From Arthrobacter zhangbolii (lineage in GTDB: Bacteria; Actinomycetota; Actinomycetes; Actinomycetales; Micrococcaceae): 64,000 bases of DNA. The notes under the pieces are model-generated. The model made no database searches. It was not told the DNA's origin and was given only the letters and a program-made list of their open reading frames with translations. Made by a program: the position numbers and the translations under genes. Shown here piece by piece: positions 1 to 64,000 of the stretch; the first letter of the stretch is position 1; every line of letters starts with the position of its first letter. Location: positions 1,488,001-1,552,000 of the forward strand of contig NZ_CP094984.1 of the NCBI RefSeq assembly GCF_022869865.1. Reading direction: 5' to 3'.

Positions 1-969
1 GCCCGTATCGCCGGGTAGCGTGCTCACGCCGAAGATCAGGTCACCTCCGCGCTCTTCAACGGCCCGGTGCAGTGTGTCTGCGAGCAGGGCAACAGGGACG
101 TCTGGTGTGACGACGTAGAGCATGGAAAGCACATCGTGTCCGGCAAGCACGCCGAGCCCGTTCACCCCGGATTCTGCACCGTCTCCACCCTTGCCGGGGA
201 TGAGCCGCAACCGGTCCAGGGCGACCAGGCGGCCGTCCGGCCGCCGCACCTCCAGATCCGAGGCGTACACATCGTAGGCATGCCGTTCGCCGCGGGCGAG
301 CCTGCCGGCGTACAGGGTCTCGCCGAGCAACAGCGTGGCCGACTCGTCCACCACCGCCGATGTCTGCTGGTAGAAGCGTGAATCGGCAAAGGGCACCACG
401 GGCTCGGGCAGGTACTCCGCGTAGGCACCTTCTTCGACGGTGATGTTCACAATCGCGGAAGCGTAGTCGTGCTCCATGCGGTAGACCCTGGTCTGGGTCT
501 GAGTGGTCACGTGCGCCGCGGTGCCCGGACCGAAGCGCAAATCGGTACGCAACCGGTCTCCGTGCAGGATGCCGCCGCCGGAGGACATCAGGTAGGTGTA
601 CGCCATGTCCGGGCGCAACTCATTAAAGTACAGGGGATGCATGATCTGCAGCGGTGATTTTTGGTAGTGCTGTACCAGTTCGGTACGGCCCCGGTTGCGG
701 TCGAATCCAAGTTGCAGGATGCCCACCTTGCCCGGGCTGCCAACCGGCAGGCCCCGCCAGACCCGGGACTGCTGCAGAACCTCGGGCGGCACCCGCTCCG
801 GTTCATAGAATGCGGGCTCAAGGCGGTAGCCGCCAGTGCTCGGCACCCGGCCACCGGTCTGCTGAACCGCCCGCCGGGACAGGTCGCTCACGCCGGCAAG
901 CCGGCCTGCTCCGGCACCGATCCCTGCGGGCTCCGCAGTGCTTTCAGGGTCTGTTGTCTTCAACCTCAT
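1..969 (-). CDS. ureD: Urease accessory protein UreD (3' end beyond window)
   Basis: UreD (UreH) is the scaffold that joins UreF and UreG on apo-urease during nickel insertion. This frame was translated by hand because it runs open to position 1, giving 323 codons without a stop. Recognisable UreD stretches are RTELVQHYQKSPLQIMHP, MSSGGGILHGDRL, THVTTQTQTRVYRM-like segments, and near the end FGVSTLPGDTG, which is normally close to the C-terminus, so little is missing. The first 60 or so residues look like a variable extension. The ATG at 969 overlaps the ureG stop by 4 bases (ATGA), typical of translational coupling. It is the last visible gene of the urease operon. Confidence 0.93.
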   Translation of the reverse strand, partial: MRLKTTDPESTAEPAGIGAGAGRLAGVSDLSRRAVQQTGGRVPSTGGYRLEPAFYEPERVPPEVLQQSRVWRGLPVGSPGKVGILQLGFDRNRGRTELVQHYQKSPLQIMHPLYFNELRPDMAYTYLMSSGGGILHGDRLRTDLRFGPGTAAHVTTQTQTRVYRMEHDYASAIVNITVEEGAYAEYLPEPVVPFADSRFYQQTSAVVDESATLLLGETLYAGRLARGERHAYDVYASDLEVRRPDGRLVALDRLRLIPGKGGDGAESGVNGLGVLAGHDVLSMLYVVTPDVPVALLADTLHRAVEERGGDLIFGVSTLPGDTG

Positions 970-1598
970 CCGATCAGCTCGGTTCTGGCGCCCCACTGGG
1001 ACATGATTTCCCGGTGAAGTTCGTCCACTCCGAGCCCCGTCAGCGAGTTCGTCAGTACTACCGGCCTGTCCTCGCGCACCCGGTGGGCATCGGACTCCAT
1101 TACGTCCAGATCGGTGCGGACATACTGGGCGATGTCGATTTTGTTGATGACCAGGATGTCGCTGTCCGTGATGCCTGGACCCCGCTTGCGGGGCATTTTC
1201 TCGCCCTCGGCGGTATCCAGCACGAAGACAAACACATCGGCCAGTGCCGGTGAGAAGGTCAGGGTCAGGTTGTCGCCGCCCGACTCATATATCAGTGTGT
1301 CGATCTCAGGAAACCGTTCCAGCATTTCCGCCCCGACGGCCAGGTTCATGGTCGGGTCATCGCGCACCGCCGTATGCGGGCAGGACCCGGTCTCAACGCC
1401 CATGACGCGCTCGGGGTCGAGAATGCCTGCCAGCTCCCTTCGGACGTGGTGGGCATCCTCCTGGGTGTAGATGTCATTGGTGATCACGCCGGGGGTGCGG
1501 CCGGCCTCGATCAGCAGCGGTACCAGCGCCTCCGTCAGTGCCGTTTTGCCGCTGCCAACGGGTCCGCCAATGCCGATTCTCAACACGTTCTCGCTCAT
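966..1598 (-). CDS. ureG: Urease accessory GTPase UreG
   Basis: UreG is the SIMIBI-class GTPase that powers nickel transfer into urease. The 210-residue product has the P-loop GPVGSGKT at residues 12-19, the nickel-binding C-P-H motif at 73-75, a YESGGDNL segment and the NKID guanine-specificity motif. I start at ATG 1598, preceded by AGAGGAAACC, and not at the longer upstream in-frame start at 1649, because family members begin at SENVLRIGIGG-like sequence. It is separated from ureF by 95 bases carrying a repeated CACGGTATG and overlaps ureD by 4 bases. Length and motifs are complete. Confidence 0.96.
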   Translation of the reverse strand: MSENVLRIGIGGPVGSGKTALTEALVPLLIEAGRTPGVITNDIYTQEDAHHVRRELAGILDPERVMGVETGSCPHTAVRDDPTMNLAVGAEMLERFPEIDTLIYESGGDNLTLTFSPALADVFVFVLDTAEGEKMPRKRGPGITDSDILVINKIDIAQYVRTDLDVMESDAHRVREDRPVVLTNSLTGLGVDELHREIMSQWGARTELIG

Positions 1599-1693
1599 GG
1601 TTTCCTCTGTTTCGGTGTGAATGCTGTTTTTTGTCTGCGGTAGCTGCACGAAGGTTCAGGCCCCATACCGTGCGGACATACCGTGTGCCTGCC

Positions 1694-2383
1694 TTAGCTG
1701 GCGAACAGGCGGGCCTCGGCCCGCTCATGCCTGGCCGACATCACATCGGACATGGGTGCGCAACCGCCCAGGTCGGCGAGATCGCGTCCCAAAGCGGCAT
1801 CCGTGACCTGTTCGATCACGCCGGCGGTTGCCAGCAGCACGGCCTGTGCCTGCCGGTGATCAGTCAGCCGCAAGCGCAGGGCTGCGCCGACAAAGCTGGC
1901 CGAAAAAGCGAACAGGTCCGCGGCCACTGCGTGCCTGGTGTCGACTCCGTTTGCCGCGTACACCACTGCTGCGGCAACCGGCTGGCAACCGGGCGTACTG
2001 CGCAGCCGCACCCGTTCGCGGTACTCCGCGAGCAGTGGCTGGTCAATCAGCTCGGCGCCCAAATCGATGAGCTGGTGCCCGCTGCGCACGGAGGCGGTGC
2101 GCATTTCCGCGTTCAGTTTCGAGGCAAACAGCAGCTGGTCGACCTCCTGAACGCGGTCGACGTCGCCGCCTGCCGCCGCGCGGTGCGCGGTGGCGAGGGC
2201 GGTTGCATCCGAGGGTCCGACGGCGTGCAGCAGCAGATCGCCCAGCAGCTGCTGCACGCCGTCCCGGCCTACGAGGTGCGCCTGGCTGTAGCCCTCGAGG
2301 CTGTGGGACATCGTGTAAAAGCCGCTGGGAAATGCCGAGTCCGCAAACTGCAGGCTGGTCAGCAACTGGCGTACATCTGTCAT
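1694..2383 (-). CDS. ureF: Urease accessory protein UreF
   Basis: UreF is the helical chaperone and checkpoint that couples UreG GTP hydrolysis to nickel delivery in the UreDFG complex. The 229-residue protein begins with the family-typical LLTSLQFADSAFPSGFYTMS segment, followed by an all-helical body rich in Ala and Leu. ATG 2383 has AGGAGC six bases upstream. The gene lies 9 bases after ureC, so the two are probably coupled. No missing regions are apparent. Confidence 0.94.
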   Translation of the reverse strand: MTDVRQLLTSLQFADSAFPSGFYTMSHSLEGYSQAHLVGRDGVQQLLGDLLLHAVGPSDATALATAHRAAAGGDVDRVQEVDQLLFASKLNAEMRTASVRSGHQLIDLGAELIDQPLLAEYRERVRLRSTPGCQPVAAAVVYAANGVDTRHAVAADLFAFSASFVGAALRLRLTDHRQAQAVLLATAGVIEQVTDAALGRDLADLGGCAPMSDVMSARHERAEARLFAS

Positions 2384-2392
2384 GCGTTGCTC

Positions 2393-4117
2393 CTAGGCGA
2401 GGAAGAACAACTGGGTCAGCGGCAGGGACTGGGCAGGAGGGATGCTGGCCAGCGTGCCGTTGTACGTCACGTTGTACGTCTCCGGGTCCACCTCGATGAC
2501 CGGTGTGGCACTGTTGCGCACCATGTGCTGCTTGCCGATGCCGCGGCAGCGCTGCACCGGCAGCACCTGGCTTTCGAGCCCCAGCTTCTCCGGCACGCCC
2601 TTGTCGATGGCTGCCTTGGACATAAAGGTTGCCCGCGTGCTCTGCAGCGCTTTGCCCTGCGCACCGAACATGGGGCGGTAATACACCGGCTGCGGGGTGG
2701 GCAGCGAGGCATTTGGATCACCCATCAGCGCCCAGTTGATCAGGCCGCCCTTGACGATCAGCCGCGGTTTTGCGGCGAAGGACTGGATCGGCCAGAGCAC
2801 GATGTCGGCCATCTTGCCTTCTTCCAGGGAGCCGATGTAATCGGACACGCCCTGGGTGATGGCCGGGTTGATGGTGATTTTGGCCAGGTAGCGCAGGACC
2901 CGGAAATTGTCATTGTCCGGGCTGTCCTCGGGCAGCTTCCCGCGCTGGTCCTTGCAGTGGTGGGCTATCTGGAACGTACGCATAAATGACTCGCCGATGC
3001 GGCCCATGGCCTGTGAATCGGAGGAGACCATCGAGATGATGCCTTCGTCGTGGAACACGGTCTCCGCGGAAATGGTCTCGGCCCGGACACGGGAATCCGC
3101 GAACGCGACGTCTTCCGGAATGTCGTGGGAGAGGTGGTGGCAGACCATCACCATGTCCAGGAGCTCATCGACGGAGTTGACGGTGTAGGGGAGGGTCGGG
3201 TTCGTGGATGAGGGGAGGACGTTGGGGTGCCCGGCCACCTTGATAATGTCCGGCGCGTGTCCGCCGCCGGCACCTTCGGTGTGGAAGGTGTGGATGGTGC
3301 GGCCGTCGATCGCGTCCAGCGTGTTCTCAACATAACCGGCCTCGTTGAGGCTGTCGGTGTGCACCGAAACCTGCACATCGTAGAGGTCGGCCATGGCGAG
3401 GGCATTGCTGAGCGCCGCAGGTGTTGTGCCGTAGTCCTCGTGGACCTTCAACCCTGCCGCCCCGCCTTCGATCTGTTCCATCAGTGCCTCCGGCAGCGAA
3501 CCGTTGCCTTTGGCCAGGAAGCCCATGTTCACGGGCATGCCCTCCGCGGATTCGAGCATCCGGGCCAGGTTCCACACGCCGGGGGTGGTGGTGACGCCAT
3601 TGGTCCCGTCGGTAGGTCCGGTGCCGCCACCGAAGATGGTGGTGATGCCGTTGGAGAGGGTCGCCTGTGCCTGTTCCGGCGAGATGTAGTGCACGTGCGA
3701 ATCGATACCGCCCGCGGTGGCGATAAAGTGTTCGCCGGCCAGCAGCTCGGTGCCCGGCCCCACAACGAGGCGCGGATCCACACCGTCCTGGGTGTGCGGG
3801 TTTCCGGACTTGCCGATACCGGCAATCTTGCCGTCGCGTACGCCGATATCGCCCTTAACCACACCCAGCACGGGGTCCAGGATGATGGCGTTGGTGATGA
3901 CCAGGTCAAGCACGCCCTCAGCGGATGTCGCCTGGGGGTCGGCCGCCATGCCGTCGCGGGCGGTCTTTCCGCCGCCGTAGACAACCTCGTCGCCGTAGTG
4001 GCCTTCGTTGTAATCCTTCTCAATCTCGATCACGAGGTTGGTATCGGCCAGGCGTACCCGGTCCCCGGTGGTCGGACCAAAGAGATCGGTGTATTGCTTG
4101 CGCGAGATCTTCGCCAT
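2393..4117 (-). CDS. ureC: Urease alpha subunit UreC
   Basis: Catalytic subunit that hydrolyses urea to ammonia and carbamate. The 574-residue protein carries the dinickel ligands in order: the His-x-His of [11 protein letters not shown], the carbamylated Lys of [15 protein letters not shown], the His residues of [12 protein letters not shown] and [15 protein letters not shown], and the Asp of [11 protein letters not shown]. The flap carries the catalytic His in [20 protein letters not shown]. The ATG at 4117 overlaps the last base of the ureB stop. A GTG one codon earlier (4120) would give a 4-base overlap and is an equally possible start. It forms (alpha-beta-gamma)3 with the UreB and UreA encoded upstream. 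Confidence 0.98.
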
Positions 4118-4563
4118 CACTTCTTCCCCTCTCCAGCATTGCCCGTTTTCGGCGCCTTGCCGGTGCTGCCGGCACTTGGTTTGGCGCTCGGTTTGCCGTT
4201 CTGGAACTTGAGCTCGTTCATGCGGTCAATTGCGCGAATCCTGGTCGCCGTGGAATCGAGCCCGCCATCGACGAGGTTGTTGAAGCCGATAACCCTTCGG
4301 TTGCCGGCATAAGCCGTCAGGGTTACCTCTTTGGTATCTCCTGCTTCGATGCGGATACCGGTGCCCGCCGGCACATCGAGGTGCATGCCATAGGCGAGCT
4401 CACGCTCAAACAAAAGCGCCTTGTTCGTCTCGAAGAAGTGGAAATGTGACCCGATTTGTATCGCCCGGTCTCCGGTGTTGCTTACCAGCAGAGTGACGCT
4501 TGGCCTGCCGGCGTTAATCTCGATCTCTTCGTCCTTGTGGTCATAAGAGGGGGTGCCCAGCAT
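4117..4563 (-). CDS. ureB: Urease beta subunit UreB
   Basis: Structural beta subunit of urease, 148 residues. The conserved core includes [54 protein letters not shown] and [14 protein letters not shown]. The last 30 or so residues are a Lys/Gly/Ser/Pro tail beyond the usual family end. ATG 4563 is preceded by AAGGGAAGGAAAC. The reading frame stays open upstream through the previous gene, but only this part resembles UreB. Unusually, the gene before it is not ureA: a chelatase-like gene intervenes. The stop overlaps the ureC start by one base. Confidence 0.96.
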
Positions 4564-4582
4564 GATGTTTCCTTCCCTTGCG

Positions 4583-4599
4583 GTGCAGCGTCGCTGCAC
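4583..4599 (-). other. Short hairpin between the CbiX-like gene and ureB
   Basis: A perfect inverted repeat, GTGCAGC / GCTGCAC around a 3-base loop, lies in the 64-base gap between the CbiX-like stop and the ureB start. There is no U-run next to it, so it is not a classical terminator. It could set mRNA processing or stability inside the operon; that role is inference. Confidence 0.5.
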
Positions 4600-4627
4600 G
4601 GCATGTTTGGGTGGGGGACTTCTGCGG

Positions 4628-5521
4628 TTAAGTCGAGCCGATGGGGGCGGGGTGGAAATGTGTATGGCCAGCGCTAGCTCCCTGCCCGTGGGTATGGGAG
4701 TGGCCGTTGGCTGCGTCAAAGGCGTGTGAGTGTGCGTATCCGTGGCCGTGGTCGGCCTGCAGTCCGGCCTCGATCCCGTTGTGGCCATGCTCGAAGTTGT
4801 GCAGTGCATCGAGGACCCGCTCACGGATAACACGCAGCGCTGCCTGCCCGCTGAGCAAAGAACCGTAAAAGCCGGCATCGGCAAGTGCGCCTTCACCGAA
4901 CGGCAACGGATCGCCATGCAGCGTCGCCGTCTGCCGGAAACCGGCGGGGACAACAACCGTTTCTGTGCTGCCGAGAAGCCGCAGCCGCTTAACAGCGTCC
5001 ACAACCTCAGCCGGCGACTCAACTGTCGCAGTTTCCACCTGGTTGCCCGCCCCGTGGGTGCGCACAAGGTGGGAGATGCGGTAGAGTTCGGCGTCGTCAA
5101 AGGGATTGGCCGCATCGGCCATGATGAGCATGCCCGCCTCCGGCGCGCGGTGGTGCACATTGGTTGCCGCGGCTCGGAGCCACGCCGTGAGGTGGTCGCC
5201 CGTGCCGAAAGGATCGGCCAGGACCAGGGGTAAGCCGGAAGCGTCGGCCCCCGCTTCCAGCCATTTGAGCGTTTTTGCCGCATCGGCAATGAGCGTGGGG
5301 TTGCGCCCGAACGTCATGGGCAGCACCACCACCGGCGCGGGATCCGATGCGAGGCGTTTGCGCCCGCGTAATTGCGTGAGCAGGTTGTGCAACGGCCGTC
5401 CGGCAGGGGTGATGTGAGCGTCGGGAAGATAATCCGCAAGGAAGGAGAGATCCGTCCCGTTGCCGCTCTCATGACCTCCGACCAGTACCACCGTCGCATC
5501 CGGCTCGGCCGGCCGCGTCAA
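4628..5521 (-). CDS. CbiX/SirB-type chelatase-like protein with His-rich tail, inside the urease operon
   Basis: A 297-residue protein with two successive alpha/beta chelatase-like halves. Visible are an N-terminal [10 protein letters not shown] strand-loop, a [17 protein letters not shown] segment and [15 protein letters not shown], resembling the sirohydrochlorin/cobalt chelatase (CbiX/SirB) family. The C-terminal 55 residues contain 13 His, many as H-x-H ([21 protein letters not shown]), like the metal-binding tails of UreE or nickel chaperones. TTG 5521 begins one base after the ureA stop and has GGAG six bases upstream. The upstream ATG at 5608 would overlap ureA by 86 bases and encode non-family sequence, so I reject it. 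Position between ureA and ureB and the lack of a visible ureE suggest nickel storage or delivery; this is inference. No corrin-pathway gene is nearby. Confidence 0.8.
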
Positions 5522-5522
5522 G

Positions 5523-5828
5523 TCAGACTCCGATGGGATCGTGACAGGAGACCAGCTTGCTGCCGTCGACAAAGGTCGCTTCGACCTGCAGGAGAGGCAG
5601 CCGCTCACGGACGCCGTCCATGCATTCGGATTCGGAGACGATGGTTTTGCCTAGCTCCATCACCTCGGCGACGGTCCTGCCGTCGCGGGCGCCCTCGAGG
5701 ATAGCCTCGCAGATGAGCGCGGTTGCCTCGCTGACGCTCAGCTTGGTTCCCCTGTCCCGCCGTTTCCGGGCCAGATCCGCCACTTGATAAATGTAAAGTT
5801 TGTCGATTTCTTTGGGAGTGAGGTTCAT
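5523..5828 (-). CDS. ureA: Urease gamma subunit UreA
   Basis: Structural gamma subunit, 101 residues, the normal length. Conserved segments are MNLTPKEIDKLYIYQVADLA, RGTKLSVSEATALICEAILE and the C-terminal LLQVEATFVDGSKLVSCHDP. I start at ATG 5828, preceded by GAAGGTAAAAAG; the longer open frame to 5888 adds non-family sequence. It is the promoter-proximal gene of the operon, and its stop is one base from the TTG start of the chelatase-like gene. Confidence 0.96.
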   Translation of the reverse strand: MNLTPKEIDKLYIYQVADLARKRRDRGTKLSVSEATALICEAILEGARDGRTVAEVMELGKTIVSESECMDGVRERLPLLQVEATFVDGSKLVSCHDPIGV

Positions 5829-5872
5829 CTTTTTACCTTCAGACGCAGTTGCGAGCCTATCGAAACCGCTTC

Positions 5873-5907
5873 CTTGGCATAGGGCCAAGCTCGCGTGGAA
5901 ACCACGC
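5873..5907 (-). promoter_or_regulatory. Two inverted repeats in the ureA leader
   Basis: Upstream of ureA lie two adjacent perfect dyads: CTTGGC / GCCAAG with a 5-base loop (5873-5889) and GCGTGG / CCACGC with a 3-base loop (5893-5907). On the minus strand a TTGACC hexamer lies just beyond them (5927-5932 region), a possible -35, with TAGCGT 15 bases later, a short spacing. These could be operator or mRNA leader structures for the urease operon. No specific regulator can be assigned from sequence. Confidence 0.4.
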
Positions 5908-6004
5908 TACGCGGGCTCTTCAGAGGTCAACACCCTGTCTGGGGACACCGCCGCCGCCGCCCCCCAAATAGGTTGGCGCCCAGCCCATGACGGGACGGAA
6001 ACGC

Positions 6005-6035
6005 AAAAAGCCCGGCCCGCAGAAGCGGGCCGGGC
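6005..6035 (-). terminator. Rho-independent terminator after osmC
   Basis: An 11-bp perfect stem GCCCGGCCCGC / GCGGGCCGGGC with a 4-base loop (6010-6035), followed on the minus strand by five U residues (A-run 6005-6009). It lies 27 bases beyond the osmC stop and separates osmC from the urease operon. Confidence 0.9.
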
Positions 6036-6061
6036 CATGCGCCTGTTACTCGACGCGGTTC

Positions 6062-6490
6062 CTAGGATTCCAGGACAGCGTCCATGGTGATATCGATGCC
6101 GGCCAGGGCCTGCGAGACAGGGCATCCGGTCTTTGCTGCCTCTGCAATGTCGTCGAACTGCTCCGCCGTAAGGCCGGGCACCACAGCGGTGACCTTCAGG
6201 TGGCTGCCGGTGATGCCGGTTCCGGGCACGAAAGTGACGTCCGCGGAGGTCTCAATCCGATCCGCGGTCTTGCCGGCTTCGGCAAGGGCATTACTGAACG
6301 CCATGGAGAAGCAGGCGGAATGCGCCGCGGCGATCAGCTCCTCGGGACTGGTCTTGCCGTTGGCCTCTTCGGCACGCGCCTTCCACGTCACGTCGTAGGT
6401 GCCAAGGCCGGAGCTGTCGAGGGTCACGTCACCCTTGCCGTTGAAGAGGTCGCCGTTCCAGACGGTGTGGGCTGATCGGACTGTAGCCAT
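6062..6490 (-). CDS. osmC: OsmC/Ohr-family peroxiredoxin, OsmC type
   Basis: A 142-residue OsmC-like thiol peroxidase that reduces organic hydroperoxides. The two redox Cys are present: C60 in AAHSACFSMAFS and C123 in KTGCPVSQAL. SPEELIAAAHSACF is the family signature. ATG 6490 has AAGGAG eight bases upstream; the longer frame to 6577 is spurious. It is followed by its own terminator and preceded by the 4-TM membrane gene on the same strand with an 80-base gap, so it may be transcribed separately or with it. Confidence 0.93.
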   Translation of the reverse strand: MATVRSAHTVWNGDLFNGKGDVTLDSSGLGTYDVTWKARAEEANGKTSPEELIAAAHSACFSMAFSNALAEAGKTADRIETSADVTFVPGTGITGSHLKVTAVVPGLTAEQFDDIAEAAKTGCPVSQALAGIDITMDAVLES

Positions 6491-6570
6491 GGGGGTCTCC
6501 TTAAAAAGTGACGGGATGGGACCGGCCGTAGCCGGTGCACCATCCCATCCTATTTCCGCTGTGGTGCGGA

Positions 6571-6918
6571 CTACCACATAGTGGCGAGGGCGATGTTGAC
6601 AATCGTGAGGATGCCGACGCTGTTGGCGAGCCCGGCGGAGACCTTTTCGTCCTTCTTGTAGCGGCGCTGTCCGATGAAGGCGAGCACTGCGATGACCAGG
6701 GCGATGAGCAGCTTGATGCCGACCTTCATGTGGTTGACGTCGCCGTCACCCATTTCGTTGACGGCCACCAGAGCAAGGCCCGTGACCAGCTGCAGCAGGG
6801 CACCGTGGAACTGGCCGGGCAGGACCGTGGGGTTCTTTATCCGGGCGAACCAGAGGCCGACGATGATCGCGGCGCCGAGGATGTGCAGGAAGACAAGGAA
6901 GCTGTGAAGGATATCCAT
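6571..6918 (-). CDS. Small four-helix membrane protein, CopD/DUF2269-like
   Basis: A 115-residue protein with about four transmembrane helices: residues 4-24, 38-55, 65-84 and 94-113. The first helix carries HSFLVFLHILGAAIIVG, whose LHILGAAI-V-G pattern recalls CopD/DUF2269-type 4-TM proteins that can bind heme or copper; this resemblance is by eye only. The second half has a conserved-looking HMKVGIKLL. The start at ATG 6918 lacks an ideal SD. Upstream at 6982-6998 is a dyad almost identical to the three in front of cydA, suggesting shared control by the BlaI-like repressor. Function unknown. Confidence 0.75.
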   Translation of the reverse strand: MDILHSFLVFLHILGAAIIVGLWFARIKNPTVLPGQFHGALLQLVTGLALVAVNEMGDGDVNHMKVGIKLLIALVIAVLAFIGQRRYKKDEKVSAGLANSVGILTIVNIALATMW

Positions 6919-6981
6919 GCCTTAACTTTACCGACAAGCTGTCGGCTCCTTTGACCACACCGGCAGCACGGGCGGTAACTT

Positions 6982-6998
6982 TTCTACAACATGTAGAG
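6982..6998. promoter_or_regulatory. BlaI-type dyad (TTCTAC-N5-GTAGAg) upstream of the 4-TM gene
   Basis: TTCTAC-AACAT-GTAGAG lies 64-80 bases upstream of the 4-TM membrane gene. It matches 11 of 12 arm positions of the three perfect TTCTAC-N5-GTAGAA dyads at 23566-23638. A wider imperfect symmetry extends to 6977-7004 (AACTTT...AAAGTT). It is therefore a candidate fourth operator for the BlaI-like protein. Confidence 0.6.
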
Positions 6999-7033
6999 AA
7001 AGTTGCCCGGCTCGGAGGCTGCGGCTTAAACAG

Positions 7034-7068
7034 CGCAGGGCGCCCTCCCATGGGAGGGGCGCCCTGCG
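7034..7068 (-). terminator. Probable terminator hairpin after sucB
   Basis: A long near-perfect inverted repeat, CGCAGGGCGCC-CTCCCA / TGGGAGGGGCGCCCTGCG with one bulge, lies 14 bases beyond the sucB stop. Only a weak U tract (TGTTTAA) follows on the minus strand. Position and stability favour a terminator. Confidence 0.7.
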
Positions 7069-7082
7069 GGCGACACGGAGTC

Positions 7083-8891
7083 CTAGAGGCCCAGGTCTGC
7101 CTCGAAGTTGCCTTCTTCCAGACGTGCCTTCAGCGTCTGCAGGAAGCGGCCTGCATCGGCCCCGTCCACCAGGCGGTGGTCGTACGTCAGGGAGAGGTAC
7201 ATCATCGAACGGATGGCAATGTTGTCATTGCCTTCGGCATCGGTGAGGACCATGGGGCGCTTGACGATGGCGCCGGTGCCCAGGATACCCACCTGCGGCT
7301 GGTTGATGATCGGCGTGTCGAAGAGGGCTCCGACGCTGCCGATGTTCGTGATGGTGAAGGTGCCGCCGGACAGTTCGTCCGGACCGATCTTGTTGTTGCG
7401 CGTCCGGCTGCCGACATCGGCAATCTTCTTCGCGAGACCGGTGATGTTCAGGTCGCCGGCATCGTTGATGACCGGAACCAGCAGGCCCTTCTCCGTGTCC
7501 ACGGCAATGGCGAGGTGCTCGGAGTCGTGGTACGTGATCTCCTGCGTCTCGTTGTTGTAGGACGCGTTCAGCTTCGGGTGCTGCTTCAGCGCTTCGACAA
7601 CAGCCTTGGCGATGAACGGCAGGAAGGTGAGCTTTGCACCGTTCTGCTCCTGGAAGCTGCCCTTGGCCTTCTGCCGCAGTGCCGCGATGCGGGTCATGTC
7701 GACCTCGTGCACCTGCGTCAGCTGTGCCGATTCCTCCAGGGACTCGCGCATGCGGCGTGCGATGGTCTGGCGGATCCGCGGAGCCTTCACCGTGGTGCCG
7801 CGCAGCTTGGCGCTGGCCTCGCTGATCTGGGCCGGAGCTGCCTTATCCGATGCCGGGGATGAAGCCGGTGCGGATGCGGCGGGCTTTTCCGCCTTCTTCG
7901 CTTCGGCGGCTTCGAGCACGTCCTGCTTGCGGATGCGCCCGGCCACGCCGGAGCCCTTGACGGTGGAGAGATCCACGCCGTGCTCGTTGGCCAGCTTGCG
8001 CACCAGCGGGGTGACATAGGTGCCGCCGTCGTTGGAGCCGGCAGAAGCCTCCTGCTTGGGAGCTTCCTGCTTCGGTGCCTCAGCCTTGGGAGCTTCGGCC
8101 TTGGGAGCTTCAGCCTTGGGGGCTTCCTGCTTCGGTGCCTCGGCCTTGGGCTCTTCCTTCTTCTCCGGCTCGGCAGCCGGAGCTTCACGCTCGTCCTTTG
8201 ACGCCGCCGCTACCGGCTCGGCCTCCTTCGGCTCGGCCTTGGCCGGGGCTGCCGCACCGGAACCGATGACGGCCAGGACGGAACCAACCTCGGCGGTGTC
8301 GTCTTCGTTGACCCGGATCTCCAGCAGCTTGCCCGCTACCGGGGAGGGGATCTCGGTGTCAACCTTGTCGGTGGACACCTCCAGCAGCGGCTCGTCCATT
8401 TCGACGTCGTCGCCCACGGCCTTCAGCCAGCGGGTGACCGTACCTTCGGTAACGGACTCGCCCAGTGCGGGCAGGGTGACCTCGGTGCCTTCGCCGGAAC
8501 CGGCGTCGGAACCGGAGTCGGAATCAGAGGAGGCCGGGGCTTCTTCTTCAGCCGCCGGAGCCTCTTCGGCTGCGGGTGCCTCTTCAGCGGGTGCTTCCTC
8601 CGCCGGTGCTTCCTGGCTGGCGGCGCTGCCGCCGTCGTCCTGCTGTGAGCCGGAGCCGTCGCCGATGCGAACCAGCGGGGCACCTACTTCAGCGGTTTCG
8701 TCTTCGGCTACGAGGATTTCCTCGATAACGCCGGCAACGGGGGAGGGGATCTCGGTGTCAACCTTGTCGGTGGAAACCTCCAGCAGCGGCTCGTCTACCT
8801 CTACGGTGTCGCCGACGTTCTTCAGCCAGCGGGTGACGGTGCCTTCGGTGACGCTTTCACCAAGGGCGGGTAAGTTCACGGTTTCAGACAT
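7083..8891 (-). CDS. sucB: Dihydrolipoyl acyltransferase (E2), 2-oxoglutarate dehydrogenase type
   Basis: E2 core of a 2-oxo acid dehydrogenase complex, moving acyl groups from E1 to CoA via swinging lipoyl arms. The 602 residues hold two lipoyl domains (1-75 and 136-210) with lipoylated Lys at K43 and K176 in [12 protein letters not shown], an E3-binding domain near 300-340 ([22 protein letters not shown]), and the acyltransferase domain with catalytic [11 protein letters not shown] near the C-terminus. Linkers are very Ala/Pro/Glu/Lys-rich, the second with repeated [10 protein letters not shown] units. ATG 8891 has AAGGAG upstream. Adjacent lpdA encodes its E3. Substrate assignment (succinyl) follows actinobacterial naming; an acetyl-transferring role is possible. 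Confidence 0.9.
8048..8155 (-). repeat. 15-bp tandem repeats coding the sucB linker
   Basis: Within sucB about seven degenerate 15-bp units encode repeated A-P-K-(A/Q)-E pentapeptides between the second lipoyl domain and the E3-binding domain. The repeats are in frame and vary in third positions. Such tracts are prone to copy-number change, altering linker length. Confidence 0.7.
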
Positions 8892-9007
8892 ATTGTCCCC
8901 GTTTCTCCTTGTTAGATCTTTTGTGACCAGCCGTACCGCTGGTGCCGGTGATGTGTGCTCCGGGGCAGCCGGCGGACCGGCTGCCCCGGAAAGTGAATCC
9001 TTTGGGT

Positions 9008-10390
9008 TTAACCGTGAAGGGGCTTGCCGGCCAAAGCCATGGCAGCCTCGCCCAACGCTTCGTTCTGCGTCGGGTGGGCATGGATCAGGCTGGCAATATC
9101 CTCAGGGTACGCCTCCCAGTTGACGATCAGCTGGGCTTCGCCGATCTGCTCGCCGATCCGGGCACCGATCATGTGCACGCCCACAATGGGGCCGTCCTTC
9201 TCGCGCACCATCTTGATGAGGCCGGAGGAGCCGAGGATGGAGGTCTTGCCGTTGCCGGCCAGGTTGTATTCCTGGATCTCGACGTTCTCTGCTCCCAGCT
9301 TTTCCTTCGCCTTGGCTTCGGTCAGGCCCACGGAGGCAATTTCGGGCTCGCAGTAGGTGACCTTCGGGATGTTGACGTCTTCGACGACTACCGGCTTGAG
9401 GCCGGCGATCTCCTCGGCCACGAAGATGCCCTGCTGGAAACCGCGGTGGGCCAGCTGCAGGCCGGGGACAATGTCACCCACGGCGTAGATGTTGCCGACG
9501 CCGGTGTGCAGCCGGTCGTTGGTGATCACGAAGCCGCGGTCCATGGTGATACCCGCGTCTTCGTAGCCCAGGTTGGCGGTGACCGGTCCGCGGCCCACGG
9601 CCACGAGCATGAGATCCGCTTCGAAGGTCTTGCCGTCGGCGAGCGTGACAACCACGCCGTCGTCGTTCTGCTTGACGTTGTCGAAGAAGATGCCGGTGCT
9701 GAACTTGATGCCGCGCTTCTTGTAGGCGCGTTCCAGGTTCTTGATGATCGCGGCGTCCTCGTTCGGGACCAGCGAGGGCAGGCCTTCCACGATGGTGACA
9801 TCCACGCCGAAGGAGTTCCAGACCGAAGCGAACTCGACGCCGATCACGCCGCCGCCCAGGATGATGGCACTCTTGGGCACGGTGTCCATCTTCAGTGCCT
9901 GGTCGGAGGTGATGACCTTGCCGCCGATTTCCAGGCCCGGCAGTGAGCGGGAGTAGGAGCCGGTGGCCAGGATGATGTTCTTGCCGGTGTAGGTCTCGCC
10001 GTTGACCTCGATGGTCTTTTCGCTGGTGAGCTTGCCTTCACCCTCAATGACGGTGATGCCCTTGGACTTGATCAGGCCCTGCAGGCCGCGGAACTTGCCC
10101 GCAATAATGTTGTCCTTGTAGGAGTTCACTGCCGTCATATCCACGGAGTCAAAGGTGGCGTTGATGCCGTACTTCGAGGCAGTCTTTGCGTTCTCCGCGA
10201 TTTCCGCGGAGTGCAGCAGGGCCTTGGTGGGGATGCAGCCGTTGTGAAGGCAGGTCCCGCCCAGCTTCCCCTTTTCAATGAGACCTACGGAGAATCCCAG
10301 CTCCACGGAGCGCAGTGCTGCGGCGTAGCCGCCGCTGCCTCCGCCGAGGATCAGGATGTCGAACTCTTGCGCAGCTGCCTTATCGGCCAC
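9008..10390 (-). CDS. lpdA: Dihydrolipoyl dehydrogenase (E3)
   Basis: FAD flavoprotein that reoxidises dihydrolipoamide with NAD+. The 460-residue product has the FAD-binding [12 protein letters not shown], the redox disulfide C47/C52 in [13 protein letters not shown], the NAD motif [17 protein letters not shown], and the C-terminal [17 protein letters not shown] with the catalytic His-Glu pair. I start at GTG 10390 ([17 protein letters not shown]), with AGGGAG eight bases upstream, instead of the ATG at 10426, which adds 12 non-conserved residues. The partner E2 gene follows 116 bases downstream. Confidence 0.95.
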
Positions 10391-10472
10391 TTGGACGCTC
10401 CCTCGCGTAATCGTTGACGCGCCCATGCGCGCCGGTGAGTATTTGGGCGTTTGTGATTAGGTCTCACCCTAT

Positions 10473-10518
10473 CGCCCCCTACCACCGGCATCCACTTGGA
10501 GACGGGCGGTAGGGGGCG
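10473..10518. repeat. 11-bp inverted repeat between pepA and lpdA
   Basis: CGCCCCCTACC (10473-10483) and its exact complement GGTAGGGGGCG (10508-10518) are separated by 24 bases in the 189-base gap downstream of pepA and upstream of lpdA. A second, smaller hairpin (GTTCCGT / ACGGAAC, 10552-10568) sits next to the pepA stop. Neither has a U tract on the minus strand. They may be a weak terminator or an lpdA leader element. Confidence 0.5.
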
Positions 10519-10579
10519 AAGTGTAATGAGAAACACCAGTCACAACCGTCAGTTCCGTTTCACGGAACCGTTTTAACTG

Positions 10580-12109
10580 CTAGGAAGCGCGCGAGACCAC
10601 GTCTTCCGCGTAGGCCACCAGGGTGCGGACGGCGACGCCGGTGCCTTCCTTCGGCACATAGCCGTAAGGAGCGCCTTCGTTGAAGGCGGGGCCGGCGATG
10701 TCCAGGTGGGCCCACGGGATCTTGGTGCCGTTGACCTCGCCGACGAATTCACGCAGGAACGTGGCGGCGGTCATCATGCCGCCGAAACGCTCACCGTGGT
10801 TGGCAATGTCCGCCACCTGGGAGTCCAGGCTGGCGCGCAGCTCCTCGGGGATGGGCATCGGCCAGAACAGCTCTCCGGCGCGGTCGGCGGCGGCCTTGAC
10901 TGCGTCACGGACCCCTTCCTCACCCATCACGGCGGAGACCCGGTTGCCCAGGGCGATCATCTGGGCACCGGTGAGGGTGGCGACGTCGATGATCGCGTCC
11001 GGTGCTTCCTCACTGGCGGCAACGAGGCCGTCGGCCATGACCAGGCGGCCCTCGGCGTCGGTGTTGAGCACCTCGACGGTGCGGCCGCCGTAGGTGGTCA
11101 TGACGTCCGAGGGACGCTGGGCGGTACCCGAGGGCATGTTTTCCGCGATGCACAGCCAGGAGGTGACCTTGATCGGCAGGCCCAGCTCGGCGATGGCCAG
11201 CAGGGCGTTGAGGACGACGGCGGCTCCGCCCATGTCCGACTTCATGGCCTGCATGCCGGCGGCCGGCTTCAGGGACAGTCCGCCGGAATCAAAGGTGATG
11301 CCCTTGCCCACCAGGGCCAGCTTGACCTTGGAGCGCAGCGGCGCGTATTCGAGCTTCACCAGGCGCGGCGGGCGGGAGGAGCCCTTGCCGACGCCGAGGA
11401 TGCCGCCGAAGCCTTCGCGTTCGAGCTTCTTTTCATCCATGACGGTGACCTTGACCGGCAGGGACTTGGCCAGGTCCTTTGCAGCCGCTGCAAAGGTCTC
11501 CGGGTACAGGTGGCTCGGGGGCTGGTTGACCAGGGTGCGGGTGGCGTTGACCGCGCGGCCCAGGATGCGGGCGCGCTCGAGGGCCGGCTTCATGGCCTTC
11601 TCGTCGGCTGCGGCAGTAATAACGGTGATCTCAGCGACCGGGGCGGGCACCTTCTCCGCCGTGGCGGCGCTGCGGTGCTCGGTGAAGCTGTAGGCGCCCA
11701 GCAGGGCGCCTTCGGCGACGGCGGCGGCGTCGGCTACGCTGCCGGCGGGCAGTGCCAGGGCGACGGAGCCGGTGCCGGCGATCTGCCGGACGGCGGAGCC
11801 TGCAGTGCGCCGCAGGGTTTCCTCAGTGAGCGCAACCCCGGGGGAGACCTTCCCGAGTCCGGCGAGGACGAGCATGTCGGCTTCGACCTCAGGCAGGCCC
11901 GGCAGGCGGTGCACCTCGTCGGCGGCGCCCGTGACGCCGAGCAGCGGCAGGGACGCGCTCAAAGCGGCGGACGCCTTGGGGGTAAGCGGGCTTTCGATGA
12001 GCACGGGACCGTCAGGGGTCTGGCCCACACCGATCACGAGTGCGTTGGCGGATACCTTCCGCCCGTCCTTTGACACTGCCGACAGGCTGGGCTCACTGGC
12101 TTTGTTCAC
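10580..12109 (-). CDS. pepA: Leucyl aminopeptidase (M17, PepA)
   Basis: Cytosolic dimetal aminopeptidase that removes N-terminal residues from peptides. The 509-residue protein has an N-terminal macro-like domain and the M17 catalytic domain with VGKGITFDSGGLSLKPAAGM, KSDMGGAAVV and the signature NTDAEGRLVMADGL, which supply the metal ligands and catalytic residues. The start is GTG 12109, preceded by GTGAGGAAGC. Divergent from the PAC2 gene, with a 256-base intergenic region between them. Confidence 0.95.
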   Translation of the reverse strand: MNKASEPSLSAVSKDGRKVSANALVIGVGQTPDGPVLIESPLTPKASAALSASLPLLGVTGAADEVHRLPGLPEVEADMLVLAGLGKVSPGVALTEETLRRTAGSAVRQIAGTGSVALALPAGSVADAAAVAEGALLGAYSFTEHRSAATAEKVPAPVAEITVITAAADEKAMKPALERARILGRAVNATRTLVNQPPSHLYPETFAAAAKDLAKSLPVKVTVMDEKKLEREGFGGILGVGKGSSRPPRLVKLEYAPLRSKVKLALVGKGITFDSGGLSLKPAAGMQAMKSDMGGAAVVLNALLAIAELGLPIKVTSWLCIAENMPSGTAQRPSDVMTTYGGRTVEVLNTDAEGRLVMADGLVAASEEAPDAIIDVATLTGAQMIALGNRVSAVMGEEGVRDAVKAAADRAGELFWPMPIPEELRASLDSQVADIANHGERFGGMMTAATFLREFVGEVNGTKIPWAHLDIAGPAFNEGAPYGYVPKEGTGVAVRTLVAYAEDVVSRAS

Positions 12110-12365
12110 GAAGCTGCTTCCTCACGTTTTCTGTGTTGAGTTGCGTTATCACATCGATCGTAGTCCGAAGAAGGCGTGCGGGCTGCCACCGGGGGAGGAG
12201 GACGGGGCTGCCGCCGGCATGGGCGGGCCCGGAATGAAACGGGTACTTCGGTGCGTTTACCCTTGAGTAAGGGAACAGGAGTGGCAAATCACGGCCCGTA
12301 ACGGCGGCCGGGAAACCCTGCTGTACCGAGAAAGCACGCCGACGAGTAGCCGGGAGGGGTAAGAC

Positions 12366-13454
12366 ATGCTTGATCCGCTGACCCTGTTTAATCTTAATCC
12401 GGAGGTGGCGGATTCCGCCGACCTGCGCGGACGCAAGCTCCTGGTCGGCTTCACCGGCTTTGCGGAGGCGGGCCACGTGGTCAGCCAGATCCGGGATGAA
12501 CTCTTTGATGCCCTGGACCATGACCTGGTGGCCACCTTCGATGCCGATCAGCTGATTGATTACCGGAACCGCCGGCCGCAGATTTCCTTTATTGAGGACC
12601 ATCTGAGCGACTATGAGCCGCCGCGGCTTGAACTGCACCGCATGTATGACGGGCTGGGGGAGCCGTTCCTGTTCCTGAGTGGCTTTGAACCGGACCTGCA
12701 GTGGGAACGCTTTACCGCTGCAGTGCTGCACCTGGTCCACTCCCTGGAAGTGGAGCTGGTCTGCTGGGTGCATTCAATCCCGATGCCCGTTCCGCACACG
12801 CGGCCCATTGGCGTTACCACCCACGGCAACCGCCCGGATCTGGTCGAAGGCATTAGTTCCTGGACTCCGATCGCCCAGGTTCAGGCCGCCGTCGGGCACC
12901 TGCTGGAACTGCGGCTGTCCGAGGCCGGCGTCGACGTCGTCGGTCATGTAGTGCACGTTCCGCATTACCTGGCTGAGGCCGAGTTCCCGCCCGCCGCCGT
13001 CGCCGGACTGGAGTACCTGGGCGCTGCGGCGTCCCTGGTGCTGCCCACCGACCGGCTGCGCGAGGCAGGCCGGGACGTCGAACGGCAGATCGCCCAGCAG
13101 GTCGAAGCTTCCGCCGAAGTCAAGGGCGTGGTCTCGACCCTGGAGAAGCGCTATGACGAGTACACCGAAAGCACCGTCCGACGCTCGCTGCTGGTGAAGG
13201 ACAATGATGAATTGGCGGACGCCGAGGAAATCGGTGCCGCAGTGGAGGCCTATCTGGCCAGCCCGCAGGCCGAAGAGGAGTCCGAGGCCCTGTGGCCGGA
13301 GAACCCGCACGGCCAGGCCGGCGAAGAAACGGATACGGCGCAAGAGTACGAACCGAGCGATAACGCGGATCAGGAGAATGCACCCCATGCCACCGACGGC
13401 ACGGTTGAGGATCACGGAACCGGCGAACCGAAGGGACGAAACGGCGGGGCATAA
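12366..13454 (+). CDS. PAC2-family (proteasome assembly chaperone-like) protein
   Basis: A 362-residue protein of the PAC2 family, which shares a fold with eukaryotic proteasome assembly chaperones and is widespread in actinobacteria; its biochemical role is not established. Typical segments are GRKLLVGFTGFAEAGHVVSQI, PRLELHRMYDG and a PHTRP-THG-NRPDL region. Residues 290-362 form an acidic, disordered-looking tail. ATG 12366 has GGAGGGG seven bases upstream. The MFS gene follows 39 bases later on the same strand. Confidence 0.88.
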   Translation: MLDPLTLFNLNPEVADSADLRGRKLLVGFTGFAEAGHVVSQIRDELFDALDHDLVATFDADQLIDYRNRRPQISFIEDHLSDYEPPRLELHRMYDGLGEPFLFLSGFEPDLQWERFTAAVLHLVHSLEVELVCWVHSIPMPVPHTRPIGVTTHGNRPDLVEGISSWTPIAQVQAAVGHLLELRLSEAGVDVVGHVVHVPHYLAEAEFPPAAVAGLEYLGAAASLVLPTDRLREAGRDVERQIAQQVEASAEVKGVVSTLEKRYDEYTESTVRRSLLVKDNDELADAEEIGAAVEAYLASPQAEEESEALWPENPHGQAGEETDTAQEYEPSDNADQENAPHATDGTVEDHGTGEPKGRNGGA

Positions 13455-13493
13455 CCCCCGGCCGCTGCGCACTTCGGCGGAAAAGGCAGAAGG

Positions 13494-14927
13494 TTGAGCT
13501 CCGCTGTTCCGCCCAACCCGGGGCCGGCCGGGGCAACCCCGCCTGAGGGGTCATCCTCTTCGGGCAGGTCCGGGGGTGCTCCTGCGATGAACGGGCGGCG
13601 TGCCTGGATTGTCTGGGGCGTCGGCGTTTTCGCCTACATGGTCGCCGTCACCCAGCGGACTACTTTTGGCGTGGCAGGTATCGAAGCCACGGATCGGTTT
13701 TCGGCTACCGCATCGGTCCTGTCCGTCTTCACCGTGGTGCAGCTGCTGGTCTATGCCGGGCTGCAGATTCCCGTCGGTGTCCTCGTGGACCGCTTCGGTC
13801 CGAGGCTGCTGATTGCCGGCGGTGCGGCGCTGATGCTGGCCGGTCAGTTCCAGCTGGCCACGGCCGAATCAGTCGGCGCCGGCATTCTGGGACGTTCCCT
13901 GGTGGGAGCCGGGGATGCGCTGACCTTTATCTCGGTGCTGCGTCTGCTGCCCGCCTGGTTTTCCGGGCGGCGAATTCCGGTCCTGACCCAGTACACGGGC
14001 GTGGTGGGGCAGCTGGGGCAGATCGCCAGTGCCATTCCGTTCGCCTTTGTGCTGCACCGGTTCGGTTGGAGCACCGCGTTTATCGCTGCTGCCTCCCTTT
14101 CCCTGCTTGCCCTGGTCCTCACCCTTGCCTGCGTGCGCAACCGGCCGGAGGGCGGCGAGGCACCGGTACCCCTGCCGCTGCGCCAGACCGGGACAAGCCT
14201 CTCGGAAGCCTTCGCCCAGCCCGGAACCAGGCTGGGTATGTGGACCCACTACACCGTCCAGTTCCCCGGCACGGTGTTTGTGCTGATGTGGGGATTCCCG
14301 TATCTGGTCAGTGCCGAAGGGGTAACCCCCGCAGTTGCGTCGTCGCTGATGACCCTGTTCGTGGTGGTAGCCATTCTCTGCGGTCCCTGGATGGGTTCCT
14401 GGGTGGGGCGCCACCCGCTGCGCCGTTCCACTATGGTGCTGATAATTGCCGCGTCCATGGCCGCCGGCTGGGCTGCCGTGCTGCTGTATCCCGGACCCGC
14501 GCCCCTGTGGCTGCTGGTCCTGCTGGTGATGCTGCTCGCCGTCGGCGGCCCGGGCTCCATGATCGGATTCGATTTTGCCCGGACCTACAACCCCAGCCAC
14601 CGGCTGGGTACCGCCACGGGCATTGTGAACATTGGCGGTTTCGTTGCCTCGCTGGTGAGCATGTACCTGATTGGACTGGTGCTCGATGTGCTCAATAACA
14701 ACGGTTTCTCCGACGGCAAACTCTACGCGCTGGATTCATTCCGGATTGCGCTGACCGTTCAGTTCGCTGTGATGGCCGTGGGGGTTGCGGGCATCCTGCG
14801 GACCCGCAAAGCAATCCGGCTGCGCCTTGCCGAGAACGGGGCTCCGCTGCCGCCGCTCCGGGCAGCATTGGCGCGGGAACGCCAGCGCCGCAAGGACGAA
14901 CGCAGCGGCCCCGCCGGCCGCGGGTAG
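13494..14927 (+). CDS. MFS transporter
   Basis: Major facilitator superfamily permease of 477 residues with about 12 hydrophobic helices from residue 33 on. The loop between helices 2 and 3 has the MFS-type GVLVDRFGPRLLIAGG. A long cytoplasmic loop (PEGGEAPVPLPLRQTGTS) divides the two halves and a basic tail ends the protein. Substrate not predictable. The TTG start at 13494 follows AAAAGGCAGAAGG, but an internal ATG at 13587, just before helix 1, is a realistic alternative. The first 31 residues are Pro/Gly/Ser-rich. Confidence 0.85.
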   Translation: MSSAVPPNPGPAGATPPEGSSSSGRSGGAPAMNGRRAWIVWGVGVFAYMVAVTQRTTFGVAGIEATDRFSATASVLSVFTVVQLLVYAGLQIPVGVLVDRFGPRLLIAGGAALMLAGQFQLATAESVGAGILGRSLVGAGDALTFISVLRLLPAWFSGRRIPVLTQYTGVVGQLGQIASAIPFAFVLHRFGWSTAFIAAASLSLLALVLTLACVRNRPEGGEAPVPLPLRQTGTSLSEAFAQPGTRLGMWTHYTVQFPGTVFVLMWGFPYLVSAEGVTPAVASSLMTLFVVVAILCGPWMGSWVGRHPLRRSTMVLIIAASMAAGWAAVLLYPGPAPLWLLVLLVMLLAVGGPGSMIGFDFARTYNPSHRLGTATGIVNIGGFVASLVSMYLIGLVLDVLNNNGFSDGKLYALDSFRIALTVQFAVMAVGVAGILRTRKAIRLRLAENGAPLPPLRAALARERQRRKDERSGPAGRG

Positions 14928-15163
14928 CCCGGGACCCGGCCGGGAAACACCAGGACGGGTCCGGGCATCCGGGCATCCGGGCGCCGGAGGGTCTGGGCGC
15001 CGGCGGGTCTGCCCGGATCGCCCGGTCATCCGGGGACGGTGCGCGGGGTCTGCCGGCCTGACCCGGCCTCCACAGGGCAGGTGAGGGGGCTGCTCCGCCG
15101 CACGAATGCACAGATTGGCGAACGGTGCGGCCCGCTGCCGGTGCAGCGGGAAAACTGGGGCTC

Positions 15164-16594
15164 ATGAGCACAGAACCTGCAGACGGCACCGCGGAGAATC
15201 CCTACCGCGTCAGTGATCCGGCGGATATTCTCAGTCTGATTCCGCACACCCTGGGCTTTGAACCCCGGGAGTCGCTGGTGCTGTTGGCACTGTGCAGCGG
15301 CCGCCTCGGAGCCACGCTTCGGCTGGATCTGCCCCCTGTGCGGGCAGCGTCGAAAGCCGGCGCCAACGCGGCCTACGCCGCTGCCGCTGCCCGGTTCCTG
15401 GCCGCGGACACCCGTGCAGACGGCGCCCTGCTGGTGCTCTATACCGGCGAGCCGTGGACAGAGCCGGCCCGGCCGCCGTTCCTCGCCCTGATTCGCAGGC
15501 TGGAGAAGGAACTGGCCGCGGTGTCGCTCCCGGTGCAGGACGGATGGATGGTCGGACCGGAATACTGGCGGGACTATTTCTGTACGCGGCCGGGCTGCTG
15601 CCCCTGGCCGGGAATGCCGCGTTCGCAGATCACGGACAGCACCCTGAACACCGAACTGGTTTACCGGGGCAGCGCCTTTGCCCCCTCGCTGGAGCAGGCG
15701 GTTGGCTCCTCCCGTGCCCGGCCGTGGAGCCGGCGGCGCGAGGTGGCGGACGCACAGGCACGCTTCACAAAACTGCTCGGGGGCCGCTGGTGTGAACGGG
15801 ATCAGTTCGGCGGCACCCTGCGGCTGTGGGCCGCATGTTTTTCTCCGGAAGTGCCGGATTCCGGGCACGATCTGTCCGGCGGAAACCCGGGGTTGCGGGA
15901 GGCGCCGGAGACAGCAGGTTTTCTGTTGGCGAGCCTTCAGGACCGGGGAATCCGCGATTCGGTGCTGGTGCTGGCGGCAGTCGGCCTGGAGACAGCCCTG
16001 GCGGGAGCCGAAGCCCACGGACTGCTCCGCGGCCAGGGCAGTCCGGCAGTGTTTCCCCGGGATGTTCTTGGTTTCGGCGCACCGTGCGACGGTACACCGG
16101 ACGCGACAGCCTTATCCGGGGCAGGGGAGCCGCCCGGATCCGGCGTCGCAGGGACGGGGGCAAGGAGCGGACGGGCCAGGACTGGCCGGGCAAGGACCGG
16201 ACCGGCCGGCCCCGGCGGGTCCATCCCACGCCGGGCAGCCCCCGGACAGGCGGCAGGCTATTTCCGCGGCATCCTGGTTGGACGCGGCGGCGGCACGCCG
16301 GACTGGCCCCTCCTGGACCGGGCAAACAATGTCTTTACCGATCTTGCCGCAGTCTCGGAAGGGGAAGCCCGAGCGGCCCTGCTGTCTCTGCTCGCCTGGA
16401 TTGAATGGGCCCGCGGGCGGGGATCACGGGCCCACGTCTATTTGGAGCAGAGCATCGCCGCCCAACCGGGGTACCGGCTGGCGCTGCTGCTGGGTGAGCT
16501 GCTTGGGACGGGGGTGCTGCCTGACTGGGCGCGCTCACGCTCGGAGTCCTGGCCCGGTCCGGGCCCCGATCCGGGGCCTGGCGGGGCGGACTGA
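15164..16594 (+). CDS. DUF4192 domain-containing protein
   Basis: A 476-residue protein starting YRVSDPADILSLIPHTLGFEPRESLVLLAL, the hallmark of the actinobacterial DUF4192 family, whose function is unknown. Residues 310-355 form a Gly/Arg/Thr-rich low-complexity insert with repeated GRARTG. The final part returns to helical sequence (RANNVFTDLAAVSEGEARAALLSLLAWIEWARG). ATG 15164 is weakly preceded by CTGGGG; the frame is open to 15125 but without family similarity. It precedes the principal sigma factor gene by 286 bases. Confidence 0.85.
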   Translation: MSTEPADGTAENPYRVSDPADILSLIPHTLGFEPRESLVLLALCSGRLGATLRLDLPPVRAASKAGANAAYAAAAARFLAADTRADGALLVLYTGEPWTEPARPPFLALIRRLEKELAAVSLPVQDGWMVGPEYWRDYFCTRPGCCPWPGMPRSQITDSTLNTELVYRGSAFAPSLEQAVGSSRARPWSRRREVADAQARFTKLLGGRWCERDQFGGTLRLWAACFSPEVPDSGHDLSGGNPGLREAPETAGFLLASLQDRGIRDSVLVLAAVGLETALAGAEAHGLLRGQGSPAVFPRDVLGFGAPCDGTPDATALSGAGEPPGSGVAGTGARSGRARTGRARTGPAGPGGSIPRRAAPGQAAGYFRGILVGRGGGTPDWPLLDRANNVFTDLAAVSEGEARAALLSLLAWIEWARGRGSRAHVYLEQSIAAQPGYRLALLLGELLGTGVLPDWARSRSESWPGPGPDPGPGGAD

Positions 16595-16880
16595 GCGCCC
16601 CGCCGGCGTGAGCGGCGTCCCACCCGCATCCGGTGTGGCGGGGGAGTGCTGTGGCGGAACGGAAAACGTGCGACAATGGGAACCGAGACCCGGTCGGGTT
16701 CGTGTATCAAGTGTCCTTTGAACTGCTAGTCCCTGTGGCAGCGGAACAAAACACCGGCAGCGTCTGTTCCATCAGGAACAGATCAAGCCAAGCACTTGGA
16801 TTTCAAGCACGGACTTGACAGGGTCATAGTGGTGTTGCCCCCAATGGCGGTGCCACAACCCGCCGTATGAAAGGTTTTCT
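16595..16880 (+). promoter_or_regulatory. Upstream region of the principal sigma factor gene
   Basis: A 286-base gap with no convincing gene. It contains a consensus-like -35 hexamer TTGACA at 16815-16820 but no good -10 at the standard distance, so the sigA promoter is not placed with confidence. Short AT-richer patches around 16740-16810 are consistent with a promoter region. Confidence 0.3.
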
Positions 16881-18158
16881 GTGTCGCCGAGAAAGACAAC
16901 TGCAGTCGAAGAGACTGACACTGCAAATAAGCGCACTGCCGCAACTGAGGCCCCTGCCGCAGCGGCCACCAAGGAGGCCGCGTCCGGCGATAAGACTGCT
17001 GCCAAAACGGCCCGCAAGCCCTCCACCCGGAAGGCGCCGACCAAGGCTGCCACCACGAGGAAGACTTCGGCGAAGGCTGCCAAGGAAGCTGCGGAAGAGC
17101 CGCACGACGACTCCGTCGAGGTTGAGCCGGACGCAGAAGCAGTTGAAGCGGCTGACCCCGCCGCGGACGCAGCACCTACGGGCTCGGGATTTGTGTACTC
17201 CGATGCCGACGATGATGACGCGCCTGCCCAGCAGGTGGTGTCGGCCGGTGCCACCGCCGACCCCGTCAAGGATTACCTCAAGCAGATCGGCAAGGTTGCC
17301 CTGCTGAACGCGGAGCAGGAAGTCGATCTTGCCCTGCGGATCGAAGCCGGCCTGTACGCCGAGGAGAAGCTGGCCGCTGATCCGGACATGGACCCGAAGC
17401 TGAAGCGCGAGCTGCAGTGGGTGTCCCACGACGGAAAGCGCGCCAAGAACCACCTGCTTGAAGCAAACCTTCGCCTGGTGGTCTCCCTGGCCAAGCGTTA
17501 CACCGGCCGCGGCATGCTGTTCCTGGACCTGATCCAGGAAGGCAACCTGGGCCTGATCCGTGCAGTCGAGAAGTTCGACTACACCAAGGGCTTCAAGTTC
17601 TCCACCTATGCAACCTGGTGGATCCGCCAGGCAATTACCCGTGCCATGGCGGACCAGGCCCGCACCATCCGTATCCCGGTGCACATGGTGGAAGTCATCA
17701 ACAAGCTGGCCCGCGTGCAGCGTCAGATGCTTCAGGATCTGGGCCGCGAGCCCGCTCCGGAAGAGCTGGCCCTTGAACTGGATATGACCCCCGAAAAGGT
17801 CGTTGAGGTCCAGAAGTACGGCCGCGAGCCGATTTCCCTGCACACCCCGCTGGGCGAAGACGGCGACTCCGAGTTCGGTGACCTCATTGAGGACTCCGAA
17901 GCCGTGGTTCCTGCCGACGCCGTCAGCTTCACGCTCCTGCAGGAGCAGCTGCATTCGGTGCTGGACACGCTGTCCGAGCGCGAGGCAGGTGTGGTGGCCA
18001 TGCGGTTCGGCCTAACCGACGGCCAGCCGAAGACCCTTGACGAGATCGGCAAGGTTTACGGGGTTACCCGTGAGCGCATCCGCCAGATCGAATCCAAGAC
18101 CATGTCCAAGCTGCGCCACCCGTCGCGGTCCCAGGTCCTCCGGGACTACCTGGACTAA
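16881..18158 (+). CDS. sigA: Principal (housekeeping) RNA polymerase sigma factor
   Basis: RpoD/HrdB-type group 1 sigma factor of 425 residues. The first 100 or so residues are an Ala/Lys/Thr- then acid-rich N-terminal region. Region 1.2 begins near [16 protein letters not shown]. Region 2 carries [36 protein letters not shown] and [16 protein letters not shown]. Region 3 is [17 protein letters not shown], and region 4 has the -35-recognition helix-turn-helix [20 protein letters not shown]. The GTG start has AAAGG six bases upstream; an out-of-frame ATG at 16867 is ignored. A strong terminator follows. Its proximity to parE and, further on, to dut/DUF3093/DUF4193 matches conserved actinobacterial gene order. 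Confidence 0.96.
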
Positions 18159-18179
18159 TAAGACACAGCACCTCCATCG

Positions 18180-18217
18180 GCACCCCGTACCGCGCCAGCG
18201 GTACGGGGTGCTTTTTT
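18180..18217 (+). terminator. Rho-independent terminator after sigA
   Basis: A 14-bp perfect stem GCACCCCGTACCGC / GCGGTACGGGGTGC with a GCCA loop followed by six T residues, 22 bases after the sigA stop. Confidence 0.95.
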
Positions 18218-18290
18218 CTGCTGGTTCCGGCACAGGCCCGGGTTCTCCCGGCCCGTTTCGAAGCGGACGTCATAAGAAGCGGACGGATAC

Positions 18291-18327
18291 AAAAAGAAGT
18301 CCCCTTCCGGACGGAAGGGGACTTCTT
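18291..18327 (-). terminator. Rho-independent terminator for the DUF7455 gene
   Basis: A 16-bp perfect stem (18294-18309 / 18312-18327, core GTCCCCTTCCG) followed on the minus strand by a U run (A-run 18291-18295). It lies about 75 bases beyond the DUF7455 stop and faces the sigA terminator. Confidence 0.88.
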
Positions 18328-18400
18328 CAAGCTTGGTGCGTAAACGCCGCGACTGCGCGGCCGTTGCGCCGATGGAACCGTGGGTTCTGCCGGCGTGAGA

Positions 18401-18616
18401 CTACGTGACCGGTGCCTTCTCGTTCAGGCGGGACGTTTCGTCCTGCCATTCCGAGGTGAGCGGGCGAAGGTTGGCCTCCACTGCCCGGGCATGGTGTCCG
18501 CAGAAAAGCAGTTCCCCGCCGGAGGATTCCAGTACGGCACGTACGTATGCCTGTGCGCCGCAACGGTCGCAGCGGTCCAGGCTGTTCAGCTCACGTGTTG
18601 CTACTGCTGCTGTCAT
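18401..18616 (-). CDS. Small DUF7455-type zinc-ribbon-like protein
   Basis: A 71-residue protein, MTAAVATRELNSLDRCDRC at its start, with C-x-x-C (CDRCGA) and a C-G-H-H cluster (LLFCGHHARAVE) that could bind one zinc ion. This small protein is commonly found beside the principal sigma factor and parE genes in actinobacteria; its function is unknown. ATG 18616 has GAGGAGG eight bases upstream. It is transcribed opposite to sigA and ends at its own terminator. Confidence 0.85.
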   Translation of the reverse strand: MTAAVATRELNSLDRCDRCGAQAYVRAVLESSGGELLFCGHHARAVEANLRPLTSEWQDETSRLNEKAPVT

Positions 18617-18895
18617 GAGTTGCCTCCTCAAGGGTGTTGATACTTCATATAACCACCTTTGCCCGGCCGGTAATCGCAGGCGGGCCCGCCTTTCGCTCTA
18701 CGCGTACCGATCCGCGGGGTCCGTGTGGCCAGACTCACGGCCGCCGAGTCGCTGGGCGGAAGTGTCACCGGGGGGGATTAACCTTGTAGGAGTCCTGGAT
18801 TGTTCCCGGACATGCGCACCTGCAAATACCACCTGCACATACCGCACTGCACATCCCACCGGCCCAGCGGCCGACACCAAGGAGTTTCAACACAC

Positions 18896-21007
18896 GTGGC
18901 GCCCCCAAGCTCGAACTACACCGCCCGGCACCTGTCCGTCCTGGAAGGACTGGAAGCCGTCCGCAAACGTCCGGGCATGTACATCGGCTCCACCGATTCC
19001 CGGGGGCTGATGCATTGCCTTTGGGAAATCATCGACAACTCCGTGGACGAGGCGCTGGCAGGGTACGGCCAGAGCATCAAGATCATCCTGCACCCTGACG
19101 GTTCCGTGGAGATCCACGACGACGGCCGCGGCATCCCCGTGGACATTGAACCGAAAACCGGGCTTTCCGGCGTCGAAGTGGTGTTCACCAAGCTGCATGC
19201 CGGCGGAAAGTTCGGCGGCGGGTCCTACGCCGCCTCAGGCGGTCTGCACGGTGTGGGTGCCAGCGTGGTCAATGCGCTGTCCTCCCGGCTTGACGTCCAG
19301 GTGGACCGGGCGGGGAAGACCTACCAAATGACCTTCCGGCGCGGGGAGCCGGGCCACTTCGCAGACACGGGAAAGAAACCGGGTCCGGACGCCAAGTTCT
19401 CCCCGTTCCTGGACAGTTCACGGCTGGAAGTGGTCGGCAAAGCCAAACGGGGCGTGACCGGCACGCGCATCCGCTACTGGGCCGACCGGCAGATCTTCAC
19501 CCCGGATGCCAAATTCTCCTATACCGAGCTGCAGGCCCGGGCACGCCAGACGGCATTCCTTATCCCCGGTCTGCGCATCACCCTGCGGGACGAGCGCCGG
19601 CTGCCCGGCACACCCGGAGAAAACGGCCCCGTGGAGGAGGTTTTCCACCACGACGGCGGCATTACCGAGTTTGTGGAATACCTCGCCGCCGACGCCCCGG
19701 TCACCGACATCTGGCGCCTGCACGGCTCGGGTAAGTTCAAGGAGTCCGTGCCGGTCCTGGACGAAACGGGCAACAGCCGGATCACCGAGATTGAGCGCGA
19801 ATGCGAGGTGGACATCGCGCTTCGCTGGGGGATCGGCTATGAGACCAGCATCCGGTCCTTCGTCAACATCATTGCCACGCCCAAGGGGGGCACACACCAG
19901 ACCGGTTTCGAGCAGGGACTGCTCAAAACCTTCCGAAAAGTGATCGAAGCCAATGCCCGCAAGCTGAAGGCCGGCAATGACAAGATCGAAAAGGACGACG
20001 TGTTCGCAGGCCTGACCGCCGTGCTTACCGTCCGGCTGGCCGAGCCGCAGTTCGAAGGCCAGACGAAGGAAATCCTGGGTACCTCGGCCGTACGTGCCAT
20101 TGTGAGCAAGGTGGTGGAGAAGGAGATCACCGCCCGGCTCAATTCCACCGCACGGGCGGATAAGGCACAGTCCTCCCAGCTGCTGGAAAAGGTGGTGGCG
20201 GAGATGAAGTCCCGGATCTCCGCCCGGGTGCACAAGGAAACCCAGCGGCGGAAGAACGCCCTGGAAACCTCCACCATGCCCGCCAAGCTTGCGGACTGCC
20301 GGATCGATGACCAGGAACGCTCGGAGCTCTTCATCGTGGAGGGCGACAGCGCCCTCGGAACGGCCAAGCTGGCCCGGTCCTCGGATTACCAGGCGCTGCT
20401 GCCGATCCGGGGCAAAATCCTGAACGTGCAGAAAGCCTCCGTGGCGGACATGCTCAACAACGCGGAGTGCGCCGCCCTGATCCAGGTGGTGGGTGCGGGC
20501 TCAGGCCGCAGCTTCCAGCTCGACGCCGCGCGCTACGGGAAGGTCATCTTTATGACCGACGCCGACGTGGACGGGGCGCACATCCGCACCCTGCTGCTCA
20601 CGCTCTTCTTCCGCTACATGCGGCCCCTGGTGGACGCAGGCAGGGTATATGCCGCCGTGCCGCCCCTGCACCGCGTGGAGGTCATCAACCCCGGCAGCAA
20701 GACCAATGAGATGGTCTACACCTACAGCGAAAAAGAACTGCACGAGGTGCTCACCCGCCTGGAAAAGGAAGGGAAGCGCTACAAGGAGCCCATCCAGCGC
20801 TACAAGGGCCTGGGTGAAATGGACGCGGGGCAGCTGGCTGAAACTACCATGGATCCGCGGCACCGGACCCTGCGAAGGGTGCGGATCGCCGAGGCGGCCG
20901 CGGCCGAGCAGGCATTCGAACTGCTGATGGGCAGTGATGTGGCACCGCGCAAGGATTTCATCATCGCCGGTGCCTCCATGCTGGACCGCGACAGGATTGA
21001 CGCGTAG
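18896..21007 (+). CDS. parE: DNA topoisomerase IV subunit B (ParE-type)
   Basis: ATPase subunit of a type IIA topoisomerase; 703 residues. The GHKL ATPase domain shows EIIDNSVDEALAGY, DDGRGIPVD and GGLHGVGASVVNALS. The transducer domain follows, then the TOPRIM domain with FIVEGDSALGTAK and TDADVDGAHIRTLLL, and the C-terminal KRYKGLGEMDAGQL. I choose GTG 18896, with AAGGAG about 11 bases upstream; the longer frame to 18800 encodes non-family sequence. The matching A subunit gene lies at 34817-37327, and this pair near sigA, separate from gyrBA, argues for topoisomerase IV over gyrase. Confidence 0.9.
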   Translation: MAPPSSNYTARHLSVLEGLEAVRKRPGMYIGSTDSRGLMHCLWEIIDNSVDEALAGYGQSIKIILHPDGSVEIHDDGRGIPVDIEPKTGLSGVEVVFTKLHAGGKFGGGSYAASGGLHGVGASVVNALSSRLDVQVDRAGKTYQMTFRRGEPGHFADTGKKPGPDAKFSPFLDSSRLEVVGKAKRGVTGTRIRYWADRQIFTPDAKFSYTELQARARQTAFLIPGLRITLRDERRLPGTPGENGPVEEVFHHDGGITEFVEYLAADAPVTDIWRLHGSGKFKESVPVLDETGNSRITEIERECEVDIALRWGIGYETSIRSFVNIIATPKGGTHQTGFEQGLLKTFRKVIEANARKLKAGNDKIEKDDVFAGLTAVLTVRLAEPQFEGQTKEILGTSAVRAIVSKVVEKEITARLNSTARADKAQSSQLLEKVVAEMKSRISARVHKETQRRKNALETSTMPAKLADCRIDDQERSELFIVEGDSALGTAKLARSSDYQALLPIRGKILNVQKASVADMLNNAECAALIQVVGAGSGRSFQLDAARYGKVIFMTDADVDGAHIRTLLLTLFFRYMRPLVDAGRVYAAVPPLHRVEVINPGSKTNEMVYTYSEKELHEVLTRLEKEGKRYKEPIQRYKGLGEMDAGQLAETTMDPRHRTLRRVRIAEAAAAEQAFELLMGSDVAPRKDFIIAGASMLDRDRIDA

Positions 21008-21099
21008 CCGGTGCATTGATTGCCGCTTCCGGGGCCGGGTTGGCCGCAGGTACTGCCTAAACGCCAGCCCGGGCCTCACACTGGTAAGGCAGGAACGGG

Positions 21100-21116
21100 G
21101 GCCCGCTGGGCGGGCC
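21100..21116 (+). other. Hairpin between parE and the choloylglycine-hydrolase-like gene
   Basis: GGCCCGC / GCGGGCC with a 3-base loop, 93 bases after the parE stop and 40 bases before the next ATG. There is no U tract, so it may be either a weak terminator or a leader hairpin. Confidence 0.4.
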
Positions 21117-21155
21117 AGAATCCTTCGGAGTCCTGCAGACTAGGAAGCGTCAAAT

Positions 21156-22103
21156 ATGTGCACAGGCATCAGGTTTACAGACGGTAGCGGCCACCTCTAT
21201 TTCGCACGCAACCTTGATTGGACCAGCGACTTCGGGGAGCAGGTGGTGCTGACGCCCACCGGGTATGCCACGAAGTCGCCGTTTGGGGCTGTACCGCAAA
21301 TCCGGCACGCCGTCATGGGGATGGGCATCGTGCAGGAGGACACACCGCTCTACTTCGACTGCGGCAATGACGCAGGCCTCGCCGTCGGCGGCCTTAATTT
21401 CCCGGGGTATGCGCAGTACGCGCCGGGGCCGGTTGAGGGTGCGACGAATGTTGCGGCGTTTGAGTTCCCGCTCTGGGTTGCCTCGCAGTTCACCACCGTA
21501 GACGAGGTTGAAGCCGCGCTGCAGAACGTCGCGATTGTCGACAGGCCGATCAATGACAAGTATCCGAGTTCTCTGCTGCACTGGCTGATTGCCGATAAGG
21601 ACCGCGCCATTGTTGTCGAATACACGAGCGAGGGCATGCAGGTCTTCCATGACGACGTCGACGTCCTGGCAAACCAGCCCGGTTTCAACTGGCACCACGA
21701 GAACCTCCGCAATTACCTCAACGCGTCTCCCGACTTCCCGGAAGAGGTGGTGCTCAATCAGGCGCATCTGGCGCCGTTTGGGTCCGGCTCGCTCATGCGG
21801 GGTATCCCGGGTGACTACTACTCGCCGTCCCGGTTTGTGCGTGCCGCCTACGTCAACGCACATTACCCGCAGAAGACCACCGAGGAGGAGAACGTCAGCC
21901 GCGCGTTCCACACCCTGCAGCAGGTCGCGATGGTGGAAGGAAGCGCGGCCATGGGTTCCGGGGAATTCGAGAAGACCACGTACACCGGTCTCTTCTCATC
22001 CCGGACCATGACCTACTACTGGAACACCTACGACGATCCGGCGATCCAGAGCGTGGCCATGGCCGACCACAAGGCCCAGGGAACGGACCTGGTGATCGTC
22101 TAA
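21156..22103 (+). CDS. Choloylglycine hydrolase / penicillin V acylase family (C59) enzyme
   Basis: Ntn-hydrolase that cleaves linear amides using an N-terminal Cys exposed by removal of Met. In the 315-residue protein C2, R18 and D21 match the family catalytic set (CTGIRF, ARNLDW). N81 lies in GGLNFPGYAQY, NLRNYL supplies the later Asn, and SRFVRAAY the Arg. There is no signal peptide, so it is cytosolic. Bile-salt hydrolases, penicillin V acylases and some acyl-homoserine-lactone acylases share this fold; substrate is not predictable here, and bile salts are unlikely in a soil-type bacterium. ATG 21156 has AGGAAG eight bases upstream. It is a single-gene unit, convergent with the M56 gene. 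Confidence 0.88.
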   Translation: MCTGIRFTDGSGHLYFARNLDWTSDFGEQVVLTPTGYATKSPFGAVPQIRHAVMGMGIVQEDTPLYFDCGNDAGLAVGGLNFPGYAQYAPGPVEGATNVAAFEFPLWVASQFTTVDEVEAALQNVAIVDRPINDKYPSSLLHWLIADKDRAIVVEYTSEGMQVFHDDVDVLANQPGFNWHHENLRNYLNASPDFPEEVVLNQAHLAPFGSGSLMRGIPGDYYSPSRFVRAAYVNAHYPQKTTEEENVSRAFHTLQQVAMVEGSAAMGSGEFEKTTYTGLFSSRTMTYYWNTYDDPAIQSVAMADHKAQGTDLVIV

Positions 22104-22127
22104 CCGTTCGGCCGGATCCCGGTGGGG

Positions 22128-23111
22128 TTAGTCCAGCAGGCCCGGAGCGACCAGCAGGGTGGTCGGCACGGCGAGCAGGAGGATGGCGAGCACGAGGATG
22201 CCCACGCGGAGGTAGTAAGGAAGCGGAGGCCGCGGGGTCAACAGCCGGCTGAGCCGTCCGGCGGTACTCAGTGGCTCAAGGTTGTCCGGGCCGCCGAGCG
22301 GCATGGGAGACTCCGCGGGAACCCGGTGCTCCGGGTTTCCCGAGGAGGCGTCCGAAGGCTGTGTCCCGGATCCGACAATAGCCACGGCACGAACCAGGAC
22401 CTCCCGGTCCACCTGCTGCAGCGCCTGGTCATCCGCGAGCATCTCGATGAGTTCGTTGACCGAGCGCTGGGCCAGCAGGGAAGTCGGCAGCCAGGGCAGC
22501 GCGGCACGCCAGGCCGCAAAGGCCCACAACAGCAGATGGTGGTGCTGGACCAGGTGTGCCCGCTCGTGTGTCAATACGGCGGAGAGCTCCTGCGGGGAGA
22601 GCATGTTCAGCAGTCCGTCAGACAGGACGGTTACGGAGCGTGCGCCGCCGGGAAGGCAGTACGCCACCGGCGTCGGATGCTGGATAACAAGGGTGGCGGG
22701 CGTGTCCGCGGAAGGAGAGCTGAGCAGGTTCAGCATGTCGCGGTGTCGCCGGCGGCCGCGCAGGATGCGGTAGTAGGTAAGCCATAGGGTGAACACCAGG
22801 TGCACGCTGAGCAGGGCGGCAGCGCTGAGGGCAAAAACATGGACCAGTCCCAGCGTGCTTGCCGGAGCGCGGTCCACCAGGATGTGCCACAGGCCCTGCA
22901 GGCCGTCGATCAGGTTGTCACCGAGGGGCTCCAGCCCCCAGGTCAGCATGGCGCCGATCATGGACAGTCCGCCGGCGAGGGCTATTGCCTGCCATAGGAC
23001 CATGGCAGTGAACGGCGAGCGGGCAGGCCACTTGGCCCGCGAGAGCAGAACCGGCACGGGCCAGGCCAGCAGCAATGCCAGCGCGGCCAGCGCGTACGAG
23101 GTCCAGAACAC
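22128..23111 (-). CDS. M56-family (BlaR1-like) membrane metallopeptidase
   Basis: A 327-residue membrane protease with helices near residues 3-23, 34-57, 88-112, about 187-205 and 305-325. The zinc-protease motif is H182-E183-x-x-H186 (LTHERAHLVQ). It lacks the penicillin-binding sensor domain of BlaR1/MecR1, as in other short actinobacterial M56 proteins paired with BlaI. Its expected role is to inactivate the adjacent BlaI-like repressor on a signal that is not known. GTG 23111 lies 7 bases after the blaI stop with only a weak SD; upstream in-frame ATGs lie inside blaI. Co-transcribed with blaI. Confidence 0.87.
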   Translation of the reverse strand: MFWTSYALAALALLLAWPVPVLLSRAKWPARSPFTAMVLWQAIALAGGLSMIGAMLTWGLEPLGDNLIDGLQGLWHILVDRAPASTLGLVHVFALSAAALLSVHLVFTLWLTYYRILRGRRRHRDMLNLLSSPSADTPATLVIQHPTPVAYCLPGGARSVTVLSDGLLNMLSPQELSAVLTHERAHLVQHHHLLLWAFAAWRAALPWLPTSLLAQRSVNELIEMLADDQALQQVDREVLVRAVAIVGSGTQPSDASSGNPEHRVPAESPMPLGGPDNLEPLSTAGRLSRLLTPRPPLPYYLRVGILVLAILLLAVPTTLLVAPGLLD

Positions 23112-23118
23112 CCGGTGC

Positions 23119-23481
23119 TCAGGCGCCCAGCAGCCTGCGCAGCATCTCTGCCTCGGTCTCGGAGACGGAGCCGACAAACCGTGCCAGCACGGCCTCGCGG
23201 TCATTCGCGGTTCCCAGTGCCTCATGCATCAGTTCCGCCGTATGTTCGGCACGTGTTGTCACTGCCCGGTAGCGGTGCGGGCGGGTGTCCCGTTCACGCT
23301 CAACGAGCCCTTTCTTCTCCAGCCGCGAAAGCACGGTCAGCACTGTGGTGACTGCCAGGCCCTTGCTGTCCGTTTCTTCGCGCCGGGCAAGCAGCTCGCG
23401 AAGTTCATTGGCGGATGCTGCCTCGGCTGATTCCCAAAGCAGGTCCATCATTGCCCGTTCCAGTTCACCGAGCGTAGCCAT
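23119..23481 (-). CDS. blaI: BlaI/MecI/CopY-family transcriptional repressor
   Basis: A 120-residue winged-helix repressor. The N-terminus LGELERAMMDLLWESAEAASANELRELL, the recognition region GLAVTTVLTVLSRLEKKGLVERER and the dimerising C-terminus match the BlaI/MecI/CopY family. In paired systems the M56 protease, here the next gene, relieves repression. ATG 23481 is preceded by AGAAGGACAG. The gene is divergent from cydA; the 186-base gap holds three perfect TTCTAC-N5-GTAGAA dyads, so I infer it regulates itself and cytochrome bd, not a beta-lactamase. A hairpin (23512-23532) sits in its 5' leader. Confidence 0.9.
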   Translation of the reverse strand: MATLGELERAMMDLLWESAEAASANELRELLARREETDSKGLAVTTVLTVLSRLEKKGLVERERDTRPHRYRAVTTRAEHTAELMHEALGTANDREAVLARFVGSVSETEAEMLRRLLGA

Positions 23482-23565
23482 GTCTGTCCTTCTTTTTTTC
23501 GAGACCCCTGTGGACCCCGGCATTCCGGGTCCAGACTTACTAATGTACCGTGTTTGCGCCGTTGG

Positions 23566-23582
23566 TTCTACATCACGTAGAA
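23566..23582. promoter_or_regulatory. Operator 1, TTCTAC-N5-GTAGAA
   Basis: Perfect 6+6 dyad with spacer ATCAC between blaI and cydA. On the minus strand a TACATT hexamer (23542-23547) would be a suitable blaI -10, and this dyad then overlaps the corresponding -35, consistent with autoregulation. Confidence 0.75.
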
Positions 23583-23597
23583 ATCTTGTCAGAGTTG

Positions 23598-23614
23598 TTC
23601 TACGCTTTGTAGAA
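23598..23614. promoter_or_regulatory. Operator 2, TTCTAC-N5-GTAGAA
   Basis: Perfect dyad with spacer GCTTT, centred 32 bp from operator 1, about three helical turns. A TTGTCA at 23586-23591 could be a cydA -35, which would place this dyad across the promoter. Confidence 0.75.
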
Positions 23615-23621
23615 GTCAGTC

Positions 23622-23638
23622 TTCTACGTCCTGTAGAA
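23622..23638. promoter_or_regulatory. Operator 3, TTCTAC-N5-GTAGAA
   Basis: Perfect dyad with spacer GTCCT, centred 24 bp from operator 2 and ending 29 bases before the cydA start codon. Only the arms are conserved among the three dyads, as expected of a protein-binding site. Confidence 0.75.
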
Positions 23639-23667
23639 GTCATAGCTCTATTGAAGGACGAGATAGC

Positions 23668-25275
23668 GTGGAAGCACTGGATATTGCCCGGTGGCAGTTC
23701 GGCATCACCACCGTTTACCACTTCCTCATGGTGCCGCTCACTATTGGCCTGGGCCTGGTCGTGGCAGCGTTGCAGACCGCCTGGGTGCGTACGGGTAAAG
23801 AGGAATACCTCAGGATGACGAAGTTCTGGGGCAAGCTCTTCCTCATCAACTTCATCCTCGGCCTGGCTACCGGGCTCGTGCAGGAATTCCAGTTCGGTAT
23901 GGCCTGGAGCGAGTACAGCCGGTTCGTCGGCGACGTGTTCGGTGCCCCCCTGGCACTGGAATCCCTGCTGGCCTTCTTCACTGAGTCGGTGTTCCTGGGG
24001 CTGTGGATCTTCGGCTGGAAACGGCTGCCGAAGAAGGTTCACCTGGCCACCATCTGGATCACCACCCTGGCCTCGATGCTCTCGGCCTACTTCATCCTGG
24101 CCGCGAACTCCTGGATGCAGCACCCCGTGGGCGTGGAGATGGTGGACGGACGTCCGGTCATGAATGACATCTGGGCTGTCCTGACGAACAACACCCTGCT
24201 GGTTGCCTTCCCCCACACCATCTTCGGCGCGTTCGCCGTCGCGGGCGGGTTCCTGCTCGGCATCGCCTGGTACCACCTCTGGAAGCGGCGCCGCGACGGC
24301 ATCGACACCGTGGATGACCGCGGCTACGTGGTGGTGGGGGAGCGCCCCGAAACCGGCCGTGACAAGACCGACCACGCTGTCTGGCTGCGTTCCCTGCGCA
24401 TTGGTGCCGCCGTCGCCGTAGTGGCCTTTGCCGGCGTCGCGGTCAGCGGTGACCTGCAGGGCAAGCTGATGTTTGAACAGCAGCCGATGAAGATGGCTGC
24501 CGCTGAAGCCGCCTGCCATGACGGCACCGGATTCTCCGTCCTGTCCATCGGCGACCCCGGCGCCGTGAACTGCGAAGACGTGGACACGCTGATCGAGATC
24601 CCGGGCATGCTTTCCTTCCTTGCCAACGGAGATTTCGATACCGAAATCCGCGGCGTGAACACCCTTCTGGAGGAGTACGCGGACGCCTACGGCACCCATC
24701 TGCCGGACGATGAAATGTACGGCACCAACGCCGGCGCCGAAATCGACTACACCCCGAACTTCGCTGTGACCTACTGGGGCTTCCGGATCATGATCGGGTT
24801 CGGCGGGATCGCAGCCGTGGCCGCGGCCTTCGCCCTCTGGGTGGTCCGCAAGGGCACCGTGCCCGAGTCCAAGTGGCTCATGCGGCTGGCCGTCTTCGGC
24901 ATCCTGGCACCCTTCGGCGCCAACTCCGCCGGCTGGATCTTCACCGAAATGGGCCGCCAGCCCTTTGTGGTGGCACCGAACCCCACCGGAGTGGACGGCG
25001 TCTTTATGTTCACCGCAGCTGCGGTCTCACCGGGCGTAAACATCGGCGAGCTGCTCTTCTCCGTCAGCGCCTTCACCCTGGTGTACCTGGCACTGCTGAT
25101 CGTTGAGGTGCGCCTGCTCTTCAAGTTCGTGCGCGGCGGCGTTCCCGCAGCCATGCCGGGCCTGCTGCACGGGGACGACGACGAGGGCAGCAGCGGCGGC
25201 CTGGACTCGGCCGGCGGCGATCCCGACGGCGGCCCCGAAAAGAAGAAGGACGATGTCCTCGACTTCGCCTATTGA
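23668..25275 (+). CDS. cydA: Cytochrome bd ubiquinol/menaquinol oxidase subunit I
   Basis: Heme-bearing subunit of cytochrome bd, a high-affinity, proton-pump-independent terminal oxidase. The 535-residue membrane protein begins ALDIARWQFGITTVYHFLMVPLT, with H18 matching the heme b595 ligand. EFQFGMAWSEYSRFVGDVFG, the quinol-loop segment EQQPMKMAAAEA and TEMGRQPFVV are family landmarks. A hydrophilic Gly/Asp tail ends the protein. The start is GTG 23668 with GAAGGACG upstream. Menaquinol is the likely substrate in this lineage. First gene of cydA-cydB-cydDC, with three BlaI-type dyads in front. Confidence 0.97.
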   Translation: MEALDIARWQFGITTVYHFLMVPLTIGLGLVVAALQTAWVRTGKEEYLRMTKFWGKLFLINFILGLATGLVQEFQFGMAWSEYSRFVGDVFGAPLALESLLAFFTESVFLGLWIFGWKRLPKKVHLATIWITTLASMLSAYFILAANSWMQHPVGVEMVDGRPVMNDIWAVLTNNTLLVAFPHTIFGAFAVAGGFLLGIAWYHLWKRRRDGIDTVDDRGYVVVGERPETGRDKTDHAVWLRSLRIGAAVAVVAFAGVAVSGDLQGKLMFEQQPMKMAAAEAACHDGTGFSVLSIGDPGAVNCEDVDTLIEIPGMLSFLANGDFDTEIRGVNTLLEEYADAYGTHLPDDEMYGTNAGAEIDYTPNFAVTYWGFRIMIGFGGIAAVAAAFALWVVRKGTVPESKWLMRLAVFGILAPFGANSAGWIFTEMGRQPFVVAPNPTGVDGVFMFTAAAVSPGVNIGELLFSVSAFTLVYLALLIVEVRLLFKFVRGGVPAAMPGLLHGDDDEGSSGGLDSAGGDPDGGPEKKKDDVLDFAY

Positions 25276-25299
25276 CACCCGCCTCACCCGGACCTTCCC

Positions 25300-25323
25300 G
25301 GCAGCGGCCTGCGGGCCGCTGCC
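25300..25323 (+). other. Intra-operon hairpin between cydA and cydB
   Basis: A 10-bp perfect stem GGCAGCGGCC / GGCCGCTGCC with a TGCG loop in the 99-base cydA-cydB gap. With no U run behind it, mRNA stabilisation or partial attenuation is more likely than full termination. Confidence 0.6.
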
Positions 25324-25374
25324 TGATAACACCCCGACCCTGCCGGCTGCCGGCATTTCTGGAGCTCTGAAGTA

Positions 25375-26391
25375 ATGTCGCTACCGTTGTTCTGGTTCAT
25401 AGTGATCGCCTTTCTTTGGATCGGATACCTCTTCCTCGAGGGATTCGACCTGGGCGTGGGCATGCTCATGAAATTGATGGCCCGCAATGAGAAAGAGCGC
25501 CGGGTCCTGCTCAACACCATCGGACCCGTGTGGGACGGCAACGAGGTATGGCTGATCACCGTTGGCGCCATGACCTTTGCCGCCTTCCCCATGTGGTATG
25601 CCTCCCTGTTTTCGGCGCTGTACATTCCGCTGGTCCTGGTGCTGATGGGACTGATCTTCCGCGCGGTATCCATCGAGTACCGCGGCAAGCATGACAGCGA
25701 CTCCTGGCGGAACCGCTGGGACTGGGGCCTGGCACTGGGCTCCCTCGTTGCCGCCTTTGGTGTTGGCGCGGCCCTGGGCCTGACCACTACCGGCCTGCCG
25801 CTGAATGAAAACGGTGACCGCGTAGGCGGGGCCTTCGCCTGGCTGACGCCGTATGCCGTCCTCGGCGGCGTCGCCGTGGTGGCGTTCTGCCTCGTACATG
25901 CCTGCGCCTTCCTGATGCTGAAGACCGACGGCGAGATCCGCGACCGCGCCCGCAGGGCAGTGCTTCGCTGGCTGCCCCTGGGCATCCTCCCGCTGGCCGC
26001 CTGGGCCATCATTGTCCAGTTCATGAATGCCAAGGTGGCAACCCTGCCGCTCCTCGTCGTTGCCGTGGTGGGTGCGCTCCTGGCCTGGATCTTTGCCCGC
26101 CGGGGCAAGGACGGGGCAACCTTCGTCAGCCTGGCCCTCTTCCTGGTGGCCGGCGCGGTTACCATCTTCGCGTCCATGTACCCGGTGGTGCTGCCCTCCA
26201 CCCTGGACGCCGCATGGAACCTGACGGTGGAGAACGCCTCGGCATCCCCGTACGCCCTGAAGGTCATGAGCTGGGTGGCCCTGTTCGGCCTGCCGGTTGT
26301 AGTGCTCTACCAGGGCTGGACCTACTGGGTCTTCCGGAAGCGCGTCACCGCCGAGTCCATCCCCGCCCCCCACTCGTTTAACGCCCAGTGA
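25375..26391 (+). CDS. cydB: Cytochrome bd oxidase subunit II
   Basis: Partner of CydA; 338 residues with about eight helices. The conserved start LPLFWFIVIAFLWIGYLFLEGFDLGVGML and GPVWDGNEVWLITVGAMTFAAFP are diagnostic. ATG 25375 lies 99 bases after cydA. The stop overlaps the start of cydDC by 4 bases (GTGA), so the assembly exporter is translationally coupled to the oxidase. Confidence 0.97.
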   Translation: MSLPLFWFIVIAFLWIGYLFLEGFDLGVGMLMKLMARNEKERRVLLNTIGPVWDGNEVWLITVGAMTFAAFPMWYASLFSALYIPLVLVLMGLIFRAVSIEYRGKHDSDSWRNRWDWGLALGSLVAAFGVGAALGLTTTGLPLNENGDRVGGAFAWLTPYAVLGGVAVVAFCLVHACAFLMLKTDGEIRDRARRAVLRWLPLGILPLAAWAIIVQFMNAKVATLPLLVVAVVGALLAWIFARRGKDGATFVSLALFLVAGAVTIFASMYPVVLPSTLDAAWNLTVENASASPYALKVMSWVALFGLPVVVLYQGWTYWVFRKRVTAESIPAPHSFNAQ

Positions 26392-29300
26392 AGCCGGTTC
26401 TACCGGTCAGCGCCACCAGCAAACGGGCGCTGTATCTCCTCGGACTGCTCGCCGCGCTCAAAGCGGCGGGGCTGGTACTGCTGGCAGACGCCGTCGCGGG
26501 AGGAATTGCCGGCCTGGCCGCAGATGGACCCGATTGGAACCGCATGCTGGTCCTGGGCGCCGCCGGTGCCGTCCTGCGCTCCCTCGCAGTCTGGGGCCAG
26601 GACACCGTGGCCCAGCGCGCGGCAGCCGGAGTCAAGGACGAACTGCGCGGACAGCTGTCCGCCCGGGTCCTGGCCGACGGCGGTTCCGTACCGGGAATGG
26701 GCAGCGGGGCACTGAGCGTGCTGCTCACCCGGGGGCTCGACGGGCTGGACAACTACTACTCCAAGTACCTGCCCGCCCTGGTGACCTGCGCCGTCGTGCC
26801 CCTGCTGGTGGGCATCCGCATCCTGTCCGCGGACTGGGTCAGCGCCCTCATCATTGTGCTCACCGTCCCCCTCATCCCGGTGTTCATGATCCTCATCGGC
26901 CTGCACACGGAGGATAAGACTGCCACCGCAGTGGACGCCCTGAACCGGCTCTCCGACAACATGCTGGAACTGGCCAAGGGCCTGCCCGTGCTGGTGGGAC
27001 TGGGCCGGGCCAAGGCCCAGACCCGCGCCCTGCGCGACGTCGCCGACCGTTACCGCACCACCACGCTGGCAACCCTGCGGGTGGCCTTTATGTCCTCCCT
27101 GGCACTGGAACTCATTGCCACCATTTCGGTGGCGCTCGTGGCCGTGTTCATCGGCGTCCGGCTTGTGCACGGAGGCATGCCGCTGGAAGTGGGCCTGCTG
27201 GCCCTGATCCTGGCTCCCGAGTGCTACCAGCCGCTGCGCGATCTGGGTACCGCGCACCATTCCAGCGAAGACGGACTGGAAGCGCTGAACCGTACCAACG
27301 CCGTGCTGAAGGCACCGGCTGCCCGGCCGCTGATCGGCGGAGCGGAGACGGCCCCGGGCCCGTTCGAAGTCCGCGACCTGTCCATCAGCTATGCCGGCCG
27401 GCCGCACCCGGCCGTGGACTCTCTCAGCTTTACCGTGCCCGCAGGCAGCATTGCAGCGCTTACCGGTCCGAGCGGATCCGGCAAAACCTCGGTGCTGGAA
27501 GTACTGGCGGGCTTGCGCCGGGACGGTGGGGACACCCGCATTACCGGCACGGTGCACGGCGTGGACCGGCCATCGCTGGCCTGGATCCCGCAGCATCCGG
27601 TACTGGTGGAAGACACCGTCGCCGAGGAGATAGCGCTGTATGCCGGTGTGCCGGGGACCGCGTCGGATCCCGACTGGACAGGCCGGGCCGCAGCGCTCTC
27701 CGCCCTGGAACTGATTGGCGCCGCACATCTGGTCGATGCCGCCACTGCGGATCTGAGTCCGGGCGAACAGCGGCGCGTGGCGGTGGCCCGCGCCCTCGCC
27801 AGGATCCACGGCTGCCCCGGTGTGCACGTGCTGCTCGCGGACGAGCCGACGGCGCACCTGGATGCCGGCAGTGCAGCCGCTGTCCGTACCGCCCTGGCGG
27901 GGCTGCGCGGACAGGCGACAGTGCTGCTGGTGGCTCACGACGCCGAAACCGCCGCCATTGCGCAGACGGTCATCCCGGTCTCTCCGGCTGCCGGCGGTCC
28001 GGCCGCCCGGCGGCCTGCCCCCGGATACGCAGACCCCGAATACGCAGACCCCGCACTGTCTGCTGTCCCCTCAGGCCAGGCCGCGCCCCAGGCTCCGGCC
28101 CCCGTAGGCCGGCTGCGCTCCGCAGCAGACTCCGCATCAGACTCCGCTGCCGAGGGCGCGCCTGTTCACCAGCCGCTGTGGAAGAACCTGCTGGTGTTGC
28201 GTCCCTGGAGCCGGCAGTTCCTGCTGGCCCTGGTGCTGGGTACCGGGGCAACCCTATTCGCCGTGACCCTCACTGCCCTGTCCGGGTGGCTGATTGTCCG
28301 GGCCAGCGAGCAGCCGCCCATCCTGTACCTGTTGACCGCCATTGTGGGTGTCCGCTTCTTTGGGATCGGCCGGGCTCTGCTCCGTTATCTCGAGCGGCTG
28401 AGCCTGCATGACGCGGTTTTCCGGGCCACCAATGAATTGCGCGTCCGGCTCTGGAACGGGCTGCTTCAGCGCCCGGAGGGCTGGCGCCGTGTTGCCCGCG
28501 GGTCAGGTGCCCTCGAACGGCTGGTGGGTGATGTTGATGAGCTGCGCGATATTGCGCCGCGGGTGGTTTTTGCCCCGCTGACCGGTTTCCTGACCGCCCT
28601 TGCTGCATGCCTGGCAACCTGGCTGCTGGTTCCCGAGGGGCTGGCTGTTCAGGCGGCCCTGTGCCTGGTGGGCCTGGTAGTGGCACCGCTGCTCGCGCTG
28701 CTGGCTGACCGGGCGGCGCGGGCCGCTACGGTGAACCTGCAGGCCCGGTCCATGTCCGCGATGGCCCGGCTGCTTGCGGCGGCACGGGACCTGGAAGCCA
28801 ACTCCAGCACCGCCCCGGTCCTTGCCCGTCAGCAACGGCTGGAAGCCGCGGCTGGCCAGGCGGTCCGCCGGAGCGCCTGGGCGCAGGGCCTGGCCAACGC
28901 ACTGACCGCCCTGGCCTGCTCCCTCAGCGCGCTGTACATGATTGGCGCCGCCCGGGAGCACCCCGCGACCGTTGCCGCCGTCGTCGTGCTGATGCAGCTG
29001 GCGCTGATCGAGCCGTTTATTGCCGTCAACGGTTCCATCCAGCAGTTCGCCGCCTGGCGCACGCTGGGCGACAAGGTCCTGCCGGATCTGGGCACCGACG
29101 AGGTCGACGACGGCGTCCCGGCGGATGTGTTGGCCGCGGAGCCCGGCACGGTGACGAGGCTCCAGCTGAAGGACATCCGCTACCGCTACCCGGATGCAGC
29201 CGCAGATGTCCTGTCCGGTGTCAGCCTCTCAGTGTCCGCCGGGGAGTGGGTAGCAGTGACCGGACCCTCCGGCAGCGGCAAATCCACCCTGTTGGGTGTG

Positions 29301-29816
29301 CTGCTGGGGTTCCTGACACCGCGAAGCGGGTCCTACCTGATCAATGGGACGCCGGCGCAGTCGATGCCGCCCGCGGCCCGGCGAATGGCCTGGTGCCCGC
29401 AGGAGGCTCATCTGTTCGACTCGACCCTGCGCGGGAATCTGCTCCTTGCCCGGGACCGGACGCTGGCTCCGTCGGAGGCGGAAATGATCGGGGCTCTCCA
29501 GGCGGTGGGTCTGGGGCCGCTGTTCGAGACCCTGCCGGACGGGCTGGATACCCCCATCGGGGCCGGCGGGCATTTCCTCTCCGGAGGCCAGCGCCAGCGG
29601 CTCGCCGTGGCACGGGCGCTCCTTGCCTCCGCCGACGTCGTGCTGCTGGACGAGCCCACCGCGCACCTTGACGCCGAGGCCGGGGAACAGCTGATGGCTG
29701 ATCTGAAGTCCGGGCTGCGGGGCAAGGCGGTGGTGGTGGTCACGCACAACCGCGCGGACGCTGCCTGGTGCGAACGGGAGGTCACGCTGGATGCGGAGCC
29801 GGTGCATCTGTCCTAG
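26388..29816 (+). CDS. cydDC: Fused thiol-reductant ABC exporter CydDC
   Basis: A 1142-residue fusion of two ABC half-transporters needed for cytochrome bd assembly (glutathione/cysteine exporter or heme-linked function in characterised homologues). The CydD-like half holds about six helices, Walker A GPSGSGKTS, an altered signature LSPGEQRR and Walker B VLLADEPTAHLD. A Pro/Ala linker (about 535-590) contains a duplicated EYADP-type unit. The CydC-like half has six helices, Walker A GPSGSGKST, signature LSGGQRQR and VLLDEPTAHLD. Fusion of the two is common in actinobacteria. The GTG start overlaps the cydB stop. Mycothiol or cysteine would be plausible cargo. Confidence 0.93.
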   Translation: MKPVLPVSATSKRALYLLGLLAALKAAGLVLLADAVAGGIAGLAADGPDWNRMLVLGAAGAVLRSLAVWGQDTVAQRAAAGVKDELRGQLSARVLADGGSVPGMGSGALSVLLTRGLDGLDNYYSKYLPALVTCAVVPLLVGIRILSADWVSALIIVLTVPLIPVFMILIGLHTEDKTATAVDALNRLSDNMLELAKGLPVLVGLGRAKAQTRALRDVADRYRTTTLATLRVAFMSSLALELIATISVALVAVFIGVRLVHGGMPLEVGLLALILAPECYQPLRDLGTAHHSSEDGLEALNRTNAVLKAPAARPLIGGAETAPGPFEVRDLSISYAGRPHPAVDSLSFTVPAGSIAALTGPSGSGKTSVLEVLAGLRRDGGDTRITGTVHGVDRPSLAWIPQHPVLVEDTVAEEIALYAGVPGTASDPDWTGRAAALSALELIGAAHLVDAATADLSPGEQRRVAVARALARIHGCPGVHVLLADEPTAHLDAGSAAAVRTALAGLRGQATVLLVAHDAETAAIAQTVIPVSPAAGGPAARRPAPGYADPEYADPALSAVPSGQAAPQAPAPVGRLRSAADSASDSAAEGAPVHQPLWKNLLVLRPWSRQFLLALVLGTGATLFAVTLTALSGWLIVRASEQPPILYLLTAIVGVRFFGIGRALLRYLERLSLHDAVFRATNELRVRLWNGLLQRPEGWRRVARGSGALERLVGDVDELRDIAPRVVFAPLTGFLTALAACLATWLLVPEGLAVQAALCLVGLVVAPLLALLADRAARAATVNLQARSMSAMARLLAAARDLEANSSTAPVLARQQRLEAAAGQAVRRSAWAQGLANALTALACSLSALYMIGAAREHPATVAAVVVLMQLALIEPFIAVNGSIQQFAAWRTLGDKVLPDLGTDEVDDGVPADVLAAEPGTVTRLQLKDIRYRYPDAAADVLSGVSLSVSAGEWVAVTGPSGSGKSTLLGVLLGFLTPRSGSYLINGTPAQSMPPAARRMAWCPQEAHLFDSTLRGNLLLARDRTLAPSEAEMIGALQAVGLGPLFETLPDGLDTPIGAGGHFLSGGQRQRLAVARALLASADVVLLDEPTAHLDAEAGEQLMADLKSGLRGKAVVVVTHNRADAAWCEREVTLDAEPVHLS

Positions 29817-29825
29817 GGTGGATGG

Positions 29826-30818
29826 ATGCAGACTCCCACCCCGCCCGTGTTCCCTGGCCCGGAGACAGGTCTCCGCTGGCGCTCCATCGACGTCGAGGAT
29901 GTGGACGCCTGGTATGCGTTGATCCGCAGAATGGCCGACGCTGACAAGCCCGGCTGGGTGGAGGACCGCAGGGACCTGGAGCAGGCCTTGGAAACCACAT
30001 CCGGGGATCCGGCCCGGGATACGCTCATCGGCCTGGACAGGGACGGGACGGCGCGCGCCTACGGTCGGATCGCGCTCAACCCCGGCTCCGAGATCGGGTC
30101 CGGTTTCGGGGGAGTGGATCCGCAGTGGCGTCGCCGGGGCATCGGCGCGGCCATTGTCCGCTGGCAGGAATCCCGGCTGCGGGAGCGCCTGCTGACCGAG
30201 CACCGGAAGCACGGTGTGCTGCGGACCTATGCCGAGGAAGCCAACGCATCACAGGTGGCGCTCCTGGAGTCCTCCGGTGCACAGGTGGTCCGGTACTTCA
30301 CCGAGATGAGCCGTCCGCTGGACGCCGGGCTTCCCGACGCCGAGCTGCCCGAAGGCATGGAGTTCGCTACTTTCAGCGAGGAAAACTCCGATGCCATCCG
30401 GCGCGCCCACAACGAGGCGTTCCGGGATCATTGGGGCAGCGAACCGCGCAACAAGGAGCGTTGGGGATTCACCGTCAGCCACCCCGAGTTCCGTCCGCAG
30501 TGGAGCTTCGCGGTGCTGGACGCCGGATCCGGCGAAGTGGCGGCGTACCAGCTGGCCAGTTTTGACCCCGAAAGCAAGGAAATCCACGGGTACACCGAGG
30601 GGTACACCATGCTCCTGGGCGTGCGGCGGGACTGGCGCGGACGGAAACTGGCGCCGGCGATGCTGCGCGAGGCCATGCGGCGCTTCCGGGAGGACGGAAT
30701 GGAGCACGCCGGGTTGGGTGTGGATACCGAGAATCCCTCCGGGGCGCTGGGGCTATACGAAAGCCTGGGATATCAGCCGACGCACCGCGAAGTGGTGTTC
30801 GACAAAACCGTCCTCTAG
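29826..30818 (+). CDS. Tandem GNAT-family N-acetyltransferase
   Basis: A 330-residue protein with two GNAT domains, broadly like the mycothiol synthase MshD layout. The first contains GVDPQWRRRGIGAAIVRW (acetyl-CoA loop R-x-x-G-x-G), the second LLGVRRDWRGRKLAPAML and GVDTENPSGALGLYESLGYQP. The N-terminus PGPETGLRWRSIDVEDVDAWYALI is unlike classical MshD, so substrate is left open. ATG 29826 comes 9 bases after the cydDC stop, so it could be cotranscribed with cyd. It converges on the mntR-like gene with a 6-base gap. Confidence 0.82.
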   Translation: MQTPTPPVFPGPETGLRWRSIDVEDVDAWYALIRRMADADKPGWVEDRRDLEQALETTSGDPARDTLIGLDRDGTARAYGRIALNPGSEIGSGFGGVDPQWRRRGIGAAIVRWQESRLRERLLTEHRKHGVLRTYAEEANASQVALLESSGAQVVRYFTEMSRPLDAGLPDAELPEGMEFATFSEENSDAIRRAHNEAFRDHWGSEPRNKERWGFTVSHPEFRPQWSFAVLDAGSGEVAAYQLASFDPESKEIHGYTEGYTMLLGVRRDWRGRKLAPAMLREAMRRFREDGMEHAGLGVDTENPSGALGLYESLGYQPTHREVVFDKTVL

Positions 30819-30824
30819 CGGGGG

Positions 30825-31523
30825 TCAGGCTTCGGGTGCGCTTCCGGCGGCCTCATCCGGTGCCAGAATCCAAATGGCCTCCGCCGCGGGCAGGCCCAGA
30901 TCCAGTGTCCGGCCAGCGGCTTCCACAGTGAGCGTTCCCGCATAGGGCTGGCGGCTCAGCACCGAGAGTTCGGTGTCCAGATGCAGTCCGAGTCCGGCGA
31001 TGTACCGGAGCAGTTCCGGTTCGTTATCCGATACGCGGGCCACGGTGCCGTGGGTTCCCGGCTCGCAGCGGCTCAGCCGCAGTGCATCAAGGACCGGGAA
31101 CCTGCCGTCCCGGGCAGGGATGGGATCCCCGTGCGGATCCCGAACAGGGTTGCCCAGGCGGTCGGCCAGGGCATCCACCATCTTGTCCGAGACCGCATGC
31201 TCAAGGTGCTCGGCTTCGTCGTGCACCTCATCCCAGCCGTAGCCGAGATAATCCACCAGAAACGTTTCGATGAGGCGGTGCCGGCGCACCATGGCGACGG
31301 CCGCCTTTTCGCCGGCGTCCGTGAGGGCAATGGAGCCGTAGCGGGCATGCGTCAGCAGCCCCTTTTTGGTCAGTTTCTTGACCGCCTCGGAGACCGACGA
31401 CGGCGAAAACCCCATGTGCAGGGACAGCGCGGACACCGTCAGCGGCTCATCCGTCCATTCCTGCGCGGTCCAGATGACCTTCAGGTAGTCCTGGGTTGCT
31501 GTTGAAAGTTCGCCGTGTGCCAC
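30825..31523 (-). CDS. DtxR/MntR-family metal-dependent regulator, MntR-type ligands
   Basis: A 232-residue DtxR-family repressor with winged helix (SALSLHMGFSPSSVSEAVKKLTKKGLLTH), metal/dimer domain and C-terminal SH3-like domain. Positions that in DtxR/IdeR are Met10 and Cys102 are here D12 (TQDYLK) and E105 (HDEAEHLEH). Together with H82, E86, H101, E108 and H109 this matches the manganese sensor MntR better than the iron sensor. GTG 31523 (AHGELSTATQDYLK) has AAGGTGG upstream; the frame extends to 31661 without family sequence. Divergent from csoR. Targets are probably manganese uptake genes outside the window. Confidence 0.85.
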   Translation of the reverse strand: MAHGELSTATQDYLKVIWTAQEWTDEPLTVSALSLHMGFSPSSVSEAVKKLTKKGLLTHARYGSIALTDAGEKAAVAMVRRHRLIETFLVDYLGYGWDEVHDEAEHLEHAVSDKMVDALADRLGNPVRDPHGDPIPARDGRFPVLDALRLSRCEPGTHGTVARVSDNEPELLRYIAGLGLHLDTELSVLSRQPYAGTLTVEAAGRTLDLGLPAAEAIWILAPDEAAGSAPEA

Positions 31524-31564
31524 GCCCACCACCTTACGGGACCGCCCCGACAAGTGGTTCGGGG

Positions 31565-31580
31565 ATACCCCCTGGGGGTA
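31565..31580. promoter_or_regulatory. CsoR operator A
   Basis: ATACCCCCTGGGGGTA, a GC-tract dyad of the TACCC-N-GGGTA type bound by CsoR copper sensors, between the mntR-like gene and csoR. Confidence 0.8.
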
Positions 31581-31589
31581 CTTGAATTG

Positions 31590-31606
31590 ATACCCCTTGG
31601 GGGTAT
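31590..31606. promoter_or_regulatory. CsoR operator B
   Basis: ATACCCCTTGGGGGTAT, a second CsoR-type dyad centred about 25 bp from the first and 36 bases before csoR. TTGAAT (31583-31588) and TATACG (31604-31609) could be promoter hexamers overlapped by it. Confidence 0.8.
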
Positions 31607-31641
31607 ACGTTGGGGAACAGGCCTGCGAAAAGGAGATCATT

Positions 31642-32022
31642 ATGGGCGACACCTCAAGCATCCTCGCCGAAGCTGCCGTGACCGGGCCCGCCGCCGCAGG
31701 ATCCGTGGAAGCAGGATCCGTGGGCAGCGCCCACGGCTACACCTCGGACAAAGATGCCTACCTGCGCCGGCTGCGCCGGATCGAAGGCCAGGTCCGCGGC
31801 ATCGCCCGCATGGTTGAGGAGGATAAGTACTGCATCGACATCCTCACCCAGGTGGCTGCCATCAATAAGGCCCTGCACGCGGTCAGCCTCGGGCTGGTCC
31901 AGGACCACATGTCACACTGCGTTGTCGGCGCCGCACGGGAATCCGAGCGGACCGGCAACCCGGAAATCGTCCAGGCAAAGGTCCAGGAAGCAGCCGACGC
32001 CATCGGCCGGCTTCTGCGCTGA
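31642..32022 (+). CDS. csoR: Copper-sensing repressor CsoR
   Basis: All-helical Cu(I)-responsive repressor of 126 residues. The ligand set Cys-His-Cys is present as C64 (KYCIDILTQ), H89 and C93 (DHMSHCVVG). The RLRRIEGQVRGIARMVEEDKYC segment is the family signature. A 35-residue N-terminal extension rich in Ala/Gly/Ser precedes the core. ATG 31642 has AAGGAG seven bases upstream. Two operator dyads in front predict autoregulation and control of copZ-copA downstream. Confidence 0.95.
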   Translation: MGDTSSILAEAAVTGPAAAGSVEAGSVGSAHGYTSDKDAYLRRLRRIEGQVRGIARMVEEDKYCIDILTQVAAINKALHAVSLGLVQDHMSHCVVGAARESERTGNPEIVQAKVQEAADAIGRLLR

Positions 32023-32068
32023 CGCCCAAGAGTCCATCAGCGATCGAATCCACGGAAAGAAGCAAAAC

Positions 32069-32293
32069 ATGGAAACCACCACACTGAACATTTCCGGCAT
32101 GACCTGCGGCCACTGCGTGGCGTCCGTCACCGAGGAACTGAAAGCCATCAGCGGCGTCGATGACGTGCAAGTTGACCTGAATGCCGGCGGCGTCTCCACA
32201 GCCACCGTCACCTCGGAGCGTGCCATTGCACCGGCCGAGTTCGGCGAAGCAGTTGCCGAAGCGGGCTACACCGTGGTTGACGCGGGAGTCTGA
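32069..32293 (+). CDS. copZ: Copper chaperone CopZ
   Basis: A 74-residue HMA-domain protein with the Cu(I)-binding GMTCGHC (C13, C16), expected to pass copper to the CopA ATPase. The N-terminus ETTTLNISGMTCGHCVASV and the AEAGYTV end match the ferredoxin-like fold. ATG 32069 has GGAAAGAAGC upstream. A longer frame reading through from csoR in a different frame was discarded. Middle gene of csoR-copZ-copA. Confidence 0.95.
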   Translation: METTTLNISGMTCGHCVASVTEELKAISGVDDVQVDLNAGGVSTATVTSERAIAPAEFGEAVAEAGYTVVDAGV

Positions 32294-32374
32294 GCGCCCG
32301 TCGCCGGATAAGGACGCGGGCGGCCTGCGCACCTGCCGTTGCAGGAGCGCTTATTTTCCAGGAAGGGACGGATC

Positions 32375-34723
32375 ATGGACACTCAGCATTTGCTGAACTC
32401 CAACACCAGGGCAGTGGAACTGGATATCCAGGGCATGACGTGCGCGTCCTGCGTGGCACGGGTGGAACGCAAGCTGGGGAAGATCGAGGGTGTTGAAGCG
32501 TCGGTCAACCTGCCGCTGGAGAGCGCGCGGGTGACGGTCCCGGAAACGGTAACCGACCAGCAGATCCTCGACGCGGTCAACGCAGCCGGGTATACCGCCC
32601 GGCTCAAGGCGCTCCCGGTGCGGCCCGGCGGTGCGTCGGCCGCCCATCAGCACGCGCACACCACAGCCGGGCAAGGCGGCAGCGAAGCAGCCCCGGATGT
32701 TCACGATGCCGCGGGCAATACCGCTGACAACAGCGGAGACCACGCGGACCACATGGCCCACGGCGGAACGGCCGCCTCGCTGCGCCCCCGGCTCATTCTG
32801 GCCGCCGTACTCAGCGTTCCCGTACTGCTGATTTCCATGGTGCCCGCGCTCGGGTTCCCGCACTGGGGCTGGGTGACTGCTTTGCTGGCCCTGCCCGTGG
32901 TGACCTGGTCCGCCTGGCCCTTCCACCGGGCCGCAGCGATCAACGCCCGGCACCTTGCCTCCACAATGGACACACTCGTCTCCATTGGCGTGGCAGCGTC
33001 ATTCCTGTTTTCGGTAGGGGAGCTGATCGCGAATCCCGGCCTGACCGCGGATCCCGGCATGGGCTCCGAACCGCACCTGTACTTTGAGGTGGCCGCCGTT
33101 GTGGTCACCTTCCTCCTGCTGGGACGCTACCTGGAGGCCAACGCCAAGACCAAGGCCTCGGATGCGCTGAAAGCCCTGTTGAACCTGGGTGCCAGGGACG
33201 CGGCCGTGCTGCGCAACGGCGAGGAAATCCGCGTACCGGCGGACCAGCTCGCCGTCGGTGACGTGATTGTGGTCCGCCCGGGGGAGAAGATTCCCACGGA
33301 CGGCGTGGTGGTGGAAGGCCGTTCGGCCGTCGACGCCTCTCTGATCACCGGGGAATCGGTGCCCGTGGAAGTGGACGCGGACAGCCAGGTGACCGGGGCC
33401 ACCATCAACACCTCGGGCCGGCTCCTGGTCCGGGCCACCCGCGTGGGCAGCGAGACGACGCTGGCGCAGATGGGCCGGCTTGTCAGCGAAGCCCAGTCCG
33501 GCAAGGCACCGATTGCCCGCCTCGCGGACCGGATCAGTGCGGTGTTTGTGCCGGTGGTCCTGGGCATTGCCGTCCTGACCTTTGTGCTGTGGCTGGTGTT
33601 CACCGGTGATCTGCAGGCAGCCTTTACAGCTGCCGTGGCCGTTCTGGTGATTGCCTGCCCGTGCGCCCTGGGCCTGGCCACACCCGTGGGGCTGCTGACC
33701 GGAACCGGGCGGGGTGCCCAGCTGGGCATCCTGATTAAGGGCCCGCAGGTCCTGGAAGATACACGCACCGTGGACACCATCGTCCTGGATAAAACCGGCA
33801 CCGTCACCACCGGTGCCCTGTCCGTGGCCCGGCTGAGCCTTTTGGACACCGCCCCGGAGGGGCTGACCGACGCCGGACTCCTGCGCCTGGCGGGCTCCGT
33901 GGAAGCCGCCGGCGAACACCCGATTGCCCGAGCCATCGCCGCAGCGGCATCCTCCGGTCCGGGGACGACGCCGGTCACCGACTTCGACTCAGCACCCGGA
34001 GGGGGAGTGCGGGGCAGCGTGGACGGCCGCCGGATTGTGGCGGGCCGGCCCGCCTGGCTGGATGAAAACGGCATTGACCTCGACGATGCCGCCTATGCGG
34101 CGCTGCGCGGGGAACAGGAGGCCGGGTCCACCGCGGTACTGGTCGCAGTGGACGGCAGGGCAGCCGGGATCATCAGCCTGCAGGACACCGTCAAGGACGG
34201 CTCGGCTGCCGCCATTGCCCGGTTCCGCAGCCTGGGCCTGCGTCCGGTGCTGCTCACCGGCGACAATGCCGTAGTGGCCGCCCATGTGGCGGAACAGGTG
34301 GGCATTCCCGCCGAAGATGTCCTGGCCGACGTCCGGCCGCAGGGCAAAGTGGACGCTGTGCGGCGCTTCCAGGAACAGGGCCGGACCGTGGCCATGGCCG
34401 GAGACGGCGTCAACGACGCCGCGGCCCTGGCCCAGGCCGACCTCGGGATCGCCATGGGCTCGGGTACCGACGTAGCCATGGAAGCGGCGGACCTGACCGT
34501 GATGGGCAGCGACCTGGGCCAGGTGGCGACGGCCATTGAGCTCTCCCGCCGCACGCTGCGGACCATCAGGACCAACCTGTTCTGGGCCTTCTTCTACAAC
34601 GCGGTGGGCATCCCGGTAGCTGCCTTCGGGCTGCTGAACCCCATGATTGCCGGCGCGGCCATGGCGGCAAGTTCGGTACTGGTGGTTGCCAACTCGCTTC
34701 GGCTGCGCAGCTTCGGCAAATAA
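32375..34723 (+). CDS. copA: Cu(I)-exporting P1B-type ATPase CopA
   Basis: A 782-residue copper efflux ATPase. An N-terminal HMA domain has GMTCASC (C23, C26). Residues 95-145 form a His/Asp-rich segment (HQHAHTT, HDAAG, DHADHMAHGG), an unusual extra metal-binding linker before the first membrane helix. Then come TGES, the transmembrane ACPCALGLATPVGLL, the phosphorylation site DKTGTVT, the GEHPIARA HP motif and GDGVNDAAALAQAD. I start at ATG 32375 with AAGGGACGG upstream, not at 32339. It ends the copper operon. Confidence 0.96.
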   Translation: MDTQHLLNSNTRAVELDIQGMTCASCVARVERKLGKIEGVEASVNLPLESARVTVPETVTDQQILDAVNAAGYTARLKALPVRPGGASAAHQHAHTTAGQGGSEAAPDVHDAAGNTADNSGDHADHMAHGGTAASLRPRLILAAVLSVPVLLISMVPALGFPHWGWVTALLALPVVTWSAWPFHRAAAINARHLASTMDTLVSIGVAASFLFSVGELIANPGLTADPGMGSEPHLYFEVAAVVVTFLLLGRYLEANAKTKASDALKALLNLGARDAAVLRNGEEIRVPADQLAVGDVIVVRPGEKIPTDGVVVEGRSAVDASLITGESVPVEVDADSQVTGATINTSGRLLVRATRVGSETTLAQMGRLVSEAQSGKAPIARLADRISAVFVPVVLGIAVLTFVLWLVFTGDLQAAFTAAVAVLVIACPCALGLATPVGLLTGTGRGAQLGILIKGPQVLEDTRTVDTIVLDKTGTVTTGALSVARLSLLDTAPEGLTDAGLLRLAGSVEAAGEHPIARAIAAAASSGPGTTPVTDFDSAPGGGVRGSVDGRRIVAGRPAWLDENGIDLDDAAYAALRGEQEAGSTAVLVAVDGRAAGIISLQDTVKDGSAAAIARFRSLGLRPVLLTGDNAVVAAHVAEQVGIPAEDVLADVRPQGKVDAVRRFQEQGRTVAMAGDGVNDAAALAQADLGIAMGSGTDVAMEAADLTVMGSDLGQVATAIELSRRTLRTIRTNLFWAFFYNAVGIPVAAFGLLNPMIAGAAMAASSVLVVANSLRLRSFGK

Positions 34724-34730
34724 GACGGAC

Positions 34731-34764
34731 GCAGTACAGCCGGGCACGCAGTACAGCCGGGCAC
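34731..34764 (+). repeat. Two tandem copies of a 17-bp sequence after copA
   Basis: GCAGTACAGCCGGGCAC occurs twice with no gap (34731-34747, 34748-34764), between the copA stop and the terminator. Function unknown; probably a slippage duplication. Confidence 0.9.
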
Positions 34765-34768
34765 AAAG

Positions 34769-34804
34769 AACGGCAGGCAGGCTCACTGAGCCTGCCTGCC
34801 GTTT
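34769..34804. terminator. Bidirectional terminator between copA and parC
   Basis: Near-perfect dyad AACGGCAGGCAGGCTCA / TGAGCCTGCCTGCCGTT around one central base. It is followed by TTTCGCTTT on the plus strand and by TTCTTT on the minus strand, so it can serve both convergent genes. Confidence 0.88.
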
Positions 34805-34816
34805 CGCTTTCCGGGC

Positions 34817-37327
34817 TTAGCCTTCAGCCCCGCCCTGGCTGGGGCCCACCGCGTCCACGGCATTGGCCAGCGGAACACCGGAACCGTCCCGGCGCCCATG
34901 TTCGGTGGGAAGCGCACGGGCCACGCCGTTGGCGGCGGCCGCCTTGGCCGGTCCGTGCCCGGCCCACGCCACGGCGAGGCTGTCTTCGCCCTTCAGGAAG
35001 CGGTGCGCCCGGACCCCGGCGGTAGCCCTGCCCTTGGCGGGGTACTCCGCAAACGGGGTAACCTTCACCGATCCGCCGGGTGTTCCCGGCAGGGTTTCAG
35101 CTGCGGTGGAAACGGTAACGACGACGGCGTCGGGATCCTCGCCGGCCACCACGCCGAAGAACACCACGGCATCATCGGCGGCAAGCTTGATGCCGGCCAC
35201 GCCGCCGGCCGTCCGGCCCTGCGGGCGGACCGCCGAAGCCGGGAAATGCAGCAGCTGGGCCGAACGGGTCACGAAGACCAGCTCGTCATTTTCGTTGGCG
35301 GCAACCGCCGCTCCCACCACTTCGTCCTTGGGCTTGAGCGTAATGGCCTCCCAGTCATCACGGTTGAGCGGATAATCGGGATTAACCCGCTTCACCACGC
35401 CGTTACGGGTTCCCAGTGCCACCACCTCGTTCAGCGGTACCAGGCCGATCAGGCTTTCGCCCTTGCCCAGGGTCATGAATTCCTTCACCGGCACGCCGCC
35501 GGCCAGGTTGGGCAGGCCGGCCGTGGACGGCAGCGCGGGCAGGTCCAGTACCTGGATCCGGACCATTCGGCCCGAGGAGGTCAGCGCACCGATCTCGCCG
35601 CGGGCGGTGGTCTTCACCACGGAGCGGAAGACATCGTGGCGCACACGCTGGCCGCCCTCCACCAGCGGTTCCTGGTCCGAGGTGCGGGCCACCTGGCCGG
35701 AGGTGGTCAGGATGGCCCAGCACGGGTCATCCGGAATCTCCAGCGGCAGCACCGCCTTGGCGCCCTTGCCCGTGGTGCCGGCAGCAGCGGCAACCGCAGC
35801 GCCCTTCAGCGGGGACGCGGCTTCGGATTCCAGCAGCACGGTACGCCGCGGGGTGGCGTACTTGGCGGCAACCTCGCCCAGCTCATCGGAAACCAGGGCG
35901 CGCAGGCGCTCTTCGGAGTTCAGGATGGCCTCGAGTTCCTCGATGGCCCTGCGCAGTTCCTCCTGCTCCATCTCCAGCTCGATCCGGGAGTATTTGGTCA
36001 GCTGGCGCAGGCGGAGTTCCAGGATGTGGTTGGCCTGGACCTCGGTCAGGTCATAGATGGCCATCAGCCGTTCGCGTGCCTGCGCGGTTTCATCCGAGGA
36101 CCTGATGATCTGGATAACCTCGTCAATATCCACGATCGCGATGAGCAGGCCCTCGACCAGGTGCAGGCGGTCCTTCTTGCGGCCCAGCCGGTAGGCGGTG
36201 CGCCGCCGGACCACGCCGATCCGGTGGGCAATGTAGACCTGCAGCAGTTCCACCAGGCCCAGGGTCCGGGGCTGGCCGTCCACCAGGGTCACATTGTTGA
36301 TGCCGAAGGAATCCTCCATGGGTGTGAACTTGTACAGCTGGGCCAGCACGGCGTTGGGGTTGAACCCGTTCTTCAGCTCGATCACCAGGCGGAGTCCGTG
36401 GGCACGGTCCGTGAGGTCCACAATGTCGGAGATGCCCTGCAGCTTCTTGGACGTGACCGCATCCTTGATCTTTTCGATCACCTTCTCCGGGCCCACCATG
36501 TAGGGCAGCTCGGTGACCACCAGGCCGGTGCGCCGGGCGGTCAGCTGTTCAACTTCCACCTTGGCCCGTGTCTTGAACGACCCGCGGCCGGTGGCGTAGG
36601 CATCCCGGATGCCGTCCAGGCCGACAATCCGTCCGCCGGAAGGAAGATCGGGCCCGGGGATAAAGCGCATGACCTCATCGAGCCCGGCGTCCGGGTTGGC
36701 AATGAGGTGCTGGGTGGCGGCAATGACCTCGCCCAGGTTGTGCGGGGCCATGTTCGTGGCCATGCCCACGGCAATACCCGTGGCGCCGTTGACGAGCAGG
36801 TTCGGGAACGCCGCCGGAAGGACTTCGGGCTGCTGGAGCTGGTTGTCATAGTTGGGCACGAAGTCCACTACGTCTTCGTCCAGGTGATCCGTCAGCGTCA
36901 GGGCCGGAGCCGCCAGCCGGGCCTCGGTGTACCGCGCGGCGGCCGGGCCGTCGTCGAGCGAGCCGAAGTTGCCGTGCCCGTCGATGAGGGGGAGCCGCAG
37001 CGCCCAGTCCTGCGCCATGCGCACCATGGCGTCATAAATGGCGGTGTCGCCGTGCGGGTGGAGCTTGCCCATGACCTCGCCCACCACGCGCGCGGACTTC
37101 ACATGGCCACGGTCCGGGCGCAGGCCCATGTCCGACATCATGTACAGGATGCGCCGCTGGACGGGCTTGAGGCCGTCACGTGCATCGGGCAGCGCACGCG
37201 AATAGATCACCGAATAGGCGTACTCGAGGAAGGAACCTTCCATCTCGGTGGTGACATCAATATCAATGATGTTCTCGGCGATCTTTTCGCCGGGTACGGA
37301 CTTGGAGACGGGTTGGCGCCGGGCCAT
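34817..37327 (-). CDS. parC: DNA topoisomerase IV subunit A (ParC-type)
   Basis: Breakage-reunion subunit of a type IIA topoisomerase; 836 residues. The winged-helix region has [19 protein letters not shown] and [20 protein letters not shown]; the catalytic Tyr is Y133 in [10 protein letters not shown]. The position equivalent to the fluoroquinolone-contact Ser of GyrA is T95. The C-terminal beta-propeller (from about residue 535) lacks a canonical QRRGGKG GyrA box; only a degenerate [10 protein letters not shown] is seen, favouring topoisomerase IV over gyrase. I use ATG 37327 (ARRQPVSKS), with AAGGATT upstream; ATG 37372 has no SD. Its B subunit is at 18896-21007. Confidence 0.9.
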
Positions 37328-37425
37328 GCTGTTGTCGAATCCTTGCAGTGGTAGGGGGTGGATGTTTTCCATGCGGCCGCAAAACCATGCGGTGCGGGAT
37401 AAATGCGGTGGGGGAGAATGCCCAC

Positions 37426-37437
37426 TACTCTGAGTCT
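37426..37437 (+). promoter_or_regulatory. Possible leaderless promoter (-10) of the Pat gene
   Basis: TACTCT (37426-37431) fits the actinobacterial -10 pattern TANNNT and ends six bases before the ATG, with no SD in between. This spacing would put the transcription start at or next to the A of ATG. No clear -35 is visible. Confidence 0.4.
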
Positions 37438-40125
37438 ATGGTGGAGCAGGGACATTACCCCGAATATTGGGAAGCGGACGTCGTGTTGCGTGACGGAGGA
37501 ACCGGCCATCTGCGGCCGGTGTCCCCGGCTGATGCAGATGCCCTCCAGGCGTTCCACATGCGGCAGTCGCAAAGCTCCATCTACCTCCGGTTCTTCACTT
37601 ACAAGGCTAAGCTCAGCAGCAAGGAGCTGGAGCGCTTCACCAATGTGGACTACCGCAACCGGGTGGCGTTTGTGATCACCATCGGCGACGAGATCATCGG
37701 CATTGGCCGCTATGACCGCCTGGATGATCCCACCGAGGCCGAGGTGGCGTTTAACATAGCGGACGAGCACCAGGGCCGCGGGCTCGGCTCCATCCTGCTC
37801 GAACACCTCGCCGCCGCGGCCCGGGAAAACGGCATCCGGCGGTTCTCGGCCGAGGTCCTGCCGGAGAACCGAAAGATGATCGGTGTGTTCGCCGACGCCG
37901 GGTATGAAGTCAGCAGGCACTTTGACGATGGCGTGATTGCCCTGGACTTCAACATTGACCCCACCGAGAAATCGCTGGCAGTGATGGAGGCACGCGAACA
38001 CCGGGCCGAGGCCCGCAGCGTTGCTGACCTGCTCTCACCGTCCTCCATTGCGGTCATCGGGGCCAGCCGGGAATGGGGCTCGGTGGGCCAGCAGCTGCTG
38101 GAACACATTATTGAGGGCGGCTTCAAGGGATCCGTCTATGCCATCAATCCCGAGGCGTTCGAGCTCGCCGGGATGATTTCCTACAGCCGGATTGCCGAAG
38201 TCCCCGAAACCGTGCAGCTCGCCGTCATCGCAGTGCCGTACGAGCAGGTCCTGGAAGTGGCCGATGAATGCGCAGCGGCAGGCGTCAAGGCGTTGCTGGT
38301 GGTCACCGCCGGTTTCGGCCCGAAGGGGCCCGAGGGCCTGGCCCGGCAGCGCGCCCTGGTGCGCCGGGCGCGCGCCCACGGCATGCGCGTGGTGGGTCCG
38401 GCCTCCCTGGGACTGATCAACACCCGGCCGGAGGTTTCGCTGAATGCCTCCATGGCGCCGGCCCTGCCCCGGCGCGGCGGCCTGGGGCTTTTCAGCCAGT
38501 CGGCGGCCATCGGCGTCCTCCTCTACGCCACCGCGCAGCGCCGTGCGCTGGGGCTCTCCTCCACCATCTCCGCCGGCAACCGTGCCGACGTATCCGGCAA
38601 CGACGCCATGCAGTACTGGGAGGACGACGCCGATACCCGCGTGGTGGCGATGTACCTGGAGTCGGTGGGCAACCCGCGTAAGTTCTCACGCCTGGCCCGG
38701 CGGCTGGCGCGCACCAAACCCGTCATTGTGGCCAAATCGGATGTCACCGGGCAGCAGCTGCCGCCGGGCCACGCCGTGCGGACCACGCAGGCACCTCCGG
38801 GGGCACTGGATGCGATGCTGCGCCAGTCCGGCGTTATCCGGGTCAGTACCAACGAGCAGCTGATCGATGTGGCCCAGATAGCGGTCAGCCAGCCGCTTCC
38901 GCGCGGACGCCGGATAGCAGTTTTCAGCAACTCCGTCGCGCTGGGCCGGGTGCTGGCCGACGCCTGCACCGGCATGGACCTGGACATTGCCCGGCTGGAA
39001 ACGGAACTGGCGCTGGACACCGGCATGAGCGTTGCGCTGCCGCAGCTGCGCCGGACCGTCACCGAGGTGCTCTCCGCCGATGACGTCGACGCCGGCGTCG
39101 TCGCTGTCCTGCCTGCCCCCGGGCTGGGCACCGAGGCGATCGCCGCGGCGCTGGCCGAATGCGTACAGGCAACCGGCAAGCCGCTTGTTGCCGCGTTCAC
39201 GGGGATCGTGGATCCCCGCGCACATGTGGAAGGACTTCTGGCCGCCGATACCGCCGGGCCGGGGGAGGGCCTTCCCTGCTTCAGCAGCCCCGGGGCTGCG
39301 GTCAGTGCCCTGGCCTCGGTGGTCCGCTACACCGAATGGGCAGCCCGGGACCACGGTACTTTCGTGGAACCGGAGGGCGTGGACACCGAAGGAGCAGCCG
39401 CGTATATCGACTCGCTGATGGATCAGGTGGAAGGGGACCGGCTGACCCGCCTGGATCAGGCCCAGACAGCCCGGCTGCTGGAGTTCTACGGCATTTCCGT
39501 ACTGCCTGCCAAAAGTTTCACTACCGAGGATGAGGCCGTGCAGGCGGCGGAAGAACTCGGCTGGCCGGTGGTGGTCAAGACCCGCGAAGGACACCTGCGG
39601 CACCGCCTGGACCTGGGGGGAGTGCGGCTGAACATCTTCACTCCGGAAGCACTGCGGACCAACATCGTGCAGATGCGGGAGGCCCTGGCGCGGTACGGCA
39701 CTTTCGAAATGGAAGTGCAGTCCATGGCAGCCAGCGGCCAGGGCTGCCTGATCCGTGCCATTGAGGATCCCCTGCTGGGACCGGTACTCTCCTTCGGGCT
39801 GGCTGGAGACGCCACCTCCCTCCTGGATGACTGGGCCCACGCCGTACCGCCGCTGACGGACCGCGATATTTCCGATCTCGTGCGGACACCGCGGGCCTCG
39901 GTGAAACTTTTTGGCTATCAGGGCCTGCCGGTGGCCGACACTGCCGCGCTCGAGGACCTGATTGCCCGGATAGCGGCGCTGAAGGACGAGCACGCCCAGA
40001 TCGGGCTGATCGAAATCAACCCGGTGCTGGTATCGGCCGAAGGGGTCACCGTGCTCAGCGCCGACATCCGTCTGGGCCACCCGCAGCGGCGTGCCGACAG
40101 TGCACGGCGGGCGATGCGGGACTGA
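37438..40125 (+). CDS. Pat-type protein lysine acetyltransferase: GNAT + ADP-forming acyl-CoA synthetase-like
   Basis: An 895-residue fusion. Residues 1-180 are a GNAT domain with acetyl-CoA loop DEHQGRGLGSILLEHL. The rest is an NDP-forming acyl-CoA synthetase-like module: a CoA-binding domain (SSIAVIGASREWGSVGQQLLEHI), two succinyl-CoA-ligase-like domains, and an ATP-grasp-like part (GWPVVVKTREGHLRHRLDLGGVRLN). Enterobacterial PatZ has GNAT at the C-terminus; this reversed order is known from Streptomyces-type Pat proteins, which acetylate acetyl-CoA synthetases and other enzymes. The synthetase module is probably a regulatory sensor, not a catalyst. ATG 37438 was chosen because similarity begins just after it. 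Divergent from parC. Confidence 0.87.
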   Translation: MVEQGHYPEYWEADVVLRDGGTGHLRPVSPADADALQAFHMRQSQSSIYLRFFTYKAKLSSKELERFTNVDYRNRVAFVITIGDEIIGIGRYDRLDDPTEAEVAFNIADEHQGRGLGSILLEHLAAAARENGIRRFSAEVLPENRKMIGVFADAGYEVSRHFDDGVIALDFNIDPTEKSLAVMEAREHRAEARSVADLLSPSSIAVIGASREWGSVGQQLLEHIIEGGFKGSVYAINPEAFELAGMISYSRIAEVPETVQLAVIAVPYEQVLEVADECAAAGVKALLVVTAGFGPKGPEGLARQRALVRRARAHGMRVVGPASLGLINTRPEVSLNASMAPALPRRGGLGLFSQSAAIGVLLYATAQRRALGLSSTISAGNRADVSGNDAMQYWEDDADTRVVAMYLESVGNPRKFSRLARRLARTKPVIVAKSDVTGQQLPPGHAVRTTQAPPGALDAMLRQSGVIRVSTNEQLIDVAQIAVSQPLPRGRRIAVFSNSVALGRVLADACTGMDLDIARLETELALDTGMSVALPQLRRTVTEVLSADDVDAGVVAVLPAPGLGTEAIAAALAECVQATGKPLVAAFTGIVDPRAHVEGLLAADTAGPGEGLPCFSSPGAAVSALASVVRYTEWAARDHGTFVEPEGVDTEGAAAYIDSLMDQVEGDRLTRLDQAQTARLLEFYGISVLPAKSFTTEDEAVQAAEELGWPVVVKTREGHLRHRLDLGGVRLNIFTPEALRTNIVQMREALARYGTFEMEVQSMAASGQGCLIRAIEDPLLGPVLSFGLAGDATSLLDDWAHAVPPLTDRDISDLVRTPRASVKLFGYQGLPVADTAALEDLIARIAALKDEHAQIGLIEINPVLVSAEGVTVLSADIRLGHPQRRADSARRAMRD

Positions 40126-40185
40126 TCTTCCCGCCGCCCGCGCGCCATTTAGGCACTGGAGGCCGATCTGGGGGAAACTGGAGAC

Positions 40186-40854
40186 ATGTCGCCGTTACTT
40201 TCCGCTGAACGCCGCAGCCTTGATGCCTCCATGGAACGTGCGGGCTTCTACCCGACGCTCCTGGCCGACGTCGTCCACGACGCCCTCGACGGCCGGGAAC
40301 CGCTGTCCCACCTCATCCACCTCGAAACGCACTTTGAGCGCACCGAGGTGCACCGGCACATCACCGTGCTGGTCCTCACCGAGGACATGCTGGTTATCAC
40401 CCACGTGGATGATCAGCAGCTGGATGAGGCCGGCGAGCAGATGATGGCCCAGGTATCCACCGAATCGGTTCCGGTCACCCAGATCCGGTCCGTGGTGCTG
40501 GGTTACATGTATGCCCAGCCGCAGAACTACAAGCCTTCCGATCCGGTCCGCGAAATGACCCTGGCCATCGCCTGGTCCGGCGGGCAGCGGCTGGACATGG
40601 GTCCGGCAGGCTGTGCCGACCCGCAGTGCGAGGCGGACCACGGTTACACGGGCACCATTGCCCAGGAGGACATTGTGCTGCGCGTGAGCTCCGAAGCCGA
40701 CGGCGCGCAGGCAGTGCAGAACGCCAAGGCCTTCGCGCGCGCGCTGCGCAAGGTCAACACGGACACCACCACCGCGCCCCGTCCCCTGGACACCGACACA
40801 CGGCGTGTTCCCGGCATTGGCGGACGCTTCAACCGCGCCCACCCGCAGCGGTAG
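40186..40854 (+). CDS. DUF5998 family protein
   Basis: A 222-residue actinobacterial conserved protein of unknown function. Landmarks are SMERAGFYPTLLADVVHDAL, THVDD, VTQIRSVVLGYMY and a DPQCEADHGYTG segment with Cys and His residues. ATG 40186 follows GGGGGAAACTGGAGAC. It is followed by a phosphodiesterase gene 4 bases later, then thymidine kinase, forming a probable three-gene unit seen widely in actinobacteria. Confidence 0.8.
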   Translation: MSPLLSAERRSLDASMERAGFYPTLLADVVHDALDGREPLSHLIHLETHFERTEVHRHITVLVLTEDMLVITHVDDQQLDEAGEQMMAQVSTESVPVTQIRSVVLGYMYAQPQNYKPSDPVREMTLAIAWSGGQRLDMGPAGCADPQCEADHGYTGTIAQEDIVLRVSSEADGAQAVQNAKAFARALRKVNTDTTTAPRPLDTDTRRVPGIGGRFNRAHPQR

Positions 40855-40858
40855 CTCC

Positions 40859-42076
40859 GTGGGATCCGACTCCGCCGTTCCCTCGCCCCTGCCCGCGGCA
40901 CCGGCTTACGGCAGCCGCTCCGTAAGCGATGTCCTCGCCAGCGCAGCTGCCGTCCTGGGTGTGCCCGGATACACCAACCGGCTGAACCTGCCGGCCGCCA
41001 AACGCGTTTGTGTTGTCATGGTGGACGGCCTCGGCCTGTCCCTGCTGAAGAAGCGCGGCGGACACGCCCCCTTCCTGCGGAGCTTCCTGCCCGGTGCCCG
41101 CAGCCTGGATGCCTCTTTCCCCACCACGACGGCGGCCTCGCTGGCCTCCCTGGGCACCGGACTGCCGCCCGGACGGCACGGACTCGTAGGCTACGACGTG
41201 CTGGATCCGGAGCAGGACAAGGTGGTGAACATGCTCGGCTCCTGGGACGCCGGCGTGGATCCGCTGCGCTGGCAGCCGTATCCCACCGTCCTGGAAGAGG
41301 CAGCCGGGCATGTTTCCGTTGCCACCGTCAGCCTGCCGCGCTTTGCCGATTCCGCCCTGACCCGCGCGGCGCTGCGGGGCGGCACGTTCATCCCGGCCTC
41401 CGGTGTCCATGCGAGGGTTTCCGCTGCGGTGGATGCCCTCGCCGGAGCGGACCGGATGCTGATGTACCTGTACTGGAACGAGCTGGATAAGGCCGGGCAC
41501 CGCTACGGGTCCGCCTCCGCCGAGTGGGGCAACGAACTTGAAGAGCTGGACAGCGCACTCAAACGCCTCGTGGCCAGGGTGCCCGCCGGTACCCTGGTGC
41601 TGCTGACGGCGGACCACGGAATGGTGGATGTTCCCGCCGGCGCACGTTTCGATTTCAGTACGCAGCCTGAACTTATCGACGGCGTCCGGCACACTGCGGG
41701 CGAGCCGCGCATGGTGCACCTGTACCTGGAGCCCGACGCCGGCAGCGCCGCACTGGAGCGGCTGCGGTCCGCCTGGCAGAAAGCCTATGGCAACCGGGCC
41801 TGGATCTTCACCCGGAACGAGGCGGTGCAGGCCGGGTATTTCGGGCCGGACGTGGATCCGGCCGTACTGCCGCGCATCGGTGACCTCCTGGTAGCCGCCC
41901 GCGAACCCATCGCCCTCTACGACCTGCGGCGTGTGCCCGCCTCTGCCTTCGATGTGGTCGGCCAGCACGGCTCACTGACACGGGCTGAGTGCGAAGTGCC
42001 GCTCCTGGTCCTGGCCCGCCCGGAAACCCCCACCCGCTCACACGCCCGGCCCCGTGCGGCCAGCGGCGGAAAGTAG
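40859..42076 (+). CDS. Nucleotide pyrophosphatase/phosphodiesterase-like (alkaline phosphatase superfamily)
   Basis: A 405-residue protein of the alkaline phosphatase superfamily. VVMVDGLGLSLL supplies the first metal Asp. The nucleophile Thr lies in SFPTTTAASLASLGTG, and LTADHGMVDVPAG carries Asp/His metal ligands. Family members cleave phosphodiester or nucleotide pyrophosphate bonds at a bimetal zinc site; the substrate here is unknown. There is no signal peptide. The GTG start at 40859, 4 bases after the DUF5998 stop, is preferred over an in-frame ATG inside that gene, but the SD is weak. Thymidine kinase starts 2 bases after its stop. Confidence 0.85.
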   Translation: MGSDSAVPSPLPAAPAYGSRSVSDVLASAAAVLGVPGYTNRLNLPAAKRVCVVMVDGLGLSLLKKRGGHAPFLRSFLPGARSLDASFPTTTAASLASLGTGLPPGRHGLVGYDVLDPEQDKVVNMLGSWDAGVDPLRWQPYPTVLEEAAGHVSVATVSLPRFADSALTRAALRGGTFIPASGVHARVSAAVDALAGADRMLMYLYWNELDKAGHRYGSASAEWGNELEELDSALKRLVARVPAGTLVLLTADHGMVDVPAGARFDFSTQPELIDGVRHTAGEPRMVHLYLEPDAGSAALERLRSAWQKAYGNRAWIFTRNEAVQAGYFGPDVDPAVLPRIGDLLVAAREPIALYDLRRVPASAFDVVGQHGSLTRAECEVPLLVLARPETPTRSHARPRAASGGK

Positions 42077-42078
42077 TC

Positions 42079-42882
42079 ATGGCAGAACTGGTCTTTTTTT
42101 CGGGCACCATGGATTGCGGGAAATCAACCCTCGCGCTCCAGATGGACTACAACCACAGCGCCCGCGGACGCGGGGGAATCCTGTTCAGCCGCAATGACCG
42201 CGCCGGTGAATCCATGATCTCCAGCCGGCTCGGACTGCAGACTCCCGCCGTCGAAGTCCGTGACGACACGGATTTCTGGGCCGAGGTGCTCAACTGCCGC
42301 GCGGCGGGACACAACGTGGACTACCTGATCTGCGACGAAGCGCAGTTCTACAGTGCCGACCAGGTGGAACAGCTGGCCTGTGTGGTTGATGAAATGGGCA
42401 TTGACGTGTTCGCCTTCGGCATCACCTCGGACTTCCGCACCCGTTTGTTTCCCGGGTCCCAGCGCCTGGTGGAGCTGGCCGACCGCATGGAGGTCCTCCA
42501 GGTTCGGGCCCTGTGCTGGTGCGGCCGCCGCGCCACCCATAATGCGCGAACGGTCGACGGCGTGATGGTTACGGAGGGGGACCAGGTGGTAGTGGGTGAC
42601 GTTGAGGCCCGTGCCTCCGCCGCAGCTCCGGACGCGCGCCGGGACGGGCAGGCGGATGCCGCGCCCCTGTTTGACGATCAGCCGCTCTTTGACGCCGATG
42701 ACCTGCTGGAGGCCGCTTCCACCGGTACCGCCCCGGCGGTTGGCTACGAAACCCTGTGCCGCCGGCATTACATGCGGCGGGTCACCGCGCATCAGGCGGC
42801 CTTGCTGACAGACGAGGGCGAACCCGCCTCGGCGGATATCTGCTCCGTGGAACCGGCTGCGGGACGGCGCCGGCGCCACTAA
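42079..42882 (+). CDS. tdk: Thymidine kinase (type II) with acidic insert
   Basis: Salvage enzyme making dTMP from thymidine. The 267-residue protein has P-loop SGTMDCGKST, the DEAQ motif with catalytic E88 (ICDEAQFYSADQ), FGITSDFRTRLFPGS, and a zinc ribbon with C146, C148 and C227/H230 (LCWCGRRATHN ... LCRRHYM). Between the two halves of the ribbon there is a roughly 45-residue Ala/Asp-rich insert (about 176-222) absent from typical bacterial thymidine kinases, making it longer than the usual 190-220 residues. ATG 42079 follows the phosphodiesterase stop directly, with GGAAAG upstream. Convergent with sepH. Confidence 0.93.
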   Translation: MAELVFFSGTMDCGKSTLALQMDYNHSARGRGGILFSRNDRAGESMISSRLGLQTPAVEVRDDTDFWAEVLNCRAAGHNVDYLICDEAQFYSADQVEQLACVVDEMGIDVFAFGITSDFRTRLFPGSQRLVELADRMEVLQVRALCWCGRRATHNARTVDGVMVTEGDQVVVGDVEARASAAAPDARRDGQADAAPLFDDQPLFDADDLLEAASTGTAPAVGYETLCRRHYMRRVTAHQAALLTDEGEPASADICSVEPAAGRRRRH

Positions 42883-42957
42883 ACCCCACCGACTGTCCGG
42901 CGGGACTACCTGGTCAACCAGCAACCCGTCCCAACTCACTACCGGCCCCAACCAGCA

Positions 42958-42996
42958 ACGCAGAAGGGCTGCCCGCGGCGGGCAGCCCTTCTGCGT
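42958..42996. terminator. Bidirectional terminator between tdk and sepH
   Basis: A 19-base arm on each side (core GCAGAAGGGCTGCCCGC and complement) forms a very stable hairpin between the two convergent genes. T tracts on either side are weak. Confidence 0.75.
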
Positions 42997-43031
42997 TCGT
43001 GTTTCCGGTGGTGGCCGGAGGCGCCGGAGGG

Positions 43032-44429
43032 CTAATCGCCCTTGGTGCCGAAGACTATCTCGTCCCAGGACGGTACCGAGGAACGCTTGGGCTTAATCAC
43101 CCTGCGTTCGGAGCCGTCCTCCGGCTTGGCGTCCTTGGAGCTGTCCGACTCGTCCACGCGCTGGCCCCGGCCGCCGTTGGGCAGCCGGTCCCAGGGGAAG
43201 TCCCGTCCGGCATTCTTCCGTGCTGCAGCCGCAGTGTCTGCCGCGTCCTCGGCCGGCTCGGAAACAGCTGGCGTGTTGTCCGCTGCGGGGTCTGCCTGGG
43301 ATGCCGAAGCGTCCTGCGTGTCCGCCGGCCCGGAGTCAGGGGAGTCCCCGGTGCGGGCCGCACGGCGGCGGAACGGGCGGGCCAGGACACTGATTTCCCG
43401 GGTCTGGGTCACCCCGCCCGGCAGCGTGATGGGATCAATGGTGCCCTCGCCGTCGGCCGCATCAGCAGTGGACGGGTCCTCCGCCGACGGTGCGCTGATG
43501 GACGGAGCCAGGGTAAGCCGGCCTGTACGCGGCCGCTTTCCTGCGTCGTCGTCCTCTTCGGCATCGGCACGCCCGTCCCGCGGGTGGGCAGCGGGAACAC
43601 TGCCCTTGGCGAGCAGCGTGGCAAGGGCGTCATCCCCTTCTTCGTCGCTGCCCAGACGCTGCCCGCGGCGCGAACGGAGGACTTCGAGGATGCTGTCGGT
43701 GTCCGTGGACGGCTCCTCCGGTCCGCTCTCGGCTTCGAAGTCGAAGACACGGTCCGCGACGGCGGCCAGGCGCCGGGTGGGAACGGGGGAGTCCAGCGGC
43801 TCGAGTTCGCTAAGGACCTGGGCCCACCTGTTGGTATTGGTGACGCTCTTGCGCAGCGGACTGAAAATCCAGCGCGCGGGGGGCTCCTCACCCACGGCTA
43901 CGCGGGACTTTTCGCTGAGGTCGAACCGGGCAACAACCTCCCAGGTGCCGTCCGGCCGCCGCCAGGCATCCCACTGCACGGAATCAGGGTCCACACCGAA
44001 GGAACGCAGGCGGTGCAGGACCATATCGCCGAGGTTGACCGGGTTCTCGCCAAAGGCGCTCCGGTAACCGTCGTGCGTGGCGGACATCGGGGCCGCAACT
44101 TCAACGGCCTGGGCCTGCCGGGCCACATACTCGCGTTCGGCGAGCACCGGACCTTCGTAGCGGCGGATATGCGCCAGGTCGTGGCCGGACAACTCAGCCA
44201 CTTCCTCGGCGCTGGCGCCGGAGCGGATCCGGGCCTGGATGTCCCGGGGCGTCATGCTGGGGCCGGACCCGGTGGAGGCGTCCGCCTGTGGTGCGGACCG
44301 GTGCGTGGGGCGTGAAGCTGCCACACGCAGTGCTTCATCGATCCGCAGACGGAACGTTTCGCCACCCTTGCCGCTTAACAGCAGATGTTCGCCACCTTCA
44401 TGGACACCCACCAGCCGTAGATCCTGCAT
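43032..44429 (-). CDS. sepH: Septation protein SepH
   Basis: Actinobacterial FtsZ-stimulating cell-division protein, 465 residues. The conserved N-terminal DUF3071 part starts QDLRLVGVHEGGEHLLLSG and includes a helix-turn-helix near TPRDIQARIRSGASAEEVAELSG and WSFSP-like ARWIFSPLRKS. A long Ala/Asp/Ser-rich disordered region follows, ending in the conserved SVPSWDEIVFGTKGD peptide. ATG 44429 has GGAGG eight bases upstream; the GTG at 44444 would add five residues. Divergent from the DUF4193 gene. Confidence 0.9.
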   Translation of the reverse strand: MQDLRLVGVHEGGEHLLLSGKGGETFRLRIDEALRVAASRPTHRSAPQADASTGSGPSMTPRDIQARIRSGASAEEVAELSGHDLAHIRRYEGPVLAEREYVARQAQAVEVAAPMSATHDGYRSAFGENPVNLGDMVLHRLRSFGVDPDSVQWDAWRRPDGTWEVVARFDLSEKSRVAVGEEPPARWIFSPLRKSVTNTNRWAQVLSELEPLDSPVPTRRLAAVADRVFDFEAESGPEEPSTDTDSILEVLRSRRGQRLGSDEEGDDALATLLAKGSVPAAHPRDGRADAEEDDDAGKRPRTGRLTLAPSISAPSAEDPSTADAADGEGTIDPITLPGGVTQTREISVLARPFRRRAARTGDSPDSGPADTQDASASQADPAADNTPAVSEPAEDAADTAAAARKNAGRDFPWDRLPNGGRGQRVDESDSSKDAKPEDGSERRVIKPKRSSVPSWDEIVFGTKGD

Positions 44430-44732
44430 CAAAAAATCCTCCACCCGATAGCAATTCCTTCTTGAAACAATGCCATCACCCGAGGCGAAAACCTAAGGTT
44501 TGGCCGGGTGTGGCGCGATTGGGAAGGGGCCGAAAGCCGGCCCCCGGCCCGCCCGGGAGACACCGGTTGGCTTTTTGTCCGCCGTTACGCAAAAATCTCT
44601 GCTTTACGGGCACAAAACAGGTATCCGTGGCGTTGATATCTCCGAGTCGCTGACACGGGTCCGGACAGCCGGTCCTGCGCGGACTCAGGGAACGGCGAAC
44701 ACCACTCAACCGGACGGTGAGAAGAAAACATT
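44430..44732. promoter_or_regulatory. Divergent intergenic region sepH / DUF4193
   Basis: A 303-base gap with no gene-like frame. It should hold promoters for both flanking genes. The only clear symmetry is the 13-bp palindrome AAACCT-A-AGGTTT at 44489-44501, 60 bases upstream of sepH. No promoter hexamers could be placed with confidence. Confidence 0.35.
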
Positions 44733-45032
44733 ATGGCGACAGATTATGACGCCCCCCGCAAGACCGAAGAGGACGCCGGCGAGGAGTCGATAGAAGAATT
44801 CAAGACCCGGCGGGTGGATCCGCAGTCGGCTGTGGTGGACGAGGACGAGGCAGAGGCCGCCGAGGGCTTCGAACTGCCCGGCGCCGACCTTTCCAGCGAA
44901 GAGCTGCTTGTCCGGGTCATGCCGGCGCAGGCAGACGAATTCACCTGTGCCTCCTGCTTCCTGGTCCGCCACCGCTCCCAGATTGCCTTGGAGAAGGACG
45001 GAATGTACTACTGCGTGGACTGCGAAGGCTGA
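44733..45032 (+). CDS. DUF4193 family protein
   Basis: A 99-residue acidic protein with the DUF4193 C-terminus EFTCASCFLVRHRSQIA and YYCVDCEG. The two C-x-x-C pairs suggest a zinc ribbon. In actinobacteria the family occurs beside DUF3093 and dut as here; function unknown. ATG 44733 follows a purine-rich GAGAAGAAAAC. It converges on DUF3093 with only 4 bases between the stops. Confidence 0.9.
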   Translation: MATDYDAPRKTEEDAGEESIEEFKTRRVDPQSAVVDEDEAEAAEGFELPGADLSSEELLVRVMPAQADEFTCASCFLVRHRSQIALEKDGMYYCVDCEG

Positions 45033-45036
45033 TGCC

Positions 45037-45507
45037 CTAGCGGCCCTCGGTCAGTGCCTGAACCAGCTTCTCGGGGTGCCGGGTGGAGGTGAGCCAGTAC
45101 GGCGTGCGGTCCGCCGGGTCGGTGATTTCAATCCGGACCACCGGCGAGATCCATCCCCGGATGCACATGTAGGCAGTGGCGTTCAGCGCCGGTCCCCGCT
45201 GGAGCGTGGCGTCATCTCCGCGGAAGCCTTCCACCCGGCCGATGAAACGGCGTTCAATCTGGGCGCGTCCCACCTGCAGGGAGTCCGGCGTGACCCGGAT
45301 GGCAGGGGTGGAGAGGATCAGCAGGACGGCAAGGATGATGGCGGCAATCACCGCGCCGGTGATGCCGGCAAAAACACTGATGGGCATAAAAACGAGGATG
45401 CAGGCGGAGGCAAGGCCGGCGGCGATAAGCCAGATCCAGATGGAGGGCGTGAGCCGTTCGGAGTACAGCACTGTGTTCGCGGGGCTCTTGGCAGAAGGGG
45501 ATGACAT
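45037..45507 (-). CDS. DUF3093 family membrane protein
   Basis: A 156-residue protein with two membrane helices (about 21-40 and 43-65) followed by a soluble PH-like region (ITPDSLQVGRAQIERRFIGRVEGF, WISPVVRIEITDPADRTPYWLTSTRHPEKL). This is the DUF3093 pattern. Function unknown. Convergent with DUF4193 and divergent from dut. Confidence 0.9.
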   Translation of the reverse strand: MSSPSAKSPANTVLYSERLTPSIWIWLIAAGLASACILVFMPISVFAGITGAVIAAIILAVLLILSTPAIRVTPDSLQVGRAQIERRFIGRVEGFRGDDATLQRGPALNATAYMCIRGWISPVVRIEITDPADRTPYWLTSTRHPEKLVQALTEGR

Positions 45508-45600
45508 ACCAACAGCTTTTCACCTTTGCCGAGGCATTTCATCCCGCGCCGTGCCGTCAGTGCGGAGCCGGGGAACCGTACAGGAAAACGCGCTAAAGTG

Positions 45601-45708
45601 TGGTGGGTTGACCCGGGCGGACGCCCGCGAAGCAACCGGCCCCGCCAAAGCGGGGCACCATTCATATTTGTCCATTCACTTCCGTGTGGCCGCTCCGGCC
45701 GCAGGACA
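45601..45708 (+). ncRNA. Predicted structured leader RNA upstream of dut
   Basis: Hand folding gives a closed three-way junction at 45601-45660. P1 is TGGTG/CACCA (45601-45605, 45656-45660). P2 is GGTTG/CAACC (45606-45610, 45633-45637), capped by CGGGC-GGAC-GCCCG. P3 is CCCCGC-CAAA-GCGGGG (45640-45655). A second domain, TGTCC/GGACA (45669-45673, 45704-45708), encloses the hairpin GTGGCCG-CTC-CGGCCGC. It ends 33 bases before the dut GTG. Whether it is a cis-regulator, a separate small RNA or chance GC pairing is unknown; it does not match riboswitch cores I know. Confidence 0.4.
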
Positions 45709-45741
45709 GCGGATGCAGGTCTATTGAAACCGGAGAAACTG

Positions 45742-46212
45742 GTGCCAGAGGAAGCGACCACCCTGAAGGTGCAGCTCAAGATGCTTGACGAAGGCCTGGA
45801 AGCGCCCTCGTATGCCCATCCCGGCGACGCCGGGGCGGACCTTCGCTCGCGGATCGATTTCACGCTGGAGCCGGGGGAGCGGAAGCTCATTCCCACCGGT
45901 GTTGCCCTGGCGCTGCCGCACGGCTATGCCGCCTTTGTGCACCCCCGCTCCGGACTTGCCACCAAACACGGCATCAGCATTGTCAATGCACCCGGGACCG
46001 TCGATGCAGGCTACCGGGGGGAAATCTCCGTCACACTGATCAATACCGACACCACTGAGGCAGTCAGCCTGCGGCGGGGTGACCGGATTGCGCAACTGGT
46101 GATCCAGCGGGTGGAAACCGCAGGGTTTGTTGTCGTTGACGAACTGCCGGACTCCGTTCGCGGCGCCGGCGGGTTTGGCTCCACCGGGGGCTTCAGCGCC
46201 GTACCGGCCTGA
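45742..46212 (+). CDS. dut: dUTP diphosphatase (dUTPase)
   Basis: Trimeric enzyme that hydrolyses dUTP to dUMP and pyrophosphate, preventing uracil incorporation. The 156-residue protein shows all five motifs: PSYAHPGDAGADL, RSGLATKHG, NAPGTVDAGYRGEI with the catalytic Asp, RGDRIAQLVIQ and the C-terminal GAGGFGSTG. GTG 45742 has GGAG seven bases upstream; a TTG at 45724 is less likely. Downstream genes DUF3710, OB-fold and DUF3159 follow on the same strand. Confidence 0.95.
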   Translation: MPEEATTLKVQLKMLDEGLEAPSYAHPGDAGADLRSRIDFTLEPGERKLIPTGVALALPHGYAAFVHPRSGLATKHGISIVNAPGTVDAGYRGEISVTLINTDTTEAVSLRRGDRIAQLVIQRVETAGFVVVDELPDSVRGAGGFGSTGGFSAVPA

Positions 46213-46276
46213 GCCCGTGCCCGGCTGCCGTGCCGGGAAATTTGAACTTCGCAGATGAGAGAGAAGGAACCTGGTT

Positions 46277-47017
46277 ATGGCATTTGGGCGCCGTAAGAAA
46301 ACCAAGGCAGAGGAACCGGCAGCTGCCGGCGTTGCCGCCGAGACGGCAGGCGACGTGCAGGACGCAGGTGCGCAGGATTCCGCGGCGGCGCAGGCCGGCA
46401 CACCGGAGGCCGCCGGCCCCTATGACCTGAGCGACCGGCCTTCGGAGGAAGGCTACATTGATCTCGGTGCCCTGCGGATCGCTGCTTCCCAGGGGCTGCA
46501 GCTGCGCCTGGAGGTCGAGGAGAAGACCCAGCGCGTGGTCGCCGTGACGCTGGATCTTGAAGGCTCCAGCCTGCAGCTCCAGGCCTTCGCTGCTCCCCGC
46601 TCGGAAACTCTCTGGGACGACATCCGTGAGCAGATCGGCAAGTCGGTCAGTTCCCAGGGCGGAACCGTGGATGAACTTACCGGCACCTTCGGCACCGAGC
46701 TGCTGGCCAAGGTCCCGGCCCAGGCACAGGATGGCTCCAAGGGCTACCGGGTGGCCCGTTTCGTCGGTGTTGACGGGCCCCGCTGGTTCCTTCGCGGCGT
46801 CTTCGGCGGTCCGGCAGCCATGAACCCCGAAGCTGCACGCCCCCTGGAGGATGTCTTCCGTAACGTGGTGGTTGTCCGCGGCGAGCAGCCGCTGCCGCCC
46901 AGGGATTTGCTGCAGCTGCGCCTGCCGCGCGACGCATCCCCGCTGCCGCGGCCGGCTGCAGGCCCTGCCCGGCCTTCCGCACCTAAGCGTGGCCCGGAAA
47001 TCACGACGATCGGCTAA
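46277..47017 (+). CDS. DUF3710 family protein
   Basis: A 246-residue actinobacterial conserved protein. It has a basic start (FGRRKKTK), an Ala/Glu linker, then the DUF3710 core: YIDLGALRI, LRLEVEEKTQRVVAVTLDLEGSSLQLQAFAAPRSETLWDDI in part, and WFLRGVFGGPAA. Function unknown. ATG 46277 has AGAAGGAAC upstream. Only 3 bases separate its stop from the OB-fold gene. Confidence 0.9.
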   Translation: MAFGRRKKTKAEEPAAAGVAAETAGDVQDAGAQDSAAAQAGTPEAAGPYDLSDRPSEEGYIDLGALRIAASQGLQLRLEVEEKTQRVVAVTLDLEGSSLQLQAFAAPRSETLWDDIREQIGKSVSSQGGTVDELTGTFGTELLAKVPAQAQDGSKGYRVARFVGVDGPRWFLRGVFGGPAAMNPEAARPLEDVFRNVVVVRGEQPLPPRDLLQLRLPRDASPLPRPAAGPARPSAPKRGPEITTIG

Positions 47018-47020
47018 TCG

Positions 47021-47362
47021 GTGCCAACAGCCTACGGTTCCCCCCACTTCGTCAGCGTCAAGTCCCTGCCGCCACGCGGCAGGGCCTACTGCCGCGGTTA
47101 CGTATCAGCCATCACGGTTGCGCCGGCCACCGAGCCGCCGCGTTTCACGGCGATGGTGGAGGATTCCATGGCGGCGTACCGCAGCTCCCCGCTGAAGCCC
47201 CGCCCCAAGGTGCGGCTCATCTGGGTTGGCCAGCGCCGCGTTCCCGGCGTCGAGGCAGGGACCTCCCTCGCCTTCGAGGGTATGGTCTCGACGGTGGACG
47301 GCTATCCCACAATCTTCAACCCGAGATACGAAATCATTGGACGCCCGGAGGCCGACGCATGA
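47021..47362 (+). CDS. OB-fold nucleic-acid-binding-like protein
   Basis: A 113-residue small protein of the actinobacterial OB-fold family found between DUF3710 and DUF3159. Core segments include RGRAYCRGYVSAITVAP, VRLIWVGQRRVPGV and FEGMVSTVDGYPTIFNPRYEI. Nucleic-acid binding is inferred from the fold name only. GTG 47021 starts 3 bases after DUF3710, and the stop overlaps the DUF3159 ATG by 4 bases (ATGA). Confidence 0.85.
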   Translation: MPTAYGSPHFVSVKSLPPRGRAYCRGYVSAITVAPATEPPRFTAMVEDSMAAYRSSPLKPRPKVRLIWVGQRRVPGVEAGTSLAFEGMVSTVDGYPTIFNPRYEIIGRPEADA

Positions 47363-48096
47363 GCACCCAGAAGGACCCCGGTGAAGGCCAGCCGGATTTG
47401 AACCAGCTCGCGGGACAGTATGCCGCCCGGGCAGGCATGGAACGCCGCGAAGACGGCCAGATTGACGTCCTGAAATCCGTGGGCGGAATCCGCGGACTGG
47501 CTGAAGCAATTGTCCCGGGCCTGCTGTTTACGCTCCTCTACACCGTGGGTGCCGCGCTGAACCTTGCCCTGGGTGCAGCAGTGGCAGCCGCGGCGGTCTT
47601 TTCCATTGCCAACCTGATCCAGCGCCGTCCGCTGATGCAGTCCCTGACCGGGGTGGCCGGCGTCGCGATCTGCGCGTTTGTTGCCCTTCGCAGCGGTGAG
47701 GGCGCCACCTACTTCGTGCCCGGGTTCTACCTCAACGCGGCGTACATCCTGGCCTTCCTGGTTTCCATCGCCGTGAAGTGGCCCGTGGCCGGCCTGCTCT
47801 TCGGATTCATCCGGGGCGAGAACCTCGACTGGCGGGCCGTGCCGGTGCGGATGAAGGCCTACATCTGGGCCAGCTGGATCATCGTGGCGGTCTTCGCGCT
47901 GCGGCTGGCAGTCCAGCTGCCGCTGTACCTTGCGGACAACGTTGCCGCCCTGGGCACCATGCGACTGGCCATGGGCGTACCGCTCTATGCGCTGGGATTG
48001 TGGCTGGCCTGGGTGGTTTCCCGTCCCGCGGCCATTGTTTCGGACGGCTCCGGATCCGATGCCCCGCCGGAAACAGGGTCCGCGTCCGCTCCCTGA
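47359..48096 (+). CDS. DUF3159 family membrane protein
   Basis: A 245-residue protein with about six membrane helices; GGIRGLAEAIVPGLLFTLLYTVG and the GFIRGENLDWRAVPVRMKAYIWASW loop are DUF3159 features. Function unknown, though the position next to TrkA proteins hints at ion homeostasis. Its last 112 bases overlap the 3' end of the convergent trkA gene on the other strand, an unusual antisense overlap. Last gene of the dut-DUF3710-OB-DUF3159 unit. Confidence 0.9.
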   Translation: MSTQKDPGEGQPDLNQLAGQYAARAGMERREDGQIDVLKSVGGIRGLAEAIVPGLLFTLLYTVGAALNLALGAAVAAAAVFSIANLIQRRPLMQSLTGVAGVAICAFVALRSGEGATYFVPGFYLNAAYILAFLVSIAVKWPVAGLLFGFIRGENLDWRAVPVRMKAYIWASWIIVAVFALRLAVQLPLYLADNVAALGTMRLAMGVPLYALGLWLAWVVSRPAAIVSDGSGSDAPPETGSASAP

Positions 48097-48770
48097 CCGG
48101 CACGCTGATCGGCGCCGGGGGCCAGTACGGCACGCAGATCATCCTCCGCCGCGATGGTGGTGATGAAGAACAGTTCGTCGCCGGGTTCGACGACGTCGTC
48201 GTTGCTGGGGGTGATGGGCACGTCGTCGCGCAGGATGGCCACCACCGTGGCATCCAGCGGCCAGTCGATGGAGCCAAGGGTCCGTCCGGTCAGGTGCGAA
48301 TCCGCGGGGACGGTGAATTCCACCATCGAGGAGACACCGGTCTGCAGCGTCAGCAGCCGGACCAGGTCACCGATCTCCACTGCCTCCTCCACCAGGGCCG
48401 TCATCAGCCGCGGGGTGTTAACGGCTACGTCCACACCCCAGGAGTCATCAAACATCCAGTCGTTCTTGGGGTTGTTGACCCGGCCGACCGTCCGCGCCAC
48501 CCCGAACTCGCTTTTGGCCAGCAGCGAGACCACCAGGTTCACCTTGTCGTCACCCGTGGCCGAGACCACGACGTCGGCATCTTCCAGCTGGGCGTCCTTG
48601 AGGGTGGTAAGTTCGCAGGCGTCGCCAATGAGCCAGCGCGCACCGCGCAGCCCGCTGCGGCCCACGCACTCGGGCTTCTCATCAATGAGCAGCACATCGT
48701 GCCCGTGCGAGAGCAGTTCCTTGGCAATGGAGCTGCCCACGCTGCCGGCACCGGCAATCACAACTTTCAC
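47985..48770 (-). CDS. TrkA/KtrA-type potassium-channel regulatory protein (second of pair)
   Basis: RCK-domain protein of 261 residues: Rossmann fold KVVIAGAGSVGSSIAKELL with an acidic strand end (LLIDEK), NPKNDWMF, then an RCK-C domain ending near DDLRAVLAP (about residue 220). The last 40 residues are a Gly/Ala/Ser-rich tail encoded antisense to the end of DUF3159, longer than usual for the family. The GTG start overlaps the stop of the first trkA gene by 4 bases and is preceded by GGGAG. The pair resembles the CeoB/CeoC arrangement of mycobacteria, gating K+ uptake in response to NAD(H) or ATP/ADP. Confidence 0.9.
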   Translation of the reverse strand: MKVVIAGAGSVGSSIAKELLSHGHDVLLIDEKPECVGRSGLRGARWLIGDACELTTLKDAQLEDADVVVSATGDDKVNLVVSLLAKSEFGVARTVGRVNNPKNDWMFDDSWGVDVAVNTPRLMTALVEEAVEIGDLVRLLTLQTGVSSMVEFTVPADSHLTGRTLGSIDWPLDATVVAILRDDVPITPSNDDVVEPGDELFFITTIAAEDDLRAVLAPGADQRAGQGADADPVSGGASDPEPSETMAAGRETTQASHNPSA

Positions 48771-49441
48771 GGGGACTCCCTGATCGGTTCCTTGGAGAGG
48801 ATTTTGCTGATTTCCGCCGTCCGGTCCACGGACATCATGGCGTGCAGGACGTCGCCCTGCTGGTAACTGCTGTCCGGGCGGGGGAGTATTCCCTCCCCGA
48901 AACGCGTGACGTAGGCGATGCGGACTCCTGCTGCGGCTTCGATACCGGAGAGTGAGCGGCCCAGCCAGGCCTCGTGCAGCGCCAGTTCGCCCAGGATCAG
49001 CCGGCCGGAAGACTCCCTGAAATCACCGTTGATGCTCTGCTCGGGCAGGATCCGACGCAGCACCTGGTCAGCGCTCCAGCGCACCGCGGCCACCGTGGGG
49101 ATACCCAGCCGCTGGTAAATCTCCGCGCGTCCGGGATCATAGATACGGGCAACCACGTGCCCGACATGAAAGGTCTCGCGGGCAACCCGGGTGGCCAGGA
49201 TGTTGGAATTATCACCACTGGATACGGCGGCGAAGGCATAGGCTTCCTCGATGCCGGCAGCCTTCAGCGTGTCACGGTCAAACCCGACGCCGGTAACCTT
49301 GCGGCCGGTGAAGGTGTGCCGCAGGCGCCGGAAGGCCCGCTCGTCCTGGTCGATAATGGCGACCGAATGGCCGGCATTGTCCAGGGTGTGCGCCAGGCTG
49401 ACGCCCACGCGCCCGCACCCCATGATCACGTAATGGGCCAA
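48767..49441 (-). CDS. TrkA/KtrA-type potassium-channel regulatory protein (first of pair)
   Basis: A 224-residue RCK protein with AHYVIMGCGRVGVSLAHTL (G-x-G-x-x-G nucleotide site), IIDQDERAF, and an RCK-C domain (GRLILGELALHEAWLGRSL). I choose the TTG at 49441, with GAGG upstream, because family members start at this AHYVIMG sequence; a TTG at 49498 would add 19 unrelated residues. Coupled to the second trkA by a GTGA overlap. The membrane channel partner is not in the window. Confidence 0.88.
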   Translation of the reverse strand: MAHYVIMGCGRVGVSLAHTLDNAGHSVAIIDQDERAFRRLRHTFTGRKVTGVGFDRDTLKAAGIEEAYAFAAVSSGDNSNILATRVARETFHVGHVVARIYDPGRAEIYQRLGIPTVAAVRWSADQVLRRILPEQSINGDFRESSGRLILGELALHEAWLGRSLSGIEAAAGVRIAYVTRFGEGILPRPDSSYQQGDVLHAMMSVDRTAEISKILSKEPIRESP

Positions 49442-49598
49442 CTGCCCTACCTCGGTTTCGGTTCGGTCCTTGGTGACTGTTCCACAGATGAAAAACAATC
49501 AACGCCAGCTTAGTCCTGCCCGGGGCCCAAATAGCACAGCGCCCGGCCCTCGTGGTGAGATGGACTTTTAGGCCCCTTGAAGGAAGTACAGCCACACC

Positions 49599-50888
49599 AT
49601 GTCGATTGAACTCACCGTAGAAGCACCTGCCCACGGCGGCCATTTTGTTGCCCGCCACGAGGGCCGCGTTGTTTTTGTCCGGCATGCCCTGCCGGGGGAG
49701 CGGGTCAGGGTCCGGCTGACGGAGTCCGGCGAGGACGCCAAATTCTGGCGTGCCGACGTCGTTGAGGTCCTCGAAGCAGCCGAGGGACGCCGCGAGCATT
49801 TTTGGAAGGAAGCGGACGCCCTGCGGGCCGCGGCGCGGGGAAAGCTGCCGGTGGGCGGGGCCGAGTTTGGCCACATTGACCTGGCCGTCCAGCGCCGGCT
49901 GAAGGCGGAGATCTTCGCCGAGCAGCTGCGCCGCCTCGGTGGAACCGAGCTGGCACCGGAGGTGGAGCCGGCGCTGGATGAAAGCAGCGACGGACTGGGC
50001 TGGCGGACCAGGGTCAGCTTTTCCGTGGCACCGGGCGGGCGCCTGGCCATGCACGCCCACCGTTCCGATGAACTGATTCCGGTTCAGGACATGCCCCTCG
50101 CCGCGGAGGCCATCAACAGCCTGCACCTCTGGGAGACCGACTTCTCCGGCGTCGAACGTGTGGAGGTTGCCGCCCCTGCCGCTGGCGGCCAGCCGCTGGT
50201 CCTGCTCATCCCGGCCGCGGGAACCCACCCGCGCACCCTGGGCCGCATCGCCGGCAGCCTGCCCGACGGCGTGTCCGTGGCGGCGTGGAACCCGGAAAGC
50301 CATGAACTGACACGGCTCAAGGGACGGACCTGGGTACAGGAGACCGTGCTGGGACAGGACTACCGGGTCACCGGTGCCGGGTTCTGGCAGATTCACCGGT
50401 CAGCCCCGGAAACCCTGACGAAGGCGGTCCTGGCCGGCCTCGATGTGCAGCCAGGGGACGCCGTCGCGGACCTGTACGCCGGAGCCGGACTGTTTACCGC
50501 TCCGCTGGCGGGAGCTGCCGGGGAATCCGGGCGCGTCCTGTCCGTGGAAGGCTCCCCGGGCACCAGCCGGGATGCCCGCAAGAACCTCTTCGCCGCGCCC
50601 CAGGTCCAGATTCACCAGGGCCGGGTGGACAAGGTGCTCCGGGACGCCGGAAAGCTCGACGTCGTCCTGCTGGATCCGCCGCGCGCCGGAGCCGGAAAAA
50701 CCGTGGTCCGGCAGATTGACGCAGCCGCCCCCCGGGTAGTTGGCTACGTATCCTGCGACCCGGCGTCGTTCGCCCGGGACCTGGGCTACTTCCGCAGCGC
50801 CGGGTGGGAACCCGAAACCCTGCGGGTATTCGACCTGTACCCGCACACCCACCACATGGAGTCCTTCGCGGTCCTCCGCAAGGCCTGA
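49599..50888 (+). CDS. TrmA/RumA-type RNA (uracil-C5) methyltransferase
   Basis: SAM-dependent m5U RNA methyltransferase, 429 residues. An N-terminal TRAM domain (SIELTVEAPAHGGHFVARHEGRVVFVRHALPGE in part) binds RNA. The SAM fold has DAVADLYAGAGLFTAPLA, LDVVLLDPPRAG and the catalytic Cys in GYVSCDPASFARDL. The usual FeS-cluster Cys set of RumA is not evident. Target rRNA or tRNA position not predictable. ATG 49599 has GAAGGAAG upstream. Divergent from the trkA pair, a conserved actinobacterial neighbourhood. Confidence 0.9.
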   Translation: MSIELTVEAPAHGGHFVARHEGRVVFVRHALPGERVRVRLTESGEDAKFWRADVVEVLEAAEGRREHFWKEADALRAAARGKLPVGGAEFGHIDLAVQRRLKAEIFAEQLRRLGGTELAPEVEPALDESSDGLGWRTRVSFSVAPGGRLAMHAHRSDELIPVQDMPLAAEAINSLHLWETDFSGVERVEVAAPAAGGQPLVLLIPAAGTHPRTLGRIAGSLPDGVSVAAWNPESHELTRLKGRTWVQETVLGQDYRVTGAGFWQIHRSAPETLTKAVLAGLDVQPGDAVADLYAGAGLFTAPLAGAAGESGRVLSVEGSPGTSRDARKNLFAAPQVQIHQGRVDKVLRDAGKLDVVLLDPPRAGAGKTVVRQIDAAAPRVVGYVSCDPASFARDLGYFRSAGWEPETLRVFDLYPHTHHMESFAVLRKA

Positions 50889-50894
50889 AACAGG

Positions 50895-50955
50895 CGCCCG
50901 CAGGGGGAATGGAAAATACGTCACGCCGCGTCGTGGCCTATATCTCCTGCGGGCG
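50895..50955 (+). other. 10-bp inverted repeat after the methyltransferase gene
   Basis: CGCCCGCAGG (50895-50904) pairs with CCTGCGGGCG (50946-50955) across a 41-base loop. It begins 7 bases after the stop codon. No U tract follows; a terminator-like role is possible. Confidence 0.4.
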
Positions 50956-51104
50956 TCCCTGTAAAGGCTAGGATGGGAGGCAGTTGTCCAGTCCTGCGCC
51001 ATTAAGGAAGTTTCCCGTTGTTGGGGGAAGCCGATACCCGGGCAGGGGGCCGTTCGGCAGGGAAATGAACCACCGGTTTCCCTCGCAGGTCCCTTTGAGT
51101 CGCT

Positions 51105-51120
51105 GTTAGGAATACCTAAC
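51105..51120. promoter_or_regulatory. Perfect 16-bp dyad upstream of acnA
   Basis: GTTAGG-AATA-CCTAAC lies 56 bases before the acnA start. TTGAGT at 51095-51100 could be the -35, placing the dyad between -35 and -10. The TTAGG/CCTAA arms recall DtxR/IdeR half-sites, but the spacing is shorter than the 19-bp IdeR box. Regulator unknown. Confidence 0.5.
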
Positions 51121-51175
51121 TGGCGGGCAGTAGTGAGCTGGACAAAGATAACAAGGTGGCGAGAGGAGTCCTGTT

Positions 51176-54001
51176 ATGACTAATGTGGACAGCTTCGGAT
51201 CCAAAGGCGTCCTGGACGTTAATGGTTCCGAGTATGAAATTTTCCGGCTGAATTCCGTCGAAGGCGCCCAGAGCCTTCCGTTCAGCCTCAAGGTCCTGCT
51301 GGAGAACCTGCTCCGCACCGAAGACGGTGCAAACATCACTGCGGACCACGTACGTGCCCTGGCGCAGTGGGATGCAGAAGCAGAGCCCAGCACCGAAATC
51401 CAGTTCACCCCCGCCCGGGTGATCATGCAGGACTTCACCGGCGTTCCCTGCATCGTGGACCTGGCGACCATGCGCGAGGCCGTTGCCGATCTAGGTGGCG
51501 ACCCCAAGCGCGTGAACCCGCTGGCACCGGCCGAAATGGTCATTGACCACTCGGTGCAGATCGATGCCTTCGGCAACGCCGGCGCCCTGGAGCGCAACAT
51601 GGAAATCGAGTACCAGCGCAACGGCGAGCGGTACCAGTTCCTGCGCTGGGGCCAGACGGCATTCGATGACTTCAAGGTTGTTCCCCCGGGAATGGGCATT
51701 GTGCACCAGGTCAACATTGAATACCTGGCCCGCACCGTGATGACGCGTGAAGTTGACGGCGTCCTGCGCGCCTACCCCGACACCTGCGTCGGCACCGACT
51801 CCCACACCACCATGGTCAACGGCCTGGGCGTCCTGGGTTGGGGTGTTGGCGGCATCGAGGCCGAGGCAGCCATGCTCGGGCAGCCCGTCTCCATGCTCAT
51901 CCCGCGCGTTGTCGGCTTCAAGCTCACCGGTGAGATCCCCGCCGGCGCCACCGCCACCGACGTCGTCCTGACCATCACCGAAATGCTGCGCAAGCACGGT
52001 GTTGTCGGCAAGTTCGTGGAGTTCTACGGCGAGGGTGTCGGCGCTGTGCCGCTGGCCAACCGCGCCACCATCGGCAACATGAGCCCGGAGTTCGGTTCCA
52101 CGGCCGCGATCTTCCCGATCGACGACGTGACCCTGGATTACCTGCGCCTGACCGGCCGCTCCGAGGAGAACGTAGCCCTCGTGGAGGCCTACGCCAAGGA
52201 ACAGGGCCTCTGGCACGATCCGTCCAGGGAGATCAAGTACTCCGAGTACCTGGAACTGGACCTGTCCACCGTTGTCTCCTCCATCGCCGGACCGAAGCGT
52301 CCGCAGGACCGCGTGGAGCTGACCAACGCCAAGACGCAGTTCCGCAATGACCTGAAGAACTACGTCCACGAGACCGTTGAGGCGGAAAACGGCACTGTAG
52401 ACGAGACCCTGGAAGAAACCTTCCCGGCCTCGGATGCTCCGTCCTTCAACGCCAACGCCACGCACGTCGAGGATCACCAGCACGACCTGGTTGCCGAAGC
52501 CGATGCCCCGGCCAAGCGCGCCAGCAACTCCGTGCCGGTCACCATGGCGGATGGCCGCAGCTTCGAGCTGGACCACGGTGCCGTGACGATCGCCTCGATC
52601 ACCTCCTGCACCAACACGTCCAACCCCTCCGTGATGATGGCCGCCGCCGTGCTGGCCCGCAACGCGGTGGACAAGGGCCTGGTCTCCAAGCCGTGGGTCA
52701 AGACCTCCGTGGCCCCGGGCTCGAAGGTTGTCACGGACTACTACGAGAAGTCCGGACTGATCCCGTACCTCGAGAAGCTGGGCTTCTTCGTGGTCGGCTA
52801 CGGCTGCGCCACCTGCATCGGCAACTCCGGTCCGCTCGAAGAGGAAATCTCCGACGCGATCAATGAAGCCGACCTGGCCGTCACCGCGGTGCTCTCCGGT
52901 AACCGCAACTTCGAAGGCCGCATCAACCCGGACGTGAAGATGAACTACCTGGCCTCCCCGCCGCTGGTAGTCGCCTACGCCCTGGCCGGCACCATGGACT
53001 TCGACTTCGAGAATGACCCGCTGGGCCAGGACGAAGCCGGAAACGACATCTTCCTGAAGGACATCTGGCCGAACCCGGTTGAGGTCCAGCAGATCATCGA
53101 TGCCTCCATCGATAAGGAAATGTTCTCCAACAGCTACGACACCATCTTCGAAGGTGACGAGCGCTGGCAGTCCCTGCCCACTCCCGAAGGTGCAACCTTC
53201 GAGTGGGATACGGAGTCCACGTACGTCCGGAAGCCCCCGTACTTCGAGGGCATGAAGGCACAGCCGGAGCCCGTCTCCGACATCGAGGGCGCCCGCGTCC
53301 TGCTGAAGCTGGGCGATTCGGTCACCACCGATCACATCTCCCCGGCCGGCTCCTTCAAGTCCGACACCCCGGCAGGCAAGTACCTGCTGGAGCACGGTGT
53401 GGCCCGCAAGGACTTCAACTCCTACGGCTCCCGCCGCGGCAACCACGAAGTCATGATCCGCGGTACCTTCGCCAACATCCGCATCAAGAACCAGCTGCTC
53501 GACGGCGTTGAAGGCGGTTTCACCCGTGACTTCAGCCAGGCCGACGCTCCGCAGGCTGCCGTTTACGATGCCGCGATGAACTACCAGGCTGCCGGCACCC
53601 CGCTGGTCGTCCTGGCCGGCAAGGAATACGGTTCCGGCTCCTCGCGTGACTGGGCCGCCAAGGGCACCGCACTGCTGGGTGTCAAGGCTGTCATCGCCGA
53701 GAGCTACGAGCGCATCCACCGCTCCAATCTCATCGGCATGGGCGTCCTTCCCCTGCAGTACCCGGCCGGCGTCAACGCCGAGTCCCTGGGCCTGACGGGT
53801 ACGGAAACCTTCGCGGTTGAGGGTGTCACCGAGCTGAACAACGGGAACACTCCCAAGACTGTTCGCGTCACGGCCACCCCCGAAAACGGCGAAGCCATCA
53901 CCTTCGATGCGGTCCTGCGCATTGATACCCCGGGTGAAGCCGACTACTACCGCAACGGCGGCATCCTGCAGTACGTGCTGCGGCAGATCTCCGCTAAGTA
54001 G
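51176..54001 (+). CDS. acnA: Aconitate hydratase A
   Basis: TCA-cycle [4Fe-4S] enzyme interconverting citrate and isocitrate; 941 residues. Cluster ligands are C478 ([14 protein letters not shown]), C544 and C547 ([11 protein letters not shown]). [24 protein letters not shown] and the swivel-domain [11 protein letters not shown] and [12 protein letters not shown] are present. Residues about 395-455 form an acidic insert typical of actinobacterial AcnA. ATG 51176 has AGAGGAG seven bases upstream. It appears monocistronic, with a dyad in front of it and a long hairpin behind. Confidence 0.97.
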
Positions 54002-54019
54002 CAGCAACCAGCACCATTG

Positions 54020-54076
54020 TCAGGACCCCGCGTCCCCGATCCGTCCAACGGGCGGTCAGGGCACGCGGGGTCCTGA
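54020..54076 (+). terminator. Long hairpin after acnA
   Basis: A 14-bp perfect stem TCAGGACCCCGCGT / ACGCGGGGTCCTGA with a 29-base loop, 19 bases after the acnA stop. There is no T run, so efficiency as an intrinsic terminator is uncertain. Confidence 0.6.
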
Positions 54077-54175
54077 TGCGTTGGTGGGGGAACCGCGCAG
54101 TGCACACTGGGCGTTAGAGTTAACCATTGCGACGGTGTGCAGTGCCGCCGACTACGACTCAAGGGAGGCACCCTG

Positions 54176-56149
54176 TTGGGACTTCTGGAAACAATCCGGG
54201 ACCCTCGGGACCTCAGCAGGCTTTCGCTGACACAGCTGAAGCGGCTTGCTGAAGAGATCCGTTCGTTCCTGATCACCAACGTGGCACAGACCGGCGGCCA
54301 CCTCGGCCCGAACCTGGGCGTGGTGGAACTGACCATGGGCATCCACCGGGTCTTCGATTCGCCGCGGGACAGCATCGTCTTTGACACCGGCCATCAGTCC
54401 TACGTGCACAAAATCCTTACCGGCCGCCAGGACTTCGGAACGCTGCGGCAGCAGCACGGGCTTTCCGGCTATCCGTCCCGCGCGGAATCCGTGCATGACA
54501 TTGTGGAAAGCTCGCACGCCTCCTCGTCCCTGTCCTGGGCAGACGGTATTTCCCGGGCCCGGCAGCTGAACGGCGAGAGCGATCGCTACACCGTGGTGAT
54601 GGTGGGCGACGGCGCCCTGACCGGCGGCATGGCCTGGGAGGCACTGAACAACATTGCGGCGGACCAGCGGCGCCGCGTGGTGATTGTGGTCAATGACAAC
54701 GGCCGATCCTACGCGCCGACCATCGGCGGCCTGGCTGACTACCTGGCCTCGCTGCGCCCCACCATTGACGCCGTGCGCACGCACCACGCCTACGAGAACA
54801 CCCTGGGCTGGTGGCGGGACCGGCTGCAGCAGGGCGGCCCCGTGGGCCGTTTCACCTACCGCAGCCTGCATGCCGCCAAGAAGGGCATCAAGGACTGGTG
54901 GTCCCCCCAGGGCCTCTTCGAGGATCTGGGCATGAAGTACGTGGGCCCCATCGACGGACACGACCTCGACGCCGTCGAACGCGCACTGCTCAAGGCCAAG
55001 AACTATGCCGGTCCCGTGATTGTGCACGCCATGACGGAGAAGGGCCGCGGCTACGCGCCTGCCCGCGCCCACGAAGCTGACCAGTTCCACGCCGTCGGCA
55101 TTATCGATCCCGAGACCGGCGCACCGGTGGAACCGGGCGGCAAGGAATCCTGGACCTCCGTCTTTGCGACGGAGATTGCCCAGATAGCCGACGAGCGTCC
55201 GGACATTGTCGGTATCACCGGCGCCATGCTGATCCCCGTGGGCCTGCACCGTTTCGCGGCAAAGCATCCGGACCGCGTGTTCGACGTCGGCATCGCCGAA
55301 CAGCATGCCCTCACCTCGGCGGCCGGCATGGCCTTCGGCGGACTGCACCCCGTCGTCGCCCTGTACGCCACGTTCCTGAACCGTGCCTTCGACCAGCTGC
55401 TGATGGACGTTGCCCTGCACAAGGCCGGCGTCACCATTGTGCTGGACCGTGCCGGGGTGACCGGACCGGACGGCGCCAGCCATCACGGCATGTGGGACAT
55501 GTCCATGCTGCAGATTGTGCCCGGCCTGCATCTGTCCGCACCCCGGGACGCCACCCGCCTGAAGGAGGAACTGCGCGAAGCCGTGGCCATCTCGGATGCG
55601 CCCAGCGTGGTGCGGTTCTCCAAGGGCACCGTGGGCCGCGATATCGACGCAGTGGAGCGAACCGCCGACGGCGTGGACATCCTGGCCCGCCGGCACAGCG
55701 GCGACAGCTCGAACGACGTCCTGATTGTGAGTGTGGGGGCCATGGCCGGTATGGCCCTGGACGTAGCCGAGCGGCTGGACGCGCAGGGCATCAGCTCCAC
55801 AGTGGTGGATCCGCGCTGGGTCTTGCCGGTGCCGCGGTCAATCATCCGCCTGGCCGGGGAGCACCGGATCGTCACAGTGATCGAGGACGGCGTGCGGGCA
55901 GGCGGGGTCGGTTCGCGGATCCGGCAGGAAATGCGTGCCGCCGGGGTGGACACCGCCCTGAACGAAGTCGGCCTGCCGGTCGAGTTCCTGGACCATGGCA
56001 GCCGCGGTGAGGTGCTTGAGCGGGTGGGACTGACGGCCCGGCAGGTTGCCAATGACATTGTCGCCCAGGTCCTGGGCACGAAGGTCCCGTTTGCCCGGCC
56101 CCTCCCGGGGCAGGAAATGCCCACAGGGCAGGTGCCCAAAATCCAGTAG
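54176..56149 (+). CDS. dxs: 1-deoxy-D-xylulose-5-phosphate synthase
   Basis: TPP enzyme that makes DXP from pyruvate and glyceraldehyde 3-phosphate, the first step of the MEP isoprenoid pathway. The 657-residue protein has [34 protein letters not shown], the TPP motif [17 protein letters not shown], the catalytic Glu in [15 protein letters not shown], and [20 protein letters not shown]. The TTG start at 54176 has GGGAGG eight bases upstream; the GTG at 54137 is rejected for lack of SD and homology. The NmrA-like gene follows 50 bases later. Confidence 0.96.
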
Positions 56150-56199
56150 CCGTGCAGGGACCCGTTAGCCGGGTCAACGGAAAAAGGGGTGTGAAAGCC

Positions 56200-57054
56200 A
56201 TGGCTGATAACGTTCCGGCCCTCGCCGTCACGGGCGCTACTGGCGCCCTGGGCGGCGCCGTTGCCCGCCTGCTGGCCGAGTCAGGGGTGCGCCAGCGGCT
56301 GCTGGCCAGGCACACCGCCCGGCTGCCCGAGCTGCCGGACACTCCGGTCTTTGCCGTTTCCTATCTGGACCGCGCGCAGGCGGTGAGCGCGCTGCGCGGC
56401 GTCCATACGCTCTTTATGGTGTCCGCAGCCGAAAGCCCGCACCGGGTTGAAGACCAGCAGACCTTCGTCGACGCCGCGGCGGAGGCCGGGGTGGACCACA
56501 TTGTGTACACCTCCTTTATGGGTGCCGCGCCGGACGCAGTGTTTTCCCTGGCCCGGGACCATGCGGCCACCGAGGAGCACATCCAGGGCAGCGGCATGTC
56601 CTGGACGTTCCTGCGGAACTGCCTGTACCAGGATGTCCTGCCCACCTTCATCCAGCCGGACGGCGTCATCCGGGGACCCGCCGGAGACGGCCGGTTCGCC
56701 CCGGTAGCCAGGACCGACATTGCACGCACCGCCGCCACAATCCTCCTTGCCCCGGGGGAGCACCGGAACCGCACCTACACGCTCACCGGACCAACGGAGC
56801 TCAGCATGGCCGAAGTTGCGGAGGTCCTGACCCGCGTCTCCGGCAGCCATGTCGGGTATGAGAACGAAACCTATGAGCAGGCGATGGCCAGCCGGATGCA
56901 GGGGCATGCCGCCCGCTGGCAGGCGGAGGCCTGGACCAGCAGTTACCAGGCCATCGCCGCCGGCGCGCTCGGCCCGGCGAGCCCGGACATCGAGCGCCTC
57001 ACCGGTACGGCTCCGCTGGCCTTTCAGGATTACCTGCTGGCCGGCCGTTACTGA
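56200..57054 (+). CDS. NmrA-like/atypical SDR NAD(P)-binding protein
   Basis: A 284-residue Rossmann protein with the atypical-SDR motif VTGATGALGGAVARLLAESG, HTLFMVSAAESPHRVEDQQTFVDAA and VYTSFMG. It resembles QorB/YtfG-type quinone reductases and NmrA redox sensors, with no classical Y-x-x-x-K visible. Substrate unknown. I start at ATG 56200, preceded by AAAGGGG; GTG 56191 is an alternative. Shares strand with dxs. Confidence 0.85.
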   Translation: MADNVPALAVTGATGALGGAVARLLAESGVRQRLLARHTARLPELPDTPVFAVSYLDRAQAVSALRGVHTLFMVSAAESPHRVEDQQTFVDAAAEAGVDHIVYTSFMGAAPDAVFSLARDHAATEEHIQGSGMSWTFLRNCLYQDVLPTFIQPDGVIRGPAGDGRFAPVARTDIARTAATILLAPGEHRNRTYTLTGPTELSMAEVAEVLTRVSGSHVGYENETYEQAMASRMQGHAARWQAEAWTSSYQAIAAGALGPASPDIERLTGTAPLAFQDYLLAGRY

Positions 57055-57069
57055 GCGTAAGGAGACTGG

Positions 57070-57420
57070 GTGGCACAGCTCTCAGCGGATAGTCTTGGAG
57101 GCATGACTGATGGATCTGCGCCGGACATCCGCCGCTTTCTTGCCGAATGCACGGTAAGTGACCTGGACGAGGATGAAGCAACCCCCGTAGCCGATCTGTA
57201 CGGCATGTACATCATCTGGAGTGAGCAGCAGGGTACGGACCCGCTGGCAGTGCAGGCCTTTTCCGCTGCTGTCCGCGAGGAAGGCATCGAAGCGGAGCGC
57301 CGGCGCAGCGAGCAGGTCTACACCGGCCTGCTGCCCACGGGAGCCATCCCCATCCAGTACATCCTCGAAACCGACAAGGCGCCCGGTCCCAACAGCGGCC
57401 TGGACATCTTCCCGGCATAG
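57070..57420 (+). CDS. Small hypothetical protein, winged-helix-like
   Basis: A 116-residue protein I cannot assign. The stretch PVADLYGMYIIWSEQQGTDP followed by LAVQAFSAAVREEGIEAERRR and YTGLLPTG resembles, by eye, the winged-helix module at the C-terminus of phage/plasmid D5-type primases (aromatic Y-x-x-Y-x-x-W, then F-x-x-x-L-x-E-x-G). No primase domain is present. GTG 57070 has AAGGAG at exactly five bases, better than the ATG at 57103 whose GGAGG is only one base away. Lies between the NmrA-like and aldo/keto reductase genes. Confidence 0.65.
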   Translation: MAQLSADSLGGMTDGSAPDIRRFLAECTVSDLDEDEATPVADLYGMYIIWSEQQGTDPLAVQAFSAAVREEGIEAERRRSEQVYTGLLPTGAIPIQYILETDKAPGPNSGLDIFPA

Positions 57421-57459
57421 GACGCGGGCTCCGTCCCGGGCGGGTATAGCGTAGCTTCC

Positions 57460-58437
57460 ATGACTTCTTACAACAGACTCGGAAACTCCGGCCTGACCGT
57501 GTCCACGGTAGGGCTGGGCTGCAACAACCTCGGCCGTCCGGGAACGCCCACGGAATCGCAGGAGGGGACCGACGCCGTCATCAGCGCCGCGATCGACGCC
57601 GGTATTACGCTTTTTGACGTTGCCGATACGTATGGCCGGACACCGGGGCTCAGCGAGGAAATGCTTGGCAGGGCCCTGGGCTCCCGGCGCGAGGACGTGG
57701 TCCTTGCTACCAAGTTCGGCATGGACATGCAGGGAGCCAACGGTGCCGACTTCGGTGCCCGCGGATCGCGCCGCTACATCGTGAAAGCAGCGGAGGCATC
57801 GCTCCGCCGGCTGAACACGGACTGGATCGATCTCTACCAGTTCCACACCCCGGACCCGCTGACGCCGATCGAGGAAACCCTCGCTGCCCTGGATGATCTG
57901 GTCACCAGTGGCAAGGTGCGGTACATCGGACACTCCAACCGTGCCGGCTGGCAGATTGCCGAGGCGGAATTCGTGGCCCGGATGGGCGGCTACACGCCGT
58001 TCATTTCCTCGCAGAACCACTACAACCTGCTGGACCGCCGGGCCGAGCTGGAAGTTACTCCGGCGGCTGAGGCGTATGGTTTGGGCGTGCTGCCCTATTT
58101 CCCACTGGCCAACGGCCTCCTCACCGGAAAGTACAGCAGCGGCCAGGCACCCGAGGGGAGCCGGCTCACGCACTCCCGGACCAATCTCCTCGAGAACGCC
58201 GATTTTGAGCAGCTGCGGGAGTTCGGCCGGTTCGCCGCCGAGCGCGGCCTCACCGAGGTGCAGGTGGCCTTCTCCTGGCTCGCAGCGCAGCCATCCGTGG
58301 CCTCCGTCATTGCCGGTGCCACCAAGGTGGAGCAGGTGCAGCAGAACGCCCAGGCCGCGGATTGGGTGCCCTCGGAGAAGGATTTGGAAGAACTGGACCG
58401 GATCTTCCCGAAGACGCCGAAGGTTGCTTTGTTCTAG
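57460..58437 (+). CDS. Aldo/keto reductase
   Basis: NADPH-dependent carbonyl reductase of 325 residues. AKR landmarks are TVGLGCNNLGRP, FDVADTYGRT (catalytic Asp and Tyr), LATKFGMD (Lys), DLYQFHTPDP (His), GHSNRAGWQI, and the NADPH-binding VASVIAGATKVEQVQQNA. Length is typical. It belongs to the YajO/YdhF-like part of the superfamily; substrate unknown. ATG 57460 has no strong SD. The first copy of the palindromic repeat starts 33 bases after its stop. Confidence 0.92.
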   Translation: MTSYNRLGNSGLTVSTVGLGCNNLGRPGTPTESQEGTDAVISAAIDAGITLFDVADTYGRTPGLSEEMLGRALGSRREDVVLATKFGMDMQGANGADFGARGSRRYIVKAAEASLRRLNTDWIDLYQFHTPDPLTPIEETLAALDDLVTSGKVRYIGHSNRAGWQIAEAEFVARMGGYTPFISSQNHYNLLDRRAELEVTPAAEAYGLGVLPYFPLANGLLTGKYSSGQAPEGSRLTHSRTNLLENADFEQLREFGRFAAERGLTEVQVAFSWLAAQPSVASVIAGATKVEQVQQNAQAADWVPSEKDLEELDRIFPKTPKVALF

Positions 58438-58469
58438 GCGCTTCTCGTCACCTTGTGCGGCCGGAGGGT

Positions 58470-58537
58470 CCGGAACGGCGGCAACGAAAATTCTTGCTCG
58501 CAGAGCTCGCAGAAATTATTAAAGCCGCCTAACCCGG
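58470..58537 (+). repeat. Palindromic repeat element, left copy
   Basis: A 68-base sequence that recurs in inverted orientation at 60799-60866 with three mismatches. It carries inner inverted segments (GGCGG...CCGCC and a TGC/GCA core around the palindrome GAGCTC) and can fold on itself. The outermost arms are less symmetric here than in the right copy. It occupies the 3' intergenic region of the aldo/keto reductase gene. Confidence 0.9.
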
Positions 58538-58555
58538 CCCCTCCGGCCCTTGCGG

Positions 58556-58657
58556 ACGCCTACTCCGGGCCCTCCTGCCCCTGCCGCGCGCCTACTCCGG
58601 CCCCTTGCGCACGCCTACTCCGGGCCCTCCTGCCCCTGCCGCGCGCCTACTCCGGCC
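58556..58657 (+). repeat. 55-bp-period direct repeat (two copies)
   Basis: A 47-base sequence beginning ACGCCTACTCCGGGCC occurs at 58556-58602 and again at 58611-58657, period 55. Each unit contains two CGCCTACTCCGG submotifs. GC-rich, no credible gene. Together with the flanking palindromic element it fills most of the 324-base gap 58438-58761. Nothing else recognisable lies in 58658-58761. Confidence 0.9.
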
Positions 58658-58761
58658 ACTTCGGGCAGCCCCGGTGGTGGCGGGGCGTTAGTCCGGTTTT
58701 CACTTCGGTGGCGTCTAGGTAGGCCTGGAAAGACATGCTCTTGCCCCTGGGACTCTGATGG

Positions 58762-58995
58762 CTAACGGTCAGTGTTCCTTTGCCCGCGCCAATAATCGTC
58801 ACGCTGCCGTAGGGCAAGGCGTGCCAGCAGGGTGACGAAGGCCCCTGCCAGTGCCAGCGACAGACCGGCCATCAGCCAGTTCCAGGGCTCGTCAAAGGGT
58901 AGGAGAATAACCAGCCAGAAAGAAACACAGGCACTAAGCAGCAGCGCAACCATCCGTTTGGCACGCTTCTGCGACCATGCCGGCTCCTGGCTCAT
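58762..58995 (-). CDS. Small two-helix membrane protein, hypothetical
   Basis: A 77-residue protein with two predicted membrane helices (about 15-33 and 40-61), a charged start (SQEPAWSQKRAKR) and a hydrophilic end (RQRDDYWRGQRN). Such small DUF-like actinobacterial proteins are common; no function can be given. ATG 58995 has only a weak SD. It lies downstream of the TetR gene on the same strand, inside the segment bounded by the inverted repeats. Confidence 0.6.
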   Translation of the reverse strand: MSQEPAWSQKRAKRMVALLLSACVSFWLVILLPFDEPWNWLMAGLSLALAGAFVTLLARLALRQRDDYWRGQRNTDR

Positions 58996-59054
58996 GGAGC
59001 GAGATTAGCGCCGGGGCTGTGTCCTGACCAGAGCAAACCGCGCGCCTTGCAGGC

Positions 59055-59720
59055 TCACGCGCGCGGCAATACCCCAACGAGCGCGGAGGTGAAAGCCATC
59101 TGCAGCGCGTCCTGCAAATCCACGTTCAAAACACCCAGGGCGGGCTCCTCGGCGTAGGCGGCAAGCAGGGTGGGCGGGGCAGGTACGTAGGACGAGAGGG
59201 CGCCGGCCGTGATGAGGCTCGTCAGGCAGAATTGTTGCGCAGCGTCACCAAGCTCGGGCAGGTGGCGACGGATCAGGCCCGTCATGGTTTCCAACCGGGC
59301 CAGGGATGACCGCTTATGCCGCTTCGCCACCTCCACCGAGATGTTGCGTTCCAGGACACCGCCCTGCGCACCGAAGAGGTCGCACAGCACCGGACGTGCG
59401 CCCAGGGAACGGCTGAGGATGTCCGCCAGCTGATCCGCGCGGGTCTCCGGTGCCGCCGACGGCTCAATCGCTGCTGTCAGTTCCTCTGCCAACCCGGCAA
59501 GCCACGTCCCCAGGAAATCATCGAGCAGTTCGAGCAGCACCGCTTCGCGGGACTCGAAATAGCGCAGGACATTCGACTTGGCCAGCCCCACCCGCCGGCT
59601 TAGCTCGTTGAGGCTCACCTCGGCTACCGGCATTTCCTCCAGCATGGCAGCCGTGGTGTCCAGGATCGCCCGACGGCGGGCTTCCTTCTGTTCTTCGCTG
59701 CGTGCCCGTTGGAAAGTCAC
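59055..59720 (-). CDS. TetR/AcrR-family repressor
   Basis: A 221-residue TetR regulator. The N-terminal helix-turn-helix is ILDTTAAMLEEMPVAEVSLNELSRRVGLAKSNVLRYFESREAVLLELL, read in order at residues 20-66; the C-terminal ligand domain is variable. The GTG start at 59720 lies 17 bases from a perfect 17-bp palindrome, and a second site with the same arms follows. Both lie on the promoter of the divergent SDR gene, so it very probably represses the SDR gene and itself. Confidence 0.92.
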   Translation of the reverse strand: MTFQRARSEEQKEARRRAILDTTAAMLEEMPVAEVSLNELSRRVGLAKSNVLRYFESREAVLLELLDDFLGTWLAGLAEELTAAIEPSAAPETRADQLADILSRSLGARPVLCDLFGAQGGVLERNISVEVAKRHKRSSLARLETMTGLIRRHLPELGDAAQQFCLTSLITAGALSSYVPAPPTLLAAYAEEPALGVLNVDLQDALQMAFTSALVGVLPRA

Positions 59721-59736
59721 GGCCCCAGCCTAACTT

Positions 59737-59753
59737 ATAGACCGGCGGTCTAT
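59737..59753. promoter_or_regulatory. TetR operator 1
   Basis: Perfect 17-bp palindrome ATAGACCG-G-CGGTCTAT between tetR and the SDR gene; it touches the first base of the SDR -35 hexamer. Shared core with operator 2: AGACC-N3-GGTCT. Confidence 0.8.
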
Positions 59754-59781
59754 TGACTTTAGACCACCGGTCTTTTAGCGT
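59753..59781 (+). promoter_or_regulatory. SDR promoter with TetR operator 2 in the spacer
   Basis: TTGACT (59753-59758), 17-bp spacer, TAGCGT (59776-59781), a good sigma-A promoter. The spacer contains AGACC-ACC-GGTCT (59761-59773), centred 22 bp from operator 1. Binding would block RNA polymerase directly. Confidence 0.75.
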
Positions 59782-59821
59782 CGTCACCACGTAACAGACC
59801 TACGGTGTTTGAGGAGCTGGA

Positions 59822-60733
59822 ATGAACGGCACATGGGATGAACAAAACGTCCCCGATCAGCGGGGGCGGGTGGCGGTAGTGACCGGCGCCAACACCGGGC
59901 TGGGCTTCGAAACTGCCAAGGTGCTTGCTGAGCACGGTGCCACGGTGGTCCTGGCGGTGCGCGACCTGCAGAAAGGCAAACAGGCGGCCGCGGGCATTGC
60001 CGGCGACGTGACGGTCCAGGCGCTGGACCTGACGTCCCTGGATTCCATCCGGTCCGCTGCCGAGAGCATCAGGGCTGCCCACCCGCGCATAGACCTGCTG
60101 ATTAACAATGCCGGGGTGATGTACACACCCAAGCGGACCACGGCGGACGGCTTCGAGCAGCAGTTCGGTACCAACCACCTTGGGCACTTCGCCCTGACCG
60201 GGCTGCTGCTGGACCGGCTGCTGCCGGTGCCCGGCTCGCGCGTGGTGACGGTCAGCAGCACGGGCCACCGGATCCGTGCAGCCATCCATTTCGACGATCT
60301 CCAGTGGGAACGCTCGTATAACCGTGTGGCGGCCTACGGCCAGGCCAAGCTCGCCAACCTCATGTTCACCTATGAACTGCAGCGACGGCTGGCTTCCTAC
60401 GGCACAACCATTGCGGTGGCCGCCCATCCCGGCGTGTCCAACACCGAACTCATCAGGAACACACCTGCAGCGCTCCGGATTCCGGTCTCCTGGCTCGCTC
60501 CTGTGCTCACCCAGACGCCGGCGATGGGCGCCCTCCCGACCCTGCGTGCGGCTACCGACCCGAACGTCACCGGCGGCCAGTACTACGGTCCGGGCAACCG
60601 CTCCCAGACGCGCGGCTTCCCAAAGCCGGTCACGTCCAGCCCTGCCTCCCACGACCAAGCGATCCAGCAACGCCTCTGGACCATCTCGGAGGAACTCACC
60701 GGAGTAACCTTCCCTCTGGCACCACGGACCTGA
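59822..60733 (+). CDS. Short-chain dehydrogenase/reductase, retinol-dehydrogenase-like
   Basis: Classical SDR of 303 residues: cofactor loop VVTGANTGLGFETAK, VRDL suggesting NADP(H) preference, LLINNAGVM, the catalytic Ser in VVTVSSTGHRI, and YGQAK for Tyr-x-x-x-Lys. The segment NHLGHFALTGLLL and the C-terminal GGQYYGP match the actinobacterial oxidoreductases related to retinol dehydrogenases/WWOX. Substrate unknown. ATG 59822 has GAGGAG seven bases upstream. Controlled by the divergent TetR through two dyads. Confidence 0.93.
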   Translation: MNGTWDEQNVPDQRGRVAVVTGANTGLGFETAKVLAEHGATVVLAVRDLQKGKQAAAGIAGDVTVQALDLTSLDSIRSAAESIRAAHPRIDLLINNAGVMYTPKRTTADGFEQQFGTNHLGHFALTGLLLDRLLPVPGSRVVTVSSTGHRIRAAIHFDDLQWERSYNRVAAYGQAKLANLMFTYELQRRLASYGTTIAVAAHPGVSNTELIRNTPAALRIPVSWLAPVLTQTPAMGALPTLRAATDPNVTGGQYYGPGNRSQTRGFPKPVTSSPASHDQAIQQRLWTISEELTGVTFPLAPRT

Positions 60734-60794
60734 CCCGGCGAGCGTTACAGACCCGCCCGGTCGCTCACGGGACGATTAAAACGAGAGCGCCGGA

Positions 60795-60870
60795 CGGACC
60801 GGGTTAGGCGGCTTTAATAATTCCTGCGAGCTCTGCGAGCAGGGATTTTCGTTGCCGCCGTTCCGGTCCG
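60795..60870 (-). repeat. Palindromic repeat element, right copy
   Basis: Inverted copy of the element at 58470-58537 (matching part 60799-60866). This copy folds well along its length. CGGACCGG (60795-60802) pairs CCGGTCCG (60863-60870), GGCGGC (60807-60812) pairs GCCGCC (60854-60859), and ATTCCTGC (60820-60827) pairs GCAGGGAT (60839-60846) with one G-U, leaving an 11-base loop. It lies between the convergent SDR and fadB stops, so it could also act as a bidirectional terminator. Confidence 0.9.
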
Positions 60871-60913
60871 CCCGGCGCGGACGCTAGGCGCGGGCGATAC
60901 CTAAGGCGAAAGG

Positions 60914-63043
60914 CTAAGCAGCCACAGCCGCCTCATGGAACTTCTTGCCGTTGACCCGCTCGGACGCACCGACGCGGTCCAGGTACGGCGTGATGCCGCC
61001 CAGATGCATCGGCCACCCGGCGCCGAGGATCATGCACAGGTCGATGTCTTCGGGACCTGCCACGACACCCTCTTCGAGCATGAGTCCGATCTCCTCGGCC
61101 AGGGCGTCCTGCGTGCGGCGCAGGACTTCCTCGGACGTCGAGGGGGTGGTGCCGAAGTCCAGCATCGCCAGGGTTTCCTCCGGGATGTAGGCGTTGCCGT
61201 CTTCATCCTTCTGCCACAGGGACTTGATGCCGGCGTCGATGATCTTCTGCGAGTTCTTCGAGAGCCAGAACCGTTCGCCGAAGGCGCTGTGCAGGGATTC
61301 CTGCACGTGCTGACCCACCGGCAGGCCTACCAGGGCCAGCAGGGTGAACGGCGACATCGGCAGGCCCATGGGGCGCAGGGCGTTGTCTGCCGTGGCGGCG
61401 TCCGTACCCTCATCGAAGACGCGGGTGATCTCACCGAACATGCGGCCCAAAATACGGTTCACCACAAAGGCGGCGGCATCCTTGACCAGCACAGCGGTCT
61501 TCTTCAGCTGCTTGGCGAGGACAAACGCAGTGGCCAGGACGGCGTCGTCGGTCTTCGGAGCACGGACAATCTCCAGCAGCGGCATCACTGCCACCGGGTT
61601 GAAGAAGTGGAAGCCCACCACGCGCTCGGGGTGCTTGAGGTCTGCTGCCATTTCCGTCACCGAGAGCGAGGAGGTGTTGGTTGCCAGGATGCACTCGGGG
61701 GAGACCACGGCCTCCACCTCGGCGAAGACCTGCTTCTTGACCGACATCTCCTCGAAGACGGCTTCAATGACGAAGTCGGCGTCGGAGAAGGCCTCCTTGG
61801 ACACCGAGCCGGTGACCAGTGCCTTGGTGCGGTTGGCGGCGTCGGGGGAGATGCGCTTCTTGGCAAGGAGCTTGTCCACCTCGGCGTGCACGTAGCCCAC
61901 ACCCTTGTCCACGCGCTCCTGGTCGATGTCCGTCATCACCACGGGCACCTTCAGCTGGCGTGCGAAAAGCAGGGCCAGCTGGCTGGCCATCAGGCCTGCG
62001 CCAACCACGCCCACCTTGGTGACCGGGCGGGCAAGCTTTTTGTCCGGAGCGCCGGCGGGACGCTTGCCGCGCTTCTGGACCAGGTCCAGGAACGCGTAGA
62101 CGGTGGAGCTGAACTGCGGCGTCTGCATCAGTTCGGCCAGGGCGTCGCACTCGGCTTCGCGGGATTCCTCGCGCGTCCAGGTTTTGCCGTTCTCCAGCAG
62201 GTCCAGGACCTTGGCCGGCGCCGGTGCGGCGTTGGAGGTCTTGGCCTCCACAAAGGCGCGGCCCTTGGCGACGGCGGCGTCCCATGCCTCGCCCACGGCA
62301 GCCGGCTCGACGGCATTGGGCCGCTGTACCTGCTCCTCGCCGGTGATGACGCGGGCGGCCCAGGTGAGGGACTGCTCCAGGAAGTCGGCCGGTTCGAACA
62401 GGGCGTCGGCGATGCCCAGGTCATAGGCAGCCTTGCCGTTCAGGGTGCGGTTGTTGCTCAGCGGGTTCTCGATCATCACCTTGACGGCGTTCTCGGGCCC
62501 GATCAGGCGCGGCAGCAGGTAAACCCCGCCCCAGCCCGGAACCAGGCCGATGAAGGCCTCGGGCAGGGAGATCGCACCGGCGCCGGTGGACACCGTGCGG
62601 TAATCGGACTGCAGGGCAATTTCCAGCCCGCCGCCCAGTGCCACACCGTTGATGAAGGCGAAGCTGGGCACACCCAGGCTGCCCAGCTTGGCGTACACGT
62701 CGTGTCCCAGGCGGGCCATGGCGTAGCCGGCTTCGAAGTCGGAGATGCCCTTTACCGCGGACAGGTCGGCACCGGCCACCAGGTAGAACGGTTTGCCGGT
62801 GACGCCGACGCCGACAATCTCGCCGGCCTCGGCGCGCACCTTGAGCTCGTCCAGCTTTTCACCGAGTTCGAGCAGGGTGTTCGGGCCCAGCGTGGTGGGG
62901 CGGGAGTGGTCGACGTCGTTGTCCAGGGTGATCAGCGCGAAGGTGCCGGCGTTGCCGGGCAGCTGGACGTCCGAGACATACGAGTGGGTGACAACCTCGG
63001 TGGGGAAGAGGCCCGCGAGGCGCTGGTAATCGGGAGCTGACAT
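60914..63043 (-). CDS. fadB: Fatty-acid oxidation multifunctional protein (enoyl-CoA hydratase / 3-hydroxyacyl-CoA dehydrogenase)
   Basis: A 709-residue beta-oxidation alpha subunit. The N-terminal crotonase domain has the oxyanion-hole segment LVAGADLSAVKGISDF and GVALGGGLEIALQSDYR, with EAFIGLVPGWGG. The dehydrogenase domain has VGVVGAGLMASQLALLFA (NAD site), ATNTSSLSVTEMA and VVGFHFFNPVAVMPLLEIV. The ATG at 63043 overlaps the fadA stop by one base (TAATG); the frame to 63133 lies inside fadA. FadA encodes the thiolase partner. FadJ-type naming is equally acceptable. Confidence 0.94.
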   Translation of the reverse strand: MSAPDYQRLAGLFPTEVVTHSYVSDVQLPGNAGTFALITLDNDVDHSRPTTLGPNTLLELGEKLDELKVRAEAGEIVGVGVTGKPFYLVAGADLSAVKGISDFEAGYAMARLGHDVYAKLGSLGVPSFAFINGVALGGGLEIALQSDYRTVSTGAGAISLPEAFIGLVPGWGGVYLLPRLIGPENAVKVMIENPLSNNRTLNGKAAYDLGIADALFEPADFLEQSLTWAARVITGEEQVQRPNAVEPAAVGEAWDAAVAKGRAFVEAKTSNAAPAPAKVLDLLENGKTWTREESREAECDALAELMQTPQFSSTVYAFLDLVQKRGKRPAGAPDKKLARPVTKVGVVGAGLMASQLALLFARQLKVPVVMTDIDQERVDKGVGYVHAEVDKLLAKKRISPDAANRTKALVTGSVSKEAFSDADFVIEAVFEEMSVKKQVFAEVEAVVSPECILATNTSSLSVTEMAADLKHPERVVGFHFFNPVAVMPLLEIVRAPKTDDAVLATAFVLAKQLKKTAVLVKDAAAFVVNRILGRMFGEITRVFDEGTDAATADNALRPMGLPMSPFTLLALVGLPVGQHVQESLHSAFGERFWLSKNSQKIIDAGIKSLWQKDEDGNAYIPEETLAMLDFGTTPSTSEEVLRRTQDALAEEIGLMLEEGVVAGPEDIDLCMILGAGWPMHLGGITPYLDRVGASERVNGKKFHEAAVAA

Positions 63044-64000
63044 TACTTCGTTGCCTCCGTGGAATCGGTGTTGTAGTCGGGGTGGTTCGGGTTTTCCCAG
63101 ATCACGGTGGCACCCATGCCCAGGCCGATGCACATGGTGGTCATGCCGTAGCGGACGCTCGGATCTTCCTCGAACTGGCGGGCCAGCTGGTTCATCAGGC
63201 GCACGCCCGAGGATGCCAGCGGGTGCCCGACGGCGATGGCTCCGCCGTAGCGGTTAACCCGGGGATCATCATCTGCAATGCCGAAGTGGTCCAGGAAGGA
63301 GAGCACCTGGATGGCGAAGGCCTCGTTGATTTCGAACAGGCCGATGTCCTCGATGGACAGGCCGGTCTGCTTCAGCACCTTTTCGGTTGCGGGAACCGGT
63401 CCGTAGCCCATGACCTCGGGCTCGACGCCGGCGAACGCGAAGCCGACCAGGCGCATCTTCACGCCCAGGCCGAGTTCCTCGGCAGCTTCGGCTGAGGCGA
63501 GCAGGGCGGTGGTGGCGCCGTCGTTCAGGCCGGCGGCGTTACCTGCCGTGACGCGGCCGTGGGCGCGGAACGGGGTGCGCAGCTCGGCCAGGTCCTCAAC
63601 TGTGGTGCCCGGGCGCGGCGGCTCGTCCACAGTGTTCAGGGTCCAGCCGGTGCCGGGCTTCTTGGTGGCAACCGGTACCAGGTCAGGCTGGATCTCGTTG
63701 TTGGCGTAGGCCTTGGCGAGCTTCTCCTGGCTGGCGGCGGCGTACGCGTCAGTGCGTTCCTTGGTGATGTTCGGGAACCGGTCGTGCAGGTTTTCTGCGG
63801 TATTGCCCATGTTCAGGGCGGCCGGATCCACCAGCCGCTCGGTCATAAAGCGGGGATTCGGATCGGCGTCCTTGCCCATCGGGTGGTTGCCCATGTGCTC
63901 CACGCCGCCGGCGATGACGACGTCGTAGGCGCCGAAGCCGATGCCCGAGGCAGTGGTGGTTACGGCGGTCATGGCGCCGGCGCACATGCGGTCGATGGCG
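63043..64000 (-). CDS. fadA: Acetyl-CoA acyltransferase (thiolase), N-terminus beyond window
   Basis: Thiolase that cleaves 3-ketoacyl-CoA with CoA in beta-oxidation. 318 codons are visible and the reading frame stays open to the right edge; the first 90 or so residues are missing. The nucleophile Cys lies in AIDRMCAGAMTAV near the edge. FEINEAFAIQVLSF, GGAIAVGHPLASSGVRL (His) and the C-terminal MTTMCIGLGMGATVIWEN (second Cys) complete the active site. It is the upstream gene of a fadA-fadB operon, translationally coupled by TAATG. Confidence 0.95.
   Translation of the reverse strand, partial: AIDRMCAGAMTAVTTTASGIGFGAYDVVIAGGVEHMGNHPMGKDADPNPRFMTERLVDPAALNMGNTAENLHDRFPNITKERTDAYAAASQEKLAKAYANNEIQPDLVPVATKKPGTGWTLNTVDEPPRPGTTVEDLAELRTPFRAHGRVTAGNAAGLNDGATTALLASAEAAEELGLGVKMRLVGFAFAGVEPEVMGYGPVPATEKVLKQTGLSIEDIGLFEINEAFAIQVLSFLDHFGIADDDPRVNRYGGAIAVGHPLASSGVRLMNQLARQFEEDPSVRYGMTTMCIGLGMGATVIWENPNHPDYNTDSTEATK

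What the first reader, a model, noticed from the sequence alone, without database searches (positions are those of the whole stretch)
23566..23638. Three perfect TTCTAC-N5-GTAGAA dyads link a BlaI/M56 pair to cytochrome bd
Seen: three exact 6+6 dyads with unrelated spacers, centres 32 and 24 bp apart, fill the gap between divergent blaI and cydA. Known: BlaI/MecI/CopY repressors bind dyads with TAC/GTA cores and are released by M56 proteases. Inference: this pair controls a respiratory oxidase and not a beta-lactamase. The short M56 protein has no penicillin sensor domain, so its signal must differ (redox, heme, envelope stress).
Basis: partly seen in the sequence, partly recalled or inferred. 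Interest (0 to 1): 0.75.

Follow-up and report, generated by a model that had tools for sequence, protein, structure and literature searches.

The report
BlaI-type switch for aerobic respiration genes
A gene switch related to the one that turns on penicillin resistance in Staphylococcus seems, in this soil bacterium and many relatives, to control the machinery of breathing (oxidases, heme and cytochrome assembly, ATP synthase), through DNA signposts that are nearly unchanged across genera.

Summary
In detail: three perfect TTCTAC-N5-GTAGAA dyads (23566, 23598, 23622) lie between divergent blaI-M56 and cydAB in an Arthrobacter genome. All 110 blaI loci examined (overlapping genome sets) have an exact dyad upstream of blaI; arms are fixed, spacers vary. 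Dyads also recur upstream of hemQ-hemH-hemC, cytochrome c maturation genes, ctaE/qcr, ctaCD and the atp operon: 10-19 of 20 BlaI-bearing genera by target, within 1 mismatch (ctaC: 2), and 19 of 19 exact at cydA; 59 permuted palindromes reach at most 3 within 2 mismatches. Seven genomes without BlaI hold 1 exact dyad in total, against a mean of 5.3 in 70 with an orthologue. cydAB on a different contig from blaI keeps its dyads. Mismatches at ctaC and atp are themselves conserved, suggesting graded affinity. Best explanation: BlaI represses an oxidative-phosphorylation regulon, relieved by an M56-type protease that lacks a penicillin sensor; signal unknown. Precedent: Mycobacterium tuberculosis BlaI is reported to bind cytochrome bd and ATP synthase promoters, and its BlaR lacks the sensor. 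A new, wider variant of a known kind. Binding and expression are untested.

The parts
23566..23582 (.). dyad 1, TTCTACATCACGTAGAA, blaI-proximal (probable autoregulation)
   Evidence: exact match; a third dyad is present in 67 of 80 named loci
23598..23614 (.). dyad 2, TTCTACGCTTTGTAGAA, cydA-proximal pair
   Evidence: first pair spacing 24-26 bp in 77 of the 79 loci with two or more dyads
23622..23638 (.). dyad 3, TTCTACGTCCTGTAGAA, cydA-proximal pair
23119..23481 (-). blaI, BlaI/MecI-family repressor, 120 aa plus stop
   Evidence: PF03965 77 bits; frame checked; only Penicillinase_R hit in the genome; closest solved chain 2g9w_A E 1.4e-18
22128..23111 (-). M56/M48-like membrane zinc protease without sensor domain, GTG start, 327 aa
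   Evidence: HERAH at residue 182 ... E223xxAD227; four hydrophobic segments, the last at the C terminus; Pfam M48 40.9 bits, M56 23.9 bits (cut-off 31)
23668..25275 (+). cydA, cytochrome bd subunit I
   Evidence: PF01654 504.5 bits
25375..26391 (+). cydB, cytochrome bd subunit II
   Evidence: PF02322 354.8 bits
26388..29816 (+). cydDC-like ABC exporter as one 1142-aa frame
   Evidence: two ABC_membrane and two ABC_tran stretches; the name cydDC rests on position
6982..6998 (.). near-dyad TTCTACAACATGTAGAG upstream of the small membrane protein 6571-6918 (-), a second candidate target in the window
   Evidence: 1 mismatch; exact dyads upstream of its homologue in G032, G047 and G058

Best explanation
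The dyads are BlaI operators. A BlaI dimer sits on each dyad and represses its own blaI-M56 operon and, from two or three strong sites, cydABDC. The same BlaI binds single sites at heme-synthesis, cytochrome c maturation, bc1-aa3 oxidase and ATP synthase promoters, some with conserved mismatches, so that release is graded. The membrane M56-type protease cleaves BlaI when electron flow, membrane energisation or cofactor supply is inadequate, which raises the capacity of the whole chain. Shown by sequence: sites, genes, conservation, co-occurrence with BlaI. Inferred: binding, repression, cleavage. The signal is unknown.
For: All 110 blaI loci have an exact dyad within 260 bp upstream of blaI (the two sets of loci overlap in genomes). 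In 20 genera with a BlaI orthologue: cydA 19 of 19 exact (G012 has no CydA); ctaC 19 of 20 within 2 mismatches; atp 15 of 20, hemQ 14 of 20 and ctaE 10 of 20 within 1; ccdA/resA 11 of 20 within 1. 59 permuted palindromes: at most 3 of 20 within 2 mismatches for any target. Exact dyads: mean 5.3 in 70 genomes with an orthologue, 1 in total in the 7 without BlaI. cydAB on another contig than blaI keeps two dyads 24-25 bp apart in G004 and G035. In genus g6, G061 has blaI-M56/dyad/cydAB, while G005 and G036 have no BlaI and no exact dyad (G036 keeps CydA); in g15, G044 has the module, while G014 and G068 lack BlaI, CydA and exact dyads. The 40 exact dyads read fall into 12 gene classes, led by hemQ (10) and flavohemoglobin (6). 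In 20 of 20 chosen blaI orthologues from seven other families a dyad of this type lies upstream of blaI; permuted controls reach at most 4. A Clostridium BlaI has a motif of inverted GTCTAT repeats 5 nt apart (PMC8457756, passages).
Against: No binding or expression data. Even within 2 mismatches no dyad was found in BlaI+ genera for hemQ in 6 of 20, resA/ccdA in 8, ctaE in 7, atp in 4 and ctaC in 1. Three genomes with only a 39-41% BlaI relative have an exact dyad at cydA alone. One of 7 BlaI-less genomes (G033) has a 2-mismatch match in the atp window. Several sites have no evident link with respiration (SWIM/SNF2 helicase, MATE/DUF308-like neighbourhood, PPOX-like proteins; own-genome sites L020 and L024), and some exact sites could not be assigned (L164, L166, L395, L396, L398, L403). 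The protease scores below the Pfam M56 cut-off.
Confidence: 0.75

Rival explanations
1. BlaI controls only its own operon and cydAB; the other dyads belong to a different regulator with a similar site.
For: Most of the other sites are single and often imperfect, whereas cyd here has three perfect ones.
Against: Only one Penicillinase_R protein is found in this genome; exact dyads follow BlaI presence; G012 has no CydA but has BlaI and 15 exact dyads.
Confidence: 0.1
2. The pair is a classical beta-lactam responder and respiration is a side effect, as suggested for mycobacteria.
For: Family names; M. tuberculosis BlaI is also the repressor of a beta-lactamase (PMC5473688, passages).
Against: No penicillin-sensor domain; I recognised no beta-lactamase beside the own-genome sites that were read, but no beta-lactamase search was run.
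Confidence: 0.07
3. BlaI acts at these sites without proteolysis (ligand- or metal-controlled, as CopY), and the M56-type protein is only a neighbour.
For: CopY-type relatives respond to metal (recalled); dyads lie near copper-related genes in some genera.
Against: An M56 homologue is present in 80 of 80 named blaI loci, and HExxH...ExxAD is present in 98 of 100 homologues, the other two being shorter frames of 171 and 220 residues.
Confidence: 0.08

Closest known systems
Mycobacterium tuberculosis BlaI (Rv1846c) / BlaR (Rv1845c)
   Same: BlaI is the nearest solved relative (2g9w_A; that this chain is Rv1846c is recalled); reported binding at cytochrome bd and ATP synthase promoters; BlaR without sensor domain (PMC5473688, passages; the primary paper, Sala 2009, is not held).
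   Different: Here blaI-M56 is divergent from cydAB, with three perfect dyads. The predicted regulon adds heme synthesis, cytochrome c maturation and bc1-aa3 oxidase; no beta-lactamase link was seen (none was searched for).
Staphylococcus aureus BlaI/BlaR1 and MecI/MecR1
   Same: Same repressor family (MecI, E 9e-4); dyad with TAC/GTA core (recalled); HExxH and ExxxD protease motifs as in BlaR1 (PMC9834060, passages).
   Different: No beta-lactam sensor domain; different target genes.
Clostridium thermocellum BlaI_0696 / BlaI_1845
   Same: BlaI_0696 motif of inverted GTCTAT repeats 5 nt apart, in pairs at targets, from DAP-seq; EMSA with single-repeat probes, modest for 0696 (PMC8457756, passages).
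   Different: Regulons of three and one operons, interpreted there as antibiotic response; the words cytochrome and ATP synthase do not occur in that text.
Rex control of cydABCD in Streptomyces (recalled)
   Same: A repressor of cytochrome bd in actinobacteria.
   Different: No Rex-like site near cydA here at up to 3 mismatches (only match at 10526).

Membership tests
BlaI/MecI repressors | Penicillinase_R winged-helix domain | tested here: met
   PF03965 77 bits, cut-off 22.6
BlaI/MecI repressors | Dyad operators with TAC/GTA core at its own promoter | tested here: met
   core recalled for S. aureus, similar motif for C. thermocellum
BlaI/MecI repressors | Binds the dyads as a dimer | not testable with these tools
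   needs EMSA or footprint
BlaR1-type M56 sensors | Zinc site HExxH...ExxxD | tested here: met
   the zinc-site residues are invariant in 17 of 17 rows of A2
BlaR1-type M56 sensors | Curated Pfam M56 cut-off | tested here: not met
   23.9 bits against 31; M48 40.9 bits against 20.3
BlaR1-type M56 sensors | Penicillin-binding sensor domain after the last helix | tested here: not met
   protein ends with the fourth hydrophobic segment at residue 327
BlaR1-type M56 sensors | BlaR1 fold | not tested
   structure prediction never started, machine busy; no PDB sequence match at E up to 1
bla/mec resistance operons | Controls a beta-lactamase or PBP2a | tested here: inconclusive
   targets seen are cydAB and respiratory genes; no beta-lactamase search was run
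Cytochrome bd operon | CydA and CydB | tested here: met
   PF01654 and PF02322

The most novel reading that the evidence does not exclude
BlaI with a sensor-less M56-type protease is an ancestral actinobacterial system that monitors the respiratory chain itself and sets, by graded operator affinity, the level of the whole oxidative-phosphorylation machinery with its heme and cytochrome supply; beta-lactamase control would be a late side branch. The membrane protease would read membrane energy, quinone or heme state, perhaps through the Cys invariant in the sampled proteins (residue 152).
Probability: 0.4. Interest if true: 0.85.

Novelty: new variant of a known kind. Interest (0 to 1): 0.68.

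Why it matters
It recasts a regulator named for penicillin resistance as a candidate master control of aerobic respiration in a large actinobacterial group. It gives a ready test set of operators with a predicted order of strength, and a defined membrane protein whose signal can be sought. It could also explain why mycobacterial BlaI is reported at energy genes and why its partner has no beta-lactam sensor.

Tried and rejected
Chance palindromes: rejected by shuffles, reversed controls and 59 permuted palindromes. Counting loose matches in the own genome alone: rejected, the control pattern gives more. A Rex site at cydA: none near. Consensus sigma-70 promoter scan of 23400-23720: nothing found, so operator-promoter geometry is not argued. 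Choloylglycine hydrolase 21156-22103 as part of the module: rejected, 0 of 80 named loci have it. Own-genome sucC (1 mismatch) and ctaB (2 mismatches) sites: not counted as established; I saw an exact dyad at ctaB in G012, and sucC was not tested elsewhere. Rows dropped before counting: partial or second hits L236 (CtaC), L322-L326 (CydA; L322 is a 28-residue fragment in G033, the others partial second copies), L439 and other second CcdA copies.

Literature: the primary paper (Sala 2009) is not held, so its regulon is known here only through papers that cite it. Searches for BlaI with cytochrome bd, Rv1846c and ATP synthase, respiration, cydA, heme biosynthesis, cydB, qcrC/ctaC, for penicillinase repressor with cytochrome bd, and for Arthrobacter with cydA listed no paper that, from titles, abstract openings and the passages read, describes this wider regulon. 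Most listed papers were not opened, and most subscription journals are not in the library.

Full report
What is there. The window lies in an Arthrobacter genome (inferred: the named relatives are Arthrobacter and close genera; the genome itself is unnamed). Between blaI (ATG at 23481, minus strand) and cydA (GTG at 23668) lie three perfect dyads. BlaI carries PF03965 and is followed by a membrane protease; cydA is followed by cydB and a fused ABC exporter. BlaI is the only Penicillinase_R protein found in the genome.

Conservation at the locus. I examined 110 blaI loci (30 from whole genomes, 80 named; the two sets overlap in genomes). All have at least one exact dyad within 260 bp upstream of blaI, and 104 have a divergent cydA in the stretch held. 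Six do not (L034, L038, L039, L043, L056, L116) and show one dyad each; five of these stretches hold only about 1.5 kb of flank and L116 lies near a contig end. L034 and L116 share a contig length and are probably one assembly. Among the 80 named loci 67 have three dyads, 12 two and 1 one within one mismatch in 350 bp, and the cydA-proximal pair is 24-26 bp apart in 77 of 79. Arms are fixed while spacers differ.

Beyond the locus, own genome. The other two exact dyads lie before hemQ-hemH-hemC and between a SWIM/SNF2 gene and a MarR-like gene (my reading). Of the nine one-mismatch sites six lie before resA-ccdA-resB, the atp operon, ctaE-qcrC, sucCD, the membrane protein 6571-6918, and between an ABC gene and sufR-sufB. 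A seventh (L021) lies upstream of a minus-strand stretch with a CopC-like gene (my reading), and two (L020, L024) show no such link. Pfam supports HemQ (as Chlor_dismutase), ferrochelatase, ResB, COX2, COX3, UbiA for CtaB, DsbD_TM and the SucC domains; AtpI and the protein 6571-6918 have no Pfam match. Other names (atpB, qcrC, sufB, trpD and so on) are my reading of the sequences.

Relatives. One search counted exact dyads in 80 genomes but listed places only for some. I fetched 40 of the 41 listed non-blaI places of 11 genomes. My reading: hemQ 10; flavohemoglobin 6 (L168 has Globin, FAD- and NAD-binding domains; the others by similarity); small membrane protein with DUF308-like and MATE-like neighbours 6 (two of these by the MATE-like neighbour only); resA, with a PGAM-like gene first, 3; ctaE/qcrC 3; cydA 2; the 6571-type membrane protein 2; SWIM 2; PPOX-like 2; globin-like 2 (no Pfam match for L202); ABC/sufR 1; copper-related 1. 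Among the first-listed places of further genomes (L150-L166) the same classes recur, CopC-like genes included (Pfam for L151), but L164 and L166 fit none. In G012, which has BlaI but no CydA, the 15 exact dyads lie at blaI, hemQ, ABC/suf, resA, ctaB, 316 bp upstream of ctaC and, by my reading, beside sdhC, SURF1, CopD/CtaG-like, isocitrate lyase, PPOX-like and small-membrane-protein genes; three of them (L395, L396, L403) and one from G008 (L398) could not be assigned.

Controlled test. Twenty BlaI+ genera were compared with seven genomes without a BlaI match at E up to 0.001 and three with only a 39-41% relative. Windows were 400 bp upstream, but 1400 bp for AtpB and up to 1480 bp for CcdA, because the site lies before an upstream gene. 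Best dyad in BlaI+: CydA 19 of 19 exact; HemQ 12 of 20 exact and 14 within 1; AtpB 15 of 20 within 1 and 16 within 2; CtaC 2 of 20 exact and 19 within 2; CtaE 10 of 20 within 1 and 13 within 2; CcdA/ResA 4 of 20 exact, 11 within 1, 12 within 2. Strictly BlaI-less, within 2: CydA 0 of 3, HemQ 0 of 7, CtaC 0 of 6, CtaE 0 of 6, CcdA 0 of 6, AtpB 1 of 7. The three with a distant relative: exact at CydA 3 of 3, none within 2 at the other targets. The 59 permuted palindromes reached at most 3 of 20 within 2 mismatches for any target. CTCTAC-N5-GTAGTA at ctaC recurs in 15 of 20 genera and TTCTAT-N5-GTAGAA at atp in 10 of 20 (counted), so the departures from the perfect site are conserved too.

Co-occurrence. 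Exact dyads average 5.3 in 70 genomes with an orthologue (range 1-15), total 1 in the seven without BlaI and 1 each in the three with a distant one; the reversed control gives 31 against 374 in all 80. The Mann-Whitney p of 6e-6 ignores relatedness.

Wider class. BlaI matches occur in 85 of 148 class genomes. I read 20 chosen orthologues from seven other families. By a looser criterion (CTAC-N5-GTAG within one mismatch, at most four in all) 20 of 20 have a site upstream of blaI, against a mean of 0.8 and at most 4 for 59 permuted arms. Close divergent cydAB occurs in 9, a 27-28% CydA-like gene in 2, a codirectional cydA in 1, and none in the stretch held in 8. In a tree of 52 BlaI rows linkage to cydA needs 7 changes and is clustered.

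Protease. The protein has HERAH and ExxAD, four hydrophobic segments and no extra C-terminal domain. Cys152 is invariant in 17 of 17 proteins from eight families, the own one included. A link to a redox signal is speculation.

Literature (passages only). PMC5473688 states that M. [quoted passage not shown] PMC12565901 reports BlaI binding at the promoter of Rv1303, co-transcribed with the ATP synthase genes. PMC7924339 places blaI in the IdeR regulon and atpE in the predicted BlaI regulon; PMC8265638 names atpH and sigC as members. The kind is therefore known; the breadth and the operator grading are, as far as these searches show, not described.

Verdict. Real, conserved and broader than proposed. 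Repression by BlaI is likely, relief by the protease plausible, and the signal open.

Noticed in passing
window 21156-22103 (+): Choloylglycine hydrolase family gene (PF02275, a family that includes penicillin V acylases, recalled) between parE and M56; absent from 80 of 80 related named loci.
   Followed up: partly
window 6571-6998: Small membrane protein without Pfam match, with a near-dyad upstream; homologues in three other genomes have an exact dyad there.
   Followed up: partly
L189:2097-2489 and homologues: Unnamed small membrane protein with exact dyads upstream in several genera, next to DUF308-like and MATE-like genes: a candidate unknown respiratory factor.
   Followed up: partly
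window 22128-23111, residue 152: Cys in an AYCxP motif of the M56-type protease, invariant in 17 of 17 sampled homologues.
   Followed up: no
L013:4369: Exact dyad between a SWIM/SNF2 helicase gene and a MarR-like gene, also in two other genomes of the genus (L187, L194); no evident link to respiration.
   Followed up: no
L372, L375 against L373, L374: Within one other family two different CydA lineages (46% and about 70% identity to the window's) both sit divergent from blaI with dyads.
   Followed up: partly
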